Shown here piece by piece: positions 1-64,000 of a DNA stretch of 64,000 bases. Source of the stretch: Alicyclobacillus sacchari (lineage in GTDB: Bacteria > Bacillota > Bacilli > Alicyclobacillales > Alicyclobacillaceae); contig NZ_SORF01000003.1 of the NCBI RefSeq assembly GCF_004366795.1, forward strand, positions 186,001 through 250,000. Direction: 5' to 3'. How positions within the stretch are numbered: the first letter of the stretch is position 1; each line of letters opens with the position of its first letter. Position numbers and translations under genes: made by a program. The notes under the pieces were generated by a model. It was not told where the DNA came from. It ran no database searches and saw nothing but the letters and a program-made list of their open reading frames with translations.

Positions 1-6
1 TTTCGT

Positions 7-16
7 AAAACGTTTT
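7..16. promoter_or_regulatory. Palindrome resembling a LacI/CcpA-type operator
   Basis: AAAACGTTTT is a perfect 10-base palindrome with the central CG typical of LacI-family operators and close to a cre site. It lies about 130 bases before the hexonate transporter gene, whose cluster includes a LacI-type regulator. Binding by that regulator or by CcpA is inference. A second palindrome, TGAGCAT-GT-ATGCTCA, follows at 24-39. Confidence 0.35.
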
Positions 17-143
17 CCTTATTTGAGCATGTATGCTCATTTGCAGTCAGGCCAAAGCGCAGTTTGCGTTTGCGGATGTCGCGGCGGCCTTGAGGAAACT
101 GTAAGAAAGCGCCAACAAGGCGCAATGAAAGAGGGGGAATTTC

Positions 144-1403
144 ATGAAAAGGTGGGGTATTGGCCTTTTAATTGGCATTGGCGTCCTCATCAACTACTTT
201 GACAGGACCAACCTGTCCGTCGCGCAACAGCCCTTGTCCAATCTCTATCATTTAAACGATGCGCAAATGGGCATTATTCTTTCTGCATTTGGCTGGTCGT
301 ACGCGGCGTTTCAGTTGCCGGTTGGCGCATTGCTCGACAAAGTTGGCGTCAAGTGGCTCAATCGTATCGGCGGGATCATCTGGTCCATTGCGACGTTTAT
401 GACTGCCCTTGTCAGCGGTATGGGACTTATCATCCTCGCCCGCGTTCTGCTCGGCGTCGCCGAAGCACCTGTGTTCCCTGCGGCGTCCAAAGCGACAGGC
501 TACTGGTTCCCAGTGCGTGAGCGCGGACTCGCGACATCGCTCTTCGATGCCGCTGCCAAGTTCTCCAACGTCATTGGCACACCGCTCATCGCTTGGGCAG
601 TTACACAGTGGGGGTGGAGAGGCGGCTTCTGGTTCACCGGTATCCTGAGTGTTCTCTACCTGATTGCGTACTGGATCTTTTATCGCGATCCAAAAGAAGC
701 TCGACTGTCTCCTGAAGAAGCGCAACTGTTGCGCGAAGGCGGCGCTCAAGAGGTCGGCGAAGCGGAAGGCGGCGTCGGCCGCAATCTGGCATACTTGCTG
801 GGTCAACGCAAAGTCTGGGGTTTGACACTTGGCTTCGCCGCTTACGGCTACTCGTTTTACCTATTCCTGACCTGGCTGCCAGGCTACCTTGAAAAGCAAA
901 TGCATATGTCCATCCTCAAGTCCGGCTGGTATACGGCTGGTCCGTGGCTCGTCGCGACCATCACCGACTTGCTCATTGGCGGTTGGTTGGTCGACAAACT
1001 GATTCAACGCGGCCACGATGTCACGCGCGTACGCAAAACCGTCCTGGTCATCGGCATGATTCTCGGTCTGGCCGTCATCCCGGCCGCATTCACGGCGAAT
1101 CCGAACGTCGCTGTCATTTGGATTGCCATTGCCCTTGGCGGCCTCGCGTTCTCCGCACCGGTTGGCTGGAGCATTCCATCGTTGATCGCGCCAAAAGGTA
1201 CGGTCGGCACCGTCGGCAGCATCATGAACTTTATCAACAATCTGATGAGTATCATTGCGCCCATCGTCACCGGCTTCGTCGTACAGCGTACAGGATCGTT
1301 CGAATCGGCGTTCGTCATTGCCGGTCTCGTACTCGTGCTAGGTATCTTGTGCTATGTATTCATGCTCGGTAAGATTGAGCAGATCCCAGAACAAAGGGTG
1401 TGA
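144..1403 (+). CDS. MFS transporter, anion:cation symporter type (gluconate/hexonate uptake)
   Basis: This 419-residue protein has about 12 hydrophobic segments and the family start NYFDRTNLSVA followed by the loop DKVGVKW between helices 2 and 3. These are features of the ACS branch of the MFS (ExuT, GudP, phthalate and hexuronate carriers), which takes up sugar acids with protons. The start is ATG with a GAGGGGGA site before it. The next gene is a gluconokinase, beginning at or just after this stop codon, so gluconate or a related hexonate is the likely substrate; that is inferred from context. Confidence 0.88.
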   Translation: MKRWGIGLLIGIGVLINYFDRTNLSVAQQPLSNLYHLNDAQMGIILSAFGWSYAAFQLPVGALLDKVGVKWLNRIGGIIWSIATFMTALVSGMGLIILARVLLGVAEAPVFPAASKATGYWFPVRERGLATSLFDAAAKFSNVIGTPLIAWAVTQWGWRGGFWFTGILSVLYLIAYWIFYRDPKEARLSPEEAQLLREGGAQEVGEAEGGVGRNLAYLLGQRKVWGLTLGFAAYGYSFYLFLTWLPGYLEKQMHMSILKSGWYTAGPWLVATITDLLIGGWLVDKLIQRGHDVTRVRKTVLVIGMILGLAVIPAAFTANPNVAVIWIAIALGGLAFSAPVGWSIPSLIAPKGTVGTVGSIMNFINNLMSIIAPIVTGFVVQRTGSFESAFVIAGLVLVLGILCYVFMLGKIEQIPEQRV

Positions 1404-1430
1404 CCCAAACTGAACAGCAACCTGTGTATC

Positions 1431-2876
1431 GTGGGTCTGGATATGGGCACCACGTCGCTCAAAGTTGTCGCATACACGCTGGCTGGCGAGGAACTCGCCA
1501 GCCGTTCGACGTTGATGGAGACGCATACCGATCTGGACGGGCAGGCGGTGCAAAATCCCGCGGCCATTGTACAGGCGGCAAATGAGGCACTGACACAACT
1601 GGGGGCGGATCTCGCCGCCCAGGATTATGTCATCGCGGCCATCGGCTTGAGTGCGGCGATGCATAGCCTGATGGCCTTGGACGATCAGAATCATCCCCTC
1701 ACCCCGGCCATGACGTGGATGGACGCGCGCCCGCATGCCCAGGCGCAAGCCTTGTGGCAAAGCGATTTGGGCAAGGATGTCTACCGGCACACCGGCACGC
1801 CCGTCCACGCCATGGCACCGGTCGTGAAACTTGCTTGGTTGCGCCTGAGCCAACCCGAGGTGTTTGCGCAGGCCAAGCGGTTTGTCTCCATCAAGGAATA
1901 CGTTTGGCACAGTTGGTTTGGCACATGGGAGGTCGATTTCGCCATGGCCTCTGCGACCGGCTTGCTCGACGTGACAACGCGCACATGGTACGAACCTGCA
2001 CTTGCGTATGCGGGCATTCGCAGTACCGCCCTGTCGACACTGGTCCCCGTGAACTTCGCCAGGCCTGCTTCCGATCTGCCTTTTGCGCACGCCTTGCCAC
2101 TTGCTGATGGAGCCCTGTGTGTCATCGGTGGTTCGGACGGTGTCCTGGCTTCGTTGGCAGCCGGTGCCACCGATGGCCGCGTCATGGTATTGACGCTTGG
2201 CACAAGTCTCGCCTTGCGTACAGGCCACACTGAGCCCTCGACAGACATTGAGAGCCGTTCGTTCTGCTACATCTTAGATGACCATCGCTTCATTCTGGGC
2301 AGTCCGAGTAACAGCGGTGGCGTCGTTCTCGATTGGCTGTACCGAAATGTCCTGTCGGAAGACGGAGAAGGGTTTGCGGAGCGGTTTCCCACTCTCTGTG
2401 CGGAGGCCGGGAGCGTGGAGGTGGACGGCTTATATTGCATCCCTTACATCACCGGTGAACGAGCACCCATCTGGGATGAGACGTCAAGCGCCGCCTTCGT
2501 TGGCTTGAAAGTGTATCATCGACAGCCGCACCTGATGCGGGCCGCCATCGAGGGCGTTCTCTTCAACGCGTATTGGATCGCGCAACAGTTGATGAAGCAA
2601 CGAGGCAAGCCAGATCGGCTGCTAGTATCGGGGAAACTGTTTCAGCAATCATGGGTACTGGCGTGGATCGCCAACTTATTTGAACTGCCGCTGGCGACGC
2701 AAGCTGACATGGATGGTGCGACCTATGGTGCCGCCATGCTGGCCGCTCGGCGTGCCGGTTTGGCGTTGGCCGCGCCGCCGCTTCAACCACTGTCCACGAA
2801 GGTCGATGCGGAGGCAGCAGAAAAAATACACCGCCGCTACCGGCAGTGGCGCGAACTGGTGCGCAAACGCAGCTGA
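1431..2876 (+). CDS. gntK: Gluconokinase, FGGY family
   Basis: The protein phosphorylates gluconate to 6-phosphogluconate, the substrate of Gnd encoded nearby. FGGY landmarks are present: GLDMGTTSLKVV at the N-terminus (first ATP loop), TWMDARP near residue 95, and GGSDGVLASLAAG plus TLGTSLALR in the second domain. Length (481 from GTG at 1431) is slightly short for the family because the first strand, normally YIVGLD, begins upstream. In frame upstream are CTG codons at 1410 and 1422; AAAGGG at 1393 is well spaced for CTG 1410. In another frame GTG 1400 overlaps the transporter stop and reads MTQTEQQPVY, which would join perfectly to IVGLDMG after a 2-base change. The true start is therefore unsettled. 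Confidence 0.85.
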   Translation: MGLDMGTTSLKVVAYTLAGEELASRSTLMETHTDLDGQAVQNPAAIVQAANEALTQLGADLAAQDYVIAAIGLSAAMHSLMALDDQNHPLTPAMTWMDARPHAQAQALWQSDLGKDVYRHTGTPVHAMAPVVKLAWLRLSQPEVFAQAKRFVSIKEYVWHSWFGTWEVDFAMASATGLLDVTTRTWYEPALAYAGIRSTALSTLVPVNFARPASDLPFAHALPLADGALCVIGGSDGVLASLAAGATDGRVMVLTLGTSLALRTGHTEPSTDIESRSFCYILDDHRFILGSPSNSGGVVLDWLYRNVLSEDGEGFAERFPTLCAEAGSVEVDGLYCIPYITGERAPIWDETSSAAFVGLKVYHRQPHLMRAAIEGVLFNAYWIAQQLMKQRGKPDRLLVSGKLFQQSWVLAWIANLFELPLATQADMDGATYGAAMLAARRAGLALAAPPLQPLSTKVDAEAAEKIHRRYRQWRELVRKRS

Positions 2877-2887
2877 GACAAAGCGCG

Positions 2888-3913
2888 CTACTTGGTCGAT
2901 CCGCCCGGGACGATGTGCGATGGCAGGACGATCCGGGCGACCTCCGCGCGTCCATCACTTGCCGGCTTGCCATGGACGCGCTTGAGAAGCAGGCGCCCCG
3001 CCTCTGCACCCATCTCTTCAACCGGTTGACGCACGCATGTCAAGGTTGGATCGACGAGTTGGGCCCAATCCGGCTCGTCAAATGTGGCCATACCAAACAC
3101 GCTGGGTACCGCCAAGGGCAGTTGGCGCAACAGACGATACAATGGCATCATAATCAGGCCGTTTGCCGTATAGACGGCAATCGGCTCGCCCTTCGCCGCC
3201 TGCGCCAACTCGCTCACCACGCCTGCAGCTCGCTCCATGGAGCCAACATCCTGCCGGTTGACATGCACCACCGTTGCGGCGACTTCGCGGGCCGCGCAAG
3301 CGTCCTCATAGCCTTGAAGCCGCTCGATCCGAGTTGGAATCCCAGCTTCGTCTTCAGTCACGTATATCACATGGCGATAACCGCGATCGAACAAGTGTAA
3401 AGCCATCTCGCGGGAGGCCTCGCGGTTGTTGGTCGCGATGGTGTGCGCACCGGCGACGGCAAAGGCTCGATCCACCAGCACAACTGGCATTTGCTCCGCG
3501 ATCGCCGCGAGTAAGTCGCCGTTCTCTCCCCCGGTCTGTAACACCATGGCCTCGACGCGTTGCGCCAGCAACGACTGCACGACGTCCCGCTCAATGTCGG
3601 CGTCGCCACCCGTTTCACTGACGATGAGATGATATCCGCTTCGCGTCAAAATGAGGCTGAGCGAACGCAAGAATCCTACACAAAACGGATAGCTCATGTT
3701 GACCACGACCGCGGCGATCGATTTGGTGCGGCTCGCCTTCAAACCTTGCGCGAGTGCATTCGGCCGATACCCCAATTCTTCGATCACAGCGCGGATGCGT
3801 TCGCGTGTCTTCGCACTCATCGACTCGTAGCGACCGTTGACATAGCGAGAGACAGTCGTGATCGAGACACCGGCGCGATTGGCCACATCTTGAATGGTCA
3901 CCCGTTTTTCCAC
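2888..3913 (-). CDS. LacI-family transcriptional regulator of the gluconate cluster
   Basis: The N-terminus KRVTIQDVANRAGVSITTVS is a classic LacI helix-turn-helix, followed by the hinge helix (RPNALAQGLK) and a periplasmic-binding-protein-like effector domain. An upstream in-frame ATG exists at 3928, but GGGGGAG lies inside that extension, six bases before GTG 3913. The GTG start also gives the usual short LacI N-terminus, so I chose it. It is convergent with the kinase gene (11 bases between stops) and lies downstream of gnd on the same strand. It probably represses the transporter/kinase genes and perhaps gnd; the ligand (gluconate or 6-phosphogluconate) is inference. Confidence 0.88.
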   Translation of the reverse strand: MEKRVTIQDVANRAGVSITTVSRYVNGRYESMSAKTRERIRAVIEELGYRPNALAQGLKASRTKSIAAVVVNMSYPFCVGFLRSLSLILTRSGYHLIVSETGGDADIERDVVQSLLAQRVEAMVLQTGGENGDLLAAIAEQMPVVLVDRAFAVAGAHTIATNNREASREMALHLFDRGYRHVIYVTEDEAGIPTRIERLQGYEDACAAREVAATVVHVNRQDVGSMERAAGVVSELAQAAKGEPIAVYTANGLIMMPLYRLLRQLPLAVPSVFGMATFDEPDWAQLVDPTLTCVRQPVEEMGAEAGRLLLKRVHGKPASDGRAEVARIVLPSHIVPGGSTK

Positions 3914-3946
3914 GTCAAGCTCCCCCATCGCCAGACCCTATGACAA

Positions 3947-3973
3947 CAGGCGGTAGAATGGCTCCACCGCCTG
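3947..3973. terminator. Hairpin between gnd and the lacI-type gene
   Basis: CAGGCGGT and ACCGCCTG form a perfect 8-base-pair stem with an 11-base loop, downstream of gnd and just before the regulator gene on the minus strand. There is no strong T-run, so it may only attenuate transcription or stabilise the gnd message. Confidence 0.4.
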
Positions 3974-4051
3974 CATTTCCCGATCAAACCGTTTGCAGCG
4001 TGGCTTGACACGCCTCTTGCAAACGCGCATCTATACGATCTCGCTGCAGGC

Positions 4052-4948
4052 TTACGCCTTTTCGACCGCGTGCCCGCCGAACTGGTTGCGCAGTGCCGCC
4101 TGCACCTTGCCTGTAAACGTATCGTCCTCCTGTGAACGGTAGCGCATCAGCAAGGACATGGCGATAATGGGCGTAGCAGCCTGAATGTCCAGAGCTTCTT
4201 GCACCGTCCACTGACCTTCGCCGGACGAGTGTACGACCCCTCTGATTTGGTCCAAGCGCGGATCTGCACGGAATGCCTTTTCGGTGAGCTCCATCAGCCA
4301 GCCGCGGATGACGGAACCGTTCGACCAACAGCGTGCAACCTCCGCAAAATCATAATCAAACGGACCTTTTTCGAGCACTTCGAAACCTTCGCCGATGGCG
4401 GCCATCATGCCGTACTCGACGCCGTTGTGCACCATTTTGCAGTAGTGGCCGCTGCCCGCGCGACCGGTGTAGACATAGCCGTTTGGCACGGCCGTATCCC
4501 GAAAAATAGGTTCGATGGTCTTGAAGACCTCGGCGTCGCCACCAATCATATAACAAGCGCCATAGCGCGCACCTTCCATACCGCCGGACGTGCCGACATC
4601 GAAGAAGTAAATGCCCTGCTTGGACAATTCTTCAGCGTGACGGACACTCTCCTTGTAGTACGAATTGCCGCCCTCGATGATGATGTCGCCCTTAGTGAGC
4701 AGCGGCTTCAATTGGTCAATCAGGTTGTCGACCGGTTTGCCGTGCGGAACCATCAACCAAACAATGCGCGGAGACTCCAATTTGGACACCAAATCGGAAA
4801 TCGATTCAGCCGGCGTCGCCCCCGCCTCAGCCAAGCGCGCAACTGCGTTCTTGTCGAGATCAAACGCAACCACCTTGTGATTGTGATCCATCATGTTCAG
4901 GGCCAAGTTATGCCCCATCTTGCCAAGCCCAATAAGCCCGACTTGCAT
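4052..4948 (-). CDS. gnd: 6-phosphogluconate dehydrogenase (decarboxylating), short form
   Basis: It oxidises 6-phosphogluconate to ribulose 5-phosphate and CO2. The Rossmann start VGLIGLGKMGHNLALNMM, the EGGNSYY segment, the substrate loop DVGTSGGMEGARYG and the catalytic helix KMVHNGVEYGMM are all visible. At 298 residues it belongs to the short (about 300) NAD-preferring group rather than the 470-residue NADP enzymes. The ATG at 4948 has AAAGGG eight bases upstream; an in-frame GTG three codons earlier is less well placed. With gluconokinase it completes a gluconate-to-pentose-phosphate route. Confidence 0.93.
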   Translation of the reverse strand: MQVGLIGLGKMGHNLALNMMDHNHKVVAFDLDKNAVARLAEAGATPAESISDLVSKLESPRIVWLMVPHGKPVDNLIDQLKPLLTKGDIIIEGGNSYYKESVRHAEELSKQGIYFFDVGTSGGMEGARYGACYMIGGDAEVFKTIEPIFRDTAVPNGYVYTGRAGSGHYCKMVHNGVEYGMMAAIGEGFEVLEKGPFDYDFAEVARCWSNGSVIRGWLMELTEKAFRADPRLDQIRGVVHSSGEGQWTVQEALDIQAATPIIAMSLLMRYRSQEDDTFTGKVQAALRNQFGGHAVEKA

Positions 4949-5280
4949 AGAGAACACCCTTTCCTACTCCTAGTCAGCTGTCTTTCTGCTTTCAGTGTCC
5001 CGGCCGCATCCTCTCCCTATACAACGGCCGACTGGACAGAAGCGCCGATTTGCGATCACGCGATTATGTACTTGCAACAAACGCTGTCCCAAAAGCAGGT
5101 TTGCGCGATATACTTGGCACGTGGCGAATCCAATACAATGAATGCATTTGGCCCGCTTCTTTCTCTGTGCCGTTGTGAACGCCCCTGGCGCTTCCTCCTG
5201 CACACAACTTCTATCATACCACATGCGGCGCGCGGCTACTTCCGCACGCCTCTGAAGAAGCTGACAAAGGAGTTCAAACC
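4949..5280. other. Divergent intergenic region between gnd and dapH
   Basis: These 332 bases separate two divergent genes and should hold both promoters. On the minus strand TGGTATGAT (5215-5223) looks like an extended -10, and CATAAT (5065-5070) with TTGGGA 18 bases upstream is a second gnd candidate. I see no convincing dapH promoter and no lysine riboswitch core. An 84-codon minus-strand frame here has no recognisable sequence or good ribosome site. Confidence 0.35.
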
Positions 5281-5985
5281 ATGCAAACAGCCGAAGAGAT
5301 CATTCGCTTTATCGCAGAAAGCAAAAAAAAGACGCCTGTAAAGGTTTACCTCCGCGGCAAATTGGACGAAATTCAGTTCCCCGCTTCGGTGCGACCGTTC
5401 GTCGACGACAAGACCGGTGTGGTATTTGGCGAATGGAACGAGATTTCAGCACTCCTCGAAGCCAACCGCGAAGTGATTGAGGATTTTGAAATCGAGGCGG
5501 ATCGCCGCAACAGCGCGATTCCACTCCTCGATATCAAGGACACGCCGGCACGCATCGAACCCGGCGCCATCATTCGCGACAAAGTCAAAATTGGCGAAAA
5601 TGCGGTCATCATGATGGGCGCCATCCTGAATATCGGCGCAGAAGTCGGTCCTGGCACGATGATCGACATGGGAGCCGTTCTCGGCGGCCGCGCCACCGTT
5701 GGCGCCAACTGCCATATCGGTGCGGGTGCGGTGTTGGCAGGCGTGATCGAGCCGCCCTCCGCACAACCTGTCATTGTCGAAGATGGCGTGTTGATTGGCG
5801 CGAATGCCGTCGTCTTGGAGGGCGTGCGCATCGGCAAGGGTTCCGTCGTGGCCGCGGGTGCGGTCGTCATTGAAGACGTGGCGCCAGGAACGGTGGTTGC
5901 AGGCGTGCCCGCACGCGTGATCAAGCGGATTGAAGACGTCGATAGCAAAAAAATCGAGTTGAAAGAGGAACTGCGTCGCCTATGA
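5281..5985 (+). CDS. dapH: 2,3,4,5-tetrahydropyridine-2,6-dicarboxylate N-acetyltransferase
   Basis: DapH acetylates tetrahydrodipicolinate using acetyl-CoA, opening the acetylase branch to meso-diaminopimelate and lysine. The 234 residues begin with an alpha-helical domain and continue as a left-handed beta-helix of hexapeptide repeats (for example [20 protein letters not shown]), ending in the trimer-forming [10 protein letters not shown] segment. Length matches Bacillus DapH. CAAAGGAG precedes the ATG. Its stop overlaps the start of the deacetylase gene, so the two are translationally coupled. Confidence 0.95.
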
Positions 5986-7109
5986 GCCGCATCGACGTTC
6001 ACGCTGCGCGGCGAGCCCTTCATCGCATTCCGGAGCTCGGCTTTCAGGAGTACGAGACGCAAAAGTACTTGCTCTCGCTATTGAATGGGCTGCCAACGGA
6101 TCATTTGTCGGTGACGACGTGGCGCACAGGTATCATCGTCCACATCCGCGGCTCAGAGCCTGAGGCGCGTATAGGCTATCGTTGCGACCTCGACGGCCTG
6201 CCCATTCGCGAAGAGACGGGGTGCGACTTTGCTTCGATCCACGAGGGGATGATGCACGCCTGCGGGCACGACGTGCACATGGCCATCGCCTTGGGCCTTG
6301 TCGATCACTTCGCGCACACGCAGCCGAAAGACGACTTGATTATCGTCTTTCAGCCGGCGGAGGAAGGCCCAGGCGGCGCACAGCCGATGCTCGCCAGCCC
6401 GGAATTCCAAGCCGTTCGGCCGGAGAAGATATTCGCTCTGCACGTGCAGCCGGATTTGCCGGTCGGCGAGATCGGCATCCGCCCCGGTATCCTGTTTGCC
6501 AACACGTCAGAATTGTTTATCGATCTCATCGGTCGCGGCGGTCATGCGGCGTACCCGCATCAAGCAAACGATATGGTCGTCGCCGGCGCTCATTTGGTCA
6601 CAGCCTTACAATCGGTGGTCGCGCGTAATATCGATCCGCTCGACGCAGCGGTAATTACGATTGGCCGCTTGGAGTCCGGCACGAAGCAGAATATCATCGC
6701 GGGCCGGGCGCGGCTCGAAGGCACCATTCGCACGCTTGCGGCGGCAACGATGCCGCAGGTGAAACGGCGAATTGAATCCATCGTGGCGGGCGTGGGCGAG
6801 ATGTTTGATTGCGCGGCCGAGATCGATTATGGTGCAAATTACTATCAGGTGTTCAACCATGAGGAACTCACAAAATCATTTATGGATTTTGTCAGCGCGC
6901 GAGGTCTGGCTGTCGTTCGCGAGGTACCGGCTGCGATGACGGGCGAGGACTTTGGCTATTTCCTGAAGGAGATTCCTGGTTTTCTGTTTTGGCTGGGCGC
7001 GGAGACGCCGTACGGACTGCACCATGAAAACATGCTGCCCGACGAACGGTGCATCGATACGGCGCTGCGCGTCCTCATACCGTATTTCAGCGAGCGCGGC
7101 TACCGTTGA
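5982..7109 (+). CDS. dapL: N-acetyldiaminopimelate deacetylase, M20 peptidase family
   Basis: It removes acetate from N-acetyl-LL-diaminopimelate, the third step of the acetylase branch. M20D signatures are in place: [10 protein letters not shown], then [15 protein letters not shown] with metal-binding Cys/His residues, and [12 protein letters not shown] with the catalytic glutamate. C-terminal HHENMLPDE fits the last metal-site histidine. The 375 residues match YkuR-type enzymes. The ATG overlaps the dapH stop (ATGA), showing an operon. The gene for the intermediate aminotransferase step lies close by on the other strand. Confidence 0.93.
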
Positions 7110-7143
7110 TTGCATCCATGCCTACTCGTTGCGGGCGTCACAC

Positions 7144-7260
7144 TCACATCCAATGTTCGATGAAGTATCGGTGCACGCTCGACAGCATGACGAGAATGGC
7201 AAGTAAGGCAAAAATCACGGCGCCGACGGCGACTTGCGTTTTTCTCGACTTGGATCGCAT
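7144..7260 (-). CDS. Small single-span membrane protein (38 residues)
   Basis: The frame reads MRSKSRKTQVAVGAV, a hydrophobic run FALLAILVML, and ends HRYFIEHWM. A basic start followed by one transmembrane helix suggests an inner-membrane microprotein with the N-terminus inside. GGGGGCG lies five bases before the ATG, which supports real translation. It follows the aminotransferase gene on the same strand after a hairpin and converges with the deacetylase gene. I do not recognise a family. It is too short for most gene finders. Confidence 0.55.
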   Translation of the reverse strand: MRSKSRKTQVAVGAVIFALLAILVMLSSVHRYFIEHWM

Positions 7261-7300
7261 CGCTTCGCCCCCAACCGGATCGGAATTCGCGCTTAGCTTG

Positions 7301-7336
7301 AGCCAACCCTGTACGTTTCATACGCCGGGGTTGGCT
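7301..7336. terminator. Hairpin after the aminotransferase gene
   Basis: AGCCAACCC pairs with GGGTTGGCT in a 9-base-pair stem, directly downstream of the minus-strand aminotransferase stop. The T-run is poor on both strands, so this is a weak terminator or attenuator ahead of the 38-residue gene. Confidence 0.45.
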
Positions 7337-7350
7337 TCTGCTAATGGCGA

Positions 7351-8511
7351 TCACGCTCGGCCAGCGTGGGCCACGAACGCCTCAATGCGGCGGAGTGCCT
7401 CGCGTAAAACATCGGGATCGCATGCGTAAGACAGGCGCACATAGCCCTCCCCAAACGGACTAAAGGCGTCGCCCGGAACGACGGCAACGCCTGCCTCGGC
7501 GAGCAATCGGTGCGCGATGTGTTCCGAGGTATCGCCAAGCGCATCCGCGAGCGCGGGAAATGCGTAAAATGCACCATCAGGGCGAACGAGGGGGATGTCC
7601 ATGGCGGCGAACAGCGCCACGACGACATCGCGGTTATGTTGGTACAACTCGCGCATCGGTCGGGCGTCGTCGGCACCTTCTCTGAGCGCAGCCAGCGCGG
7701 CGCGCTGACTGACCGAAGAGGCACAACTGACGCCATATTGGACAACCTTCGCCATCTCCGCTGAGACGTTTGCGGGTGCAAACGCAAAACCAATGCGCCA
7801 GCCGGTCATACTGTGCGATTTGGACAGGCCATGAATGACAATGGTTCGATCGCGCATACCCGGAAGCAGCGAGATGCTCGTTGGACTTCCGGCAAACTGC
7901 AGTTCGCAATAAATCTCGTCCGATATCACCCAAACTTTGGTGTCGGCCAATACCTCAGCCAAGGCCTGCAAACGTTCTCTGGGATAGACCACGCCGGTCG
8001 GGTTGACCGGCGACGCGAGGATGACCATCCGGGTGCGCGGCGTGATGGCCTGCCGCAGCGCGTCTTCTGTCAGCAAGAGACCATCCTGCCGGGTATCGAC
8101 GTAGACCACCTCGGCTCCGAGCAGTTTGACAATGCCCTCGTAGCCTGGGTAGGCAGGCGCAGGAATGATGACTTCGTCACCCGGCTGCAAAAGTGTGCGC
8201 ATGGCGATGTCCAGCGCGTGTGTCGCACCGACAGTGACCAACATTTCCGTTGCGGGATCGTAATCGATCCCGATGAGGCGGCGATAGTACGTCGCGGCAG
8301 CTTCGCGCAACGCCAGCGTGCCGCGGTTCGGCGTATAACCCGTATCCCCTTCTCCGATGGCCCTTTGCGCGGCGATCCGAATGTGTTCAGGGGTCGGCAA
8401 GTGCGGCTGGCCAATGGTAAGCGATAAAGCATTGGGATATTGGGACACTAGCTCAGAAAATTTACGAATCCCCGAAATTTGGATGGCTTGCGTGCGCGAT
8501 TGAAACTCCAC
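7351..8511 (-). CDS. patA: PLP-dependent aminotransferase, probable N-acetyl-diaminopimelate aminotransferase (PatA type)
   Basis: This 386-residue class I/II aminotransferase has GDTGYTPNRG, the SPVNPTG loop, ISDEIYCEL and the PLP lysine in SKSHSMTGWRIGF. The family includes PatA, which makes N-acetyl-LL-diaminopimelate, and aspartate or aromatic aminotransferases. Between dapH/dapL and folD, a PatA role would complete the acetylase pathway; that is inference from context, since sequence alone cannot fix the substrate. The start is GTG with AGGAGG eight bases upstream. The gene is convergent with dapHL, so it is not in the same transcript. Confidence 0.85.
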   Translation of the reverse strand: MEFQSRTQAIQISGIRKFSELVSQYPNALSLTIGQPHLPTPEHIRIAAQRAIGEGDTGYTPNRGTLALREAAATYYRRLIGIDYDPATEMLVTVGATHALDIAMRTLLQPGDEVIIPAPAYPGYEGIVKLLGAEVVYVDTRQDGLLLTEDALRQAITPRTRMVILASPVNPTGVVYPRERLQALAEVLADTKVWVISDEIYCELQFAGSPTSISLLPGMRDRTIVIHGLSKSHSMTGWRIGFAFAPANVSAEMAKVVQYGVSCASSVSQRAALAALREGADDARPMRELYQHNRDVVVALFAAMDIPLVRPDGAFYAFPALADALGDTSEHIAHRLLAEAGVAVVPGDAFSPFGEGYVRLSYACDPDVLREALRRIEAFVAHAGRA

Positions 8512-8572
8512 GTCAAATCCTCCTCAGCGGCGCCGGTTCCTGCCATTGGCTGCTTGGACCGTTTCCGGGAGC

Positions 8573-8601
8573 TTGCAGGCCGGCGCGATCGCTGTTATAT
8601 T
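8573..8601 (+). promoter_or_regulatory. Sigma-A-type promoter for folD
   Basis: TTGCAG and TATATT are separated by 17 bases, and transcription from here would run straight into the riboswitch that follows. The assignment rests on spacing and position. Confidence 0.5.
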
Positions 8602-8624
8602 CACAGTGAATAGCGTAACACGAA

Positions 8625-8707
8625 ACGACAATCACAGCGCTGTGTAACTGGCGGCTTTGCGTGGAGCACCACGAGGAAGCACAGCGAAAACAGTCGACCG
8701 CCTGGGC
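8625..8707 (+). promoter_or_regulatory. ZTP (pfl) riboswitch upstream of folD
   Basis: Conserved parts of the pfl/ZTP aptamer are present in order: the AACTGGCGG segment (8646-8654), the GGAGCACCACGAGGAAGC region, and the 3' CCGCCTGGGC element (8698-8707) that closes the pseudoknot. ZTP riboswitches sense ZMP/ZTP, which build up when 10-formyl-tetrahydrofolate is short, and turn on one-carbon genes such as folD. The 3' element is also the first arm of the following terminator, so ligand binding would prevent termination. Confidence 0.85.
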
Positions 8708-8728
8708 AGAAAAGTGACCCAGGCGGTC
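8696..8728 (+). terminator. Riboswitch expression-platform terminator
   Basis: GACCGCCTGGG and CCCAGGCGGTC form a perfect 11-base-pair stem with an 11-base loop, followed only by GTTTGCG. The 5' arm contains the CCGCCTGGG needed for the riboswitch pseudoknot, so the two folds exclude each other. The weak U-tract is unusual and may mean incomplete termination. Confidence 0.75.
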
Positions 8729-8794
8729 GTTTGCGTGTATATAGGCATACTGAACATAGACAAACTCGGATATACCTTTGCAGGAGGGGTAGAC

Positions 8795-9652
8795 ATGGCA
8801 GAACAGTTAGTCGGCCGCCCTGTCGCACAGGCGCTCAGCGAAGATGTCGCGGCTGAGACCGCATCGTGGCAAGCCCGTGGCATTCAACCGAAACTGGTAA
8901 CGCTGCTTGTCGGTGACGATCCCGCTTCCAGCGTCTATGCCGCGCAAAAGCGCCGCACGGCAGAACGCCTTGGCGTCGAATTCGAAATCATGCACCTGCC
9001 ACAACTGTGTGACACAGACGAGCTGGTCCGCCGGGTCGAAGCGTTGAACGCCGATCCATCGGTCCACGGCATCATGATTGAGATGCCCCTGCCCGGCTGC
9101 GTCGATGTACAGCGGATCGTCAGTGCGATCGATGCGCTCAAAGACGTCGATGGCCTATCACCATGCCATTCCATTGCGAAACCAACACCGGAGGCTGCAC
9201 TCTACCCGGCCACGCCACTGGCCTGCATTCGCCTGTTGAAGCACTATGGCTACAAACTCCAAGGTGCTGACGTGACGCTCGTCGGGTGCGGCCAGACCGT
9301 CGGTTTGCCGCTCCTGCACCTGCTCATCGCCGAAGGCGCAACCGTCGCCGCGTGTCACGAGTTCACGCGCGACGTGAAGAGTCACCTGCAAAATAGCGAG
9401 ATCGCCATCGTGGCGGTGGGCAAAGGCGGACTGCTCGGCCCTGATATGGTGCACGCGGGCCTGACCGTCATCGACGTCGGCATTTCACAAAGCGACGACG
9501 GGGATGTACAGGGCGACCTCGCACCCGATGCGGCAGCCCTGACCAAAGCATACACGCCGACGCCCGGCGGGGTCGGCGCCGTGACGACGGTACAGATTTT
9601 CGCCAACTTGATGCACGGGATGAAGCTGCAAGAGGATGCGGGTGTGTTGTAG
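8795..9652 (+). CDS. folD: Bifunctional methylenetetrahydrofolate dehydrogenase/cyclohydrolase, divergent
   Basis: FolD interconverts methylene-, methenyl- and 10-formyl-tetrahydrofolate. Its 285 residues include the catalytic SVYAAQKRR (Tyr and Lys), KDVDG, and PTPGGVGAVTT. Two usual signatures are altered: the FxPCTPxG segment reads LYPATPLA, and the GRSxxVGxP nucleotide loop reads GCGQTVGLP. It is thus a diverged FolD, possibly with changed cofactor handling. The ATG at 8795 follows AGGAGGGG; an in-frame longer reading frame would run through the riboswitch and is rejected. The ZTP riboswitch supports a one-carbon role. Confidence 0.88.
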   Translation: MAEQLVGRPVAQALSEDVAAETASWQARGIQPKLVTLLVGDDPASSVYAAQKRRTAERLGVEFEIMHLPQLCDTDELVRRVEALNADPSVHGIMIEMPLPGCVDVQRIVSAIDALKDVDGLSPCHSIAKPTPEAALYPATPLACIRLLKHYGYKLQGADVTLVGCGQTVGLPLLHLLIAEGATVAACHEFTRDVKSHLQNSEIAIVAVGKGGLLGPDMVHAGLTVIDVGISQSDDGDVQGDLAPDAAALTKAYTPTPGGVGAVTTVQIFANLMHGMKLQEDAGVL

Positions 9653-9671
9653 ATGGCACAGCGGGCCTGCG

Positions 9672-10805
9672 TCAAGGCCTGCTTCGTGATCCCAACAACC
9701 GCCGCCACATCACACGGCCGAACACTGGCCCTGTCATGTAAAACAGTGCATTTCGTAAACACGCCACGCCTTTGCTTTGCCACTGCATGATGTCGCCGAA
9801 CTGCCGCGTGACATACGCCATTTGGCGAACCCTGCGCCGGCGTCGATCCGCATAGATGCCGAAAGCCGCTGGCGATACACCGGCATCCCGGACAACTTCC
9901 AACCACACCGCCGCGTCCTCGATGGCCAAGGCACCTCCGAATCCCAGGTTCGGCGTAATGGCGTGCGCCGCGTCACCCATGAGGGCGATATGCCCCATCG
10001 CCATTGGGCAGCCTGGCGGGAGATCCTGAACGCGATGGTGCAAGATATCCGAATCTGCTGTGGCCGCGATGCACGCTTGCACAGGTGGCGGGAATCGCTC
10101 CAAAAGTGTGCGAGCCACAGTCCAACTGTCGCCGTCCCTGAGGTGACTCTGATTCACCGTCGCGAACCAATAGGTTGATTGCGGCGATACGGATGCATAT
10201 CCGAATCGCACGCCCAAACCCCAATACTCCCACATGGTCGCGGGATCGACCACTGCCCCATGCGTCATTCCACGCCACGCGGTGTAGTGAGTCGGCCTCG
10301 GCTGTACCGGGTACAAACAGTTGCGCGCCTGTGAATGGATTCCATCCGCGATGATGACAGCGTCATACCATAGCTGCCCATGCGAACCGACGACAACCGC
10401 GCCATCTTTGGATGTGAGCACGCGATGCACTTGCGCGCGAACAATCTTTGGCTCGTCAAGCGCCTCATACATACGCCGTTGCAAAACATCGCGCCGGACG
10501 CACACCGGGAAGTATCCATATTGCCTGCGTATCCAAGCAAGCGGCAAGGAGTACAACACGGCTCCCCGATCCGTCGCAATCCCGCCGTTGGTCATGGCGT
10601 TGGACGCTACGACATCCACGAAATTGCGCATGCCGAGCTCTGACAGTGCGCATAGGGCATTTGGCCAAAGCGTAATCCCTGTCCCTCCAGCCAACGGATC
10701 TTCGGCCGCATCGAACAGTTGAAAATCGATACCAAGTTGACGACAGGCAAGCCCAGCTGCAAGGCCCGCAATCCCCGCACCGACAATGCCTAAACGAGCG
10801 GCCAA
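9672..10805 (-). CDS. FAD-dependent monooxygenase
   Basis: A flavoprotein hydroxylase of the PheA/TetX/UbiH fold (377 residues). Seen are the dinucleotide motif GIVGAGIAGLAAGLA near the N-terminus, the DG motif VIIADGIHSQAR around residue 150, and the GD motif ALMGDAAHAITPNLGFGGA near residue 280 that contacts the FAD ribityl chain. The substrate cannot be read from sequence. The start is TTG, seven bases after GGAGGGG, and lies four bases after the stop of the ABC permease gene. It is therefore the third gene of that operon, an unusual partner for a metal exporter. It converges with folD. Confidence 0.85.
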   Translation of the reverse strand: MAARLGIVGAGIAGLAAGLACRQLGIDFQLFDAAEDPLAGGTGITLWPNALCALSELGMRNFVDVVASNAMTNGGIATDRGAVLYSLPLAWIRRQYGYFPVCVRRDVLQRRMYEALDEPKIVRAQVHRVLTSKDGAVVVGSHGQLWYDAVIIADGIHSQARNCLYPVQPRPTHYTAWRGMTHGAVVDPATMWEYWGLGVRFGYASVSPQSTYWFATVNQSHLRDGDSWTVARTLLERFPPPVQACIAATADSDILHHRVQDLPPGCPMAMGHIALMGDAAHAITPNLGFGGALAIEDAAVWLEVVRDAGVSPAAFGIYADRRRRRVRQMAYVTRQFGDIMQWQSKGVACLRNALFYMTGPVFGRVMWRRLLGSRSRP

Positions 10806-10809
10806 CGGA

Positions 10810-11559
10810 TCACCCCTCCCGCAATTGCTGGTGTGGTGTGAACAGCTTGGGATACGTCAAGAATCCGATGACAATGCTCGTAATCGCCGATCCCGCCAAG
10901 ATACAGAAGAGAATCATCAATTGATAGCGAACGGCTTGCACCGGATCCGCCCCCGCGATGATCTGACCCGTCATCATGCCAGGCAATTGAACGAGGCCGG
11001 TCGTCTTTGTCGAATCAATTGTCGGAATCATGCCAGCCCGAATGGCCTGTTTAAGCCGCGGATACACGGCCTGTTTGGGGCTTCCGCCAAGCGCGAGCAC
11101 AGCCGTGATTTCGGCCCGCCCATTTTCGATCTCGCGCTGCAATCGATTGAGGAGAAGGCCTGCCGCCACCATCGAGTTGCCGATGATCATCCCCGTGATG
11201 GTGATGATGTATCTCGCTTGAAAAGGAACGACGCCAATCCCCAGCAACAACCCTTGCGTAACGATCTCGGTGACGACAAGACCCGCCAAAATCGCCCAAA
11301 TCGCACCGGGTATCGCTTTCGCCCGCCCCCTCGCATTCCACGCCGCCACCGCAATGATGAGGGCGACCATCAGCAAGATAAAAATCGTCTGCTGCGATGC
11401 AAAGACAAACTTCAATATGTATCCGACCACCAGCAACTGAATCCCCGCACGCACCGCCGCGATCACGATGTCGCGCTCAACGCCAAGCCGCAGCCAGATC
11501 GAAAGCACGAGTGAGACAACGACGAACAACAATGTGAACGAGAGTGACAGATAACTCAT
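10810..11559 (-). CDS. fetB: ABC transporter permease, FetB/YbbM (UPF0014) family
   Basis: The 249-residue protein has about seven hydrophobic helices and family segments such as GMIIGNSMVAAGLLLNRL, ALGGSPKQAVYPRLKQAIR and VQLPGMMTGQIIAGADP. E. coli FetB exports iron together with FetA. I start at ATG 11559, after AGGAGGG, where ATGA overlaps the ATPase stop; the longer frame to 11721 has no site. Iron or another metal as substrate is inferred from the family. Confidence 0.88.
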   Translation of the reverse strand: MSYLSLSFTLLFVVVSLVLSIWLRLGVERDIVIAAVRAGIQLLVVGYILKFVFASQQTIFILLMVALIIAVAAWNARGRAKAIPGAIWAILAGLVVTEIVTQGLLLGIGVVPFQARYIITITGMIIGNSMVAAGLLLNRLQREIENGRAEITAVLALGGSPKQAVYPRLKQAIRAGMIPTIDSTKTTGLVQLPGMMTGQIIAGADPVQAVRYQLMILFCILAGSAITSIVIGFLTYPKLFTPHQQLREG

Positions 11560-12287
11560 GCTTCTCCCTCCTTCGCCTGCGCGAGAAACGACCGCAATTC
11601 CGAAGTTGCAGGCTCCACAAGCAGGCGTTCTGCAGGGCCATCCTCCACCAACCTGCCCGCAACCAAGAACCAAATGTCGTCCGCCACACGACGAGCCTGA
11701 CGCAAATCGTGCGTCACCCAAAGCATTGTGGTATTCAGACGGGAGCGAATTTCGAGCAACGTTTCCTCCACTTCTCGTTTGGCATGGACATCGAGCGCCG
11801 AGGTCACTTCGTCCAGTAGCAGCACATCCGGTTCCATGGCGAGCGTTCTCGCTAAAGCGACCCGTTGCTGTTGCCCGCCGGAAAGATCCGTCGCAGGTTT
11901 GGTTAACAGCCCCCGCGGCAGATCGACCAGTTCAAGCAGCCGTCCCGCATCGGTCAATGGACGGTTGTGCAACCGCAAACCAAACAGCACATTGTCCTCA
12001 ACAGTGCCCGGAAACATGGTCGCCGCCTGAAAGACCATCCCCACTTTTTGTCGAAGCAGTTGCACTGGCCAGTCACGAATTTCCTTGCCTGCCACTTCAA
12101 TGCGCCCTGTGGATGGCGTCCGCAGCAGGTTGCACAGCGATAACAACGTGCTCTTCCCTGCACCAGATGGGCCGATCACGGCCGCCGTACGCCCTCTTTC
12201 CAACGTTGCGCTGACACCTTGCAACAACCACGTATCGCCATCGCTTTGATAGCCGACGTCCATCATCTGTATCGCCGCTTCGCTCAC
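11556..12287 (-). CDS. fetA: ABC transporter ATP-binding protein, FetA/YbbL type
   Basis: This is a 243-residue ABC ATPase with Walker A GPSGAGKST, Q-loop VFQAATMFPGTV, signature [16 protein letters not shown], Walker B VLLLDEVTSALD and H-loop WVTHD. It powers the permease encoded next (4-base overlap). GGAGGAG sits six bases before GTG 12287, so I prefer that start over the in-frame ATG at 12311. The pair matches E. coli FetAB, linked to iron export and peroxide resistance. Confidence 0.9.
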   Translation of the reverse strand: MSEAAIQMMDVGYQSDGDTWLLQGVSATLERGRTAAVIGPSGAGKSTLLSLCNLLRTPSTGRIEVAGKEIRDWPVQLLRQKVGMVFQAATMFPGTVEDNVLFGLRLHNRPLTDAGRLLELVDLPRGLLTKPATDLSGGQQQRVALARTLAMEPDVLLLDEVTSALDVHAKREVEETLLEIRSRLNTTMLWVTHDLRQARRVADDIWFLVAGRLVEDGPAERLLVEPATSELRSFLAQAKEGEA

Positions 12288-12381
12288 AGATTTCTCCTCC
12301 GTCCTCTGCATGTTGTATACTGGCTCGGTGCAAGACTGTTGGAAACAACTTAGTCGTGCACGTCAAATGGAGGTGTTCCTG

Positions 12382-13389
12382 ATGTCTGATACAAAAGCCA
12401 CACGTATCGTCCTGGCCAAACGCCCTATCGGCACGCCCGATGACGATTGTTTCCGCACGGAAACGGTCTCCCTCGGCGAACCCGCCGACGGGCAAGTCCT
12501 CGTCAAAACTCGCTACCTTTCCGTCGATCCCTATATGCGCGGGCGTATGAATGACGTCAAATCGTATGTCCCACCCTACCGCCTCGATGAACCCATTTCT
12601 GGCGGCGCCATCTGCGAAGTCGTCGCTTCGCGCGCTTCTCACCTACAGCCGGGCGATCTCGTTCTCACCCAGACGGGTTGGCAGACACACGCCCTGGTCG
12701 CGGCTGAAAAGGCCAGCAAACTCGATCCAGTGCCACAACCTGTGACCCTTGCTCTTGGGCTGCTCGGTATGACCGGGCTGACGGCCTATTTTGGCCTCAT
12801 TGATATCTGCGATCCGAAACCTGGCCAAACCATCGTCGTCTCTGGTGCCGCAGGTGCGGTTGGCATGGTCGTCGGGCAAATCGGAAAAATCCTCGGTTGC
12901 CGGGTTGTTGGTATCGCCGGATCGGACGAAAAAAATCGATACCTGACCGACGAGATCGGATTCGATGCGTCCGTCAACTACAAATCGCCGACTTTCTATG
13001 AAGACCTCAAAAAGGCGTGTCCCGACGGCGTCGACGTGTACTTTGACAACGTGGGTGGCCCGGTTACCGATGCCGTGATGAAGCAGATTAACGATTTCGC
13101 ACGTATCTCAGTGTGCGGTCAGATATCATTGTACAATCTTTCCGAGCCAGACGTTGGCCCCCGCATCGCGCCCATCTTGCTCACACGCAAGGCAAAGATG
13201 CAAGGATTTATCGTCGGCGACTACCATACCCGTTTTCCGGAGGGCATGGCACAACTATCGAAATGGTACACGGAAGGCCGATTGAAGTCCCAAGAAACCA
13301 TCATCAAAGGCTTCGATCGGACTATTGAGGCATTCTTGGGGCTATTCACTGGAATCAACACTGGCAAACTCATTGTGGAAGTTGAATAA
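12382..13389 (+). CDS. NADP-dependent oxidoreductase, MDR superfamily (CurA/YfmJ-like)
   Basis: The 335-residue protein is a zinc-free medium-chain dehydrogenase of the leukotriene B4 12-hydroxydehydrogenase/curcumin reductase group. Visible are LSVDPYMRGRM, LGMTGLTAYFGL, the NADP loop VSGAAGAVGMVVGQIGK and DVYFDNVGG. These enzymes reduce the C=C bond of alpha,beta-unsaturated carbonyls. GGAGGTG lies six bases before the ATG at 12382, so the longer frame from 12310 is not used. A strong terminator follows, making it a single-gene unit, divergent from fetA. Confidence 0.9.
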   Translation: MSDTKATRIVLAKRPIGTPDDDCFRTETVSLGEPADGQVLVKTRYLSVDPYMRGRMNDVKSYVPPYRLDEPISGGAICEVVASRASHLQPGDLVLTQTGWQTHALVAAEKASKLDPVPQPVTLALGLLGMTGLTAYFGLIDICDPKPGQTIVVSGAAGAVGMVVGQIGKILGCRVVGIAGSDEKNRYLTDEIGFDASVNYKSPTFYEDLKKACPDGVDVYFDNVGGPVTDAVMKQINDFARISVCGQISLYNLSEPDVGPRIAPILLTRKAKMQGFIVGDYHTRFPEGMAQLSKWYTEGRLKSQETIIKGFDRTIEAFLGLFTGINTGKLIVEVE

Positions 13390-13411
13390 GTTCATTGCGC
13401 AGGATTTCGCC

Positions 13412-13453
13412 AAAAAACAGGGCAAGCCGTCAGTGTGCGGCTTGCCCTGTTTG
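13412..13453. terminator. Bidirectional rho-independent terminator
   Basis: ACAGGGCAAGCCG and CGGCTTGCCCTGT pair over 13 bases, with TTTGTCTT after it on the plus strand and an A-run before it that becomes a T-run on the minus strand. It ends the oxidoreductase gene and the small convergent membrane protein gene. Confidence 0.85.
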
Positions 13454-13473
13454 TCTTGGAACACTTCATATCA

Positions 13474-13710
13474 TCATCTGTGCCCCTTGTTGGAACCGTA
13501 CCACAGGTGGTCATGAAAAAACTGACGATACATCCACCATGTAAGCACCCCAGCGAGTGCGCAGTGAAGCGCAAGAAACACGCTTTTTCCGAGAGCCGGA
13601 TGCGGTGAATATAAATAGCGAAACGCAACGACGCCAACCAATTCGAAGTTGAACGCAAACAGAATGCCGACGGTCAATAGCGTCAACAGACCTTTGGTAA
13701 CTCTGGACAT
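13474..13710 (-). CDS. Small membrane protein, two predicted helices
   Basis: The 78-residue frame begins MSRVTKGLLTLLTVGILFAF and has a second hydrophobic stretch SVFLALHCALAGVLTWWMY; the end is rich in His and Trp. No family is recognised. The reading frame can extend to 13833, but a good extended -10 promoter at 13763-13791 lies inside that extension, so translation must start later. ATG 13710 is the first clear choice; GGGGGG stands rather far (14 bases) upstream. It converges with the oxidoreductase gene over a shared terminator. Confidence 0.6.
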   Translation of the reverse strand: MSRVTKGLLTLLTVGILFAFNFELVGVVAFRYLYSPHPALGKSVFLALHCALAGVLTWWMYRQFFHDHLWYGSNKGHR

Positions 13711-13762
13711 GGTGCGAATCGCAAATGCCCCCCAAACGACCACACGTTCTTTCGAGGATATG

Positions 13763-13791
13763 ATTATAGCACGCAAATGGCCGAGCGTCAC
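13763..13791 (-). promoter_or_regulatory. Extended -10 promoter for the small membrane protein
   Basis: On the minus strand GTGACG and TATAAT are 17 bases apart, and TGC directly precedes the -10, giving an extended -10. It is close to and divergent from the L,D-transpeptidase gene. Confidence 0.6.
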
Positions 13792-13944
13792 TGAATAGAA
13801 ATAAGCGTTGGAGGGCGCGGCGTTCGACAGCATGTGACCTGTAGACCTTGCTAGACTGAAAACTGCAGTGTTTCACGGATGAGCGATGCGTCACAATATA
13901 CAGTTGTTGCCGGTCAGATCGGCCTTGGGATGGAGAGATGGCAG

Positions 13945-14901
13945 ATGTGCAAAACTTGGTGGACACGTTGTTTGTCAGCGGTGATAGCAGCCACGGTGTG
14001 GCTCACCCCCTGGGGTATGTCGGAAAACGACAATGCCTCCTTACAACCCGTCCTTGCAGCCCAAGCGACATCGACAAAGAGCGCATCGAGTATATCGACC
14101 AACGCGACGAATCAGACCCATAGCAAACCTCAACCAACAAAGCTGCCGCAGCAACCGAAGCCAGCTGTTGTCGCCGTCGGAACCACGGGCGATGCAGCGC
14201 TTTGGATGAACGAAGCCCTGGCCGAGTTCAATCTGTTGCCCTTGACGTTCAAACCCGCGAATGGAGAAAGCCCTCTGGCCGTATGCAAGGCGCTGCAGGC
14301 CTCGCTTGCCGCTGGTACACTGATACCGGTGGCTGGCTCATGGACATGGAAGACGCCACAGCCTCAAAGCTTGGTGCAGTTGTGGAACCCAAACGTTGCG
14401 TCACCCGTGACGGAAAGTGGCATCATGGCGTTTGAGGCGGCGCAGGGTCTCGCTGTCGATGGCATCGCGGGCCCACAGGTATACGCGGCATTCAAGCAAA
14501 CCTTGACCTCGAATCAGACGGTTGGATCACGACCTTATACGTACATCACCGTCAGCGAGACACGACCTGAGACGCTACGCGTCTGGCAAAACGGAAACGT
14601 GGTACTGACGACACTGGCGAATACCGGTATCTCTGCGTCACCAACGCCCATCGGGACGTTCCCTGTCTATGCACAGTATCTCTCGCAAGACATGCAAGGA
14701 AAGGATCCAAACGGCGTTCCCTACAACGATCCGGATGTACCCTATGTCAGCTACTTCGATGGAGGCTGCGCGATTCACGGGTTTGTCCGCGCCAGCTACG
14801 GATTTCCGCAAAGCCTTGGCTGTGTCGAGTTGCCGCTCGCTATCGCAGGCAAGGTGTTTTCGTACATCCGTATCGGCACACTGGTCACCATCCAAAGCTA
14901 G
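13945..14901 (+). CDS. L,D-transpeptidase (YkuD domain) with peptidoglycan-binding domain, exported
   Basis: The protein starts MCKTWWTRCLSAVIAATVWL, a signal peptide, followed by a low-complexity Ser/Thr/Pro/Gln linker. Around residues 125-170 is a peptidoglycan-binding type 1 domain (FEAAQGLAVDGIAGPQVYAAF). The C-terminus is a YkuD domain with the catalytic block HGFVRASYGFPQSLGCVEL holding His, Ser and Cys. Such enzymes make 3-3 cross-links in peptidoglycan, in Bacillus often in the spore cortex or envelope. GGAGAG seven bases before ATG 13945 decides the start over upstream ATGs at 13879 and 13930. Total 318 residues. Confidence 0.88.
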   Translation: MCKTWWTRCLSAVIAATVWLTPWGMSENDNASLQPVLAAQATSTKSASSISTNATNQTHSKPQPTKLPQQPKPAVVAVGTTGDAALWMNEALAEFNLLPLTFKPANGESPLAVCKALQASLAAGTLIPVAGSWTWKTPQPQSLVQLWNPNVASPVTESGIMAFEAAQGLAVDGIAGPQVYAAFKQTLTSNQTVGSRPYTYITVSETRPETLRVWQNGNVVLTTLANTGISASPTPIGTFPVYAQYLSQDMQGKDPNGVPYNDPDVPYVSYFDGGCAIHGFVRASYGFPQSLGCVELPLAIAGKVFSYIRIGTLVTIQS

Positions 14902-14996
14902 ATTCGTTCCCTAGATAACTGGTTGTTTTGGTAGAATGGGTGCAATCCTTTTCAGATGTTTGACACGAACGTGTCCATACGCCCAAGGAGCCAACC

Positions 14997-16517
14997 ATGA
15001 CCACAACAACCCTCGTCCAAGGCCAGCCGAGCAGCATGCACAGCGAAAAAACACTCGACTGGCCGTTGTCTGTCCTGCTTTTGATCTCTGTCCTGGTGCA
15101 TCTGCCCACTCTCAACATGCCGCTCGTCTCGATTGACGCTTGGCGACAGACAGACGAAGAGAGCATCGTCTATTACTTTGTTCACCATACCATGAATATC
15201 CTCGATCCGGCGGTCTTTTACGACGGTCTCGGCCCACAGCGCGTGCAACTTGAACTACAAATCATCCCATGGCTCACTGCCTGCTTGGTCCACATATTCG
15301 GCTGGCACACATGGCTTCTACATATCGTTCCAGACGCTTGTTTTACCTGCAACGTGTGGCTGTGCTATCGCGTCGCGCGAGCATGCTCTGCCCCGGTCGG
15401 GATGGCTCGCTTGGCTGCCGTGTTTTACTTGCTTATCCCCTATGACATCTACTATGGACAAGCGCTCATGCCGGAAGTCGTGATGACCACGGGCATGTTG
15501 CTCGCCCTGTGGGCGACATTGCGCTATGCGATGAAAACGACCTGGCAGCGGGCGATGGTGACTGGTCTGGCCGTCTGCCTGATGCTGCTTGCCAAGCTTC
15601 CTTCCGCAACAGCCCTGCCCGCACTGGCAGTGGTCGTGATCGGCAAACAGGGCTGGCGCACACTCGCCTCGACACGAACTTGGTTACCCGTCGCGGCCGC
15701 CCTGGCCATCACCTGGCTGTATACCGAATACGAAGGCAGCCACGCCGTACACGCATTCATCGCAGGCGATGCACACGCCTATTTGCTGCAACATCTCGAC
15801 GACACCCTCTCGCCACACATCTATCTACAAGCAGGTTGGTTCGGAGCGACGACGGCGATTGGTTTCGCCATCGCCGCAGCGGCATTCTACGGATGTTTTT
15901 GCCCGTGCGACGGCCCCCTTGTCCCGTTGCGCCGAACCTTCGCAGCCTGGCTTGTCGCGGCGTTTCTATTCACCGCCTGGGTCGCTACACACAACGCGCT
16001 GCACTACTACTACATTGTCCTCACCGTGCCCGCCGCGGAACTGGCCGCCTTGGGGACGTGGCAATTGTGGCAATGCCGCAGCGTCGTATCGCGCCTGATG
16101 GCCGCCGTCGTGGCCTGCGGCGCCTTGACAATGAGTGTCGTGGCGACCCCGGCGTACTATCAACCTGCCGAAGCGCCGATGTATCGGCTAGGAGCCGATT
16201 TGCAAGTGCATCTTCCAGCCAGCGAGGGCATCGCTTTGGTCGCGTCAAGCCCGGTTCTGTTCGACTATGCAAAGCGCGGCGGTTGGCGTTGGTACGGCGG
16301 CGATAAGGCCGCCGCGTTTAAACAGTGGCTGCGTGGAACTTGGGACAAGGGGGCTGGTGTCGCCGTGATCGAAGACCCCAAGGCATACCCAAGCGTCACT
16401 GAGCTGCTCACACAGCGCTATGCCACGCAAGTCCGCGATGGCAGCCTGGTGGCGTGGCTCCCTGCGCATGGAATGGCGAGCGACGGCCACGTTTACAATA
16501 CATTTCGAAACAAGTGA
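14997..16517 (+). CDS. GT-C family glycosyltransferase (family 39/83-like), membrane
   Basis: A 506-residue integral membrane protein with about 10-12 helices. After the first helix it has SIDAWRQTDEES, matching the first extracytoplasmic loop of ArnT/PMT-type transferases, where an Asp acts in catalysis. These enzymes move a sugar from a polyprenyl-phosphate carrier to a lipid or protein outside the membrane. AAGGAG precedes the ATG. It stands alone with no other envelope-polymer genes, so the acceptor is unknown. Confidence 0.82.
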   Translation: MTTTTLVQGQPSSMHSEKTLDWPLSVLLLISVLVHLPTLNMPLVSIDAWRQTDEESIVYYFVHHTMNILDPAVFYDGLGPQRVQLELQIIPWLTACLVHIFGWHTWLLHIVPDACFTCNVWLCYRVARACSAPVGMARLAAVFYLLIPYDIYYGQALMPEVVMTTGMLLALWATLRYAMKTTWQRAMVTGLAVCLMLLAKLPSATALPALAVVVIGKQGWRTLASTRTWLPVAAALAITWLYTEYEGSHAVHAFIAGDAHAYLLQHLDDTLSPHIYLQAGWFGATTAIGFAIAAAAFYGCFCPCDGPLVPLRRTFAAWLVAAFLFTAWVATHNALHYYYIVLTVPAAELAALGTWQLWQCRSVVSRLMAAVVACGALTMSVVATPAYYQPAEAPMYRLGADLQVHLPASEGIALVASSPVLFDYAKRGGWRWYGGDKAAAFKQWLRGTWDKGAGVAVIEDPKAYPSVTELLTQRYATQVRDGSLVAWLPAHGMASDGHVYNTFRNK

Positions 16518-16575
16518 GTGCTTCCGCCTCGCTTATAACCTCATGAGCATGACACTCGCCTATCGGAGGTGCTGT

Positions 16576-18111
16576 ATGCCCAATCGCCACCGCCACCCGG
16601 ATCCAACTGAGGCCTTACAGCGCCTTGGTGTCCCTCGCGAAGTCGCAGAACTGTGCCAGCTCCCCGGGGTCGGTCCGAAGATCGCCGCCGATTTGTACCG
16701 CCGCCACAGCATTGCATCGTTGGAGGATCTTGCGACCGCTCTCCATCGTTCACTGCGTCCATTCTTGTCCTATGGCACCAACACGGTCGATCGCTGGCAA
16801 CGCGATCTCCCTGTCCTGCTCGAACGCCGCCACAGCTGGCCGATTGCCCTTGCCGCCCCGCAGGCAGAGGCCATCTGTGCGGAGTTGGCGAACCTCCCCG
16901 GCATCACCGCCGCAGGCGTCGCTGGCAGCGTGCGACGCCTGGCAACCATGAATCGATGCATCGAGGTCGTGGTCGCGTGTGCGGATCGATCCGCCCTTGA
17001 TGTGTGGTGCCAGAAGGCTGGGGCGGTAACGCGCATGCCGGCTGACCATCCTTCGGCTATCGCAACGATCCGCTTCACCACCGGCAGCGGCGCCGATGTT
17101 CTGCCAGTGCTTGTTCATGTCGCCTTGCCGGAGGCTTTCTCGGCGGCTCTGTTGCAAAGCACCGGCGACACGACCCACGTCGAGGTCATGACCAGGCTGT
17201 TGGCACAAGCGTCTTTGACGTGGAGCGAAAGTGGCCTGGTGCACGGCGGAACGAAGACTTTGCCTGTCGCCTCGGAAGCTGAGCTGTACGCCCACGTCGG
17301 GTTGCCGTGGCTGCCGCCTGAGTTGCGGGAAGGCGAAAGTATGCTGCAATCGCCGTCCTTTCTCATTCAGCGAACTGACATCCGCGGCGATCTACATATG
17401 CACAGTACGTGGAGCGACGGCTCGCTGTCCATTGCGGAATTGGCGGAAACCGCCGAGCGCATGGGATACGAATATATCGCCGTGACGGACCACTCGCAGT
17501 CGCTCACCATTGCACACGGCTTGACGCCGGATGATTTGCGGCGCCAGCGCGGCGAGATCGAACAAGTGCGTCGCCGCGCCAAGGTCCATATCTTGCATGG
17601 AAGCGAGGTGGATATTTTATCTGATGGAAGACTCGACTTTCCTGATGAAGTACTTGCCGATCTCGACATCGTGATCGCCTCGATCCACACCGCGTTCACA
17701 CAATCCCGAGAGGCGATGACGCAGCGCATCCTGCGCGCTTTGGCGAATCCACACGTGCACATCTTGGCCCACATGCACGGCCGGCTGATCGGCAAGCGTT
17801 CCGGCTATGCGGTCGATACGGAACAGGTGCTTGCAGCTGCAGCTCGCCATGGCGTGATGGTCGAGTTGAACGCAAATCCGAATCGCCTCGACATCTGGGA
17901 TGAATGGATTCGAAAGGCTCTAGAGCTTCACATCGCCATCCCCATCGACACGGATGCACACGAACCGGGTGAAATGGGCAACATCACATACGGTGTCCGC
18001 ATGGGTATTCGCGGATGGCTGCCCAAGACTCAGGTGCCCAACACGTTGCCCTATGCGGTGTTAAAACAACGACTCGACGCGCGTCGACGGCAGATAGCGG
18101 TCAAACGATAG
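16576..18111 (+). CDS. PolX-like PHP phosphoesterase with a degenerate polymerase domain
   Basis: The order is helix-hairpin-helix (CQLPGVGPKIAADLY, residues 30-45), a polymerase-beta-like part, then a PHP domain from about residue 270. PHP metal motifs are intact: LHMHSTWSDG, VTDHS, HGSEVDI, ASIHTAF, ILAHMHG and DTDAHEPG. In contrast, the palm motif GSxRRxxETVGDID reads GSVRRLATMNRCIE, so the paired catalytic Asp residues are replaced by Cys and Glu. At 511 residues it is shorter than Bacillus PolX (about 570). I infer an exonuclease or phosphoesterase without DNA synthesis. GGAGG precedes ATG 16576; the longer frame to 16420 overlaps the previous gene. Confidence 0.87.
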   Translation: MPNRHRHPDPTEALQRLGVPREVAELCQLPGVGPKIAADLYRRHSIASLEDLATALHRSLRPFLSYGTNTVDRWQRDLPVLLERRHSWPIALAAPQAEAICAELANLPGITAAGVAGSVRRLATMNRCIEVVVACADRSALDVWCQKAGAVTRMPADHPSAIATIRFTTGSGADVLPVLVHVALPEAFSAALLQSTGDTTHVEVMTRLLAQASLTWSESGLVHGGTKTLPVASEAELYAHVGLPWLPPELREGESMLQSPSFLIQRTDIRGDLHMHSTWSDGSLSIAELAETAERMGYEYIAVTDHSQSLTIAHGLTPDDLRRQRGEIEQVRRRAKVHILHGSEVDILSDGRLDFPDEVLADLDIVIASIHTAFTQSREAMTQRILRALANPHVHILAHMHGRLIGKRSGYAVDTEQVLAAAARHGVMVELNANPNRLDIWDEWIRKALELHIAIPIDTDAHEPGEMGNITYGVRMGIRGWLPKTQVPNTLPYAVLKQRLDARRRQIAVKR

Positions 18112-18245
18112 TTGCTGCTCGCCATCAAGGTGTGGCAGATGTCCGAACTTCGCATGATAGCTCCTGACCTGCAGATGGAAAACCTGTAGACTAGCAGTTG
18201 TGAGCCGCCATAAGCGGATAGACAATGAAGCTAGGGGGCTTTGTG

Positions 18246-18527
18246 ATGAAGTTCGTGTACTGGGTGATTGCCGGCATCATCATCATCGGAGGCTGTTGGT
18301 GGTTATTCAACTGGTTGCGGCGATCCGACAAGCCAAGCGATGACTATTTCACTTTACTTGAAAAACTGCAGACTCATCCCGACGACGACGCGCTGCGGCA
18401 ACAGATTTATGCGGTAGGCCGGAAGTTCTACAAAAACCGCATGAGTGGAATTGACGATGCCATTAAGATGGATGTCGAACTGGCCTTGCGCGGGGAACTG
18501 CAAATGCCAGTGGACGACAAGTACTGA
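18246..18527 (+). CDS. Small membrane-anchored protein of unknown function
   Basis: The 93-residue protein has one N-terminal helix (MKFVYWVIAGIIIIGGCWWL) and a charged soluble tail, DDYFTLLEKLQTHPDDDALR, that looks helical and repeat-like (TPR-like spacing, uncertain). AGGGGG eight bases before ATG 18246 favours this start over ATG 18225. It is convergent with the spore coat cluster. I do not recognise the family. Confidence 0.65.
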   Translation: MKFVYWVIAGIIIIGGCWWLFNWLRRSDKPSDDYFTLLEKLQTHPDDDALRQQIYAVGRKFYKNRMSGIDDAIKMDVELALRGELQMPVDDKY

Positions 18528-18533
18528 GCCGCC

Positions 18534-18567
18534 GGCAATGGCCGCCCGCGATGAGACGGCCATTGCC
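18534..18567. terminator. Hairpin between convergent genes
   Basis: GGCAATGGCCG and CGGCCATTGCC form a perfect 11-base-pair stem between the small membrane protein gene and the convergent CotX-like gene. No T-run is present on either side. Confidence 0.55.
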
Positions 18568-18580
18568 ACGCGTCGAAGCA

Positions 18581-19102
18581 TCAGGCGACTTCCAACTTGG
18601 CGACGATGGCCGCCAACACCTGAAGAAGCAACTGCAGCTGAACAGCCAGCTCGGTTGCAACCACCTGAACGCGCACTGCATACGCGTTGTCGACGCGAAT
18701 CACGCGGCGAATCCGCTGTGCTGTGCAGATTCGTGCAAGCAGGTCATCCCTCACCTGCGAAGCCGCGTTTCCATCAGCGACTGATACGCTGAGAACAATC
18801 GCCAAGGCCAATTCGAGAGCCGCCTGCAACGATAGGGCCGCTTGCAAGTCGTGGCTGGCAATCTCGACGTTTTCCGAGTCTTTGACAATGATATCGAGGA
18901 TCGAAGACTCATCGTCGTCGATTTCGAGGATCGCATTCTGTGCAATCTCTGCATTCTCCAACGGCAATTCGGCCTGTGGCAACTCGCACTGTTTCTCGAC
19001 ATCATAATCAAAACCTGATGCCAAAGAGCGTACGGCGGTGTTCCGTGCATTGATCAGCGGCATTCGGTTATGATGTCGGCGACGCCGAACATGCCGATGC
19101 AT
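18581..19102 (-). CDS. CotX/CotV-family spore coat protein, long form
   Basis: The 173-residue protein starts with a basic His/Arg-rich stretch (MHRHVRRRRHHNR), followed by an acidic segment and the CotX domain with its two similar halves: VKDSENVEIASHDLQAALSL and later VAVQLQ-type sequence ending AAIVAKLEVA. B. subtilis CotX and CotV belong to the insoluble crust/outer coat. The ATG at 19102 has AAAGGG six bases upstream; the reading frame runs on to 19432 but overlaps two other genes. It is the last gene of the coat operon. The second CotX half is more diverged than in its neighbour. Confidence 0.82.
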   Translation of the reverse strand: MHRHVRRRRHHNRMPLINARNTAVRSLASGFDYDVEKQCELPQAELPLENAEIAQNAILEIDDDESSILDIIVKDSENVEIASHDLQAALSLQAALELALAIVLSVSVADGNAASQVRDDLLARICTAQRIRRVIRVDNAYAVRVQVVATELAVQLQLLLQVLAAIVAKLEVA

Positions 19103-19113
19103 GTTTTTCCCTT

Positions 19114-19350
19114 TCACCTCACGATACCTCCTTCTGGACCGCTTGCGCTGCCTTTCGCGAGGGTTTGCTTCTGAAAAGCCCAAACGAGCCGTCTCGTTGG
19201 CTTCGTTTCGCGTGCCGCGGCGGACGCCTCGGCATCCAGTTCCTCCGCACGGGCCTCGCCCATTCCCATGCGCGCCATGGCGTCGTGGTACGCCTGATCC
19301 AGCACAGCGCGGACGCGCTCGAGCCTTTGGTTCGGTTCCGCCTCGTGCAT
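19114..19350 (-). CDS. Small charged protein within the spore coat operon
   Basis: The 78-residue product, starting MHEAEPNQRLERVRAVLDQA, is Ala/Glu/Arg-rich and predicted helical, ending with KGSASGPEGGIVR. GGAGGGG stands five bases before ATG 19350, and its stop is directly followed by the ribosome site of the downstream CotX-like gene, so it is translated in the same operon. It has no CotX domain and I recognise no family. A coat-assembly role is inferred from position only. Confidence 0.7.
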   Translation of the reverse strand: MHEAEPNQRLERVRAVLDQAYHDAMARMGMGEARAEELDAEASAAARETKPTRRLVWAFQKQTLAKGSASGPEGGIVR

Positions 19351-19367
19351 ACGTTCCCCTCCAACCA

Positions 19368-19805
19368 TCACAGGATCTCGAGCTTTGCAATGATGGCCAA
19401 CAGCACCTGCAACAGCACTTGGATGTTGACACTTGCTTCAGTTGCTGTCGCCGTGACGGTCACATTGCGGGAATTTTCAATGACGGTCCGCTGCTTGATG
19501 CTCTGACGCGTGCGAATCCGTTCAATCAACTCCTGCGCAACATTGTTGGCTTCATTCCCATCGGCGATCGCAATGCTCAACACGAGCGCAATGGCCAGTT
19601 GAATAGCGACCTGGAGATTAACGGCGGCCTGCGTGTCCACGGTGGTGACGGTGATTTCGCACGAATCCTTAATCAGAATGTGCTCATCGTTGACTTGCTC
19701 CGTGCGCGCTGATTCCGTAGCTGCTTGTGAGACACCGCCAAGAGCTGTGGCACACGGGTGTGCCTGTTGTGGGTCAAGTGCAGACCATGTTGTGTTGGCT
19801 GCCAA
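19368..19805 (-). CDS. cotX: CotX-family spore coat protein
   Basis: The 145-residue protein carries two CotX-type halves: ILIKDSCEITVTTVDTQAAV with LQVAIQLAIALVLSIAIAD, and TVIENSRNVTVTATATEASV with IQVLLQVLLAIIAKLEIL at the end. Spacing and wording match Bacillus CotX closely. Such proteins polymerise in the outermost coat or crust. The start is TTG 19805 behind AAGGAG. It follows the CotW-like gene and precedes a 78-residue protein and a second CotX-like protein, an arrangement like the cotVWX cluster of B. subtilis. Confidence 0.9.
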   Translation of the reverse strand: MAANTTWSALDPQQAHPCATALGGVSQAATESARTEQVNDEHILIKDSCEITVTTVDTQAAVNLQVAIQLAIALVLSIAIADGNEANNVAQELIERIRTRQSIKQRTVIENSRNVTVTATATEASVNIQVLLQVLLAIIAKLEIL

Positions 19806-19829
19806 TTTTCCTCACTCCTTCTGTGGAAT

Positions 19830-19863
19830 TACCACACTGTATGGAGTCTCCTGGCGTGTGGTA
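19830..19863. promoter_or_regulatory. Inverted repeat overlapping a possible sigma-K promoter before cotX
   Basis: TACCACAC and GTGTGGTA form a perfect 8-base inverted repeat around an inner GGAG/CTCC pair. On the minus strand TACC, 16 bases, then CATACAGT resembles a sigma-K promoter (AC, 16 bases, CATAnnnT), which would suit late mother-cell coat expression. It may instead be a hairpin separating the CotW-like and cotX messages. Confidence 0.35.
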
Positions 19864-19910
19864 AAGGACAGGTTTCCTAGGACAGACTCGCCAAAATTCC
19901 ATGCAGCCGA

Positions 19911-20132
19911 TCACTTCTTCCGCTTTGCCTCTGCCTTCTCATTTGGCACTGGCTTCTGCGTTTGTAAGAAGTTTTCGACCTGTGCCTGCAGTGTGTTAAT
20001 GAGGTCGCGCAGCTTTTCCCGCTCTTCGGCTGAGATGGGCTTGCGCTTTTCTTTCGAGATGTTGTGCTTGCGAAACACGTCCTCAATGAGTAGATCGGTC
20101 AGGTTTTTTGTCACATCGTCCATGTCATTCAT
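19911..20132 (-). CDS. cotW: CotW-like spore coat protein
   Basis: The 73-residue protein includes LLIEDVFRKHNISKEKRKPI and EEREKLRDLINTLQAQVENF, and ends with a Lys-rich tail. This matches the CotW pattern ([20 protein letters not shown] in B. subtilis). CotW works with CotX and CotV in the insoluble coat. AAGGAGG precedes the ATG, and a 42-codon frame ends in an ATGA overlap with it. Next to two CotX genes the assignment is good. Confidence 0.82.
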   Translation of the reverse strand: MNDMDDVTKNLTDLLIEDVFRKHNISKEKRKPISAEEREKLRDLINTLQAQVENFLQTQKPVPNEKAEAKRKK

Positions 20133-20257
20133 GAGAGTTCCTCCTTGGACTTGGATGTCGAGCTACAGTATGCAACCGCATCCATCCTGTCCACGACGAC
20201 CGTCCCATCGGCCAAGTAAAATGGTTGGTCGTGAACCTGCCAAGACGAGATGTCCAT
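20129..20257 (-). CDS. Possible 42-residue protein coupled to the CotW-like gene
   Basis: The frame starts MDISSWQVHDQPFYLADGTV and ends SKSKEELS, its stop overlapping the CotW-like start as ATGA. The overlap and sensible composition suggest a translated leader or first coat-operon gene. The ATG has no clear ribosome site and stands just after the kinase terminator, so it could also be chance. No family is recognised. Confidence 0.4.
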   Translation of the reverse strand: MDISSWQVHDQPFYLADGTVVVDRMDAVAYCSSTSKSKEELS

Positions 20258-20262
20258 TGTAA

Positions 20263-20292
20263 ACATAAAAATGCGGTCCCTGACGGAACCGC
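20263..20292 (-). terminator. Rho-independent terminator of the histidine kinase gene
   Basis: On the minus strand GCGGTTCC, a GTCA loop and GGGACCGC fold into a stem followed by ATTTTTATG, directly after the kinase stop codon. It separates kinase transcription from the coat genes. Confidence 0.85.
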
Positions 20293-20308
20293 ACGTAACG
20301 CATTTGAC

Positions 20309-21298
20309 TCATCTCGAAACCAAGGTTGAAACGGGCAGTCGAATCACCACGGTCGTCCCCTTGCCAGGCTTGCTCACAATCTCGAGCGATCCCTTGTGAT
20401 CCTCAAGAATGCGCCGACAAATGAGAATCCCGAGCCCATTGCCGTTCACCTTCGTCGAATAAAATGGACTACCAATCCGTTCCAATTGCTCCGGTGTCAT
20501 GCCCGGGCCTTCATCGGTAAATTTGACGACCACCTGACCGTCGTGCTGAAACGCACGCACAAATAGGCGCCCACCCTGTTGCATCGCTTCAATCGCATTT
20601 TTCATGACGTTGATAAAGACACGTTTGATTTGGTTGGCGTCCCCGGTCGTCCACAACGAAGCATCGGCAATCTGACGGATGATCTCGACGCCATGCATGT
20701 TCGCCTGCGCATGCAACAAGGCAATGGACTCCTCCAATCCTTTGCGGACGTCCAGTTGACCGTGTGTGATGGGCTGTGGTTTCCCAAACAACAGCATTTC
20801 CCCGACGACGGATTGAATAGACTGCAATTCGGATTCCATAATTTCGCAATAACGCACACGATCCTCGGGTGCCGCCTGTGGCATCAACTTGGTGAAGCCA
20901 ATGAGCGCCGTCAACGGATTGCGGATTTCGTGTGCGACACTCGCGGCCAATTGCCCTAATGCGGATAGTTTCTCCGAGTCATATAGCAACTGTTGTGCTT
21001 TCGCAAGTTGCGCCTCTGCACGTTTGCGATCGGTGACGTCGAGGTGAGCCGAAATGATGGCCTTCTGTCCGCGGTAACGTATACTACGCGCGATCAGTTC
21101 CGTCACAATCTCACGCCCGTCAATGGTGCACATACGCCGTTCAAGCAACGGGCTGCTGGCTTCCCCGGTCCGCATAATTCGATCGATCTCGCATCGGATA
21201 TCTTCGACGTCATCTGGATGAACGACATCCCAAATGGACTTACCCAAGATTTGATCTTCGGAGAACGCGCCGATCATCCGCACCGCTTCGCGATTCAC
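20309..21298 (-). CDS. Sporulation-type sensor histidine kinase (PAS, HisKA, HATPase), N-terminus split off by a stop codon
   Basis: From GTG 21298 the product is 329 residues: the rest of a PAS domain, the His box AASVAHEIRNPLTALIGF, the N box NVMKNAIEAM, and G boxes DEGPGM and NGLGI. This resembles Bacillus KinA/KinE-type kinases that phosphorylate Spo0F. However, the same frame continues upstream without ATG, GTG or TTG: YRTFLDNAPFPIFVHADG (the PAS start), then a helix FLGLLTIGSVCAYNLA, then TGA at 21446-21448, then another membrane helix from GTG 21586. The gene therefore looks like a two-helix membrane kinase interrupted by one stop. GTG 21298 would begin within the PAS fold and has no good ribosome site. 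Confidence 0.85.
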   Translation of the reverse strand: MNREAVRMIGAFSEDQILGKSIWDVVHPDDVEDIRCEIDRIMRTGEASSPLLERRMCTIDGREIVTELIARSIRYRGQKAIISAHLDVTDRKRAEAQLAKAQQLLYDSEKLSALGQLAASVAHEIRNPLTALIGFTKLMPQAAPEDRVRYCEIMESELQSIQSVVGEMLLFGKPQPITHGQLDVRKGLEESIALLHAQANMHGVEIIRQIADASLWTTGDANQIKRVFINVMKNAIEAMQQGGRLFVRAFQHDGQVVVKFTDEGPGMTPEQLERIGSPFYSTKVNGNGLGILICRRILEDHKGSLEIVSKPGKGTTVVIRLPVSTLVSR

Positions 21299-21445
21299 AT
21301 ATACCCAATGACCGTCGGCATGAACGAATATGGGAAACGGCGCATTGTCCAGGAATGTTCGATACTCCCATTCAAGTCGAAGTGCTTGACGTGCTAGATT
21401 GTACGCACAGACGGAACCTATTGTAAGAAGACCGAGAAACCGAAC

Positions 21446-21586
21446 TCAAACCGCATAGCCTGGCAGTTGCCTGCCGTAGATGCTATATAGAATACCGTTC
21501 GCTCCAAAATGCCACACGAGTGCGGCAACGACAAAATACACTATGTACACCGCTGGCACCCTGCGATCTACCTGTGACCGTTTCAC
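21446..21586 (-). CDS. N-terminal membrane segment of the interrupted kinase, or a 46-residue microprotein
   Basis: GTG 21586 overlaps the panE stop as GTGA, a normal coupled start. The 46 residues contain one helix (PAVYIVYFVVAALVWHFG) and end GRQLPGYAV before TGA. The frame is the same as the downstream kinase (GTG 21586 lies exactly 96 codons before GTG 21298), and the next in-frame residues form a second helix. I read it as the kinase N-terminus cut by one nonsense codon; an independent small protein is the alternative. Confidence 0.6.
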   Translation of the reverse strand: MKRSQVDRRVPAVYIVYFVVAALVWHFGANGILYSIYGRQLPGYAV

Positions 21587-22500
21587 GGAGACGCTGGCGT
21601 GATCGCCCGAATCGCGCGATACAAAACCTCGTTGACCGGTGTAGGTACGCCTAACTGGCGCCCAATCTGAAGTACTCGTCCAGACAGTTGTTCGACTTCA
21701 GTCGGCCTCCCGGCCTCGACATCCTGCAACATCGATGTTTTCCCAGTTGGTGCCATAGCGTATAACACATCATCAAAACGATCAATATCGTCTTCGCTCA
21801 GTTCAATACCAAGTTGCCTGGCGATGGCAATGACTTCGCGCATGGCCATCGCCATCACGGTATGCGCGTCTGTCGATTGCTGAAAAACGCCATAGGGCGC
21901 GCGCAGGATGGCCGATGTTTGATTGATTCCGACGTTGATCATAAATTTCCACCACATCGTGCGTAAAATGTCGGCGGGGACCTCATAGCCAATACCCGCA
22001 CGTTCAAAGAGCTCACGCACGCGCTCCACAATGTCCGGTTGCTGACCTGAGGCGTCCCCAAAGCTGATATACCCAAGGCTGCTAAACGTCACATCTGAGC
22101 CACTGCGAACAGCGTCAATGGCAATACAAACCGCATGCAAGATTGGATTGTTCGGGTAAACATCCCGTATGTCATCTTCACTTGCAATACCGTTTAATAG
22201 AGAGATAAAAATGGTATTGGGACCAACGTGCCTGCGTATGTCTTTCAGCGCCTGAGCCAGACCATCGTATTTAACCGCAATCAGGACAAGATCAGCTGGC
22301 TCCACATCTTCATCCGGCAATACGTAAGAAAACGCGATGTCCTGGCCATTGACGACAACAGGCCTTTCGCGGTATCGATCTTTGCGTGTTCGATCAACGA
22401 CCACACTCAACTCTGTCTCCGTAGCCATGAGCAGCCGACTGCCATAAGCAGCCCCAACCGCCCCAAGTCCAATTAGTGAAACGCGACGAATGCGCTCCAT
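21583..22500 (-). CDS. panE: 2-dehydropantoate 2-reductase (ketopantoate reductase) family
   Basis: The 305-residue protein has the Rossmann motif VSLIGLGAVGAAYGSRLL, the ketopantoate segment LIAVKYDGLAQAL with its lysine, LLNGIASED, and the C-terminal domain MWWKFMINVGINQ. PanE reduces ketopantoate to pantoate with NADPH for coenzyme A synthesis; paralogues reduce other 2-keto acids. ATG 22500 follows AAAGGTGA; the frame extending to 22635 runs into the opposite promoter region. Its stop overlaps the start of the kinase N-terminal segment. Confidence 0.88.
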   Translation of the reverse strand: MERIRRVSLIGLGAVGAAYGSRLLMATETELSVVVDRTRKDRYRERPVVVNGQDIAFSYVLPDEDVEPADLVLIAVKYDGLAQALKDIRRHVGPNTIFISLLNGIASEDDIRDVYPNNPILHAVCIAIDAVRSGSDVTFSSLGYISFGDASGQQPDIVERVRELFERAGIGYEVPADILRTMWWKFMINVGINQTSAILRAPYGVFQQSTDAHTVMAMAMREVIAIARQLGIELSEDDIDRFDDVLYAMAPTGKTSMLQDVEAGRPTEVEQLSGRVLQIGRQLGVPTPVNEVLYRAIRAITPASP

Positions 22501-22629
22501 TCTCAACTCACCTTTCTCCACTTCTAGCATACGACACGGTGCAAGCCCAAACATGTACAGATTAGGTTGGGTGCATCCTGCAACCGCATGTTTTTCGGCA
22601 TGCTGTGTCAGGATAATGTACGTAGGCAA

Positions 22630-22659
22630 TTGCATAAAACCGAAGGTTGTATTTATAAT
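22630..22659 (+). promoter_or_regulatory. Sigma-A-type promoter of the amino acid ABC operon
   Basis: TTGCAT and TATAAT are 18 bases apart, 31 bases before the GTG start of the binding protein gene. The position fits well. Confidence 0.6.
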
Positions 22660-22690
22660 TTTTCAGACCAGAACTTATAGGGGTGAAAAT

Positions 22691-23575
22691 GTGAAAAAAT
22701 CAGTCATTTCTTTAACGAGTGCTGCTGCCCTCGTCTGCGCGCTTGTTACAGGCTGTGGTACGGCCAATTCGTCCAACAATACGGTCAGTTCCACAAATAC
22801 GGTTTCCAATACCGCAAATACCGGTGCTGCTTCGGTTTCAGGCACAAAAACAACCGCGCTCGGTCTCAATGCTGTCGTCGACCCAAACGCGATGCCAAAG
22901 CCTGGTCAGGTCGTGATTGCCGTTGACGATACATACCCGCCGATGGAGTACACCGACCCAAGCAACCCGAACAAGCTGATTGGTTTCGATATCGATCTCG
23001 GTGACGCCTTGGCCAAGTACCTGCACGAAAAAGTCGTATGGAAACCTACGTCCTTTGACGGTATCGTCGAAGGCCTCAAGGCAGGTAAATACGACATGGT
23101 CATCTCAACCCTCAACGACACGCCGCAACGTGAGAAACAAATCGACTTTGTCGACTATATGAGCTTTGGCCAAGTGATTGTCGTGAAAAAGGGGCACGCA
23201 GGCAACATCAAGACGATTGCTGATTTGAAGGGCAAGCAGGTTGGCGTCGAAATTGGTACCACCAGTCAGGATGCTCTACAAAAAGAAGGCGGCATCGACG
23301 TCAAGGAGTACAACACGTTCCCGGATGCATTCCAGGATCTGGCCGACGGGCGATTGGCGGCATGTGTCGTCGATGAAGTTGTCGGCCGCTACTACGTGAA
23401 TCTTCAGCCGAACAACTATCAAATTGCGGGCAAACCGTTCCTCTCTGAACCTGTTGGCATTGGGATCAACAAAAAGAACGTCAGCCTGGATGCAAAGGTC
23501 AAAAAGGCCATCGCGCAAATGAAGAAGGACGGGACGTACCAAAAAATCTACACATACTGGTTTGGCGCCCAATAA
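22691..23575 (+). CDS. Polar amino acid ABC transporter, substrate-binding lipoprotein
   Basis: The 294-residue protein begins with a lipoprotein signal (SAAALVCALVTGC) and a Ser/Thr/Asn-rich linker. It continues as a family 3 solute-binding protein: IAVDDTYPPMEYTD, GFDIDLGDALAK, WKPTSFDGIVEGLKAGKYDM and GVEIGTTSQDAL. These bind polar amino acids such as glutamine, arginine or cystine; the exact ligand is not readable. The start is GTG 22691 after AGGGGTG. It is the first gene of a binding protein-permease-ATPase operon. Confidence 0.92.
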   Translation: MKKSVISLTSAAALVCALVTGCGTANSSNNTVSSTNTVSNTANTGAASVSGTKTTALGLNAVVDPNAMPKPGQVVIAVDDTYPPMEYTDPSNPNKLIGFDIDLGDALAKYLHEKVVWKPTSFDGIVEGLKAGKYDMVISTLNDTPQREKQIDFVDYMSFGQVIVVKKGHAGNIKTIADLKGKQVGVEIGTTSQDALQKEGGIDVKEYNTFPDAFQDLADGRLAACVVDEVVGRYYVNLQPNNYQIAGKPFLSEPVGIGINKKNVSLDAKVKKAIAQMKKDGTYQKIYTYWFGAQ

Positions 23576-23587
23576 TGCCGCTCGATT

Positions 23588-23609
23588 CGCCCGCGCTCTG
23601 GCGCGGGCG
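23588..23609 (+). terminator. Intercistronic hairpin after the binding protein gene
   Basis: CGCCCGCGC, loop TCTG, GCGCGGGCG: a 9-base-pair GC-rich stem with a tetraloop between binding protein and permease genes, with no T-run. Such hairpins usually protect the binding protein message and reduce downstream expression. Confidence 0.6.
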
Positions 23610-23632
23610 AGCGTTTGCTGAAGGAGTGTAGT

Positions 23633-24286
23633 ATGAACTTCTTTCAATTTTTATCGAAATACGCAGGAACATTCGCCCAGGGTGCTCTTGTCACGGTCGA
23701 GCTGACCCTCTGTGGCCTGATCATCGGTCTGATTCTCGGCGTCCTCGTTTCGTTGATGAATTTGTCGCACATCTGGCCGTTTCGTTGGTTTGCGCGTTTA
23801 TACACCTGGGTTGTTCGCGGTACGCCGCTATTGGTGCAATTGTTCATCGTATACTACGGCCTGCCACAGGTCGGCCTCCAATTGACGCCATTCCTTTCGG
23901 CCATCATCGCTCTGGGATTGAATTCTGCCGGCTACGTGGCGGAAATTATCCGAGCTGGCATCCAGTCCATCGATCCCGGGCAAATGGAGGCTGCCGAATC
24001 GCTCGGCATGCGTTATGGTCAAGCCATGCGGCGCATTATCTTTCCACAAGCTTATCGCCGCTTGCTTCCTCCCATTGTCAATGAATTCGTGGCGCTGCTG
24101 AAAGATTCGTCACTCGTATCGACCATTTCGATGACTGAGTTGATGCGCATCGGCCAAACGGTGAGCTCCTCCACCTTTATGCCCATGCAAAGTTATATCA
24201 CAGCCGCCCTATTCTACTTGGCCATGACCAGTATCATCGTCTTCTTCTCAGGAAAACTCGAACGCTGGCTGGAGGTGCGTGGGTAA
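23633..24286 (+). CDS. Polar amino acid ABC transporter permease
   Basis: The 217-residue His/Glu/Gln/Arg-type permease has five hydrophobic helices, the segment [18 protein letters not shown] typical of the family, and the ATPase-contact EAA loop [27 protein letters not shown] precedes ATG 23633. The stop TAA shares one base with the ATPase start. Confidence 0.93.
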
Positions 24287-25044
24287 TGCCCATGGACGAA
24301 TCGGTGGTCTTGCGCGGCCGCGCTGTGAGCAAGTCGTTCGGCCAGCTCGTCGTGCTTGACGGCATTGATATCGCCGTAGAGAAAGGCGAAGTGGTCGCCA
24401 TTATTGGTCCCAGCGGCTCCGGCAAATCGACACTGCTGCGCTGCTTTAATGGACTTGAGACACCGACGAGCGGCACCATCGAGGTGGCCGGACAGCCGCT
24501 TAGCCGCAACCGCCGAGAACTTGCCAAGCAGCGCGAGCATCTCGGCATGGTGTTTCAACGATTCCATCTGTTTCCACATCTCACGGCCTTGCAAAACGTG
24601 ATGGAAGGCCCGCTGACGGTCAAGAAAATGGACCGTCGACAAGCCATGGACAGAGCTTACATGCTGCTCGAGAAGGTGGGGTTGCGGGACAAGGCAAATG
24701 CTTACCCGTCGAAACTGTCAGGGGGCCAGCAACAACGCGTCGCGATCGCGCGGGCCCTCGCGATGGAGCCGGCCGTGATGTTGCTCGACGAACCGACGTC
24801 GGCGCTCGATCCCGAACTGGTCGGCGAGGTCTTGCAGGTCATTCAAGGTTTGGCCAGCGAAGGCATGACGATGCTTCTCGTTACACACGAAATGGCGTTC
24901 GCCCGCCACGTGGCTGACCGGGTCATCTTTATGGCAGACGGAAAAATCGTCGAAGAGGGCCCGCCAGAGGCCTTGTTCGATCGGCCACAATCGCCGCGCA
25001 CTCAACAATTTCTGCAAAACGTCGCTCGGCCCGCACACATGTGA
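24286..25044 (+). CDS. Polar amino acid ABC transporter ATP-binding protein (GlnQ type)
   Basis: The 252-residue ATPase shows Walker [11 protein letters not shown]-loop [17 protein letters not shown], signature [16 protein letters not shown], Walker [15 protein letters not shown] and H-loop VTHEM. This is the GlnQ/ArtP consensus. It completes the three-gene importer; its start overlaps the permease stop by one base, and the terminator stem includes its last codons. Confidence 0.94.
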
Positions 25045-25059
25045 CGGGCCGAACTTTTT
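25026..25059 (+). terminator. Rho-independent terminator of the amino acid ABC operon
   Basis: TCGGCCCG and CGGGCCGA pair over 8 bases and are followed by ACTTTTT. The 5' arm lies inside the last codons of the ATPase gene and the stop codon sits in the loop. Confidence 0.85.
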
Positions 25060-25133
25060 ATGAACTTCTACAACCCATGCTCATATTTCTTCGCCTTCTG
25101 GGGTATCCCTTACAGAAAAAGGAGGTTTTGCAG

Positions 25134-25271
25134 ATGGACGAGGATACCCCAAAATTCGTCATTGAGCAAACGATACAGCGCATACAGGCGCGTGAGCTTC
25201 CGTCAGACACCCAGGCGGCGGGTAACCTCGCAGCCGCTGCCGAACGTCCTTGCGAGGAGGAAGAGGCATAG
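25134..25271 (+). CDS. Small acidic protein, 45 residues
   Basis: The product starts MDEDTPKFVIEQTIQRIQAR and ends ERPCEEEEA. It is acidic, partly helical, with one Cys near the end. A near-perfect ribosome site, AAGGAGG, is eight bases before the ATG, and a terminator stem begins at its stop, so the gene is well delimited on both sides. No family is recognised. Confidence 0.65.
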   Translation: MDEDTPKFVIEQTIQRIQARELPSDTQAAGNLAAAAERPCEEEEA

Positions 25272-25294
25272 TCCCCAAGGGCTCTGCCTCTTTG
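25262..25294 (+). terminator. Terminator after the 45-residue gene
   Basis: AGAGGCA and TGCCTCT pair around the TAG stop codon, followed by TTG. It is a short stem with a weak T-run and would delimit the small gene from the asparaginase gene. Confidence 0.6.
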
Positions 25295-25357
25295 CACCTC
25301 TCCTTGTGGTACACTCATCACATCTTCACTTTGCGCTCTATATAGAGAGGAAGCGTG

Positions 25358-26362
25358 ATGAACATGTCCCACCTCGTTCGCGTTACCCGCGGTGCCATCG
25401 ACGAAAGTTGGCACGACGGTGCCGTCGTCGTCACACACGCCGACGGCCGTCGTTTGGCGCACGCCGGCCACGTCGATTTCATGACCTTTGCCCGCAGTTC
25501 ATGCAAGCCCATTCAGGCAATCCCGACCGTCGAAACAGGTGCACTTGCCCGCTACGGCCTGGATTTGGCCGATCTCGCCTTGTTCTGTGCTTCACACAGC
25601 AGTGAGCATATCCATACGGATCGAGTGCAATCCATCCTTGAGCGGATCGGCCTCGATGCTTCTCTGCTCGTCTGCGGTCCTCATCCGCCGCACAGCCGCG
25701 AGATCTACGAGGAGATTGTCCGCAAAGGCGGAGAATTGACTGCCATACACAGCAACTGCTCGGGTAAACATGCCGGCATGCTCGCATACTGCGCGGCAAC
25801 TGGCTCTGATCCGGCGACCTACGCCAACGTTGCACATCCTCTGCAGCAAAGTATCCTGACAACGCTCGCCGATCTCGCCGAAGTTCCGCGAGATGAGATC
25901 GTCGTCGGCGTCGACGGCTGCGGCGTTCCTGTGCATGCCATGCCGCTGACTGCGTGGGGGCTCGCCTTCGCGAAGTTTGTCCGCGACGACGGTGCACACA
26001 CACCTGCGATGCGCGAAATCCTCAAAGCCATGGGGCTTCATCCGGAACTGGTCGGCGGGACGAAGGAACGGTTTGATACCGACTTAATGCGGGCGACATC
26101 GGGGCGCATCGTGGCCAAAGGTGGTGCCGAGGGATTTCTCATGATGGTGGATACAGAGAATCGCACGTCTGTGGTTATCAAGGTTCTCGACGGCAGTAGC
26201 CGTGCGATCCCGCCCATCGCGCTCCGCGTGCTGCTCTCCTTGGACGCCCTCGCGCCGACGGAGCGGGCCGAGCTCGAGCCGTACGAGAGACCTGCGGTGC
26301 GCAATACACAAGGTATCCAAGTCGGTGAGATCATTGCGGACTTTGATCTGAAACGCGCGTGA
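25358..26362 (+). CDS. Asparaginase, Asparaginase_II family
   Basis: The 334-residue enzyme is of the thermolabile/Rhizobium type II asparaginase family, unrelated to E. coli AnsB. Typical segments are VTRGAIDESWHDGAVVV, RSSCKPIQAIP with the conserved Ser and Lys, CASHSSEHIH, and NCSGKHAGMLAYC, where Cys and Lys bind a metal. It would hydrolyse asparagine to aspartate and ammonia. I choose ATG 25358 behind AGAGAGG; a GTG one codon earlier is possible. It follows an amino acid importer but has its own promoter region. Confidence 0.88.
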   Translation: MNMSHLVRVTRGAIDESWHDGAVVVTHADGRRLAHAGHVDFMTFARSSCKPIQAIPTVETGALARYGLDLADLALFCASHSSEHIHTDRVQSILERIGLDASLLVCGPHPPHSREIYEEIVRKGGELTAIHSNCSGKHAGMLAYCAATGSDPATYANVAHPLQQSILTTLADLAEVPRDEIVVGVDGCGVPVHAMPLTAWGLAFAKFVRDDGAHTPAMREILKAMGLHPELVGGTKERFDTDLMRATSGRIVAKGGAEGFLMMVDTENRTSVVIKVLDGSSRAIPPIALRVLLSLDALAPTERAELEPYERPAVRNTQGIQVGEIIADFDLKRA

Positions 26363-26372
26363 TGGGTGAGAT

Positions 26373-26409
26373 GCCTGCAGCACTGTGCTCATTCGCCCCA
26401 GCTGCAGGC
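26373..26409. terminator. Hairpin after the asparaginase gene
   Basis: GCCTGCAG and CTGCAGGC form an 8-base-pair stem with a 21-base loop just after the asparaginase stop. There is no T-run, so termination is uncertain. Confidence 0.4.
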
Positions 26410-26451
26410 GGTTAACTCGCTCTTCCAAGATAAGCAGGAATTTGTCGATGG

Positions 26452-27585
26452 GTGTCGAACATCGTTGCTTTGGTGGTGATTGCCGTGGTAGTGGATCGGG
26501 ACGATCAGCAAATGCGTCGCTGGGAACGCAAAATCGCGGTTGGGTATCGCATGTTCATTGGGTTATATGCCCTGGCGGGAGCAAGCACCCTGCCCGTCAC
26601 CTGGCTGATTGCACGCTCGAGCTTTCTTTCCTACCTGCAATCGCACCTGTTATATCCGCTGGTGTTGCTCACCATCGTCGAATGCTGTATTGAATGGATC
26701 TTGTTTCGCCTGCGACGCGGACGGCAAAATCTGCTGATTGTCACAGGAGTCCTGCTCGCTGGAATTTCCATTTACTTCAATCCGAGACTCCATGCCATTG
26801 AGTCCATTCTGTTACTCCCTATTTTAGCTTCTGTACTTTTCCTTAGCCCGAAAAAGGTATGGTTCGCAGGCGGGCTTTCCATCATTGCAGAATGCGTTCT
26901 CTACTTCCTCAATCCCTTTCACGGCCTCGAGTCGGGAACAACCCCGTACGACTTGATTACGTTCATCGTGGCACTTATCGGCGAAACCATAGTCTGCCAA
27001 GGCATTATTGCGCGCGGTGCGGAAATCTGGGACGAGCTTCGCAAGCGCGGCCGCTTGGAGACAGAACTTCTGGTCCGCCAAATCGTCTCCGAAAAGGATG
27101 CCAAAACGGATGCCTTGACGGGCCTATACAATCGCAAATCGTTTAACGAGTATCTGGAATTTGCATTGCGCATTAGTGCAGAGACCGACACCCCACTGCA
27201 CTTGGCCGTGATCGACATTGATAATTTCAAGCAGGTAAACGATCGCCATGGCCATCTGGTTGGAGACGAAATTCTGCGTCGCACCGCGCGGGCCATCGAA
27301 CAACATCTAGCCGCCGCGGATTTCCTTGCACGTTATGGCGGCGAAGAATTTGCCCTCATCATCCCCGAGATGAGCCATGACGAAGCGGTCGCCCATATGG
27401 AAAAAATCCGCCAGCATATCGCGGATATTGGTCATGCCGAGTTGGACTCCCAACGCGCAACCGTCAGCATCGGACTGAGCACCTACGTGCCCGGCGAAGA
27501 CGCTCAGTCCCTGTTCCAGCGTGCTGATGAATGTCTTTATCAAGCGAAAAAATCGGGGAAGAACCGCACCATCGCGAGAATGTGA
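26452..27585 (+). CDS. Membrane diguanylate cyclase (GGDEF domain)
   Basis: The first 190 residues hold about five to six hydrophobic helices with no recognised sensor name, followed by a short helical linker and a GGDEF domain from about residue 215 (DALTGLYNRKSFNEYL, DIDNFKQVNDRHGHLVGDE). The active-site motif reads GGEEF, a functional variant, so c-di-GMP synthesis from GTP is expected. The usual RxxD inhibitory site five residues upstream reads AAAD, so product inhibition at that site is probably lost. The start is GTG 26452 with only a distant AGGA, so it is uncertain. Confidence 0.87.
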   Translation: MSNIVALVVIAVVVDRDDQQMRRWERKIAVGYRMFIGLYALAGASTLPVTWLIARSSFLSYLQSHLLYPLVLLTIVECCIEWILFRLRRGRQNLLIVTGVLLAGISIYFNPRLHAIESILLLPILASVLFLSPKKVWFAGGLSIIAECVLYFLNPFHGLESGTTPYDLITFIVALIGETIVCQGIIARGAEIWDELRKRGRLETELLVRQIVSEKDAKTDALTGLYNRKSFNEYLEFALRISAETDTPLHLAVIDIDNFKQVNDRHGHLVGDEILRRTARAIEQHLAAADFLARYGGEEFALIIPEMSHDEAVAHMEKIRQHIADIGHAELDSQRATVSIGLSTYVPGEDAQSLFQRADECLYQAKKSGKNRTIARM

Positions 27586-27588
27586 CGC

Positions 27589-27759
27589 TCAATCCTGCAG
27601 CGGGCCAAATTCTATCTCGCTCCATTCCTCGGTCTCACCAGAGTCCCATTCAATCACCAATGTTCGAAGCAGACAGGCCGGATTTGTCATAATGCCGACA
27701 ATTTGACCGGATACTTGACGATCAGGGTGTTTGACGGTATCTCCAACGCATATCCTCAT
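27589..27759 (-). CDS. Small acidic protein, 56 residues
   Basis: The frame reads MRICVGDTVKHPDRQVSGQI and ends EFGPLQD. A near-ideal ribosome site, AAGGAGG, lies seven bases before the ATG. The GDTVKHPD...GQIVGI pattern looks like a small beta-barrel of SH3/KOW kind, which is only an impression. It converges with the diguanylate cyclase gene (3 bases between stops) and is divergent from amyA. Confidence 0.6.
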   Translation of the reverse strand: MRICVGDTVKHPDRQVSGQIVGIMTNPACLLRTLVIEWDSGETEEWSEIEFGPLQD

Positions 27760-27994
27760 GTTTCGCCCTCCTTAGTCCTAGCTGCTTACAAACCTTTTCC
27801 ACGCCATACCTTTCCTCATCATACGCATAAAACAATACGGTTGTAAGCACTTTCATCTCTATGCTATCTTAATCTGTGACAGTCTTCATAAGTGTCGCCC
27901 GATTGTGCAAACGATTGCATAGCGAATATGCTATAAGCACCTCGTTGCGCAGCCGAGACGATGCTTGTGATGAACAAGGCAAAGGGGGATTTTC
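27760..27994. other. Divergent intergenic region before amyA
   Basis: These 235 bases are A+T-rich and hold the amyA control region. An operator-like palindrome sits at 27906-27919. TTGTGC (27903) with TATGCT 18 bases later (27927) is a possible promoter that the operator would block. No further gene is seen. Confidence 0.45.
27906..27919. promoter_or_regulatory. MalR-type operator before amyA
   Basis: TGCAA-ACGA-TTGCA is an inverted repeat with the GCAAACG half found also in GCAAACGTTTGC before malE. It overlaps the likely -35 region of amyA, so binding would repress. Control by the MalR encoded in the same locus is inferred. Confidence 0.6.
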
Positions 27995-30900
27995 GTGGGA
28001 CAAATCAAGAAAACGACCATAGCAACGCTCATTGTCCTTTCCGCTGCATGGCCAGCAGCCGGCACCGTAAAGCCAGTGCTTGCGAGTGCAAACGGTTCGA
28101 CACCATCTATCGAAATTACGTCAGGAAACGACGTCCGGGCAGGCGCCCCGAGCGATACGCTCACCGTTGCCGTCAACGGGATGGATATCACAGCATCCAC
28201 TCCAAACGTCACACTGACAGACGGTAGCGGATCGATACTTAATCTTACGACGGATACCGCTGTCGCGGACGGCTCGACTCTGCATGTCGAATTGCCCATG
28301 GGGGACAATGGCTTAGGCGCGGGCACCTACACCTTGACGGTCGCCGCTGGTGACGTCAGCGCGTCGGCACCACTCACCGTTGAGCCGTATACAAACGCGA
28401 CCACCATTCAATGGGATGGTATCTACACGGATGATTCCTCGTCCTATGTTTCTATCCCCAGCCCAAGCCCTGGTCAGGATGTCACGATTCGTCTTCGCGC
28501 CTACAGCGGCAATCTGACGAAAGTTGTCTTAAAGGCCTACGATACCGCACAGAGCAAGTCGTTCGACGTCGAAATGACACCTGCATCCACATTTGGACCC
28601 TACCAGTTGTGGTCAGCGACTGTACCAGCGTCAAATGGCGGCACCGTGTACTACCGATTTGACCTGTATGACGGCGATAACTTCGCTTGTCTCTCCGGAG
28701 ATGGCTTGCACACAAGTGACGATACAAATCAGAACTTCCCTCTTCCCGTTGGCGCTGTAACGCTTTCCACATCTGACGCAAGCCCCGGAGACACACTAAC
28801 GGCTTCTGATCCGGTCGGCGATTTTTCCGGCAGCGGCCAAAGCCAAACCACCGTCAGCTTCCTCGACCAAAACGGCAATGTTGTTGCGACCACAACAGGA
28901 TGGAACGCAAGCTGGTCAAGTGTCGATTTCTCAGTACCAAAAGACTTGGCAAACGGGCTCTATACGGTCGATCTCGATACGACCGCGAAAGACGCCGATG
29001 GCGTGACAAATGTCTCTCTCGATAGACAGACTCCACTGTTGGTCGGCCCCGAACCAGCCTGGATGCAAAGCTTTTATCATGATTCGTACAATTCCTTTTA
29101 TCGCAACCCATTTGGTGCGGTGGCAACCGGAACTCCCGTGACACTGCGCCTGCGTGCACCTGTGGATCTCAAATCGGCCACACTTCGGCTATGGGGTGCC
29201 AATGGGAACGGGGCAGAGCTTGATTTGCCGATGGAGCCACTCACCATGTCTGCTGCCGATATCGAACAAGCCACCGGGGTAACGGACGCGTCACAGTACA
29301 GTTGGTGGACAGTCACCATCCCCGCCTCGGACATGAACGTGGCCGGGACCATGTGGTACCAGTTTGAAGGACAGCTTGCAAGTGGGCAAACGGTGTATTA
29401 CGACGACAATGGAAACCAACTCGAGGGTGCTGGCCAACCCAGCTTTTCTTCCAACGGGCCGAGTTACCAGTTGTCTGTCTATAACCAAGGGTTTACGACA
29501 CCGGACTGGTTGAAACACGCGGTCATCTACGAAATCATGCCAGATCGGTTCTATAACGGCGACATCGCGAACGACGAAAATCCGAAGACACAGAAGGGCA
29601 TTTACACGGATGCTACCGGTCAAGAAACGCTGGGGCCTATTCAATTCCACCAGGATTGGAACAGTCAACCTTACGATCCCAATATTCCGGCCTCCGCAAA
29701 TCCGGCCATCCAAGCTTTGCGTGGTAACGGCCAGTGGAACATCGACTTTTTTGGCGGGGATTTGAAGGGAATTGAGGATAAGCTTGATTATCTGAAAAGC
29801 CTTGGTGTCAATACGCTTTATCTCATGCCTGTGTTTGAAGCCGAGTCCAACCACAAGTACGACACGGCCGACTATATGAAGATCGATCCTGGGTTTGGCA
29901 CTGCGCAGGACTGGCTCAATTTAGCCAAGGCCGCACATGCGGACGGGTTTCATATTCTGTTGGATGGCGTGTTTGAAGACACCGGATCGGACAGCGTTTA
30001 CTTCAACAAGTTTGGAAACATGGGCAACCTCGGGGCCTGGCAAGCGTATGTGCAGAACCAACCTAATCGCTCTCCGTACTACAGTTGGTACGAATGGACA
30101 GGAAATACCACAAACCCGTACAACGGTTGGTGGAACAACGACACATTGCCGCAGACCGATACAAACAATCCGTCATTCCAGCAGTTTATCTACGGCGGCC
30201 AAGACGCGGTCGCGAAACATTGGTTGGCCTTGGGGGCCGATGGATGGCGCCTCGATTCGGCAGATAACAGCAACTATAACGTGACATGGTGGAGCAACTT
30301 TCGCAACGCTGTCAAAGCAATCGATCCGAATGCCGCAATCGTTGGGGAAATATGGAGTAACGCAACCAACGATAATGGTACGGACTGGCTGACCGGATCG
30401 ACCTTCGACAGCGTGATGAACTACCAATTCCGCAATGCCGTGATCGACTTTTTCCGCGGAACGTATAACGATGGATCGGTCCAGCATCACGCGGTCGATG
30501 CGACTGGTTTCAACCAGGAACTCATGCGGCTGTACAGCGAGTATCCCTTGCAATCGTTCTACGCCATGATGAACTTGGTCGACTCGCAGGACACGATGCG
30601 CATTCTGACTGTGCTGGAAGATGCACCTGAACCAGGCTCGATGAGTGCCTTGCAACAAGCGACGTACAAACCAACGCCAGATGACCAACAACTTGGCATC
30701 CATCGCATGGAGCTGGTATCCGATCTTCAGTTTGGCTTCCCAGGCGATCCGACCATCTGGTATGGCGACGAAGCCGGCGTGTCGGGTTATAGCGATCCGT
30801 TGTCACGTGACACGTACCCTTGGGGTCATGAAAATGAGACTCTGCTTAACCACTATCGCTTGCTCGGAGCCATTCGCACCGCGAATCCGGTTCTGCAAAC

Positions 30901-31744
30901 CGGGACTTTTACGCCGGTGTACGCGCAGGGCGAGGTGTATGCATTTGCACGCACCATCCGCGACAGCAAGGATGTATTTGGTCAGCCGGCAGCTGACGCG
31001 TCGGCGATTGTCGCGCTAAATAACCAGAATCAAGCACAAACGGTGAGTCTCCCGGTTGCGGGCGTGATCGCCGATGGGACGAAGCTTCTGGACGAACTGA
31101 ACAACCAATGGTATACCGTGCAAAACGGATCCGTGCAGATGACGTTGGCACCATACGAAGGTGCTATCCTGGTCACGCCCGGAGCGAATCCTGTTGCATA
31201 CTTGCAGACGAACGACGGGCAAACGTCCATTGCGTGGACGCCGACCCCTGGGGCGACACGGTACATGTTGCTGCGGCGGGAAGGCGATGGCCCATGGGTA
31301 CCAGCTGGTCCGCCACTCTCCGTGAACACACTGTCTGCACCGATTACCCAGGGCGCAACCGCTGTGGACTATGCGGTTGTCGCCTTACCAGCCGTCGCGC
31401 CAGGCGTCGGTCTTGCGATCGGCCAAGAGGAAAACGCCGTCACGGTGCCAGCGGCATCCGTAACTTCGCCCCAAGTCCAAGCAAACGTTCATCGCGATAC
31501 GGTGAATTTGCACATCACACAGGTGCCGAACGCAACACAATACGTCGTTTATGTGCAACAACCAGATGGTTCGTACCAGGCCGTCGCTGACGCATCCGCA
31601 CATGGCGATGTGAACCTGAAGTTGCCTGTTGTGCCGGGAAACCAATCGATCACGGTGCGTGTCGCAGCACAAAATGACGACAGCCAGGCAGTGACCGCTC
31701 CGATCGTCATTGCAACGCAGGCAACAGCCAAAACACAACGGTAG
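27995..31744 (+). CDS. amyA: Secreted multidomain alpha-amylase (GH13)
   Basis: The 1249-residue protein has a signal peptide (residues 1-31), N-terminal beta-sandwich modules, a GH13 barrel from about residue 505 (HAVIYEIMPDRFYNGD), and two fibronectin-III-like modules at the end. The nucleophile lies in GWRLDSAD (about 752) and the acid/base in VGEIW (about 785). Two usual motifs differ: region I reads DGVFEDTG instead of D-V-F-NH, and region IV reads VDSQDT where His normally precedes Asp. Size and position fit the roughly 1300-residue acid-stable amylase of A. acidocaldarius. It would cut starch outside the cell and feed MalEFG. The start is GTG behind AAAGGGGG. Confidence 0.9.
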   Translation: MGQIKKTTIATLIVLSAAWPAAGTVKPVLASANGSTPSIEITSGNDVRAGAPSDTLTVAVNGMDITASTPNVTLTDGSGSILNLTTDTAVADGSTLHVELPMGDNGLGAGTYTLTVAAGDVSASAPLTVEPYTNATTIQWDGIYTDDSSSYVSIPSPSPGQDVTIRLRAYSGNLTKVVLKAYDTAQSKSFDVEMTPASTFGPYQLWSATVPASNGGTVYYRFDLYDGDNFACLSGDGLHTSDDTNQNFPLPVGAVTLSTSDASPGDTLTASDPVGDFSGSGQSQTTVSFLDQNGNVVATTTGWNASWSSVDFSVPKDLANGLYTVDLDTTAKDADGVTNVSLDRQTPLLVGPEPAWMQSFYHDSYNSFYRNPFGAVATGTPVTLRLRAPVDLKSATLRLWGANGNGAELDLPMEPLTMSAADIEQATGVTDASQYSWWTVTIPASDMNVAGTMWYQFEGQLASGQTVYYDDNGNQLEGAGQPSFSSNGPSYQLSVYNQGFTTPDWLKHAVIYEIMPDRFYNGDIANDENPKTQKGIYTDATGQETLGPIQFHQDWNSQPYDPNIPASANPAIQALRGNGQWNIDFFGGDLKGIEDKLDYLKSLGVNTLYLMPVFEAESNHKYDTADYMKIDPGFGTAQDWLNLAKAAHADGFHILLDGVFEDTGSDSVYFNKFGNMGNLGAWQAYVQNQPNRSPYYSWYEWTGNTTNPYNGWWNNDTLPQTDTNNPSFQQFIYGGQDAVAKHWLALGADGWRLDSADNSNYNVTWWSNFRNAVKAIDPNAAIVGEIWSNATNDNGTDWLTGSTFDSVMNYQFRNAVIDFFRGTYNDGSVQHHAVDATGFNQELMRLYSEYPLQSFYAMMNLVDSQDTMRILTVLEDAPEPGSMSALQQATYKPTPDDQQLGIHRMELVSDLQFGFPGDPTIWYGDEAGVSGYSDPLSRDTYPWGHENETLLNHYRLLGAIRTANPVLQTGTFTPVYAQGEVYAFARTIRDSKDVFGQPAADASAIVALNNQNQAQTVSLPVAGVIADGTKLLDELNNQWYTVQNGSVQMTLAPYEGAILVTPGANPVAYLQTNDGQTSIAWTPTPGATRYMLLRREGDGPWVPAGPPLSVNTLSAPITQGATAVDYAVVALPAVAPGVGLAIGQEENAVTVPAASVTSPQVQANVHRDTVNLHITQVPNATQYVVYVQQPDGSYQAVADASAHGDVNLKLPVVPGNQSITVRVAAQNDDSQAVTAPIVIATQATAKTQR

Positions 31745-31756
31745 ATTCACAAAAAG

Positions 31757-31795
31757 CAAGGCGTACGCAGCCGCTGGCTGGCCGCGTACGCCTTG
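31757..31795. terminator. Bidirectional terminator between amyA and glcA
   Basis: CAAGGCGTACGC and GCGTACGCCTTG form a 12-base-pair stem. On the minus strand it is followed by CTTTTTG, so it mainly ends the glcA transcript, and it also lies just after the amyA stop. Confidence 0.85.
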
Positions 31796-31812
31796 TCGTC
31801 AGTTTGCCCAAA

Positions 31813-34152
31813 TTAGTCCGGTTCGTTCACCCTGACCTCGAACGATAAGCCCCGGGCGACGGCCTCTGTGACGGAACCAACGCGCCTGTGCACGCGAATG
31901 AGATATTCTGCGTTCGCATGCCCCCAACCGTCATGGATCACGGCCGCTTTTACGCGCACATGGTCGTGGTGAAACTCCGCCGTGAGCTTGCGATCCCGAT
32001 AGTGCCCGTCGCGATACTCAAATGTCAGGCCGTCGTCCTCATATAGACGCCCTTCCCCGACTTCGCCCGCGGTCCCTTCGTAGACCTCGAACGCCAGTTG
32101 ACCGGGGCGATTGGTCTCGCCGAGATCGACCGGAAGGATGGCCCCTGCCCGCACAAAAAGCGGCAATGTGGCAAGCGGAGCATCGACCAATACGTGCCGG
32201 CCACCTTCAAGCTGTTCACCTGTCCAGTAGTTGTTCCAAGTTCCGAACGGCAGATACACGGCGCGACAGCGAACGTCCGGACGGCAAACAGGTGCGACGA
32301 GGATATCGCGGCCGACGAGAAACTGATCGTCAAGATTGTGGGTCACAGGATCGTCAGGATATTCGAGCGCCAAGGGCCGCATGATGGGTAGGCCCGTCTC
32401 GCTTGCTTCGCGAAATAACGTGTATAGATACGGCATGAAGCGATAGCGCAAGCGAATGTACTTGCGCACGATATGCTCGATTTCCTCGCCAAACGACCAG
32501 GGTTCTTGCCGCAAGGTCTCCATCGCGCTGTGATTGCGGAAAAACGGGAAGAACGCTCCCATTTGGGTCCACCTGGCCAACAATTCGCCGGTCGCATGAT
32601 GCGCGAATCCACCAACGTCCGGTCCGCCAAACGCGATACCGGACAAACCCATGTTGAGAACCATCGGGATCGCCATCGCCATATGCTCCCAGAAGCTGCG
32701 ATTGTCCCCGGTCCAGACTGCCGCATACCGCTGTACGCCGCTGTATCCCGCACGCGTGAGAATGAAGGGGCGCTCACCGCCGAGCTTCTCGGCAAGGCCT
32801 TCATACGTCGCTTTGGACATCAACATGCCGTACAGATTGTGCAATTCCCGATGCGTGCGCGGGTGGCCGTTGTTGCGATGCAGCACCCCCACATCCATCG
32901 TTTTGGTCTCGTTGAAGACCGCTGGCTCATTCATGTCGTTCCAGATGCCCCGAATGCCTTGTTGCAAATAGAAATCGTGTTGATCTGCCCACCACCGGCC
33001 GACGCGATCGTCCGTAAAGTCGGGAAACGCGCTGGCCCCCGGCCAAACATCACCGATAAACAGGTCGCCTTCGACCGATTTGCAAAACACGTCGTTGGCA
33101 ATTCCGTCGCGATACACCCGATATTCCGGGTCTTGCTTGACACCCGGATCGACAATCGTCACGACACGTACGCCCATGTCCCGAAGTTCATCGCACATCT
33201 GCTGCGGACACGGAAACCGATTTCGATCAAACGTAAACACCCGGTAGCCGTCCATGTAGTGAATGTCGAGGTAAATGGCGTCAAGCGGAATGTCCTTGTC
33301 TTGAAAGGTGCGGGCCAACGCCAGCACTTCTTCCTGAGTCTCGTAACTATATCGAGACTGATGGTAGCCCAAGGCCCAGCGCGGTGGCATCGGCATCCGG
33401 CCTGTCAAACGCGTGTATGCCGAAATCACGTCTTTGAGCGTCGGACCTGCAATGAGATAGCAATCAAACCCACCTGTGGCGGCCGACACCTCGTAAGCGG
33501 GAAACCGCGTCCGAAAATCAAACTTGGTCTTCCCTGGATTGTCGAGGAACAGACCCGATGCCCCTCCCTCGTCGAAGCGGATGACGAACGGGATGGAAAC
33601 ATACAAGGTCTCCATTTCTGGGACATGCGGAGCGTACACGTCCGAATTCCACATGGTGTAGGCTTCGTGCCGTTTGTCGAGTCCCCCCGGCTCCTCTCCC
33701 AGCCCATAAAAGCGAGTGGCCGGCGCCGCCTCGAATACGGCGCCGACGCCCCCCGCGGCCGGCGAGAACAACTGCATGCCCGCCGCAATCACCCGGCCAG
33801 CTCCATCTGTCGCATCGAGTGTACCGGTGTCGCGGTCAATCTTGACCTTCCATGTCCCCAAGCGCAACGTGACTGTCCGCCCCGTTTCCTCGGCCGCCAC
33901 CCTGACTTCCCCTTCGGGCTGTATGGCGTCCGGTAAAACCCCGACGGTGGAAAGCGGGACATCTCCATGTTCATCACACAGTACCAAACGCAATATGTCT
34001 TGTCCGAGCGCCTGCAGTGCCACTCTGCGATGCCCCAAAGTCACAGTGACACCCCAGGCATGTACCTGCCAATCATCCAAAGGTGCAAGCGCTCGCTCCC
34101 TAAATACCTGTTGTTTCACTCGATCCGGTTTGATCGATTCGCTTGTCTGCAT
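31813..34152 (-). CDS. glcA: Alpha-glucosidase, glycoside hydrolase family 31
   Basis: The 779-residue enzyme shows GH31 landmarks: the N-terminal beta-sandwich with FYGLGEEPG, LDIHYMDGYRVFTFD, the nucleophile in GIWNDMNEP (about 410), the acid/base Asp in AVWTGDNRS (about 480), and FGGPDVGGF. It would release glucose from maltose and maltodextrins. There is no signal peptide, so it acts in the cytoplasm after MalEFG import. GAGGTG precedes the ATG. It is the last gene of the malEFGR-cdaA-glcA row, the same order as in A. acidocaldarius. Confidence 0.93.
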   Translation of the reverse strand: MQTSESIKPDRVKQQVFRERALAPLDDWQVHAWGVTVTLGHRRVALQALGQDILRLVLCDEHGDVPLSTVGVLPDAIQPEGEVRVAAEETGRTVTLRLGTWKVKIDRDTGTLDATDGAGRVIAAGMQLFSPAAGGVGAVFEAAPATRFYGLGEEPGGLDKRHEAYTMWNSDVYAPHVPEMETLYVSIPFVIRFDEGGASGLFLDNPGKTKFDFRTRFPAYEVSAATGGFDCYLIAGPTLKDVISAYTRLTGRMPMPPRWALGYHQSRYSYETQEEVLALARTFQDKDIPLDAIYLDIHYMDGYRVFTFDRNRFPCPQQMCDELRDMGVRVVTIVDPGVKQDPEYRVYRDGIANDVFCKSVEGDLFIGDVWPGASAFPDFTDDRVGRWWADQHDFYLQQGIRGIWNDMNEPAVFNETKTMDVGVLHRNNGHPRTHRELHNLYGMLMSKATYEGLAEKLGGERPFILTRAGYSGVQRYAAVWTGDNRSFWEHMAMAIPMVLNMGLSGIAFGGPDVGGFAHHATGELLARWTQMGAFFPFFRNHSAMETLRQEPWSFGEEIEHIVRKYIRLRYRFMPYLYTLFREASETGLPIMRPLALEYPDDPVTHNLDDQFLVGRDILVAPVCRPDVRCRAVYLPFGTWNNYWTGEQLEGGRHVLVDAPLATLPLFVRAGAILPVDLGETNRPGQLAFEVYEGTAGEVGEGRLYEDDGLTFEYRDGHYRDRKLTAEFHHDHVRVKAAVIHDGWGHANAEYLIRVHRRVGSVTEAVARGLSFEVRVNEPD

Positions 34153-34203
34153 GTCTGCACCTCGTCTCTAGCTTTCACTCCGCGTGAAACCATCGTCATG
34201 ACC

Positions 34204-35925
34204 CTATATTTTCCAAACCACCATCGTACAACCCCCGCTGAACGCCGAAGCGTCCTCGGTTTGCGCGACATATGGTTTCGTTTGTTCAGCAAAGAGAATA
34301 TCCGCACCATCCGGGATCCTAGCATCAGGATGATCTGGCGTCGCCAACTGAACCCATATGCGCTCTCCGGCCTGCCCTTCGCGGACATAGCGCAGCAACC
34401 CTGGTTCAGCGCGCTCAACCATCATGAGTCCCCCCGCCAAAGCCGGTTCCGTGGTTCGAATCGCGATCAATCGCTTGACGATGGCAAGCAGATCCTTGTC
34501 CCGGCCTTCATCCTCCCACATCATACCGCCGCGGCACAGGGGATCTGCCCCGCCTTCCATGCCGATCTCGTCGCCATAATAAAGCATGGGGATGCCCGGC
34601 ACCGTCATCAGCAACGCCATCGCCTGCACCACTGGCGCGACCATCCCGCCCGCCATGGTTCGTATCCGCTCGGTGTCGTGACTCCCTAGCAAATTGAACA
34701 TCGAACGCTGTGCCTGTGCAGGATAAGCGAACTGCCAATCTGTCACGCGTTCTGCAAACTCGGCCGTGGACAGCCTGCCACGGACAAGCAGGTCGAGGAT
34801 GCATTCGCGCAGTGGATAATTCATGACACCGTCGAACTGATCTCCCTGCAACCAAGGCAAGCTGTTATGCCATACTTCGCCAATGATCAAAGCATCTGGC
34901 TTCGCGCGCTTCACCGTTTCGCGGAACTTTCGCCAGAAGACGTGATCGATCTCGTTCGCGACATCCAAACGCCAGCCGTCAATGTCACATTCGCTCAGCC
35001 AGTACTCGGCCACCGTCAACATGTAGCGTTCGACCTCTGGATGGGCGAGGTTGAGCTTTGGCATGTAGCGCAGTTTGGTCGCAAACGTTTCATAATTCAC
35101 CGTTTCCGTGTCAATCTCGTCACCCTCGATAAAAAACCAGTGCCAATAACGAGACTGCCGGCCATGGCGAATGGCATCTTGAAACGGCCGGAAGAAATAG
35201 CCGCAGTGATTGAATACTGCATCCAGCACAACGCGTATACCGCGGTCGTGCGCGTCCGCAACCAAGCCCCGCAAATCGTCCTTGGTTCCAAACTGCGGGT
35301 CGATTTCGAAGTAGTCCGTCGTGTCGTATTTATGGTTCGATCCCGCTCGAAAAATGGGCGTCAGGTAGATGAGATTGATCCCCAGGTCTTGCAGGTAGTC
35401 AAGCCGTTGCCGGATACCTGCCAAATCCCCGCCATGGATGCTGGTGGGCGTGGGCGAGTCGTACCAGTCACACGCACCTTCCGGCGTGATGCACGGATTG
35501 CCATTCGCAAATCGCTCCGGAAAGATTTGATATGCAACCGCCTGATCTACCCATTCCGGCACGGTGAAGACATCGCGCGGGCAAATGTACGGAATATAAA
35601 AGGGCACCGCCTCGCTCAGGTCGCGCGCCCACCCCATCTCACCGAACCAGTGTGATGCCTCATCTTCCGCCGTAACCTCGAATGCATATTTCAAACGCCG
35701 CGTCGGCACACGCACATCTGCGACGAAATAGTCGAAATGTACTCCTCGTCCCGCCCATTGCATGATCAGCACATCGGTATAGGATGTCTCATACTTGTCT
35801 CCGTAGTGCACTCTGATTTGGCGAACCGAACCAGGCCGAAGCACTTTGACAATCAGGCGAACAGCCTTCTGCTCAAGCGCATACGCGAAGGGAGGATTCG
35901 ATTCGTGTTGCAAACAAATGTCCAT
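34204..35925 (-). CDS. cdaA: Cyclomaltodextrinase / neopullulanase-type maltogenic amylase (GH13)
   Basis: The 573-residue intracellular GH13 enzyme has the N-terminal domain of the cyclodextrinase group, then YQIFPERFANG, region I DAVFNHCG, region II DGWRLDVANEIDH with the nucleophile Asp, the catalytic Glu in IIGEVWH, and region IV LLGSHDTERI. Unlike amyA these motifs are canonical. It linearises and cuts cyclodextrins and short maltodextrins. AAGGAG lies eight bases before the ATG; the gene starts 12 bases after malR and 51 bases before glcA, so all three are one transcript. Confidence 0.92.
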   Translation of the reverse strand: MDICLQHESNPPFAYALEQKAVRLIVKVLRPGSVRQIRVHYGDKYETSYTDVLIMQWAGRGVHFDYFVADVRVPTRRLKYAFEVTAEDEASHWFGEMGWARDLSEAVPFYIPYICPRDVFTVPEWVDQAVAYQIFPERFANGNPCITPEGACDWYDSPTPTSIHGGDLAGIRQRLDYLQDLGINLIYLTPIFRAGSNHKYDTTDYFEIDPQFGTKDDLRGLVADAHDRGIRVVLDAVFNHCGYFFRPFQDAIRHGRQSRYWHWFFIEGDEIDTETVNYETFATKLRYMPKLNLAHPEVERYMLTVAEYWLSECDIDGWRLDVANEIDHVFWRKFRETVKRAKPDALIIGEVWHNSLPWLQGDQFDGVMNYPLRECILDLLVRGRLSTAEFAERVTDWQFAYPAQAQRSMFNLLGSHDTERIRTMAGGMVAPVVQAMALLMTVPGIPMLYYGDEIGMEGGADPLCRGGMMWEDEGRDKDLLAIVKRLIAIRTTEPALAGGLMMVERAEPGLLRYVREGQAGERIWVQLATPDHPDARIPDGADILFAEQTKPYVAQTEDASAFSGGCTMVVWKI

Positions 35926-35937
35926 CGGGTCATCTCC

Positions 35938-36963
35938 TTACCCGTTGCGAGCCGCGGCGTGAGCGCCGCAGGAATAGCGAATGACCAACTCAAAGTCCAC
36001 AATTTCAGAATTGTAAGCCGGGCTCCCGGTCTCAATCTGTTTTAACAACAACTCGGCGCAGCGCACGCCAAGTTCGTGCATGTTGACACGGACGCTCGTC
36101 AATGCAGGATTGGCCAACTCCGCCAGACGAATGTCGTTGAATCCGACAATCGCCAACTCGTCAGGCATGCGGAAGCCAAGCTCGGCTGCGGCACGCATGC
36201 CGCCGAATGCGAGCACATCGTCGGAGGCGAGCACAGCCGTCGGCCGATCCGACATCGCGAGTAGTCGCATCATGCCAAGATAGCCGCCCTGTTCGAGAAA
36301 AAAGCTCGATACTTCAAGTCTCGGATCCGGTTCAATCCCCGCTTCCAACAACGCGTTGCGGTATCCCGTGACGCGATCGATCGTGACAACCATTTCAGAT
36401 GCCCCACCAAGAAAACCAATGCGTCGGTGCCCGAGATCGATCAAATGCTTGGTGGCGCAGTGTGCCGCCTGCACATTGTCATTGTTCACCCAGCTCACAG
36501 GCACGGGGTCAGCAGGCCGACCGAGCAGCACAGCTGGGAATTTTTGATCCGAAACCCGACGCAACACCGGATCGCCCGGGCGCGTACCCAAGAGCAACAG
36601 TCCGTCGACACGCCGGCCGCGCACCATGCGGTCAACGACCTCCTCCTCGTCCCGCGCAGATGTCGAAAGCACCGTATCAACGCCGTGCTCGCGCGCTACC
36701 TCTGAAACACCGCTCATCCATTCGGCAAAGAACGGGTTGACGAAAAACTGGTTCATCGAGGGTGGGATGAGAATCCCGATCGCGCCCGTGCTGTTGGTCA
36801 CCAAGCCGCGTGCAAACACGTTTGGGTGGTAATCGAGTTGTTCGAGGGCCTCGCGCACACGCCGTTTCGTCTCTTCCGAAATCCGTGACGAATTGGAGAG
36901 CACCCGCGATACAGTCGATGGTGAAACATTGGCCAAGCGTGCAACATCTTTGATGGTGGCCAT
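35938..36963 (-). CDS. malR: LacI-family regulator of the maltodextrin locus
   Basis: The 341-residue protein starts MATIKDVARLANVSPSTVSR, a LacI helix-turn-helix, followed by the hinge HPNVFARGL and a sugar-binding effector domain. It lies inside the malEFG-R-cdaA-glcA row, as MalR does in A. acidocaldarius. The palindromes before malE and amyA are its likely targets, released by maltose or maltodextrin; this is inference. AGGGGA precedes the ATG. Confidence 0.9.
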   Translation of the reverse strand: MATIKDVARLANVSPSTVSRVLSNSSRISEETKRRVREALEQLDYHPNVFARGLVTNSTGAIGILIPPSMNQFFVNPFFAEWMSGVSEVAREHGVDTVLSTSARDEEEVVDRMVRGRRVDGLLLLGTRPGDPVLRRVSDQKFPAVLLGRPADPVPVSWVNNDNVQAAHCATKHLIDLGHRRIGFLGGASEMVVTIDRVTGYRNALLEAGIEPDPRLEVSSFFLEQGGYLGMMRLLAMSDRPTAVLASDDVLAFGGMRAAAELGFRMPDELAIVGFNDIRLAELANPALTSVRVNMHELGVRCAELLLKQIETGSPAYNSEIVDFELVIRYSCGAHAAARNG

Positions 36964-37001
36964 GGCGATGATCCCCTCTCAAAACGCAAATTGGCTTGTC
37001 G

Positions 37002-37892
37002 TTACCCTTTCACCGATCCTGCGACCAAACCGGTTGTCAAATACTTTTGGGCCAACGCGAACACGGCAGCGAGTGGAATCGCCGACAACAGTGCTGCAGC
37101 CGCAAACTCACCCCAGTTCTTTGCGAACTGGCCGCTGATCAAATTGTACATGCCGACACCGAGCGTGTAGTTGCTGGGCGATTGTAAAATGGTTCCCGCA
37201 AACAGATATTCGCCGAACGCCCCAACAATGGTGAGGAAGAAGATGACGACGAGCATCGGCAAGCACAAAGGCAACTGCACCCGAATGAATCGTTGCCACG
37301 TATTCGCACCGTCGATCAGGGCTGCTTCGTCGAGTTCCTTCGGGATCGAATCCATGAACCCCTTTAACAACCATACATTGAACGCACTCGCGCCCAACAT
37401 CACCAGAATATAGGATCCAAGATAGTCGATCATGTTCAATTTGGCGAGCGCCGAGTAAAACGCGGCGATCGACAGGATGTTCGGGAACATTTGCAACAAC
37501 AGAAGCATCATTAACCCGTATTTGCGCCCGTAAAACCGCAGCTTCGAGAACGCAAATGCAGACAGAGCCGTGATGAACGACTGGGCGATCGCGACCGTGA
37601 GACCGACCAGCAGACTGTTGCGCACCCAGACGAGAAATTGACCGCCTTGAAACAGGGCTCTGTAGTTCGCAAATGTCGCGTGTGCCGGGAAAAACGACAC
37701 GGAAATATAGGAGTTTGACGGATCGAACGACGCGGTGAACACGAACCACATCGGGATGAGCACAACGATGATAACGAACCAGATGATGACGCGCGATATC
37801 CAAAGGCGCAACCATTGCCCTGGCTGCAAGTTCCGCTTGCGATGGCGCGGCGCGGCTCCCGACTGTGGAAAGCTGTGATGCGTGACCGCCAT
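37002..37892 (-). CDS. malG: Maltose/maltodextrin ABC transporter permease MalG
   Basis: The 296-residue permease has six helices and the EAA motif EAALIDGANTWQRFIRVQLP that docks the ATPase. The N-terminus is basic and cytoplasmic. ATG 37892 shares one base with the malF stop (TAATG) and has AGGAGG upstream; the frame extending to 37940 lies inside malF and is not used. No malK gene accompanies the row. Confidence 0.92.
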   Translation of the reverse strand: MAVTHHSFPQSGAAPRHRKRNLQPGQWLRLWISRVIIWFVIIVVLIPMWFVFTASFDPSNSYISVSFFPAHATFANYRALFQGGQFLVWVRNSLLVGLTVAIAQSFITALSAFAFSKLRFYGRKYGLMMLLLLQMFPNILSIAAFYSALAKLNMIDYLGSYILVMLGASAFNVWLLKGFMDSIPKELDEAALIDGANTWQRFIRVQLPLCLPMLVVIFFLTIVGAFGEYLFAGTILQSPSNYTLGVGMYNLISGQFAKNWGEFAAAALLSAIPLAAVFALAQKYLTTGLVAGSVKG

Positions 37893-38857
37893 TAGGAATC
37901 GACCTCCTGAAACGCCCCGGTATAGCGCATTTGGAGCCAACTGATAAACGCGACGAGAATAAACAGCAAAACGGCGATGGCCGAACCGAGATCGTAGCGG
38001 TTAAACGATAGCGTCATTTTGTATGCGGCAGAGGCCAAGATGTCGGTTTGCCCGAGGAACGGATTGTTCGAATTCGGTGGACCGCCGCCTGTTAGTAGAT
38101 AGGTCGCATTGAAGTTATTGAAGTTAAACGAGAACGACGGAATCAAAAGCGGCAGCGAAATGCGCCACACGGACGGCATGGTCACGTACCGAAACACCTG
38201 TGTCCACGTGGCACCGTCGATCTCGGCAGCCTCGTACTGGTCAGTCGGGATCGACTGCAGCGCACCTAGACATACGGTCATCATGTATGGGAAACCGGCC
38301 CAAACGTTCGCAATAATGATGGCCACTCGCGCCCATGTCGCGTTGGTCAGCCACGGAATGCGCGGCAAACCGAAGACGCCGTGCAGTAAACCGTTGATCT
38401 GGCCGTACTGGTCATTGAGCAGGCCTTGCCAAGCCAGCATCGTGATCAGCGTGGGAACGGCCCAGGGAATGATGAGCAGTGTTCGATACACCGTCGCCTC
38501 CCGCATATGCTTGTTGTTTAATAGCACCGCGAGAGCAAGCCCAACTAGGTAACTGAAACCCGTGGCACACAACGCGTAGATGATGGTCCAAACCAGCGTC
38601 GGAATGAACAGGTTGGACAGCGGATCGTGCGGATTGAGCAGTTCCTTGTAGTTCTGCAGTCCCACAAACTGATAGGACGTAAAGTGCATCTGATTAAAGT
38701 TTGTGAAGGATATATAAATTGTATAGAAGATCGGGACAATGCTCAAAACGCATATCGTTACAAGCGCGGGAGACAGATATCCGTACGCCACCCAATCCAC
38801 TTTGCGGCGCCGCTTGCGAACAACCGATGTCGTTCCCGTCTGTGCAACAGCAGCCAC
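37892..38857 (-). CDS. malF: Maltose/maltodextrin ABC transporter permease MalF
   Basis: The 321-residue protein has about six helices, the MalF-type opening SPALVTICVLSIVPIFYTIY, and the EAA loop EAAEIDGATWTQVFRYVTMP. GGAGGTG six bases before GTG 38857 sets the start; an in-frame TTG at 38881 lies before that ribosome site. It is shorter than E. coli MalF, as usual in Gram-positives, because the large periplasmic loop is missing. Confidence 0.92.
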   Translation of the reverse strand: MAAVAQTGTTSVVRKRRRKVDWVAYGYLSPALVTICVLSIVPIFYTIYISFTNFNQMHFTSYQFVGLQNYKELLNPHDPLSNLFIPTLVWTIIYALCATGFSYLVGLALAVLLNNKHMREATVYRTLLIIPWAVPTLITMLAWQGLLNDQYGQINGLLHGVFGLPRIPWLTNATWARVAIIIANVWAGFPYMMTVCLGALQSIPTDQYEAAEIDGATWTQVFRYVTMPSVWRISLPLLIPSFSFNFNNFNATYLLTGGGPPNSNNPFLGQTDILASAAYKMTLSFNRYDLGSAIAVLLFILVAFISWLQMRYTGAFQEVDS

Positions 38858-38881
38858 GTGTACCACCTCCAGATATAACAA

Positions 38882-38906
38882 GAGCCGACCAGCGGACGGC
38901 CGGCTC
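38882..38906. terminator. Intercistronic hairpin between malE and malF
   Basis: GAGCCG and CGGCTC form a short stem followed on the minus strand by TTGTT. It probably lowers transcription into malFG relative to malE, a common arrangement for binding protein operons. Confidence 0.5.
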
Positions 38907-38929
38907 CTGAAACCGTACGTAGCGACAGA

Positions 38930-40210
38930 TTATCCTTGGGCCAAGATGCCCTTTTGGATGTTTTGGACGAAGTCCTTACCGCCCTGTTGCGGCGACACCT
39001 TGCCGGCAATGATATTTTGCAGGATGGTGTCTGCCGTCCACACGGCTTGCATTTGCGGAATGTTCGGCATCGGCACCGAGTTCTTCAAAGCCGCCGTAAA
39101 TGCTTTGAACGCAGGGTTGCTTTGGACAGCCGACGATTTCTGCACGCTCACCAGGGCTGGAATTTGCTGTGAATCCGAGAAATACGTCTTCTGAGCGCTC
39201 GCGTTGGTCAGGGCTTGCACCAAACTCCAATCGGCTGGCTGCGTTTTGCTTTCCTTGTTGACGAACGCGGTAATCACACCAAGGAAAGGCGTCGCCGGCT
39301 TGCCGTTTGGCAGTGTCGGCCATGGCGTAATTCCGTAATTGATTTTCGCCTTCTCAATGTCGCCCGTATCCCACGGACCGCTGACGTACATGCCAATCTT
39401 CCCAGCCAAAAATTGCGCCTTTGCAATGGAGCCATTGACGCTCGGCGTCATCCACTTGTACTGGCTATCCATGTCGTGCATCAGCGTATAGGCCTTGATG
39501 GAGCCGCTGTTGTCAAGACCAATGTCGTTGGGGTTGAGCGTGCCGTTTGTGTCCTTGAACACGTAACCGCCCATGCCGCCAATCAGCGCGTAGTCGAAAT
39601 ACAGGTTGGCCTGGTCATACATGAAGCCGTGCGCATTCGCGTCCTTGACAAATGCCGCCCACGTCGTCGGTGCTTGCGGCACTAACTTCTTGTTGTAGTA
39701 AAGGGCTGCAACCTGCACAGAGACCGGCACCGAGTACGTCGTGCCATTCACTTTGACAGCGTCCAATGTATTGGGCGCATATGCGCTTGTGTTGATGATT
39801 CCGCTTGGCACTGGCGCCATAAGACCTTCTTCGGCGAAGGTGCCATTGTTGTCATGCGGCATGCCGAACACGACATCAGGCCCTTTGCCCGTCCGCGCCG
39901 CCGTCGCATAAAACTGGAACCCCTTTGGGTTTGAGCTTTGATCGACGACATTGACCGTGTCTCCATGTTGCTTCGCCCATGCTTGTGCGATTTTCTTCAC
40001 ATCGACCAACTGCGGACCACCTGCCCACGACCAGACGGTGATGGTTTCCCCCTTCGGCAATGTGCTCGCAGCACCTGTATCTACTTGGCTTGAGCCGGTG
40101 TTTGCAGCGTTGGATGAATTGGCACTGCTATTTGTTCCGCAACCAGCCAAAACACCGCCAGCTAACGCAAACGCTGCCACACCCGTCGTGACGACTTGCC
40201 ACTTCTTCAT
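38930..40210 (-). CDS. malE: Maltose/maltodextrin-binding lipoprotein
   Basis: The 426-residue family 1 binding protein has a lipoprotein signal ending ALAGGVLAGC and a Ser/Asn linker, then VWSWAGGPQLVDVKKIAQAW, the segment GPDVVFGMPHDN and KIGMYVSGPWDTGDIEKA, as in MalE-type proteins. It is tethered outside and delivers oligosaccharides to MalFG. It is the first gene of the mal row, with a strong promoter and an operator upstream and GGGGGAG before the ATG. Confidence 0.93.
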   Translation of the reverse strand: MKKWQVVTTGVAAFALAGGVLAGCGTNSSANSSNAANTGSSQVDTGAASTLPKGETITVWSWAGGPQLVDVKKIAQAWAKQHGDTVNVVDQSSNPKGFQFYATAARTGKGPDVVFGMPHDNNGTFAEEGLMAPVPSGIINTSAYAPNTLDAVKVNGTTYSVPVSVQVAALYYNKKLVPQAPTTWAAFVKDANAHGFMYDQANLYFDYALIGGMGGYVFKDTNGTLNPNDIGLDNSGSIKAYTLMHDMDSQYKWMTPSVNGSIAKAQFLAGKIGMYVSGPWDTGDIEKAKINYGITPWPTLPNGKPATPFLGVITAFVNKESKTQPADWSLVQALTNASAQKTYFSDSQQIPALVSVQKSSAVQSNPAFKAFTAALKNSVPMPNIPQMQAVWTADTILQNIIAGKVSPQQGGKDFVQNIQKGILAQG

Positions 40211-40271
40211 CTCAAAACTCCCCCTTGATTGAACATACTTCTTTTTTCAATAGCTCTGACTGACTTATGAT

Positions 40272-40283
40272 GCAAACGTTTGC
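40272..40283. promoter_or_regulatory. MalR-type operator before malE
   Basis: GCAAACGTTTGC is a perfect 12-base palindrome directly downstream of the malE -10, where a bound repressor would block transcription. It shares the GCAAACG half-site with the amyA operator. Confidence 0.75.
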
Positions 40284-40287
40284 GCAT

Positions 40288-40316
40288 AGTATAACGCTTA
40301 CATGTGATCTGATCAA
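40288..40316 (-). promoter_or_regulatory. malE promoter
   Basis: On the minus strand TTGATC and TATACT are exactly 17 bases apart, followed at once by the operator palindrome. This is a good sigma-A promoter for the malEFGR-cdaA-glcA transcript. Confidence 0.75.
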
Positions 40317-40481
40317 GAGCAAAATTGTGCGTTCATATGACCTAAACATATTTTCATAACGGCTATCTTTCCGTATACAAGCCTGCCGGGACGCAGCGGT
40401 TGATCCATGTTCAAACGTTACCACTGAAATCATGACGTCCCCCTGCACTCACCACTCTTGAATAGGCGTGGTGAACTGCAT

Positions 40482-40510
40482 TTCTATCCACCAATAACAA
40501 CTGGTACAAT
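40482..40510 (+). promoter_or_regulatory. Extended -10 promoter of the esterase gene
   Basis: TTCTAT and TACAAT are 17 bases apart, and TGG directly before the -10 makes it an extended -10. The rest of the 40211-40562 region holds only the malE control elements and no gene that I can see. Confidence 0.5.
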
Positions 40511-40562
40511 GGCATGAGAATGGCTTCTGATACCGAAGATGTCTGCTAAGGAGGTTGCCTCT

Positions 40563-41519
40563 GTGCCACTCGATCCGGTCATCCGCCAGTTCCTTGAACA
40601 TTTGCACGCCATCCCCACACCTCCGCTGACAACGGTTACCGCGCAGGAATACCGCCAACGACAAGCGATGAGTCTCGTGCCCGGTATGCCGGTTGCGGAA
40701 GTGCGCAATTTTCACATCGAACTCCCAGATAGGGCGCTAGCTGTCCGTATGTATCGACCCGCAGACTTGCGTGCACCCTATCCCGCCCTTGTCTTTTACC
40801 ATGGCGGCGGCTGGGTACTTGGCGGCCTCGAATCTCACGATCCGGTGTGCCGTGCGGTTGCAAATATCGCCCATTGTGTCGTCTTGTCGGTGGATTATCG
40901 TCTCGCGCCAGAGTACAAGTTTCCCACTGCGGTTGCCGACGCATATGACACCCTCGTTTGGATTGCGGATCACGCAGAATCCTTACAACTTGATCAAGCG
41001 CGAATTGCCGTAGGCGGCGACAGCGCAGGTGGCAACCTAGCTGCTGTGGCATGTATCCTCGCCAAGGAACGCAAAGGCCCAAAAATCGCATACCAATGGC
41101 TCTTGTACCCATCCACAGGCTACGACCCAGAAAATCCACCCGCCTCGATGGACGAGAACGGCGTAGGCTATCTGCTCACCCTTGAACTCATGACCTGGTT
41201 CCGAAATCACTATCTAAACAGCGAGGCCGATCTGGTCAATCCATACTTCGCGCCCGTTCTGTATTCCGATTTAAGCGACCTTCCCCCCGCCTATATTGCG
41301 ACAGCTCAATACGATCCCCTGCGCGATGTGGGCAAGATGTACGCCGATGCGCTGCGTGAAAGCGGTGTGCCGGTCACATATCACAACTTCGACGATCTCA
41401 TTCACGGCTTTGCGCAATTCCACGGTGTATCACCAAGCGCGACACAAGCGCTGGAGTTGTGTGCACAAGTATTACGCGATGCTCTGCATCAAGGAGATAG
41501 AGTATCATGGCATGGATGA
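40563..41519 (+). CDS. est2: Carboxylesterase, hormone-sensitive lipase family (Est2-like)
   Basis: The 318-residue alpha/beta hydrolase has the oxyanion motif HGGGW, the nucleophile Ser in [12 protein letters not shown], the acid in [11 protein letters not shown] and His in [10 protein letters not shown]. The wording is very close to Est2 of A. acidocaldarius (for example [14 protein letters not shown] and [18 protein letters not shown]), so it probably cleaves short-to-medium acyl esters. AAGGAGG lies before GTG 40563, giving a protein that begins with PLDPVI as in Est2. It overlaps the pirin gene by 13 bases. Confidence 0.93.
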
Positions 41520-42262
41520 AATACCCAGACGGAGGGCGTGCTGCACACATGGGCCAAGAACACGCCCGTGTCTTTCCCACTCGCCACACGCCCTACATCG
41601 ATCCCTTTTTGCTGCTCGATCACTTCGCTGTTGAAAAGCCGTACGGTTTCCCGGATCACCCGCATCGCGGATTCGAAATTGTGACGTATGTTCTGCAGGG
41701 AGCCCTGGCTCACGCCGACAGTGCAGGCCACGAGAGCGTCATTCCTGCGGGAGGCGTACAACACGTCGTCGCTGGCAAGGGCATTGTCCATTCGGAGATG
41801 CCTGGCACCGATGGGATCGACAGCGGATTGCAGCTTTGGATTAACCTACCGCGCAGTGAAAAAGCTATCGATCCCGGCTACGAGGACATCATGCCGGCTG
41901 CACTACCGCGCGAACAAATCGCACCGGGAGTTGAACGGACATGGATTGTCGGCGGATCGTCACCGGTGAAAACGCGCAGAACGATGCGGTTTGAAGACGT
42001 GGTCATTGCTTCCGACCAAACATACACGCTACAAGTGCCTGCCGGCTTCCAAGGGTTTATTTATGTACTCGAAGGCGACGGCCATTTCGGGGAGGAAGAA
42101 ACGCCACTGAACAAAGGAGATTTGCTCATCTGGGCGCTTGCCGACGAAGCCGAACAGATGACGGATGCACCCGTCCGAGCCAGAGGCAATTTACGCGTCG
42201 TATTCGTGTTCGGCGAGCCTGTCGGCGAACGCCCCATTTTTCATGGACCGTTTGTCGACTAA
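41507..42262 (+). CDS. Pirin family protein
   Basis: The 251-residue bicupin has the pirin signature [16 protein letters not shown] with metal-binding His residues, then GIVHSEMPG with the last His and Glu. Pirins bind iron and include quercetin dioxygenases and transcription cofactors; which applies here cannot be told. AAGGAG in the esterase 3' end precedes its ATG, so the two are coupled. A GC-rich terminator follows. Confidence 0.92.
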
Positions 42263-42268
42263 GCTGGT

Positions 42269-42306
42269 GGTGGGGGCTCAAGAATGAATCCACCCCCCAC
42301 CTATTT
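42269..42306 (+). terminator. Terminator after the pirin gene
   Basis: GGTGGGGG and CCCCCACC pair over 8 bases, followed by TATTTT. It ends the esterase-pirin operon; the convergent Nudix gene stops within it. Confidence 0.75.
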
Positions 42307-42924
42307 TCATAGAACTCCAAAATGCCTCCACAATAAGCGGTAGTAGCTGGGCTCTCTGTGGACGAGATCGGCTTCCCGAACTATCCTGATATCATCCTCC
42401 CATCCCGTGTCTGTCCACCGTATTCCTGCGACTTCAGTGCTCTGCACCTCGCCCTCGACCAATCCGCGCAAGTCGCGCACCGAAATCCGATACAATCCAC
42501 TCACTTCATCGGTCGCGACGTTGAACTTATGCAAGTCGCATACGTCATGACAGCGCAGGACGAAGACATGACTAAACTCGTTGTCGATCACACCATTTCC
42601 GCGAAATTGGTGCCGTGCCACGCCAATCTTCAGAAGTCGCTGCGGTGATACAGCCACTCCCAGCTCCTCCTGAAGTTCACGCACACCGTCTTCTGGCGAT
42701 TCGCCTGCCGCCAGATGCCCTGCACAACTCACATCCAACTTGCCAGGATTCGTGTCCTTGCCTAGGTGTCGCCTTTGCAGAAGCAGCATACCCTCGCCGG
42801 CGACGTCATCGTACAGCCAGCAATGAAACGTCTGATGCCACCACCCGGCCTGATGCACTTGCGAACGCAAGGCCGCCCCCGTGTGGATCATCTGATCGTC
42901 GAATATATCGAGCAACTCGTCCAT
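42307..42924 (-). CDS. Nudix hydrolase, isopentenyl-isomerase-like subgroup
   Basis: The 205-residue protein has the Nudix box GHLAAGESPEDGVRELQEEL, with one residue less between the first Glu and the Arg-Glu than the standard Gx5Ex7REUxEE pattern; this spacing occurs in the YfcD/IPP-isomerase-like group. FHCWLYDD and LLLQRR near the N-terminus also fit that group. Substrate unknown, probably a nucleoside diphosphate derivative. GGGAGTG precedes the ATG. Confidence 0.87.
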   Translation of the reverse strand: MDELLDIFDDQMIHTGAALRSQVHQAGWWHQTFHCWLYDDVAGEGMLLLQRRHLGKDTNPGKLDVSCAGHLAAGESPEDGVRELQEELGVAVSPQRLLKIGVARHQFRGNGVIDNEFSHVFVLRCHDVCDLHKFNVATDEVSGLYRISVRDLRGLVEGEVQSTEVAGIRWTDTGWEDDIRIVREADLVHREPSYYRLLWRHFGVL

Positions 42925-43122
42925 CGTATCACTCCCATTTCGCAGTTTCGTGCCAGACCCATCAGATCCGCCTCTGACATGTCACCATAGCATGCCGCCT
43001 AGTCCAGAGCCACCCGCGGCCCCATATGTCGGCCATGACTCATCTAGCCCGGTTCGCGCGAGTGGAGTACGATGAATCTCAGTGCTTCAATTTGCTGCAA
43101 CTTGACGAAGGAGGTTGTTCTG

Positions 43123-44307
43123 TTGCCTCTCTATGTTTGGCTCGCGTGCGGTATGTATCTCATGAACGGGATGGCAACGGTCGCACTTGGCAGCGTACTA
43201 CCGGTATTCATCCACCACTATCAATCGTCTTACATGCTTGGCAGCGATCTCGTCCTTGCACAGTTCATTGGTTATCTTATCGGCGTCCCACTCTCCCCCA
43301 TTCTAGTCAAAGCCTCCGGCTACCGCGCGCCGATTGCCATGGCTGCGGCTGCGACTGGCATCGCAGAAATCGCCTTTGGCACACTGCCGACTATTTGGTT
43401 GTGCATGGCAATGTCATTCATCAACGGCGTTGGCATGTCCTTACTGCAAGCGACCATTTCGACATCGCTGATAGAATGGTTCCCCTCCAGTCGCGCCGTC
43501 GTGATGAGTCGCACCGAAGCCGCCTTTGGTCTTGGCTGCGTCATCACGCCGCTTTTGGCCAGTTGGTCCATCCGCGCCGGCGACTGGCGCCTCTGTTTCT
43601 TCGTCGTCGGCGCCCTCGCCGTTCTACTTGCTGTAGTCACGTTCGCTTTACCCATCGCGCAGCCTGAACACCACAGCGGCCCCATCGACGCGCCGACAGC
43701 AGCCGTGGACATCGCCCGCCGTTCCGAGAAATGGGCACTCTTTGGGCTGTTCATGTTCGCAATCCTCGTCTATGTCGGCGTTGAATCGTGTGTGAACAAC
43801 TTCTTTCCGGCCATTTTCGCGAATCACTTGCACCTATCCGCAAGCGCTGCGTCGCTGTCCGTAAGCCTCTTCTGGATCGCCATGGTCGTCGGCCGGATGG
43901 CCACAGGCTGGGTGATTCGCAGGTTGCCATATCGTCCATATCTCACGTTGGCAACCGGTGGTACGCTCGTCGTGATGTTGGCGATCGCGATGACCCAGTG
44001 GCCATTTGCTGCCTACGTCGAGGCATTTGCGACAGGGATGTTCATGTCCGGAATTTATGTGGTCACACTCGTTTTTGCCAATCACTCATTTCCAGAGATG
44101 ACCGCCCTCGTCACGCGCCTTGTTACCTTTTTTGCCGGCATCGGCGGTGCCATTTTGCCAACCGCGTTTGGCTGGATCATGACGCGCACCAGTGCTTTCG
44201 TCGCCGTGCTCAGCCTCGCGGCATTTGCGGCCATTCTGTTCGCCGCCATCATCGCCGCCAGCGCCTTTACACGATCGCGATCGCGCATGACACAAACGCC
44301 AGCCTGA
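43123..44307 (+). CDS. MFS transporter
   Basis: The 394-residue protein has about 12 helices, beginning YVWLACGMYLMNGMATVALG, with a central cytoplasmic loop around residues 185-205. It matches the oxalate/formate-like or general sugar/drug MFS group but nothing points to one substrate. TTG 43123 lies eight bases after AAGGAGG, so this start is preferred over ATG 43072, which would place the ribosome site inside the gene. Confidence 0.8.
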   Translation: MPLYVWLACGMYLMNGMATVALGSVLPVFIHHYQSSYMLGSDLVLAQFIGYLIGVPLSPILVKASGYRAPIAMAAAATGIAEIAFGTLPTIWLCMAMSFINGVGMSLLQATISTSLIEWFPSSRAVVMSRTEAAFGLGCVITPLLASWSIRAGDWRLCFFVVGALAVLLAVVTFALPIAQPEHHSGPIDAPTAAVDIARRSEKWALFGLFMFAILVYVGVESCVNNFFPAIFANHLHLSASAASLSVSLFWIAMVVGRMATGWVIRRLPYRPYLTLATGGTLVVMLAIAMTQWPFAAYVEAFATGMFMSGIYVVTLVFANHSFPEMTALVTRLVTFFAGIGGAILPTAFGWIMTRTSAFVAVLSLAAFAAILFAAIIAASAFTRSRSRMTQTPA

Positions 44308-44320
44308 TGAACGAAGCTAA

Positions 44321-44342
44321 AGGGGGCCCCGGAAAGCCCCCT
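44321..44342. terminator. Hairpin between convergent transporter genes
   Basis: AGGGGGC and GCCCCCT form a 7-base-pair GC stem with an 8-base loop between the MFS gene and the convergent permease gene; TTTAGCTT follows on the minus strand. Confidence 0.65.
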
Positions 44343-44384
44343 GCTGCAAGTTCCCCGTTGCCTGCTGCCTATAGAACGCCTTGG

Positions 44385-45743
44385 CTATGCCAACAGAATG
44401 GCGACGACAGTCGCCACCGCGAGGCCACAGATAACCGGAATGAAGTTGCGCCTCGTCAGCTCCTCCGGATCGCACCCTGTCACGCCTGCAATGTCGAGCA
44501 CACCCCATGGAACCAATGTGCCACCACCACTCCAGACGGATCCCATTTGCCCAAGCGCCGCAAGCACCGCGATGTTGGCACCAATAGGGGTGCCTAACGC
44601 CTGTGCCAACGTGCCTACGAGCACGAGACCTGAAAATCCAGAACCGTCGAGCCCAGCGATCACGCCGACGAGCACGATGATGATCGCCACCGGTGCAACG
44701 GAAAGCGGCACGTGTGCAGCCAATGCCTTGCCCAGATCGAGCAGAAAGCCTGGCGCCCCATTCCCCAAAATCTGCGGCGACACGTCTGGCGATCCCATGA
44801 AAAAGAACCCCGCAATTGGAATGACCGGCGCAAAGACGCGGATCGAAAAGATGAACCCATCTTGCAGGAAGGTCATCACGGCCGCCGGGGACTTCGTGCC
44901 ATATTCCAAGATGGCAATGGCCAGAAACAAGAGCAATGCGACCCCGCCGATGAACGCAGTTGCGTCACCGCCCCGCAATGGCAGTAGGATGGTGGTCAGG
45001 ATGGTCGCAAGGAAGGCGAGCGGTACAACAACGGCGGCGAATTTGGCAGCCAAACCGAACTCGGTTCGCACAGTTGCCACCTGTACTTCGCCAACCGAAA
45101 GCTTGCCGCGGCGCATATCGCGACGCAAAAACAAATACCCGAGCACTGTACTCACGATACCTGTTGCGAGTACCAACGGCACACTCGCCTGTAACACCGA
45201 AGTCACCGACACACCTGCGGCTGAACTTGTGAGCTTCGGAGCACCCTGAATGACGAAGTCTCCCGAGAGTGCAATGCCGTGTCCGAACAAATTCATCGTC
45301 ATCGCGGCGCCAATCAGCGGTAATCCAGCGCGCATAGCAATAGGCGTCATGAGCGGCGCGACCATCATGGTGGCAGGCGTTGGCCAAACAAACAACGAGA
45401 CAGCTCCCTTGATGAGACCTGTGCCCCAAAAGGCAACACCTGGCGTTTTGACAGAGTTGCGAAATGGACGGAGTAGCAGTTGATCCGCTCCGATGCGCTC
45501 CATCAAACGCAACAGCGCAACCATCAAACCAATGATGATGATGATCCCTAGCAGGTTGGTCGCGCTCGCCAAATTGGCGTTGTACAGCGTCTGCATACCT
45601 TTCACGAAACTGTGCGTGTACACCCAGCCGATGACGAACGTACCCAACACACAGATGGGTATGACGCCTTTGCGCAGGGCCATGCCGATGATAACGAGAA
45701 CGACCACAGCGAGGTAAATCCAATGCGAAGGCGTAAGATGCAT
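44385..45743 (-). CDS. Ion transporter superfamily permease (GntP/citrate-like)
   Basis: A 452-residue integral membrane protein with 11-13 helices and repeated internal layout. LFVWPTPATMMVAPLMTPIA and the matching C-terminal loop VWSGGGTLVPWGVLDIAGV suggest two re-entrant loops, as in the IT superfamily (GntP, CitMHS, DcuC). Its substrate is probably an organic anion. GGGGGGG is six bases before the ATG. Confidence 0.75.
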   Translation of the reverse strand: MHLTPSHWIYLAVVVLVIIGMALRKGVIPICVLGTFVIGWVYTHSFVKGMQTLYNANLASATNLLGIIIIIGLMVALLRLMERIGADQLLLRPFRNSVKTPGVAFWGTGLIKGAVSLFVWPTPATMMVAPLMTPIAMRAGLPLIGAAMTMNLFGHGIALSGDFVIQGAPKLTSSAAGVSVTSVLQASVPLVLATGIVSTVLGYLFLRRDMRRGKLSVGEVQVATVRTEFGLAAKFAAVVVPLAFLATILTTILLPLRGGDATAFIGGVALLLFLAIAILEYGTKSPAAVMTFLQDGFIFSIRVFAPVIPIAGFFFMGSPDVSPQILGNGAPGFLLDLGKALAAHVPLSVAPVAIIIVLVGVIAGLDGSGFSGLVLVGTLAQALGTPIGANIAVLAALGQMGSVWSGGGTLVPWGVLDIAGVTGCDPEELTRRNFIPVICGLAVATVVAILLA

Positions 45744-45851
45744 GCCATGCCCCCCCTAACCCCTATGGGCTATGTTGGGGCATCATATGGCGGGCTTTTG
45801 AACGGGGTGACGAGATACAGAAGAGCGTATGGTTGCAGACAGATCACGTGA

Positions 45852-45887
45852 ACATGGCAGGCTGCTGATCCAGCAACCCGCCATGTC
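45852..45887. terminator. Long hairpin downstream of the YjcZ-like gene
   Basis: AACATGGCAGGCTGCTG and CAGCAACCCGCCATGT pair over about 15 bases with two mismatches and a very short loop, 38 bases after the stop of the minus-strand YjcZ-like gene. The T-run is poor. Confidence 0.6.
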
Positions 45888-45925
45888 CTCGCCGCAGCTT
45901 TACCCGCAGCACAGCCTCTGTTCAA

Positions 45926-46060
45926 TTAATACATGCCGTATCCGCCTGCACAGCTACAGCTGCTTGCAGCCACGCCGACAGCCGGTACCAGGAGGAAGAA
46001 CAATACGAAGATAATCAAGAACACCACTGCCCAACGCGTGTATCCACCAAACGTACCCAT
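45926..46060 (-). CDS. YjcZ-like small membrane protein, probably sporulation-linked
   Basis: The 44-residue protein reads MGTFGGYTRWAVVFLIIFVL, a hydrophobic helix, then AASSCSCAGGYGMY. YjcZ-family sporulation proteins are tiny Gly/Tyr-rich proteins with one helix, but theirs normally has the Gly-Tyr part first, so the assignment is by resemblance. AAGGGGA precedes ATG 46060; the frame runs on to 46150 into the proA 3' end. Confidence 0.6.
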   Translation of the reverse strand: MGTFGGYTRWAVVFLIIFVLFFLLVPAVGVAASSCSCAGGYGMY

Positions 46061-46150
46061 GAACCAGTTCCCCTTTCGCGATAGGAATGGTCCATCGTAC
46101 GTCCGCATTTCTCTTGGCACAACCGACAAAGGCCGTGACCATTCGCTCAC

Positions 46151-47452
46151 CTACTTGCGAACTTGTCCGTCTCCGTGCACGACGTATTTGTAACTCGTCA
46201 ATTCACGCAACCCCATCGGTCCGCGCGCATGCAGCTTTTGCGTCGAAATGCCAATCTCGGCGCCAAAGCCAAACTCAAAGCCATCCGTAAAGCGCGACGA
46301 TGCGTTATGATACACCACAGCCGCATCGACGCGCTGTAAAAACTGCTCTGCGGCAACTTCGTCCTCCGTGATAATGACTTCCGAATGTGCCGTCCCGTAG
46401 CGCTCGATGTGCGCGATCGCGTCGTCAAGGGAATCGACGATGCGCACGGCGAGTGTCAGCGCCAGATATTCGGTCGCCCAGTCGGCTTCTGTCGCGTGTT
46501 GCACAAGATCCGCGAGTCCAACCGCTGCTAGCGCCGCATACGCGCGATCGCATACACGCAGTTCAACGCCGCTGGCGAGCAAGGTCCGCGCCGCTTCCGG
46601 AAGCCATTGCGCCGCCACATCTTTGTGCACGAGCAGCGTTTCAGCCGCGTTACACACGGATGGCCGTTGTATTTTCGCATTCACGATCACGGCTGTGGCC
46701 TTCGCAAAGTCAGCCGCCTTATCGACATAGACGTGGCAGTTCCCCACGCCAGTCTCAATGACCGGCACAATGGCATTCTCGACAACGCGCCGAATCAAAC
46801 CTTCGCCACCGCGCGGTATCGCGAGATCGACCAACCCCCGCGCCCGAATTAACATGTCGACCGTTTCCCGCTCCGTCCGCTCGACGAGCAACACAGCATC
46901 CTGCGGCAACCCGGCCGCTGCCAACCCGCGATGTAGCGCCCGTACAATTGCCTGGTTGCTCTTCAAGGCCTCGCGGCCGCCGCGTAACACTGCGACATTG
47001 CCCGTTTTCACAGCCAATCCCGCCGCGTCGACCGTGACGTTTGGGCGGGCTTCGTAGATCATGGCGATAACGCCCATGGGCACGCGCACCTTCCGGATAT
47101 CGAGGCCATTCGGACGCACGAAATGCTCCATCCGCTCTCCCACCGGATCGGGCAATTCGATCAGCGCGGCCAGCCCATCCACCATTTGCCGCACCCGCCG
47201 CTCATCGAGCGCCAGTCTGTCGATTCGCGCTTCCGGCTGGCCGGCCTCGCGAGCAGCCGCGACATCTTCCATATTCGCCGCGAGAATTGCGGCACATTCC
47301 GCCCACAGAGCCTTCCCCATCTCGCGCAGCGCTTCGTTCTTCTGTTTGGTCGATGCCACGAAAAGCGTTCGTTTCGCCCCTTGCGCGCGGCGCAACATCT
47401 CATGGACTGCCTCCTGCAGCGCCATCGCACTGCCACTCGGCGCCTCCGTCAT
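46151..47452 (-). CDS. proA: Gamma-glutamyl phosphate reductase
   Basis: ProA reduces gamma-glutamyl phosphate to glutamate semialdehyde, the second step to proline. The 433-residue aldehyde-dehydrogenase-fold protein has YEARPNVTVDAAGLAVKTGN, the catalytic Cys in RPSVCNAAETLLVH, and FGAEIGISTQKLHARGPMG at the end. Its ATG overlaps the proB stop (ATGA), so the two are made together as a pair. Confidence 0.95.
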   Translation of the reverse strand: MTEAPSGSAMALQEAVHEMLRRAQGAKRTLFVASTKQKNEALREMGKALWAECAAILAANMEDVAAAREAGQPEARIDRLALDERRVRQMVDGLAALIELPDPVGERMEHFVRPNGLDIRKVRVPMGVIAMIYEARPNVTVDAAGLAVKTGNVAVLRGGREALKSNQAIVRALHRGLAAAGLPQDAVLLVERTERETVDMLIRARGLVDLAIPRGGEGLIRRVVENAIVPVIETGVGNCHVYVDKAADFAKATAVIVNAKIQRPSVCNAAETLLVHKDVAAQWLPEAARTLLASGVELRVCDRAYAALAAVGLADLVQHATEADWATEYLALTLAVRIVDSLDDAIAHIERYGTAHSEVIITEDEVAAEQFLQRVDAAVVYHNASSRFTDGFEFGFGAEIGISTQKLHARGPMGLRELTSYKYVVHGDGQVRK

Positions 47453-48576
47453 CTCACATTCGCCCCCTTCACCAATACCATGTCATTGCGATGGACGACT
47501 TCGTGCACGTTGTGTAAATCCTCGCCAGCCCGGCGGCGCGCCAGTAAATCGTCGAGATCGCGAGCGGAAAAACTCGTAATGCCCTTGCCGACCGGTTCGC
47601 CCTTCATGCTTTGCAAGAGGACCACCGCTCCTTCCTGAAAGTCACCTTCGATCCGAACGATGCCAGGTACGAGCAAACTTCCACCAGCCGTCAATAATGC
47701 GCGCACCGCACCCTCATCGATCATCAACGAACCTTCTGGCTTGGGTGCATGCATCAGCCATGACTTGCGCAAGCTGACCGGCTGCGGCGACGCCAGAAAC
47801 CGCGTCCCGACAGCTTCACCGGCCAAGACGCGACGCAAAACGTCCGGTGTCTCCGCGCTTGCAATCACCACTTCAACTCCGGCCCGCACCGCCGCCTTGG
47901 CAGCGATCAACTTCGTGCGCATGCCGCCAGTGCCAACCACGCTGCCAGCGCCTCCGGCCAATCGTTCGATCTCGTCGGTAACCTCCGCCACGACTTCAAT
48001 TCGCTTCGCCGAAGGATCCGTGCGCGGATTTGCCGTGTACAGACCATCGATATCCGTCAGCAAAACGAGCCTATCCGCCTCCGACACCAAAGCCGCGAGG
48101 CCGGCGAGCGAATCGTTGTCACCAAACCGGATCTCCTCAACCGCCACCGTGTCGTTTTCGTTGATGATTGGCACAATGTCGTGGCGCAACAAAGCCTGAA
48201 CAGTATTCCGAATGTGCACAAAACGCTTTCTATCTTCAACGTCCGCACGTGTCAACAGCAACTGGCCCACATGGAGCCCTTCCTTGGCAAACAATCGCTC
48301 GTACTCCTCCATGAGCGCCGTCTGCCCGACCGCCGCAGCCGCTTGCTTTTCGGGCATTGAGATGCGGGCGCGCTGCCATCCTAGCTTGCCTAGCCCCGCT
48401 GCGATCGCACCCGAAGACACCAACACCACGTGCCAGCCCCCTTCTCTATAGAGCGTGGCAATTTGCTTGACCAACCGCTCCATCTTCGCGATCGCCAAAA
48501 CGCCGGAGCCATCAGTCAAGGAGCTCGATCCCACTTTCACGACGGCGCATTGCCGACGCCTTGTCCCGTTCGTCAT
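47449..48576 (-). CDS. proB: Glutamate 5-kinase with PUA domain
   Basis: ProB phosphorylates glutamate, the first step of proline synthesis and the point of proline feedback. The 375 residues comprise an amino acid kinase domain (VVKVGSSSLTDGSG, VSSGAIAAG, INENDTVAVEEIRFGDND, GTGGMRTKLIAAKAA) and a C-terminal PUA domain from about residue 275. Length is typical. GAGG lies ten bases before the ATG. I looked for a proline T-box in the short leader and found none. The FAH-family gene lies 72 bases upstream on the same strand, so they may share a transcript. Confidence 0.95.
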   Translation of the reverse strand: MTNGTRRRQCAVVKVGSSSLTDGSGVLAIAKMERLVKQIATLYREGGWHVVLVSSGAIAAGLGKLGWQRARISMPEKQAAAAVGQTALMEEYERLFAKEGLHVGQLLLTRADVEDRKRFVHIRNTVQALLRHDIVPIINENDTVAVEEIRFGDNDSLAGLAALVSEADRLVLLTDIDGLYTANPRTDPSAKRIEVVAEVTDEIERLAGGAGSVVGTGGMRTKLIAAKAAVRAGVEVVIASAETPDVLRRVLAGEAVGTRFLASPQPVSLRKSWLMHAPKPEGSLMIDEGAVRALLTAGGSLLVPGIVRIEGDFQEGAVVLLQSMKGEPVGKGITSFSARDLDDLLARRRAGEDLHNVHEVVHRNDMVLVKGANVR

Positions 48577-48648
48577 TGAATGTTCGCCTCAACTTGTTTG
48601 AATTGCAGAGGGCTTCCTTGCCCCTATCTCCCTGTGCAGGGCAGAAAC

Positions 48649-49512
48649 CTAGCGCGCGACCCGCGTGCATAGTTGGCCAAGCCCTTCAATCTCGCAGACG
48701 ATCTCGTCGCCGGCATCCAACCACCGCTGTTCCGACATACCGAGAATAACCCCTTCCGGAGTCCCGGTATAAATCAAATCTCCAGGTTCCAGCGTCATGA
48801 TCTGAGATAAATCGGAGATGATTTCTGCCACGCTGAAAATCATATCTACCGTCGAGGAATCTTGCCGTAGCTCGCCATTCACAAAGCAACGCAAGCGCAA
48901 CGATTGCGGATCGTTGACTTCATCGGCAGTGACCAAGTAGGGTCCCAGTGGCGCAAACCCGTCAATCGCCTTACCATACAGCCATTGACTGTTGCGCATC
49001 TGCAAGTCGCGTGCACTGAGATCGTTGCCAACAGCGTAGCCGTATACGGCTTGTAACGCGTCGTCGACCGCAACGCGATGCACCCGCTGGCTAATGACAG
49101 CAACAAGTTCAACCTCATAGTCACATTGCTCCGCAACGGGTGGAATAAGCACAGTCTGCCGGTGGCCAGATAGACTATTCGAAAATTTGGTGAAATAGAC
49201 TGGCGACACCGGGATGGGCATATTGGATTCTTCGGCATGTTTGCGATAATTGAGACCCACGCAGATGATCTTTCTCGGATTCAGAACAGGCGGCGCGAAC
49301 ACGACATCCTCCAACGGTATCGTGACACCACCCTGTTCAGCCAGCTGCCGAAGTTGCTCTTTGGCCTGCTCGCCGCCAGCGATAAGCGCCACACTGTCCT
49401 CAGGTATCGTCTGCCCAAGCATGTGAGCCGTTGCAGTCACGTCAACGATTTCATCGCCGCGGACAAGCCCCAGATGAAGTCTGCCATCTTGATAAAACGA
49501 ACATAGTTTCAT
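48649..49512 (-). CDS. Fumarylacetoacetate hydrolase family protein
   Basis: The 287-residue protein has the FAH fold: PRKIICVGLNYRKHAEE, the metal-binding Glu pair in YEVELVAVI, YAVGNDLSARDLQ, and GDLIYTGTPEGVILGM. Members hydrolyse or decarboxylate acyl-pyruvates and related diketo acids (for example 2-hydroxyhepta-2,4-diene-1,7-dioate isomerase or oxaloacetate decarboxylase). The actual substrate is unknown. ATG 49512 has GAGGTG nine bases before it; a GTG four codons upstream overlaps that site. Confidence 0.9.
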   Translation of the reverse strand: MKLCSFYQDGRLHLGLVRGDEIVDVTATAHMLGQTIPEDSVALIAGGEQAKEQLRQLAEQGGVTIPLEDVVFAPPVLNPRKIICVGLNYRKHAEESNMPIPVSPVYFTKFSNSLSGHRQTVLIPPVAEQCDYEVELVAVISQRVHRVAVDDALQAVYGYAVGNDLSARDLQMRNSQWLYGKAIDGFAPLGPYLVTADEVNDPQSLRLRCFVNGELRQDSSTVDMIFSVAEIISDLSQIMTLEPGDLIYTGTPEGVILGMSEQRWLDAGDEIVCEIEGLGQLCTRVAR

Positions 49513-49695
49513 GCGTCTAGGCACCTCTTCTACAGTTCATGAGAGCGGACATTCGGTATACCATACCCTACAGAAACCACTATAGATTTTTCAGCCTAGT
49601 CTGTGCATCATGATATCTGTACCATTGTAGCAGAAGGCAGGCCCCAATGTCCCCTTCCGGGCTGTCAAACATCAAAGCAAAGGATTTGTTGACCG

Positions 49696-50718
49696 ATGTC
49701 AGAAAGAAAGAGAATCACAAAGAAAGCGATTGCTGAACAACTAGGACTTTCGATCTCCACGGTGGATCGAGCGCTGAACGGACGGGGTGGTGTGAAACCA
49801 GAAACTTATCGGCGTATCATGGAAGCTGTCGAACAGCTTCAATATTCTGTCAACACGTCCGCGAGGCTACTGTCCAAAGGTCGCGATGTCACCATTGGCG
49901 TTGTTCTTCCCGAGTATCCTGCAGACTTCTGGGTGCAAATTGCACGCGGTGTCGAGGATGCCATTCTGGAACTACGCGATTTCGGTTTGCACGTTGAATG
50001 GATCTGCGTGTCAGACACTGATGAATCCAGCCAGAAAACTATTGCGGATTGGATTGCGAGTGGCAAACTAGATGGGCTTGCTCTTCCTGGAGGAAACTTG
50101 GATTACGTAAACGTCATCGATTCCGCTATCGACAAAGGGATTCCAGTCTGTACATTCAACATTGATGCCCCGAGTAGCAAGCGCTTATTTTATGTAGGCT
50201 GCGACTACGCCAATGCAGGCCGCCTAGCCGCAGAATTGATGGCAAAACTATTGCGTGGTCATGGAAAGGTTGCGCTTGTTACTGATTCCATGACTTCATT
50301 TCAATCACAACAAAAGATAATCGGCTTTCGGGAGGAGTTGTCCTATTATCCAGGTGTCAAACTGGTTGGACCACTCAAAATGGAATCGGAGGAACCTGAG
50401 TTATCCATACGCCATATGGAACATGATTTGTCTGCCGTTGATGGTATCTATGTGTCAAACGCGGAAGTACATAGCTTTGCCATATCACCGTTTGCAAACG
50501 ACAAACTACTAATTGGCCACGATATGAGTCCTCACGTGCTACAGGACTTGCGTAGCGGATCCATTACCGCCGTCATTTGTCAAGATCCCTGGCGACAAGG
50601 CTACCTTCCGGTGAAAAAGCTATTTAAGTACATCACGCTTGGGGAAGACATCGCGAAAACAGCCTACATCACCCGATTGGAAATCGTGATGCGCGGGAAC
50701 GCTTCATTCTACATCTGA
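49696..50718 (+). CDS. LacI-family regulator of the alpha-xyloside locus
   Basis: The N-terminus RITKKAIAEQLGLSISTVDR is a LacI helix-turn-helix; the remaining 280 residues are a type 1 periplasmic-binding-protein fold (IGVVLPEYPADFWVQIARGV). This effector domain resembles RbsB/LacI sensors of free sugars. It is transcribed in the same direction as the binding protein-permease-xylosidase genes and probably binds the two palindromes that flank their promoter. A line I counted inside it has 40% G+C, well below the proA region. AAAGGA is eleven bases before the ATG. Confidence 0.87.
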   Translation: MSERKRITKKAIAEQLGLSISTVDRALNGRGGVKPETYRRIMEAVEQLQYSVNTSARLLSKGRDVTIGVVLPEYPADFWVQIARGVEDAILELRDFGLHVEWICVSDTDESSQKTIADWIASGKLDGLALPGGNLDYVNVIDSAIDKGIPVCTFNIDAPSSKRLFYVGCDYANAGRLAAELMAKLLRGHGKVALVTDSMTSFQSQQKIIGFREELSYYPGVKLVGPLKMESEEPELSIRHMEHDLSAVDGIYVSNAEVHSFAISPFANDKLLIGHDMSPHVLQDLRSGSITAVICQDPWRQGYLPVKKLFKYITLGEDIAKTAYITRLEIVMRGNASFYI

Positions 50719-50756
50719 ATCGGTTACCGATTCCTGTCTAATCTCCACGCGTAGTT

Positions 50757-50772
50757 TGATGCACGTATATCA
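50757..50772. promoter_or_regulatory. Operator O1, upstream palindrome
   Basis: TGATGCACGTATATCA is an imperfect palindrome centred on ACGT and nearly identical to the one at 50939. It lies 41 bases before the -35 of the xyloside operon promoter. Confidence 0.6.
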
Positions 50773-50813
50773 AATTATGTGCAAATGACCACTGCATATA
50801 TTCAATGTTATTC

Positions 50814-50842
50814 TTTACATCACAGCACTTTCGACTTAGAAT
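50814..50842 (+). promoter_or_regulatory. Promoter of the alpha-xyloside ABC operon
   Basis: TTTACA and TAGAAT are exactly 17 bases apart, 150 bases before the binding protein start and between the two operators. A TTGACA at 50850 lacks a matching -10. Confidence 0.6.
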
Positions 50843-50938
50843 AAGTGCATTGACACCACTATTTTGTATGTAATCGGTTTCTTCGTGCTATTTGGACCCT
50901 TTACCCAACCGAAAGGGCGGTGATATTCAGCAATATAT

Positions 50939-50954
50939 TGATGTACGTATATCA
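50939..50954. promoter_or_regulatory. Operator O2, downstream palindrome
   Basis: TGATGTACGTATATCA differs from O1 by one base and is followed by the similar run TTTTATG. It lies about 100 bases after the promoter and just before the binding protein gene. O1 and O2 are 182 bases apart, so one repressor tetramer could hold both in a loop. Confidence 0.65.
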
Positions 50955-50992
50955 TTTTATGAGGGATATGAATCAAAGTAAGGGGGAAGAAC

Positions 50993-52285
50993 ATGAAACG
51001 ATATCTCGGTTTCACATCTGCTACTGTGGTTGCCACCCTCGTGCTTGCGACCGGTTGCGGATCGTCGACTAACACAACTTCGAACAACGGGTCTTCTGCG
51101 GGTGAAAGTGGGAACAACGGTCAAAAGGTCACTTTAGAGTTCTTGCAAAATAAACCGGAGGTCGTGAATGAGTGGAATAGTCTGATTAAAAGGTTTGAGC
51201 AACAGAACCCCAACATTCAGGTTAAGCAGATCAACCCACCGAACACAGACACCACACTTCAAGCCGATCTCGCCAAAGGCCAGGTGCCAGACATCGTCGC
51301 AATGGGCGCCGATGCAACGTTTATACAGATGGCGAAAAACGGTGTATTCAAAGATCTGTCAGGCTCCCCAGAGCTTCAAAAAGTGTCAAAAGCGTACGTG
51401 AATATGCTCGAGAACGAGGTAGGCAAGCCAACGCCGTACGCCATCCCGTATACGGTGAATGCGGTTCCAATCATCTATAACGTGGACCTGTTTAATAAAT
51501 ACCATCTGACCATCCCTAAGACATGGAATCAACTCATGTCCGAAGCGCAAAAAATTAAGCAGGAAGGTGGCACGCCATTCTACAACGGATTTAAAGATGC
51601 ATGGACGATTGCCCCCATATGGAATGCATTATCTACCAACACAGAAGGTCCAAACTTCCTGAAGGACCTGGCTGCTGGAAAGACAACGTTCGTCAAGAGC
51701 GACGCAATAGCGGCCAATCAGCTGCGGCAATTTACAGCACTTGGGCAGCCAAACCAATTTGGTGTTGACTATAACGACGCCAACTCAGCATTTGCGAATG
51801 GTAAATCAGTCTTCTATGCGCAAGGCATTTGGACGCTACCCGTGATTCGATCCGACAATCCTAAGATTCAGCTCGGTACCTTCGTTGTACCAGTGACAAA
51901 CGATCCGAGTCAGATCAAGATGGTATCCGGTGTCGATTCCCTACTTGCCGTGGCCAACTCGGGCAATGCGAGTAAAGAAGCAGCAGCGATGAAATTTATT
52001 GATTTCCTACTGCAGTCAAAGACCGCAGGGCAGTATGCAACTGTCGCGGGTCTGTTCTCCACAGTCAAGGGAGTCAAAAACACTGACCCAGCGCTTGCTC
52101 CGCTCCAACCCTACATCAACAGCGGGCGCGTTGTTGACTTTGACGATCACTACTACCCGGCAGCGATGGCTGCAGGCAATCAGTATGAATCGGTACTTCA
52201 GGGTGCTCTTTCAAAGAACCAATCTTCATCACAACTGTTACAACAGCTGGACAGCCTTTATCAATCGGCTGCGGCTCATCAATGA
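50993..52285 (+). CDS. Sugar ABC transporter substrate-binding lipoprotein
   Basis: The 430-residue family 1 binding protein has a lipoprotein signal (VVATLVLATGC) and an Asn/Ser/Gly linker, then WNSLIKRFEQQNPNIQVK and GQVPDIVAMGADATFIQ, and the C-terminal KSVFYAQGIWTLPVIR. It belongs to the MsmE/raffinose-type oligosaccharide group. With a YicI-type xylosidase in the same operon, an alpha-xyloside such as isoprimeverose from xyloglucan is the likely ligand (inference). AAGGGGGA precedes the ATG. Confidence 0.9.
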   Translation: MKRYLGFTSATVVATLVLATGCGSSTNTTSNNGSSAGESGNNGQKVTLEFLQNKPEVVNEWNSLIKRFEQQNPNIQVKQINPPNTDTTLQADLAKGQVPDIVAMGADATFIQMAKNGVFKDLSGSPELQKVSKAYVNMLENEVGKPTPYAIPYTVNAVPIIYNVDLFNKYHLTIPKTWNQLMSEAQKIKQEGGTPFYNGFKDAWTIAPIWNALSTNTEGPNFLKDLAAGKTTFVKSDAIAANQLRQFTALGQPNQFGVDYNDANSAFANGKSVFYAQGIWTLPVIRSDNPKIQLGTFVVPVTNDPSQIKMVSGVDSLLAVANSGNASKEAAAMKFIDFLLQSKTAGQYATVAGLFSTVKGVKNTDPALAPLQPYINSGRVVDFDDHYYPAAMAAGNQYESVLQGALSKNQSSSQLLQQLDSLYQSAAAHQ

Positions 52286-52287
52286 TC

Positions 52288-52319
52288 TGTTGGCAAGCGG
52301 CTGCGGCTGCTTGCCAACA
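52288..52319 (+). terminator. Intercistronic hairpin after the sugar-binding protein gene
   Basis: TGTTGGCAAGC and GCTTGCCAACA pair perfectly over 11 bases with a 10-base loop, without a T-run. It sits between the binding protein and permease genes and probably stabilises the upstream message. Confidence 0.65.
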
Positions 52320-52338
52320 CCTTAGGAGGTGATCCCGA

Positions 52339-53205
52339 TTGAAATCACTACGCAACTCATTCGCATTTATTCTAATGACCGTGCCAATGGCTCTGCTATT
52401 TTTCTATTTCCATACTTGGCCGGCATTACATGGTATTTTCTTGAGTTTCACTGACTGGAATGGATTTGGCCCATACCATTTTATTGGTCTCCAAAACTAT
52501 ATGGATCTTTTACATGACAAACAGATCCGCCATGCATATGTCTTCACCTTCGAGTTCGCCATTGTCACAACCATCCTTGTCAATATCGTCAGCCTGCTGA
52601 TTGCACTTGCATTAAACGCTAAAATCAAACTGTCCCGTACATTTCGCGCAGTATTTTTTCTCCCATATGTTTTGAGTACACTCATTGTTTCTTTCATTTT
52701 TAACTACCTGTTTTCAAACCTCATTCCCAACATCGCTCAGGCCCTGCACCTACCGGCTCTTGCCCAGAACATCCTTGGCACGCAGTGGGCTTGGGTTGGT
52801 ATCGTGATCGTATCGGTGTGGCAAGGCGCCTCGTTCAATACACTACTTTATTTGGCCGGTCTGCAAACCATTCCAGAGGACGTCTATGAAGCGTCCAATA
52901 TCGACGGGGCATCGGCATGGGTGACATTTTGGCGAATCACTTTCCCATTAATCATGCCCTTCTTCACCATCAACATGGTGTTGGCCGCCAAGAGCTATCT
53001 GCAGGTTTTTGACCAGGTCGTCGGCATGACCAACGGTGGTCCTGGAACCGCCACACAATCCAACACGTTCGTCATATACACGAACGGCTTCGGTGGCGGC
53101 GAACTTGCCTATCAATCCGCGAACGCTGTCGTTTTCTTGATCATCCTCGTTTGTGTCGCACTGATTCAAGTCCGTCTAACACGAGGGCGGGAGGTTCAAT
53201 TCTAA
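52339..53205 (+). CDS. Sugar ABC transporter permease (MalF/UgpA type)
   Basis: The 288-residue permease has six helices, the family opening FSFTDWNGFGPYHFIGLQNY-like segment near residues 35-50, and the EAA loop EASNIDGASAWVTFWRITFP. The start is TTG, nine bases after TAGGAGGT. Its stop shares a base with the next permease start. Confidence 0.9.
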   Translation: MKSLRNSFAFILMTVPMALLFFYFHTWPALHGIFLSFTDWNGFGPYHFIGLQNYMDLLHDKQIRHAYVFTFEFAIVTTILVNIVSLLIALALNAKIKLSRTFRAVFFLPYVLSTLIVSFIFNYLFSNLIPNIAQALHLPALAQNILGTQWAWVGIVIVSVWQGASFNTLLYLAGLQTIPEDVYEASNIDGASAWVTFWRITFPLIMPFFTINMVLAAKSYLQVFDQVVGMTNGGPGTATQSNTFVIYTNGFGGGELAYQSANAVVFLIILVCVALIQVRLTRGREVQF

Positions 53206-54029
53206 TGTTTGGGAGAACGAAGACGAATTGGGTTGCTATGATATTCTTAAGCATCGGATCGCTGTGCATTCTTTTTCCCATCTACATGGCGATTATGGTG
53301 TCGCTAAAAAATCCCCAAGAACTTGCACAGTCCGTTCTGGGCTTCCCAACACAAATCCACTGGGGTAATTTTCAGCAAGCTATGGCCGTCACTCACTACT
53401 TTCACACCTTCTTGAACAGCTTGTTCATTACTTTTTTTGCTGTCGTTCTGACAGTTCTCACGCACTCTATGGTCGCCTATGCCATCGCCCGCAATATGCA
53501 AAAGCGATTTTTCCGCTATCTCTACAACTATTTCTTCGCTGCAATGTTCGTACCTTTTCCTATTCTCATGCTGCCATTAGTTCGGCAAATGAGCCATCTC
53601 GGTTTGGCCGATCGCGTTGGGTTAATTATCCTGTATATTATTTATGGCATTTCTCAAAACGTCTTTCTCTATGTCGGCTACTTGAAATCGGTTCCGTTGG
53701 AACTTGAGGAGGCGGCGCTCGTCGACGGCGCAAATCGGTGGCGCATTTTTTGGAGTGTTGTCTTTCCACTTATGGCCCCCATGAATGCAACTGTTGCCAT
53801 TTTAACAGGGTTATGGGCATGGAACGACTTTTTGTTACCACTCGTCATGCTGTCGAATCCTAACCAATACACATTGCCGCTGGTCCAGTATGCTTTTCAA
53901 TCGCAATACAGCACTAACTATTCTTTGGCTTTTGCATCGTATCTCTTGGCGCTACTGCCGATGGTCATAGTGTATATCTTCTGCCAAAAGTGGATTGTGA
54001 ACAACGTCACCAAAGGCGCCATCAAGTAA
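53205..54029 (+). CDS. Sugar ABC transporter permease (MalG/UgpE type)
   Basis: The 274-residue partner permease has six helices, FPIYMAIMVSLKNPQEL after helix 1, and the EAA loop EAALVDGANRWRIFWSVVFP. ATG 53205 overlaps the previous stop (TAATG) and has GGGAGG upstream; the frame extending to 53151 lies inside the previous gene. No ATPase gene accompanies the pair, so a shared one must serve it. Confidence 0.92.
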   Translation: MFGRTKTNWVAMIFLSIGSLCILFPIYMAIMVSLKNPQELAQSVLGFPTQIHWGNFQQAMAVTHYFHTFLNSLFITFFAVVLTVLTHSMVAYAIARNMQKRFFRYLYNYFFAAMFVPFPILMLPLVRQMSHLGLADRVGLIILYIIYGISQNVFLYVGYLKSVPLELEEAALVDGANRWRIFWSVVFPLMAPMNATVAILTGLWAWNDFLLPLVMLSNPNQYTLPLVQYAFQSQYSTNYSLAFASYLLALLPMVIVYIFCQKWIVNNVTKGAIK

Positions 54030-54051
54030 TTCTTTACTAGGAGTGACCTAC

Positions 54052-56373
54052 ATGAAATTCAGCGACGGTAACTGGCTCACCCGAAAAGGCGTATCCGTAC
54101 ACGCCCCTGCACTCGTTCATGAAGCCGTAATCGAACATGATGCTATCACCTTATACGCCCCATGTAAGCCTATTCACCACCGCGGTGCCACACTGGATGG
54201 TCCTCTCTTGACCATACGCTTGTCCTCCCCAATGCCGGATGTGATTCGCGTACAGGTCCAGCACTTGAAGGGCATACGGAACCTTGGCCCCGCATTCACA
54301 TTGCACGAGCAACCCAGAAACATTGAAGTCTTGGAAACGGGTGACCGCATCGAAATGACAAGTGGTTCCCTCAAAGTACAGGTACAACGCAACCCGTGGT
54401 CGATCGCGTTCTTCAACGAACATGGACAACTGACCAAAAGTGGAAACCGGGGTTTGGCGTATGTGCTGGACAACGGCGTTCCACACATGCGAGAACAACT
54501 GGGCCTTTCTGTCGGCGAGTGCGTGTATGGTCTTGGTGAGCGCTTTACTCCCTTTGTCAAAAACGGGCAGATTGTAGATATCTGGAATCGAGATGGTGGA
54601 ACCAATTCGGAGCAGGCGTACAAGAACGTGCCATTCTACCTGACCAACCGTGGCTACGGGGTCTTTGTCAACCATCCTGAGCTCGTCTCCTACGAAGTCG
54701 GATCAGAACTTGTCTCGCGAGTACAGTTTAGCGTTGAAGGCGAATCGCTGGACTATTTCATCGTCAACGGACCCACACCGAAACAGGTACTTGAACGATA
54801 TACATCGCTCACCGGGAAACCGGCGCTACCCCCCGCCTGGTCATTTGGATTGTGGCTGACAACGTCATTCACCACCAATTACGATGAACAGACGGTGAAT
54901 CAGTTTGTTGACGGCATGGCAGAGCGAAACATTCCATTGCGAGTCTTTCACTTCGATTGCTTTTGGATGAAGGAATTCGAGTGGTGCAATTTCGAGTGGG
55001 ATCGGCGAGTCTTCCCAGATCCTGAAGGCATGTTGGCGCGGTTGAAAGCAAAAGGCTTGAACATCTGCGTCTGGATCAATCCATACATTGCACAAAAGTC
55101 CCCATTGTTCGACGAAGCGGCCAACCTCGGGTACTTACTCAAACGCCCGAATGGGGACGTTTGGCAGTGGGATTTATGGCAAGCGGGTATGGGTATCGTC
55201 GATTTTACCCATCCTGGGGCACGGGCATGGTTTGCCGAAAAGTTGAAGCGCCTCATTGACATGGGAGTAGACTGCTTCAAAACGGACTTTGGCGAACGCA
55301 TTCCCACGGACGTCGTCTATTACGATGGATCCGATCCACTGAAAATGCACAACTACTATACGCAAATATATAACCGTGTGGTTTTCGATACACTGAAGCA
55401 ACACGTCGGTGAACGTGAAGCTGTTGTGTTCTCTCGATCCGCCACCGCAGGCGGCCAACAGTTCCCTGTGCACTGGGGCGGCGACTGTAGTGCGACGTAC
55501 GAGTCGATGGCCGAGAGCCTGCGCGGTGGCTTGTCGCTCACGATGTCCGGATTCGGATTTTGGAGCCACGACATCGGAGGTTTCGAAGAGACATCCACCC
55601 CTGATCTCTATAAGCGGTGGACAGCATTTGGCTTACTGTCAAGCCACAGCCGACTGCACGGCAACGCCTCGTACCGGGTGCCCTGGATATACGACGATGA
55701 AGCCGTTGACGTCCTACGCCACTTCACGCAACTGAAATATCGCTTGATGCCGTATCTATACGCCGCTGCAGCGGAGGCAGCCAGCTCTGGCATTCCCGTC
55801 ATGCGGGCCATGGTGCTGGAGTTTCCGGGCGATCCCGCTTGTGATTATCTCGATCGACAGTATATGCTTGGCCCAGCACTCATGGTGGCTCCGGTGTTCC
55901 AGGAAGACGGCTTCGTGTCCTATTACCTGCCGCACGGCACCTGGACACATCTGTTGAGCGGCGAAACCGTGTCAGGCGGATCGTGGCGGCGTGAGCAATA
56001 CGACTACTTCAGCTTGCCGCTGTTTGTGCGCGAAAACGCAATCCTGCCGCTTGGTGCACGCTCAGATCGACCGGATTACGACTTTGCCGATGGCGTGGAA
56101 TTTCACGTATTTGCGTTGCAGGATGGCCAATCAGCAACCTGTACATTGTACGGTACCGATGGCAACTTCGCAGGAACACTCGCAGTGCAGCGACATGGCA
56201 ACGAGATCGAATTGACGCCCGCCCATCTCGAGAAGCCCTGGAGCGTCTGCCTGCGTGGCCGTCCAGGGCGGGCATCATCGGTCGTCGGCGGTACCGCTGA
56301 ACAAACCGAACAAGGACTGCACATAATCCCCGATGCACCCCGGAACCCCATCAGGGTTCAGTTTCAACCATAA
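54052..56373 (+). CDS. yicI: Alpha-xylosidase, glycoside hydrolase family 31 (YicI type)
   Basis: The 773-residue enzyme has the YicI version of the GH31 nucleophile region, KTDFGERIPTDVVYYDGSDP, with the Asp of KTDFGE as nucleophile, and FSRSATAGGQQFPVHWGGD carrying the acid/base Asp. The barrel opening WLTTSFTTNYDEQTVNQF and DCFWMKEFEWCNFEWD also match YicI rather than GlcA-type glucosidases. It would release xylose from alpha-xylosides such as isoprimeverose in the cytoplasm. AGGAG precedes ATG 54052; GTG 54043 would start at the ribosome site. It is the last gene of the ABC operon. Confidence 0.93.
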   Translation: MKFSDGNWLTRKGVSVHAPALVHEAVIEHDAITLYAPCKPIHHRGATLDGPLLTIRLSSPMPDVIRVQVQHLKGIRNLGPAFTLHEQPRNIEVLETGDRIEMTSGSLKVQVQRNPWSIAFFNEHGQLTKSGNRGLAYVLDNGVPHMREQLGLSVGECVYGLGERFTPFVKNGQIVDIWNRDGGTNSEQAYKNVPFYLTNRGYGVFVNHPELVSYEVGSELVSRVQFSVEGESLDYFIVNGPTPKQVLERYTSLTGKPALPPAWSFGLWLTTSFTTNYDEQTVNQFVDGMAERNIPLRVFHFDCFWMKEFEWCNFEWDRRVFPDPEGMLARLKAKGLNICVWINPYIAQKSPLFDEAANLGYLLKRPNGDVWQWDLWQAGMGIVDFTHPGARAWFAEKLKRLIDMGVDCFKTDFGERIPTDVVYYDGSDPLKMHNYYTQIYNRVVFDTLKQHVGEREAVVFSRSATAGGQQFPVHWGGDCSATYESMAESLRGGLSLTMSGFGFWSHDIGGFEETSTPDLYKRWTAFGLLSSHSRLHGNASYRVPWIYDDEAVDVLRHFTQLKYRLMPYLYAAAAEAASSGIPVMRAMVLEFPGDPACDYLDRQYMLGPALMVAPVFQEDGFVSYYLPHGTWTHLLSGETVSGGSWRREQYDYFSLPLFVRENAILPLGARSDRPDYDFADGVEFHVFALQDGQSATCTLYGTDGNFAGTLAVQRHGNEIELTPAHLEKPWSVCLRGRPGRASSVVGGTAEQTEQGLHIIPDAPRNPIRVQFQP

Positions 56374-56420
56374 CGCACGATCCCGACGATCGAATGCCTC
56401 ATGAATCCGGCATCGTGAAA

Positions 56421-56451
56421 AGGCATTGCCTGGGTGACCCAGGCAATGCCT
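56421..56451. terminator. Bidirectional terminator between yicI and copZ
   Basis: AGGCATTGCCTGGG and CCCAGGCAATGCCT pair perfectly over 14 bases with the three-base loop TGA. On the minus strand TTTTCACG follows, making it a terminator for the copper operon; on the plus strand it closes the xyloside operon without a T-run. Confidence 0.85.
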
Positions 56452-56472
56452 GAGTTCGTGATGAATGGAAAA

Positions 56473-56682
56473 TCACCCGACGTCGTACCCTGCGTCCTCG
56501 ATGGCCTCCTTCAGGTCCTCGAGCGTAACGATTGCATCATCGAAGGTCACCGTTGCCCGATTGTCCTCAAGACTGACATGCACGCCCGCAACGCCCTCAA
56601 CTGCGCGGAGCGCTTTCGTTACAGAATTGACGCAACCCGAGCAGGTCATGCCTTTGACCGCGATCTCCGTGGTTGTAACCAT
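56473..56682 (-). CDS. copZ: Copper chaperone
   Basis: The 69-residue heavy-metal-associated domain has the Cu(I) site GMTCSGCVNSV and ends DLKEAIEDAGYDVG. It hands copper to the CopA ATPase encoded just upstream in the same operon. ATG 56682 follows GGGAGTG nine bases earlier; the frame to 56742 extends into copA territory without a ribosome site. Confidence 0.93.
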   Translation of the reverse strand: MVTTTEIAVKGMTCSGCVNSVTKALRAVEGVAGVHVSLEDNRATVTFDDAIVTLEDLKEAIEDAGYDVG

Positions 56683-56751
56683 CGCCGACACACTCCCTTT
56701 CTGACTTCTATTCTGATGAAGATTGGGCACTGTGAAGCACACGGTACAGCT

Positions 56752-58974
56752 TCAAGCATCATCCCCCTTCATCGCGAGTGTTGCACGTTTGAGCAAAAGG
56801 CTGTTGGAAACCACCGAAACAGAACTGAGCGCCATCGCTGCGCCCGCAATCATGGGACTGAACAGCCCCAAGGCAGCAAGGGGGACACCGAGCATGTTGT
56901 AGACAAATGCCCAAAACAGGTTCTGTCGGATCTTTCTCATCGTAATGCGGGAGAGCAAAATGGCATGCACGACGCCGTACATTTCGGATCGTACAAGCGC
57001 AATATCGGCAGCCTCAATGGCAATGTCCGCCCCTGTGCCCATCGCAATGCCCACATCCGCCGCTGCCAACGCAGGCGCATCGTTGATACCATCGCCGACC
57101 ATGGCAACGACTCGCCCTTGCTGCTTCAATGCGCTGATTCTTTCCGCCTTATCTCCCGGCAGGACACCTGCAACAACCTGATGAATCCCAGCCTGACTGG
57201 CTACTGCGTTCGCTGTGCGAGCGTGATCGCCAGTCATCATCCACACATCGATGCCCATCTTCACGAGAGCCGCGACAGCCTGCTTGGCGTCCGTTTTGAC
57301 CCGATCAGCGATGCCAATGGCGCCAGCAAACGATCCGTCGATTGCCACGCAGACAACCGTCTTCGCCTGCTCTTCCAAATGCGCAATCAGTCCCTGATCA
57401 ATCCCGGAAACACCATGACCCGCCACCCATTGTGAATTGCCAACCACCACCTGGTGCATCTCGACCATACCCATGATCCCCTGTCCCGGGATTGCTGTCA
57501 TACCCGTTGTCGTGGGATAGTCGATCCCCCGCTCATCCGCATAATGCGTGACAGCTCGTGCGAGCACATGTTCACTTTGCGCTTCCAGCGCCGCGACGAA
57601 GCGTATCATCGTGACCTCGTCCACTCCGTCTGCGACCACGACATCCGTAACAACCGGTTTGCCCTCCGTGATGGTTCCCGTTTTATCGAACACAATCGTA
57701 CTCACTTGATGCGCAAGTTCCAGATACTCTCCACCCTTGATTAAAATCCCTCGCTCGGCTCCAAGCCCCGTTCCCACCATCAGCGCAGTGGGCGTGGCGA
57801 GGCCCAGTGAACAAGGGCAGGCAATGACCAACACCGCTACGGCCGTCAGGAGGGCATGACTCCACGTCCCGAAGAAGCCCCATACGAGAAACGTGACAAC
57901 CGCAATGCTTAACACGATGGGTACAAACACACCAGATATTTTGTCAGCCAGTCTCTGCACCGGCGCTTTCGATCCCTGTGCCTGATCGACCAAACGTATC
58001 ACCTGGGCCAGTGCTGTGTCCGAACCTACCCGTGTCACTCGCATGGAAAAGGCGCTCATTTGATTCACCGTAGCGCCATACACCTGTTCTCCCGCAGCCT
58101 TGTTGACCGGTACAGGCTCCCCGGTCAGGAAAGACTCGTCAATGGCAGCAGGGCCCTGGACGATGACGCCGTCTGCCGGCACTTTCTCGCCCGGCCGCAC
58201 ACGTACGACGTCACCCACTTGCAATTGCGCAACCGGCACGTCTACCTCCATACCATCGCGAACAACATGCGCCTCTTTCGCCGCAAGACTGGTCAATGAG
58301 GAAACGGCATCATTTGACTGCTGTTTGGCCCGCGTCTCCAGCAATTTACCCATAAAAATGAGCGTGATAACCGTTGCTGAACTATCGAAGTAGGTTTCCG
58401 TATGGCCTAATACGGTGAGAACGGCACTGTATAGATAAGCCGCCGTGGTTCCTAAAGCGACCAGTACGTCCATGTTGGCGGCACCGCCGCGAAGAGAATG
58501 GTATGCGCCTCGGTAAAACCTCCAGCCGACGAAGAATTGGACGGGCGTCGCGAGAACCCAACTCACCCAATTGGCCAAGAAGGCATGCGATCCAAACAGC
58601 ATGACGAACATTTGCACGACAATTGGCAGTGTCAACACGACAGATCCCCACATCGTATAGACGTCGCGACGATACGCTCGCTCTTTTCGCAGTCGTTCAT
58701 CTTCCTCGTTGACGTCGCGAAGCACCCGAGCGCCATACCCAGCCTTTTCGATACGCGAGATAATGCCCTGTTCATCGATAAGACCAGGAACGAATGTAAC
58801 CGTTCCCTTCTCTGACGCAAGGTTGACCTCAACCGATTCCACGCCGTCGGTACGTCCGACCACTTTCTCAATCCGCGCCGCACAGGCGGCACAGGTCATA
58901 CCGTCAATTTTCAATACCGCCACTTTGGTCGGAACGGCATGCATGGTCAGACCGTCTTCCCTCGTTCCGCGCAA
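56752..58974 (-). CDS. copA: Copper-exporting P1B-type ATPase
   Basis: The 740-residue pump has one N-terminal metal-binding domain ([15 protein letters not shown]), about eight membrane helices, the actuator motif LTGEP, the metal-channel motif [14 protein letters not shown], the phosphorylated Asp in [10 protein letters not shown] and the hinge [14 protein letters not shown]. The CPC motif marks Cu(I) export. AGGAGGG lies six bases before TTG 58974, giving ten more residues than the alternative ATG 58944. It lies between csoR and copZ and is surely induced by copper. Confidence 0.93.
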
Positions 58975-59030
58975 ATCAATCCCTCCTCTCGGCAGCATGG
59001 GTCCTATTGGGTGACCTGCGATTGGGATGA

Positions 59031-59312
59031 TCATCCCTTTGTAAACTGCCTGATGACCTCCATCAACTCGTCGATTTTCTCGTTTTCTGATGCACGATGA
59101 TGGATGGCGTCTGCCACACATCCCCGGGTGTGAGCGTCAAGAATCGATAGCGCGACTTTGTGCGTCGCATTCTTTATCGCCGCCAGTTGCGTCAGCAGCT
59201 CCACACAATATCGATCTTCCTCAATCATCTTCTGCACGCCACGCACTTGCCCTTCGATTCGGCGCAAGCGTGTGAGTAGATCAGTTTTATTCTTTGCATA
59301 AGGATGGCTCAT
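59031..59312 (-). CDS. csoR: Copper-sensing repressor, CsoR/RcnR family
   Basis: The 93-residue all-helical protein has [20 protein letters not shown], the first ligand Cys in DRYCVELL, and His plus Cys in [13 protein letters not shown], the Cys-His-Cys copper site of CsoR. Apo-CsoR represses and Cu(I) releases it. The ATG follows GAGGTGAGG. It is the first gene of csoR-copA-copZ, with an operator-like palindrome in its promoter. Confidence 0.93.
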
Positions 59313-59338
59313 TCGCCTCACCTCGTTCCTGTATATAG

Positions 59339-59352
59339 GGTACCCCCGTACC
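59339..59352. promoter_or_regulatory. CsoR-like operator in the csoR-copAZ promoter
   Basis: GGTAC-CCCC-GTACC is a perfect inverted repeat with a C/G tract, as in CsoR operators. On the minus strand it sits between TTGCTT and TACCCT (17 bases apart), so repressor binding would cover the promoter. Confidence 0.65.
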
Positions 59353-59424
59353 GTATGAAAAGCAAATTCGATCGTTGCAGATTTTTGTTCAAGGTGAACC
59401 ACATGGAACGCCATCACAAGCAAA

Positions 59425-59460
59425 GGCCGTGCCCAACGTCGACCGACGTCCGGCACGGCC
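59425..59460. terminator. Terminator of the peptide-binding protein gene
   Basis: GGCCGTGCC and GGCACGGCC form a 9-base-pair stem with an inner GACGTC-like pairing; on the minus strand it is followed by TTTGCTT. It stands between the oligopeptide-binding gene and the csoR promoter. Confidence 0.75.
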
Positions 59461-59488
59461 CGTTGATCTGTGCTATCTCATGCTACCT

Positions 59489-61615
59489 TCAACGTCCATT
59501 TGCCGAGAGATACTGCATTTGATAAAAGTCGCCCCAAGACCACGGATTCGGCTGCGCACCCGTGACGCCAGAACGTTCAAGATAATAGGTCTCTCCGTAG
59601 AACAGCGGGATGGTATAGCCCTGTTGGATAAGTTGTGTCATCAACTTGGCCGCTGTAGAAGCCGAGGCAAACATGCTCGGACTGTTTTGATATTCAGCCT
59701 GCCACATGCGCCAATTCTTCACATCGGAAGACTCATTCTTGTCCCAGTATACCTGTACATCCAGGCTGCCTGTGTTGATGCCGCCCCCGCCCGAACCTTC
59801 CGAGTAAGGCGCAACGAATTTCCACGCCTGCACATAGGCTGCGTGTTTCGCACTCGCGGTCTTCGCTTGCTTCCACGTATCCACAATCTCATTCCACTGC
59901 TGTGTCAACGACAACGATCCTGGCGGATTCAGGATGGCGCGCCACTGTGCAGGCTGCTCGGACGTCCACTTATTGATATACGCAATGTCCGACTGCGCCG
60001 CAGTGACAAGCGCGGACCATTGACTCCACTGAACACCCTCATTTGGATTGTTCGGATCGCCATATTTCTTAATCGACGCTGGATCATACGGTGTGTTGTA
60101 CCAAGGTAAGACGTGCTGCACAAATTGCAGAGAGTATCCATAGGTTCCCGGCCAGTAGATGCCTTGATCGCCACCAAGGTTCAACGACGAAGGATCCAAG
60201 TTGTTCGTGCCGCCAACCGCGACATTGTATCCTGGTTGAATATTCTTCTGCGGGCCACCGTAAGTCATATTACCCCAATCCGTGGAGTTGAGCTGGACGA
60301 TCTTCGTCTGAATGCCGAGGTTCTGTTGTAACTCCTCTTGTACTGCTTCCGCCACCGGTACCGACTGGGGGTTGGAACTTGGCACTTCGGCATACAGGTA
60401 AATGGTTGGAAGGCCTTTTCCGTTCGGGTATCCTGCCTTTGCCAACAATTGCTTGGCCGCGGCGATGTTGGTGGATAACCCACTCTCGTACTTACCGGTC
60501 GGCCAGCCAGGTACCGAGAACGTATTCGTGATCCCGCCCATGCCACCTAGCACGTCATTGACAATAGGCTGCCGATCAATGGCCATCTCAATCGCTTGAC
60601 GAACTTCAGGTTTCTCCAGCGGGGAGGGCACGGCAGAGTTATCGTATTGCAAATACGTGATACCATAATCAGGTGCTTTGTGCATCTGCGATATGATTTG
60701 AGGATGCGTCTTGACATATTGCAAATCGGAGGTTGATCCAATGGTTGTCACATCAATCTTGTTGGCCATGAAGTCTTCAACCGGAACACTGGTGCCAGGA
60801 AGCACGTCGATCTCCTTCGCCGTTCCGTAGTTCACCTCTCCTGGGTGGCCCACATATTTCGGATTGCGCACCAGGATCAGCGGGCCGTTTACTTGGAATG
60901 ACTTCACCGTATACGGTGCATCACTGACAAAGTATGGCGGCAAAAACCAATTCGTCGGGTGCGCCTTAGCCACTTGCTCGTTGATGGGCATCGAGCCGGC
61001 TTCGGCAAGATCCCCCAAGATGTAGTGAGGCGACGACGTGGTGATTTGAAGTGTATAATTATTGATGACCTTCAATCCAACAGCACTCGCCGGAACGGTA
61101 CCTGCATGGTATGCGTACGAATTTTTTACGACGTTGAGTACGCTGAGCCACAACTGCCCATTCGGATTGGATGGAGTCATCTGGCGCATATAGGCATAAT
61201 AGAAGTCTTGTGCCGTCACTGGCTGTCCGTTCGACCAGCGGGCGTCTTTTCGCAATGTAAAGGTCCACGTCAGGCCATTATTCGATAGCTTGTAACCAAC
61301 AGCAATTTTGGGGACAATTTGGTTCTTCTGATTGTAACCATAGAGTCCTTCCATGATAGTGCCCTGATCGACGAGAATCTGTGCACCCCATTGAGACGGA
61401 TCCAACGATGTCAGCGAGGTTCCTGTGGGTGCTGAAATGCGGACGACACCATTGCTCACACTCGCGTCAGAAGATATGCTCGCAGCGGGCACTTGCTTGG
61501 ACGTCATCGGCACGCCGCCTTCTCCATCCCCGCGCGTGAACAAGACAACAACCCCTGTAGCCATCACGCCTACAGACAGTGCCAAACCCGCTGCTTTCTT
61601 GCGCGATATCGGCAC
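59489..61615 (-). CDS. Oligopeptide-type ABC transporter substrate-binding protein
   Basis: The 708-residue protein is a family 5 binding protein (DppA/OppA type): TWTFTLRKDARWSNGQPVTA, QLWLSVLNVV and a repeat of Asn/Gln/Tyr-rich loops typical of acid-stable exported proteins. The N-terminus has a basic start and one helix (GLALSVGVMATGVVVLF) but no lipobox Cys, so it is anchored by that helix or secreted rather than lipidated, unlike the other binding proteins here. It stands alone with no permease or ATPase. GTG 61615, eight bases after AAGGGG, is the preferred start. Confidence 0.87.
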   Translation of the reverse strand: MPISRKKAAGLALSVGVMATGVVVLFTRGDGEGGVPMTSKQVPAASISSDASVSNGVVRISAPTGTSLTSLDPSQWGAQILVDQGTIMEGLYGYNQKNQIVPKIAVGYKLSNNGLTWTFTLRKDARWSNGQPVTAQDFYYAYMRQMTPSNPNGQLWLSVLNVVKNSYAYHAGTVPASAVGLKVINNYTLQITTSSPHYILGDLAEAGSMPINEQVAKAHPTNWFLPPYFVSDAPYTVKSFQVNGPLILVRNPKYVGHPGEVNYGTAKEIDVLPGTSVPVEDFMANKIDVTTIGSTSDLQYVKTHPQIISQMHKAPDYGITYLQYDNSAVPSPLEKPEVRQAIEMAIDRQPIVNDVLGGMGGITNTFSVPGWPTGKYESGLSTNIAAAKQLLAKAGYPNGKGLPTIYLYAEVPSSNPQSVPVAEAVQEELQQNLGIQTKIVQLNSTDWGNMTYGGPQKNIQPGYNVAVGGTNNLDPSSLNLGGDQGIYWPGTYGYSLQFVQHVLPWYNTPYDPASIKKYGDPNNPNEGVQWSQWSALVTAAQSDIAYINKWTSEQPAQWRAILNPPGSLSLTQQWNEIVDTWKQAKTASAKHAAYVQAWKFVAPYSEGSGGGGINTGSLDVQVYWDKNESSDVKNWRMWQAEYQNSPSMFASASTAAKLMTQLIQQGYTIPLFYGETYYLERSGVTGAQPNPWSWGDFYQMQYLSANGR

Positions 61616-61965
61616 AACGACCACCCCTTCTTGTGTTCTTCGCTGAGAATTCAACACCGCCCATATTGACACCGCTTTCATGCCAGCGCCATTCTTTGCG
61701 CAATCAAATGCCAGCTGCCGCCGTCAAACTGTGTTGCCAGAGCGGGTTGCAGTTGTTAAATGGAATTATAATCACGCCATTCGCGTTTGAGCCTAATGAT
61801 TCTGACGCACGTCGGTATCATTTTGACATGTTTATATAATCTGCAAAGCCGTTTTCCGACTTGACAGACTAGATGGTGTCGACCATTCTGGTAATCAGTT
61901 GGGGTGCAACTTTCTGGCCACTTCTCCCCCAGAACGAAACCGCTTACGGACGGGGTGGTGCGATC
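61616..61965. other. Divergent intergenic region
   Basis: This 350-base stretch lies between the peptide-binding protein gene and the AraC-type gene and should hold both promoters. TATAAT occurs at 61768 and 61834, but neither has a well-spaced -35. The frame of the AraC gene extends back to 61873 without a ribosome site. Nothing else is recognised. Confidence 0.35.
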
Positions 61966-62889
61966 TTGGATGTAAGTGATTTGTTTGAAATGCGCACACA
62001 TGGAGATACGCTGTTTCACTTGCAGGTATACGATGTCGTCTTGACACGGGGACCCTACCAACAAACCGTGAATCTGCATTGGCATGCGGAAACCGAATTT
62101 GTACTGGTCACGGAAGGCACTGTGCGGTTCCGCGTAGGCCAACAGACATTTGACGCTGCCGCCGGCCAAGCCGTCCTTGTCAACGGTGAAGAACTACACA
62201 GCATGATCGCCCCGGACGGCGCCCCAAGCGTCTGCAAAGCAATCGTGTTCGATCTCGATTTCCTAAGCAGCTGTGGCTATGATCGCATACAGCACCAATT
62301 CATACAGCCGTTGATCGACAAGCAACAGCGCTTTCCTTCGCGAATCGAAGGGAAATCGCCATGGGAGCAGCAAATCATCAGTCATTTGCACGAGATCGTA
62401 CACCTGTGCATCGAAAGAAGGTCAGGTTATGAAGTGTTTATCAAGGCATGCCTATATCGCGTGATCGGCGAATTGATCACCCATGACATGCTTTTCGGGA
62501 ACGGTGGAACGCGATATCTGGATGATGAACGATCCACTCGCTTAAAGAAGGTTCTTACATATATCGATGACCACCTTGGTGAACGCCTGCGGCTCGAAGA
62601 TTTAGCCGCGCAAGCACATATGAGCGAGGGGCACTTCTGCCGCTTTTTCAAAGAGATGACGCAACAAAAGCCCATGCAATATATCAACGAGCGGCGAGTG
62701 AACACGGCGGCGCGGTTGCTGAAAGACCCACATCGCAGCATCACATCAATCGGTTTGGAACTCGGGTTTCACGACGTAAGTTACTTTATCAAGGTGTTTC
62801 GTGCATATAAACATTGTACACCACTCGCTTATCGCAGACGCTTGCTCCAGAATACGAGCGAACTGAAACGCATACGTAAAGAAATGTGA
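61966..62889 (+). CDS. AraC-family transcriptional regulator
   Basis: The 307-residue protein has an N-terminal cupin sensor (HWHAETEFVLVTEGTVRFRV) and a C-terminal AraC DNA-binding domain with two helix-turn-helix units: LEDLAAQAHMSEGHFCRFFK and SIGLELGFHDVSYFIKVFR. Such regulators activate sugar-use genes on binding a sugar. It immediately precedes the GH42 gene, a likely target. TTG 61966, seven bases after GGGGTGG, is my choice; ATG 61990 is an alternative. Confidence 0.85.
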   Translation: MDVSDLFEMRTHGDTLFHLQVYDVVLTRGPYQQTVNLHWHAETEFVLVTEGTVRFRVGQQTFDAAAGQAVLVNGEELHSMIAPDGAPSVCKAIVFDLDFLSSCGYDRIQHQFIQPLIDKQQRFPSRIEGKSPWEQQIISHLHEIVHLCIERRSGYEVFIKACLYRVIGELITHDMLFGNGGTRYLDDERSTRLKKVLTYIDDHLGERLRLEDLAAQAHMSEGHFCRFFKEMTQQKPMQYINERRVNTAARLLKDPHRSITSIGLELGFHDVSYFIKVFRAYKHCTPLAYRRRLLQNTSELKRIRKEM

Positions 62890-62936
62890 CATATCTGAAT
62901 CATAGTTTCCAATCCGTTGACGTAGGAGTGAAGACG

Positions 62937-64000
62937 ATGGCGCGTTATCCCTTGATCAATCGCAACATTCGCGGTTTCTTACACGGCGGTGACTACAATC
63001 CAGAACAATGGCTGGATAGCCCTGACATCCTCGAGCAAGACATTCAGCTGATGCAACAAGCGGGTTGTAACGTGGTCTCCATCGGGATTTTTGCATGGGC
63101 TGCCCTGGAACCTGAAGAAGGCATGTTTCAGTTCGAGTGGCTGGACGGAATTCTTGACCGCTTGGCTGCAAACGGCATCTTTGCCCTCCTCGCCACACCC
63201 AGTGGCGCAAGGCCAGCCTGGATGTCTGCAAAATACCCCGAGGTATTGCGCGTCCAGGCAAACCGGCAACGCAATCTGCATGGCCAACGGCACAACCACT
63301 GCCCGACCTCCCCGGTCTACCGACAGAAAGTTCGCGAGATGAACCATCGTTTAGCGGAACGCTATTCGTTTCATCCGGCCATCATTGGCTGGCATGTGTC
63401 GAACGAGTACGGAGGCGAATGTCATTGTCCACTTTGCCAAGATGCATTTCGGGCGTGGCTAAAACAGCGCTACGGATCGCTTGAACGACTGAATCGAGCT
63501 TGGTGGACGACGTTTTGGAGCCACACGTACTCCGATTGGTCGCAAATCGAATCGCCTGCGCCCCATGGCGAAAACCAGATTCACGGATTGAATTTGGATT
63601 GGAAGCGCTTTGTCACAGCGCAAACGGTGGATTTCTGTCGGCATGAAATCGCACCCTTGAAACAGGTGAACCCTCAGCTCCCAGTGACGACCAACTTTAT
63701 GGGCACCTATCCTGGCCTCGATTACTGGCAATTCCGTGACGTCCTCGACATCATTTCGTGGGATAGCTATCCGCTTTGGCATCGCGATCGAACGCTGGTC
63801 GATGAAGCCATGCGCACTGCGATGATCCACGATTTGAATCGCTCACTCGGCGGCGGCAAGCCCTTTCTGCTCATGGAGAGCACGCCGAGCGTGACCAACT
63901 GGCAACCGGTAAGCAAATTGAAGCGCCCCGGCGTACACGTGCTCACATCTCTGCAAGCAGTGGCTCATGGCGCCGATTCTGTACAGTACTTCCAGTGGCG
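62937..64000 (+). CDS. Beta-galactosidase, glycoside hydrolase family 42 (partial)
   Basis: The frame is open to the window edge, giving 354 residues of a family whose members usually have about 650-700. It shows GGDYNPEQWLDSPDIL, the IGIFAWAALEPEEG segment, the acid/base Glu in HVSNEYGG and the zinc-binding cluster CHCPLC just after it. SD TAGGAGTG precedes ATG 62937. It would hydrolyse beta-galactosides, perhaps from plant arabinogalactan or xyloglucan side chains. It follows an AraC regulator by 47 bases. Confidence 0.93.
   Translation, partial: MARYPLINRNIRGFLHGGDYNPEQWLDSPDILEQDIQLMQQAGCNVVSIGIFAWAALEPEEGMFQFEWLDGILDRLAANGIFALLATPSGARPAWMSAKYPEVLRVQANRQRNLHGQRHNHCPTSPVYRQKVREMNHRLAERYSFHPAIIGWHVSNEYGGECHCPLCQDAFRAWLKQRYGSLERLNRAWWTTFWSHTYSDWSQIESPAPHGENQIHGLNLDWKRFVTAQTVDFCRHEIAPLKQVNPQLPVTTNFMGTYPGLDYWQFRDVLDIISWDSYPLWHRDRTLVDEAMRTAMIHDLNRSLGGGKPFLLMESTPSVTNWQPVSKLKRPGVHVLTSLQAVAHGADSVQYFQW

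Follow-up and report, generated by a model that had tools for sequence, protein, structure and literature searches.

A premature TGA at codon 47 interrupts a PAS histidine kinase gene beside panE in Alicyclobacillus sacchari

The window analysed here, a stretch of 64,000 nucleotides of Alicyclobacillus sacchari DNA, carries on its minus strand a histidine kinase frame at 20309-21586, comprising 425 codons and a terminal TGA with one interruption at codon 47. Translation of the frame from 21586 to 20309 gave exactly one internal stop, the TGA at 21446-21448. The 5' piece (21449-21586, minus strand) consists of 46 codons, starts with GTG and contains a first hydrophobic stretch at codons 10-28. 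Codons 48-96 (21299-21445, minus strand) encode the bulk of a second hydrophobic stretch together with the beginning of the PAS domain and are devoid of ATG, GTG and TTG. The first such codon 3' of the TGA is GTG 21298, codon 97, which lies inside the PAS domain. It opens the longest downstream reading frame with a standard start (20309-21298, minus strand; 329 aa), which has a truncated PAS domain followed by HisKA and HATPase_c. Pfam matches 3' of the TGA were PAS, HisKA (E 1.9e-14) and HATPase_c (E 7.7e-27). By Kyte-Doolittle averages, the most hydrophobic 19-mers of the window kinase span codons 10-28 and 43-61, and those of two orthologues span 9-27 and either 46-64 or 41-59; the membrane helices are putative, being predicted from these averages alone. 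The first-pass annotation had described a frame that stays coding through the TGA and for 46 further codons up to GTG 21586, with no ATG, GTG or TTG between the TGA and GTG 21298, and our translation confirms this. Its proposal that reading through the TGA would give a kinase with two membrane helices, PAS, HisKA and HATPase agrees with the Pfam domains and the two hydrophobic stretches.

The kinase lies next to a panE-type ketopantoate reductase gene (ApbA, ApbA_C; 21583-22554, minus strand). The start of panE is putative: its mechanical reading frame spans 21583-22635, and the mechanical reading frames of the relatives align from 22554. As noted before, the kinase start GTG 21586 and the panE stop share letters in the sequence GTGA, an overlap also found in both orthologues. 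Also near the kinase, on the minus strand, are two spore coat genes of the Coat_X (CotX/CotV) type, at 18584-19183 and 19368-19805, with two domain matches each. Between these and the kinase, at 19911-20132 (minus strand), is a gene for a small protein of 73 aa with a weak CATASP match (E 0.0015, below the cut-off). No response regulators were seen among the neighbours.

The genome contains 17 HisKA matches and a SPOB_a match. An HEIRNP[LI]T box is present in 7 of its kinases, including the interrupted one, where it reads HEIRNPLT; we take this H-box to be typical of orphan sporulation kinases. With HisKA carrying an HEIRNPLT-type H-box and HATPase_c, the interrupted kinase has the features used here to define the KinA-E type. 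The label 'sporulation-type' is nevertheless putative, as it is based only on the HEIRNPLT H-box and the absence of response regulators among the neighbours seen. The first-pass annotation proposed that losing one phosphorelay kinase would affect sporulation timing. This effect is hypothetical: six further kinases of the genome have the same H-box, and sporulation need not change when one of them is lost.

A search of 61 genomes, including that of the window, identified two close orthologues, both free of stops and 81% identical across nearly the entire frame; the next best among the matches listed had 41-43% identity and covered less of the query. The two are from A. hesperidum DSM 12489 (NZ_FNOJ01000012.1) and A. 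tengchongensis CGMCC1504 (NZ_JXBW01000005.1). Both lie beside panE, as in the window, and share the frame and the H-box of the window kinase. Codons 1-421 align with them without gaps. Because the 46 codons 5' of the TGA are part of this gap-free alignment with two uninterrupted genes, the interrupted frame is not a chance frame. The first-pass annotation had envisaged orthologues that lack the first helix and start cleanly downstream. Instead, both start at the same GTG as the window kinase and contain the first hydrophobic stretch.

Codon-by-codon comparison located the difference to codon 47, which is TGG (Trp) in both close orthologues and TGA in the window; the stop is thus conserved in neither of the two. 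The first-pass annotation had named a sense codon at this place in orthologues, for example CGA, as the mark of a mutation; the sense codon found is TGG. TGG and TGA differ by one G-to-A transition, and the simplest history would be a single such transition on the lineage of the window, or a base error.

The kinase looks restricted at this place to a small clade. Among 15 genomes of the genus, including the window's own, an HE[IFLVM][RK]NP box beside panE was found in three (the window, A. hesperidum and A. tengchongensis); in the other 12 none was present within 1.5 kb on either side of the best panE match, a search that passes over kinases with another box or with the box further away.

Next to the kinase comparison stands a measure of selection, obtained by Nei-Gojobori counting. 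Between the window and A. hesperidum, dS was ~1.0 and dN/dS 0.10 over 419 codons; across the two relatives, dN/dS was 0.10-0.11 overall and 0.04-0.05 in the kinase core. By part, the values against A. hesperidum were 0.33 for the 45 codons 5' of the TGA (codons 2-46; few changes, 17 nonsynonymous and 13 synonymous), 0.125 for codons 48-96, 0.148 for PAS and 0.044 for HisKA/HATPase, and those against A. tengchongensis were close to these. All changes are unpolarised, as counted without an outgroup orthologue. Codons 2-96 showed no excess of nonsynonymous over synonymous changes relative to PAS (Fisher p = 0.87), a weak test if the stop is very young. Because the kinase frame is under strong purifying selection, the stop would be recent relative to the species split. 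From the nonsynonymous count of the core, the share of the window's branch spent without constraint, f, would be at most ~0.12-0.15, with a looser bound of 0.24 from the whole kinase frame; these bounds subtract no normal change, assign about half of dS to the window's branch and take the core as no longer expressed. Judged by these sequence comparisons, the premature stop is young.

We compared the whole window by tblastn with the relatives' mechanical reading frames of at least 100 aa, 63 from the A. hesperidum contig and 92 from the A. tengchongensis contig. Matches were obtained for 45 and 52 of these, and after rows of at most 55% identity were dropped, 44 and 48 frames were listed; the survey of stops covers these apart from the two-piece match of a 679-aa frame and partial matches. 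Stops occurred in 9 of the 44 and 10 of the 48, the kinase being one of them in both sets. The kinase TGA was the sole internal stop judged to be real, and the other 8 and 9 cases were discounted, in part as a matter of judgement. Stops at 126, 14961, 25343, 26413/26431, 27773-27971, 40267/40249 and 53010 are in the 5' ends of over-extended frames of the relatives, with a long window frame downstream in the same phase. The stops within 47636-48449 belong to a spurious frame at 47381-48577 (plus strand; 425 aa in one relative and 413 aa in the other), which has three stops in the window and runs antisense to an intact frame that we take to be glutamate-5-kinase-like. The stop at 19504 is antisense to a Coat_X gene, that at 4133 is in the wrong frame as judged by codon-position mismatches, and those at 27704/27716, in a 106-aa frame, may be either real or spurious. 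Frames of 163 and 169 aa in the relatives match the window in two phases at 13480-13966 (minus strand). The phase difference, at 13799-13966, probably concerns a 5' extension that is not coding; an ATG-started window frame at 13833 covers the conserved part. One such broken gene in about 45 is nothing unusual.

Decoding of the TGA was considered at the level of the genome. A search for SelA gave no match in this genome, with matches in 2 of 14 genomes of the control, E. coli and M. jannaschii; selenocysteine at the TGA was rejected on this ground. tRNA genes were typed with ARAGORN on the loci of the best 30 of 69 RF00005 matches and on eight further stretches, and a script confirmed that all 69 were covered. 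None of the 71 distinct tRNA genes has the anticodon TCA, and a suppressor tRNA of this kind was likewise rejected. There is one tRNA-Trp(CCA) gene among all 69 matches (L146:1673-1748). It has A at position 24, where E. coli trpT has G, and a normal anticodon stem of 5 bp. The G24A exchange is the Hirsh change, which enables UGA read-through, and variants with a 4-bp anticodon stem have been linked to UGA reading, according to PMC13092985; the 5-pair stem found here is unlike the latter. A tRNA-Trp with 100% identity is encoded by 31 of the 61 searched genomes, the window's own included, and A24 is therefore a background trait of the group and no adaptation to the kinase gene. A24 may in itself point to UGA leakage throughout the group.

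We consider the TGA to be most likely a recent nonsense mutation that created a young null or strongly reduced allele of the PAS histidine kinase. The ancestral product would have been a histidine kinase with a PAS domain and, at its N terminus, two hydrophobic helices, its gene starting in overlap with the panE stop. A TGG-to-TGA mutation at codon 47 would then have arisen in the strain or the species, which is represented by one genome. Translation from the native GTG would halt after 46 residues, yielding one helix and no catalytic part, and the downstream frame would at best be poorly translated, from starts inside PAS or through rare UGA-to-Trp leakage. Several results argue for this account: both close orthologues are intact, with the GTGA start and with TGG, a single transition away from TGA; dN/dS is low and the bounds on f are small; no further stop in the window's matches to the relatives was judged to be a real internal one; and neither SelA nor a TGA-reading tRNA was found. 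The frame, its TGA and the orthologues with Trp and the same start are direct sequence observations, from which we infer a genuine base, coupling of the kinase to panE and inactivity of the allele. Against this account, the strong constraint and the absence of a further stop would also be seen were the kinase still produced, through read-through or from a start downstream, and dN/dS is higher at codons 2-46 than in the rest, on few changes.

Of the four options raised by the first-pass annotation (nonsense mutation, base error, read-through codon, or split gene with a non-standard start), the Trp codon and the common GTG of the orthologues favour the first two and speak against an ancestral split gene. 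A base error would mean that the genome truly has TGG and that the kinase is intact. This is unlikely, even though the sequence is a draft of 66 contigs and a single wrong base would account for everything, including the purifying selection and the absence of a second stop in the frame. Assembly errors are less often single-base substitutions than indels, and this assembly does not look error-rich: compared with the two relatives, the window has no further internal stop that we judged to be real. That the gene was split ancestrally, or is recoded in a programmed manner, for instance with selenocysteine, has a negligible probability: both orthologues run uninterrupted, with Trp, from the same GTG, and the genome has no SelA.

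The remaining alternatives assume that kinase is still made. In one, infrequent but still useful decoding of the TGA as Trp restores the residue of the ancestor and supplies the kinase at reduced dosage. The A24 tRNA-Trp, the persisting constraint and the UGA reading of ~6% in B. subtilis (reported in PMC6316719 and PMC7918605, in both cases by citation of earlier studies) are in line with this, and some full-length kinase may leak through by UGA-to-Trp reading. As an explanation of the locus it is nevertheless improbable, since the same tRNA in about half of the genomes searched indicates no special adaptation, its anticodon stem is normal, both orthologues have TGG, and a mutation that is very young would leave just as much constraint. 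If it were true, the gene would be a naturally occurring example of leakage through a stop codon that sets how much of a developmental kinase is made. A more elaborate form, that the TGA is maintained as a leaky switch which the A24 tRNA-Trp reads at a few percent, perhaps dependent on growth phase, giving low and variable sporulation kinase and heterogeneous entry into sporulation, is a long shot. It is also very improbable that a soluble kinase without the membrane helices is made from an internal start, either GTG 21298 or a non-standard ATA or CTG between it and the TGA. The 329-aa frame does retain intact HisKA and HATPase_c, but GTG 21298 truncates PAS, and codons 2-96, which would then be free of selection, show no nonsynonymous excess over PAS, within the power of that test for a very young stop.

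A recent nonsense mutation thus remains the preferred explanation, and as such the finding is ordinary: one more young nonsense allele, in one of the seven kinases of the genome that share the phosphoacceptor box. An annotation should record the gene as interrupted, not as a 329-aa kinase that starts inside PAS. The orphan sporulation kinases KinA-KinE of B. subtilis combine PAS, an HEIRNPLT-type H-box and HATPase, as is the case here, where no response regulators were seen among the neighbours either; the window copy differs by its premature stop. Compared with bacterial genes with single in-frame stops, as described in a survey (PMC7918605), the kinase shares the combination of an in-frame stop and dN/dS below 1, seen here in one genome of the species.
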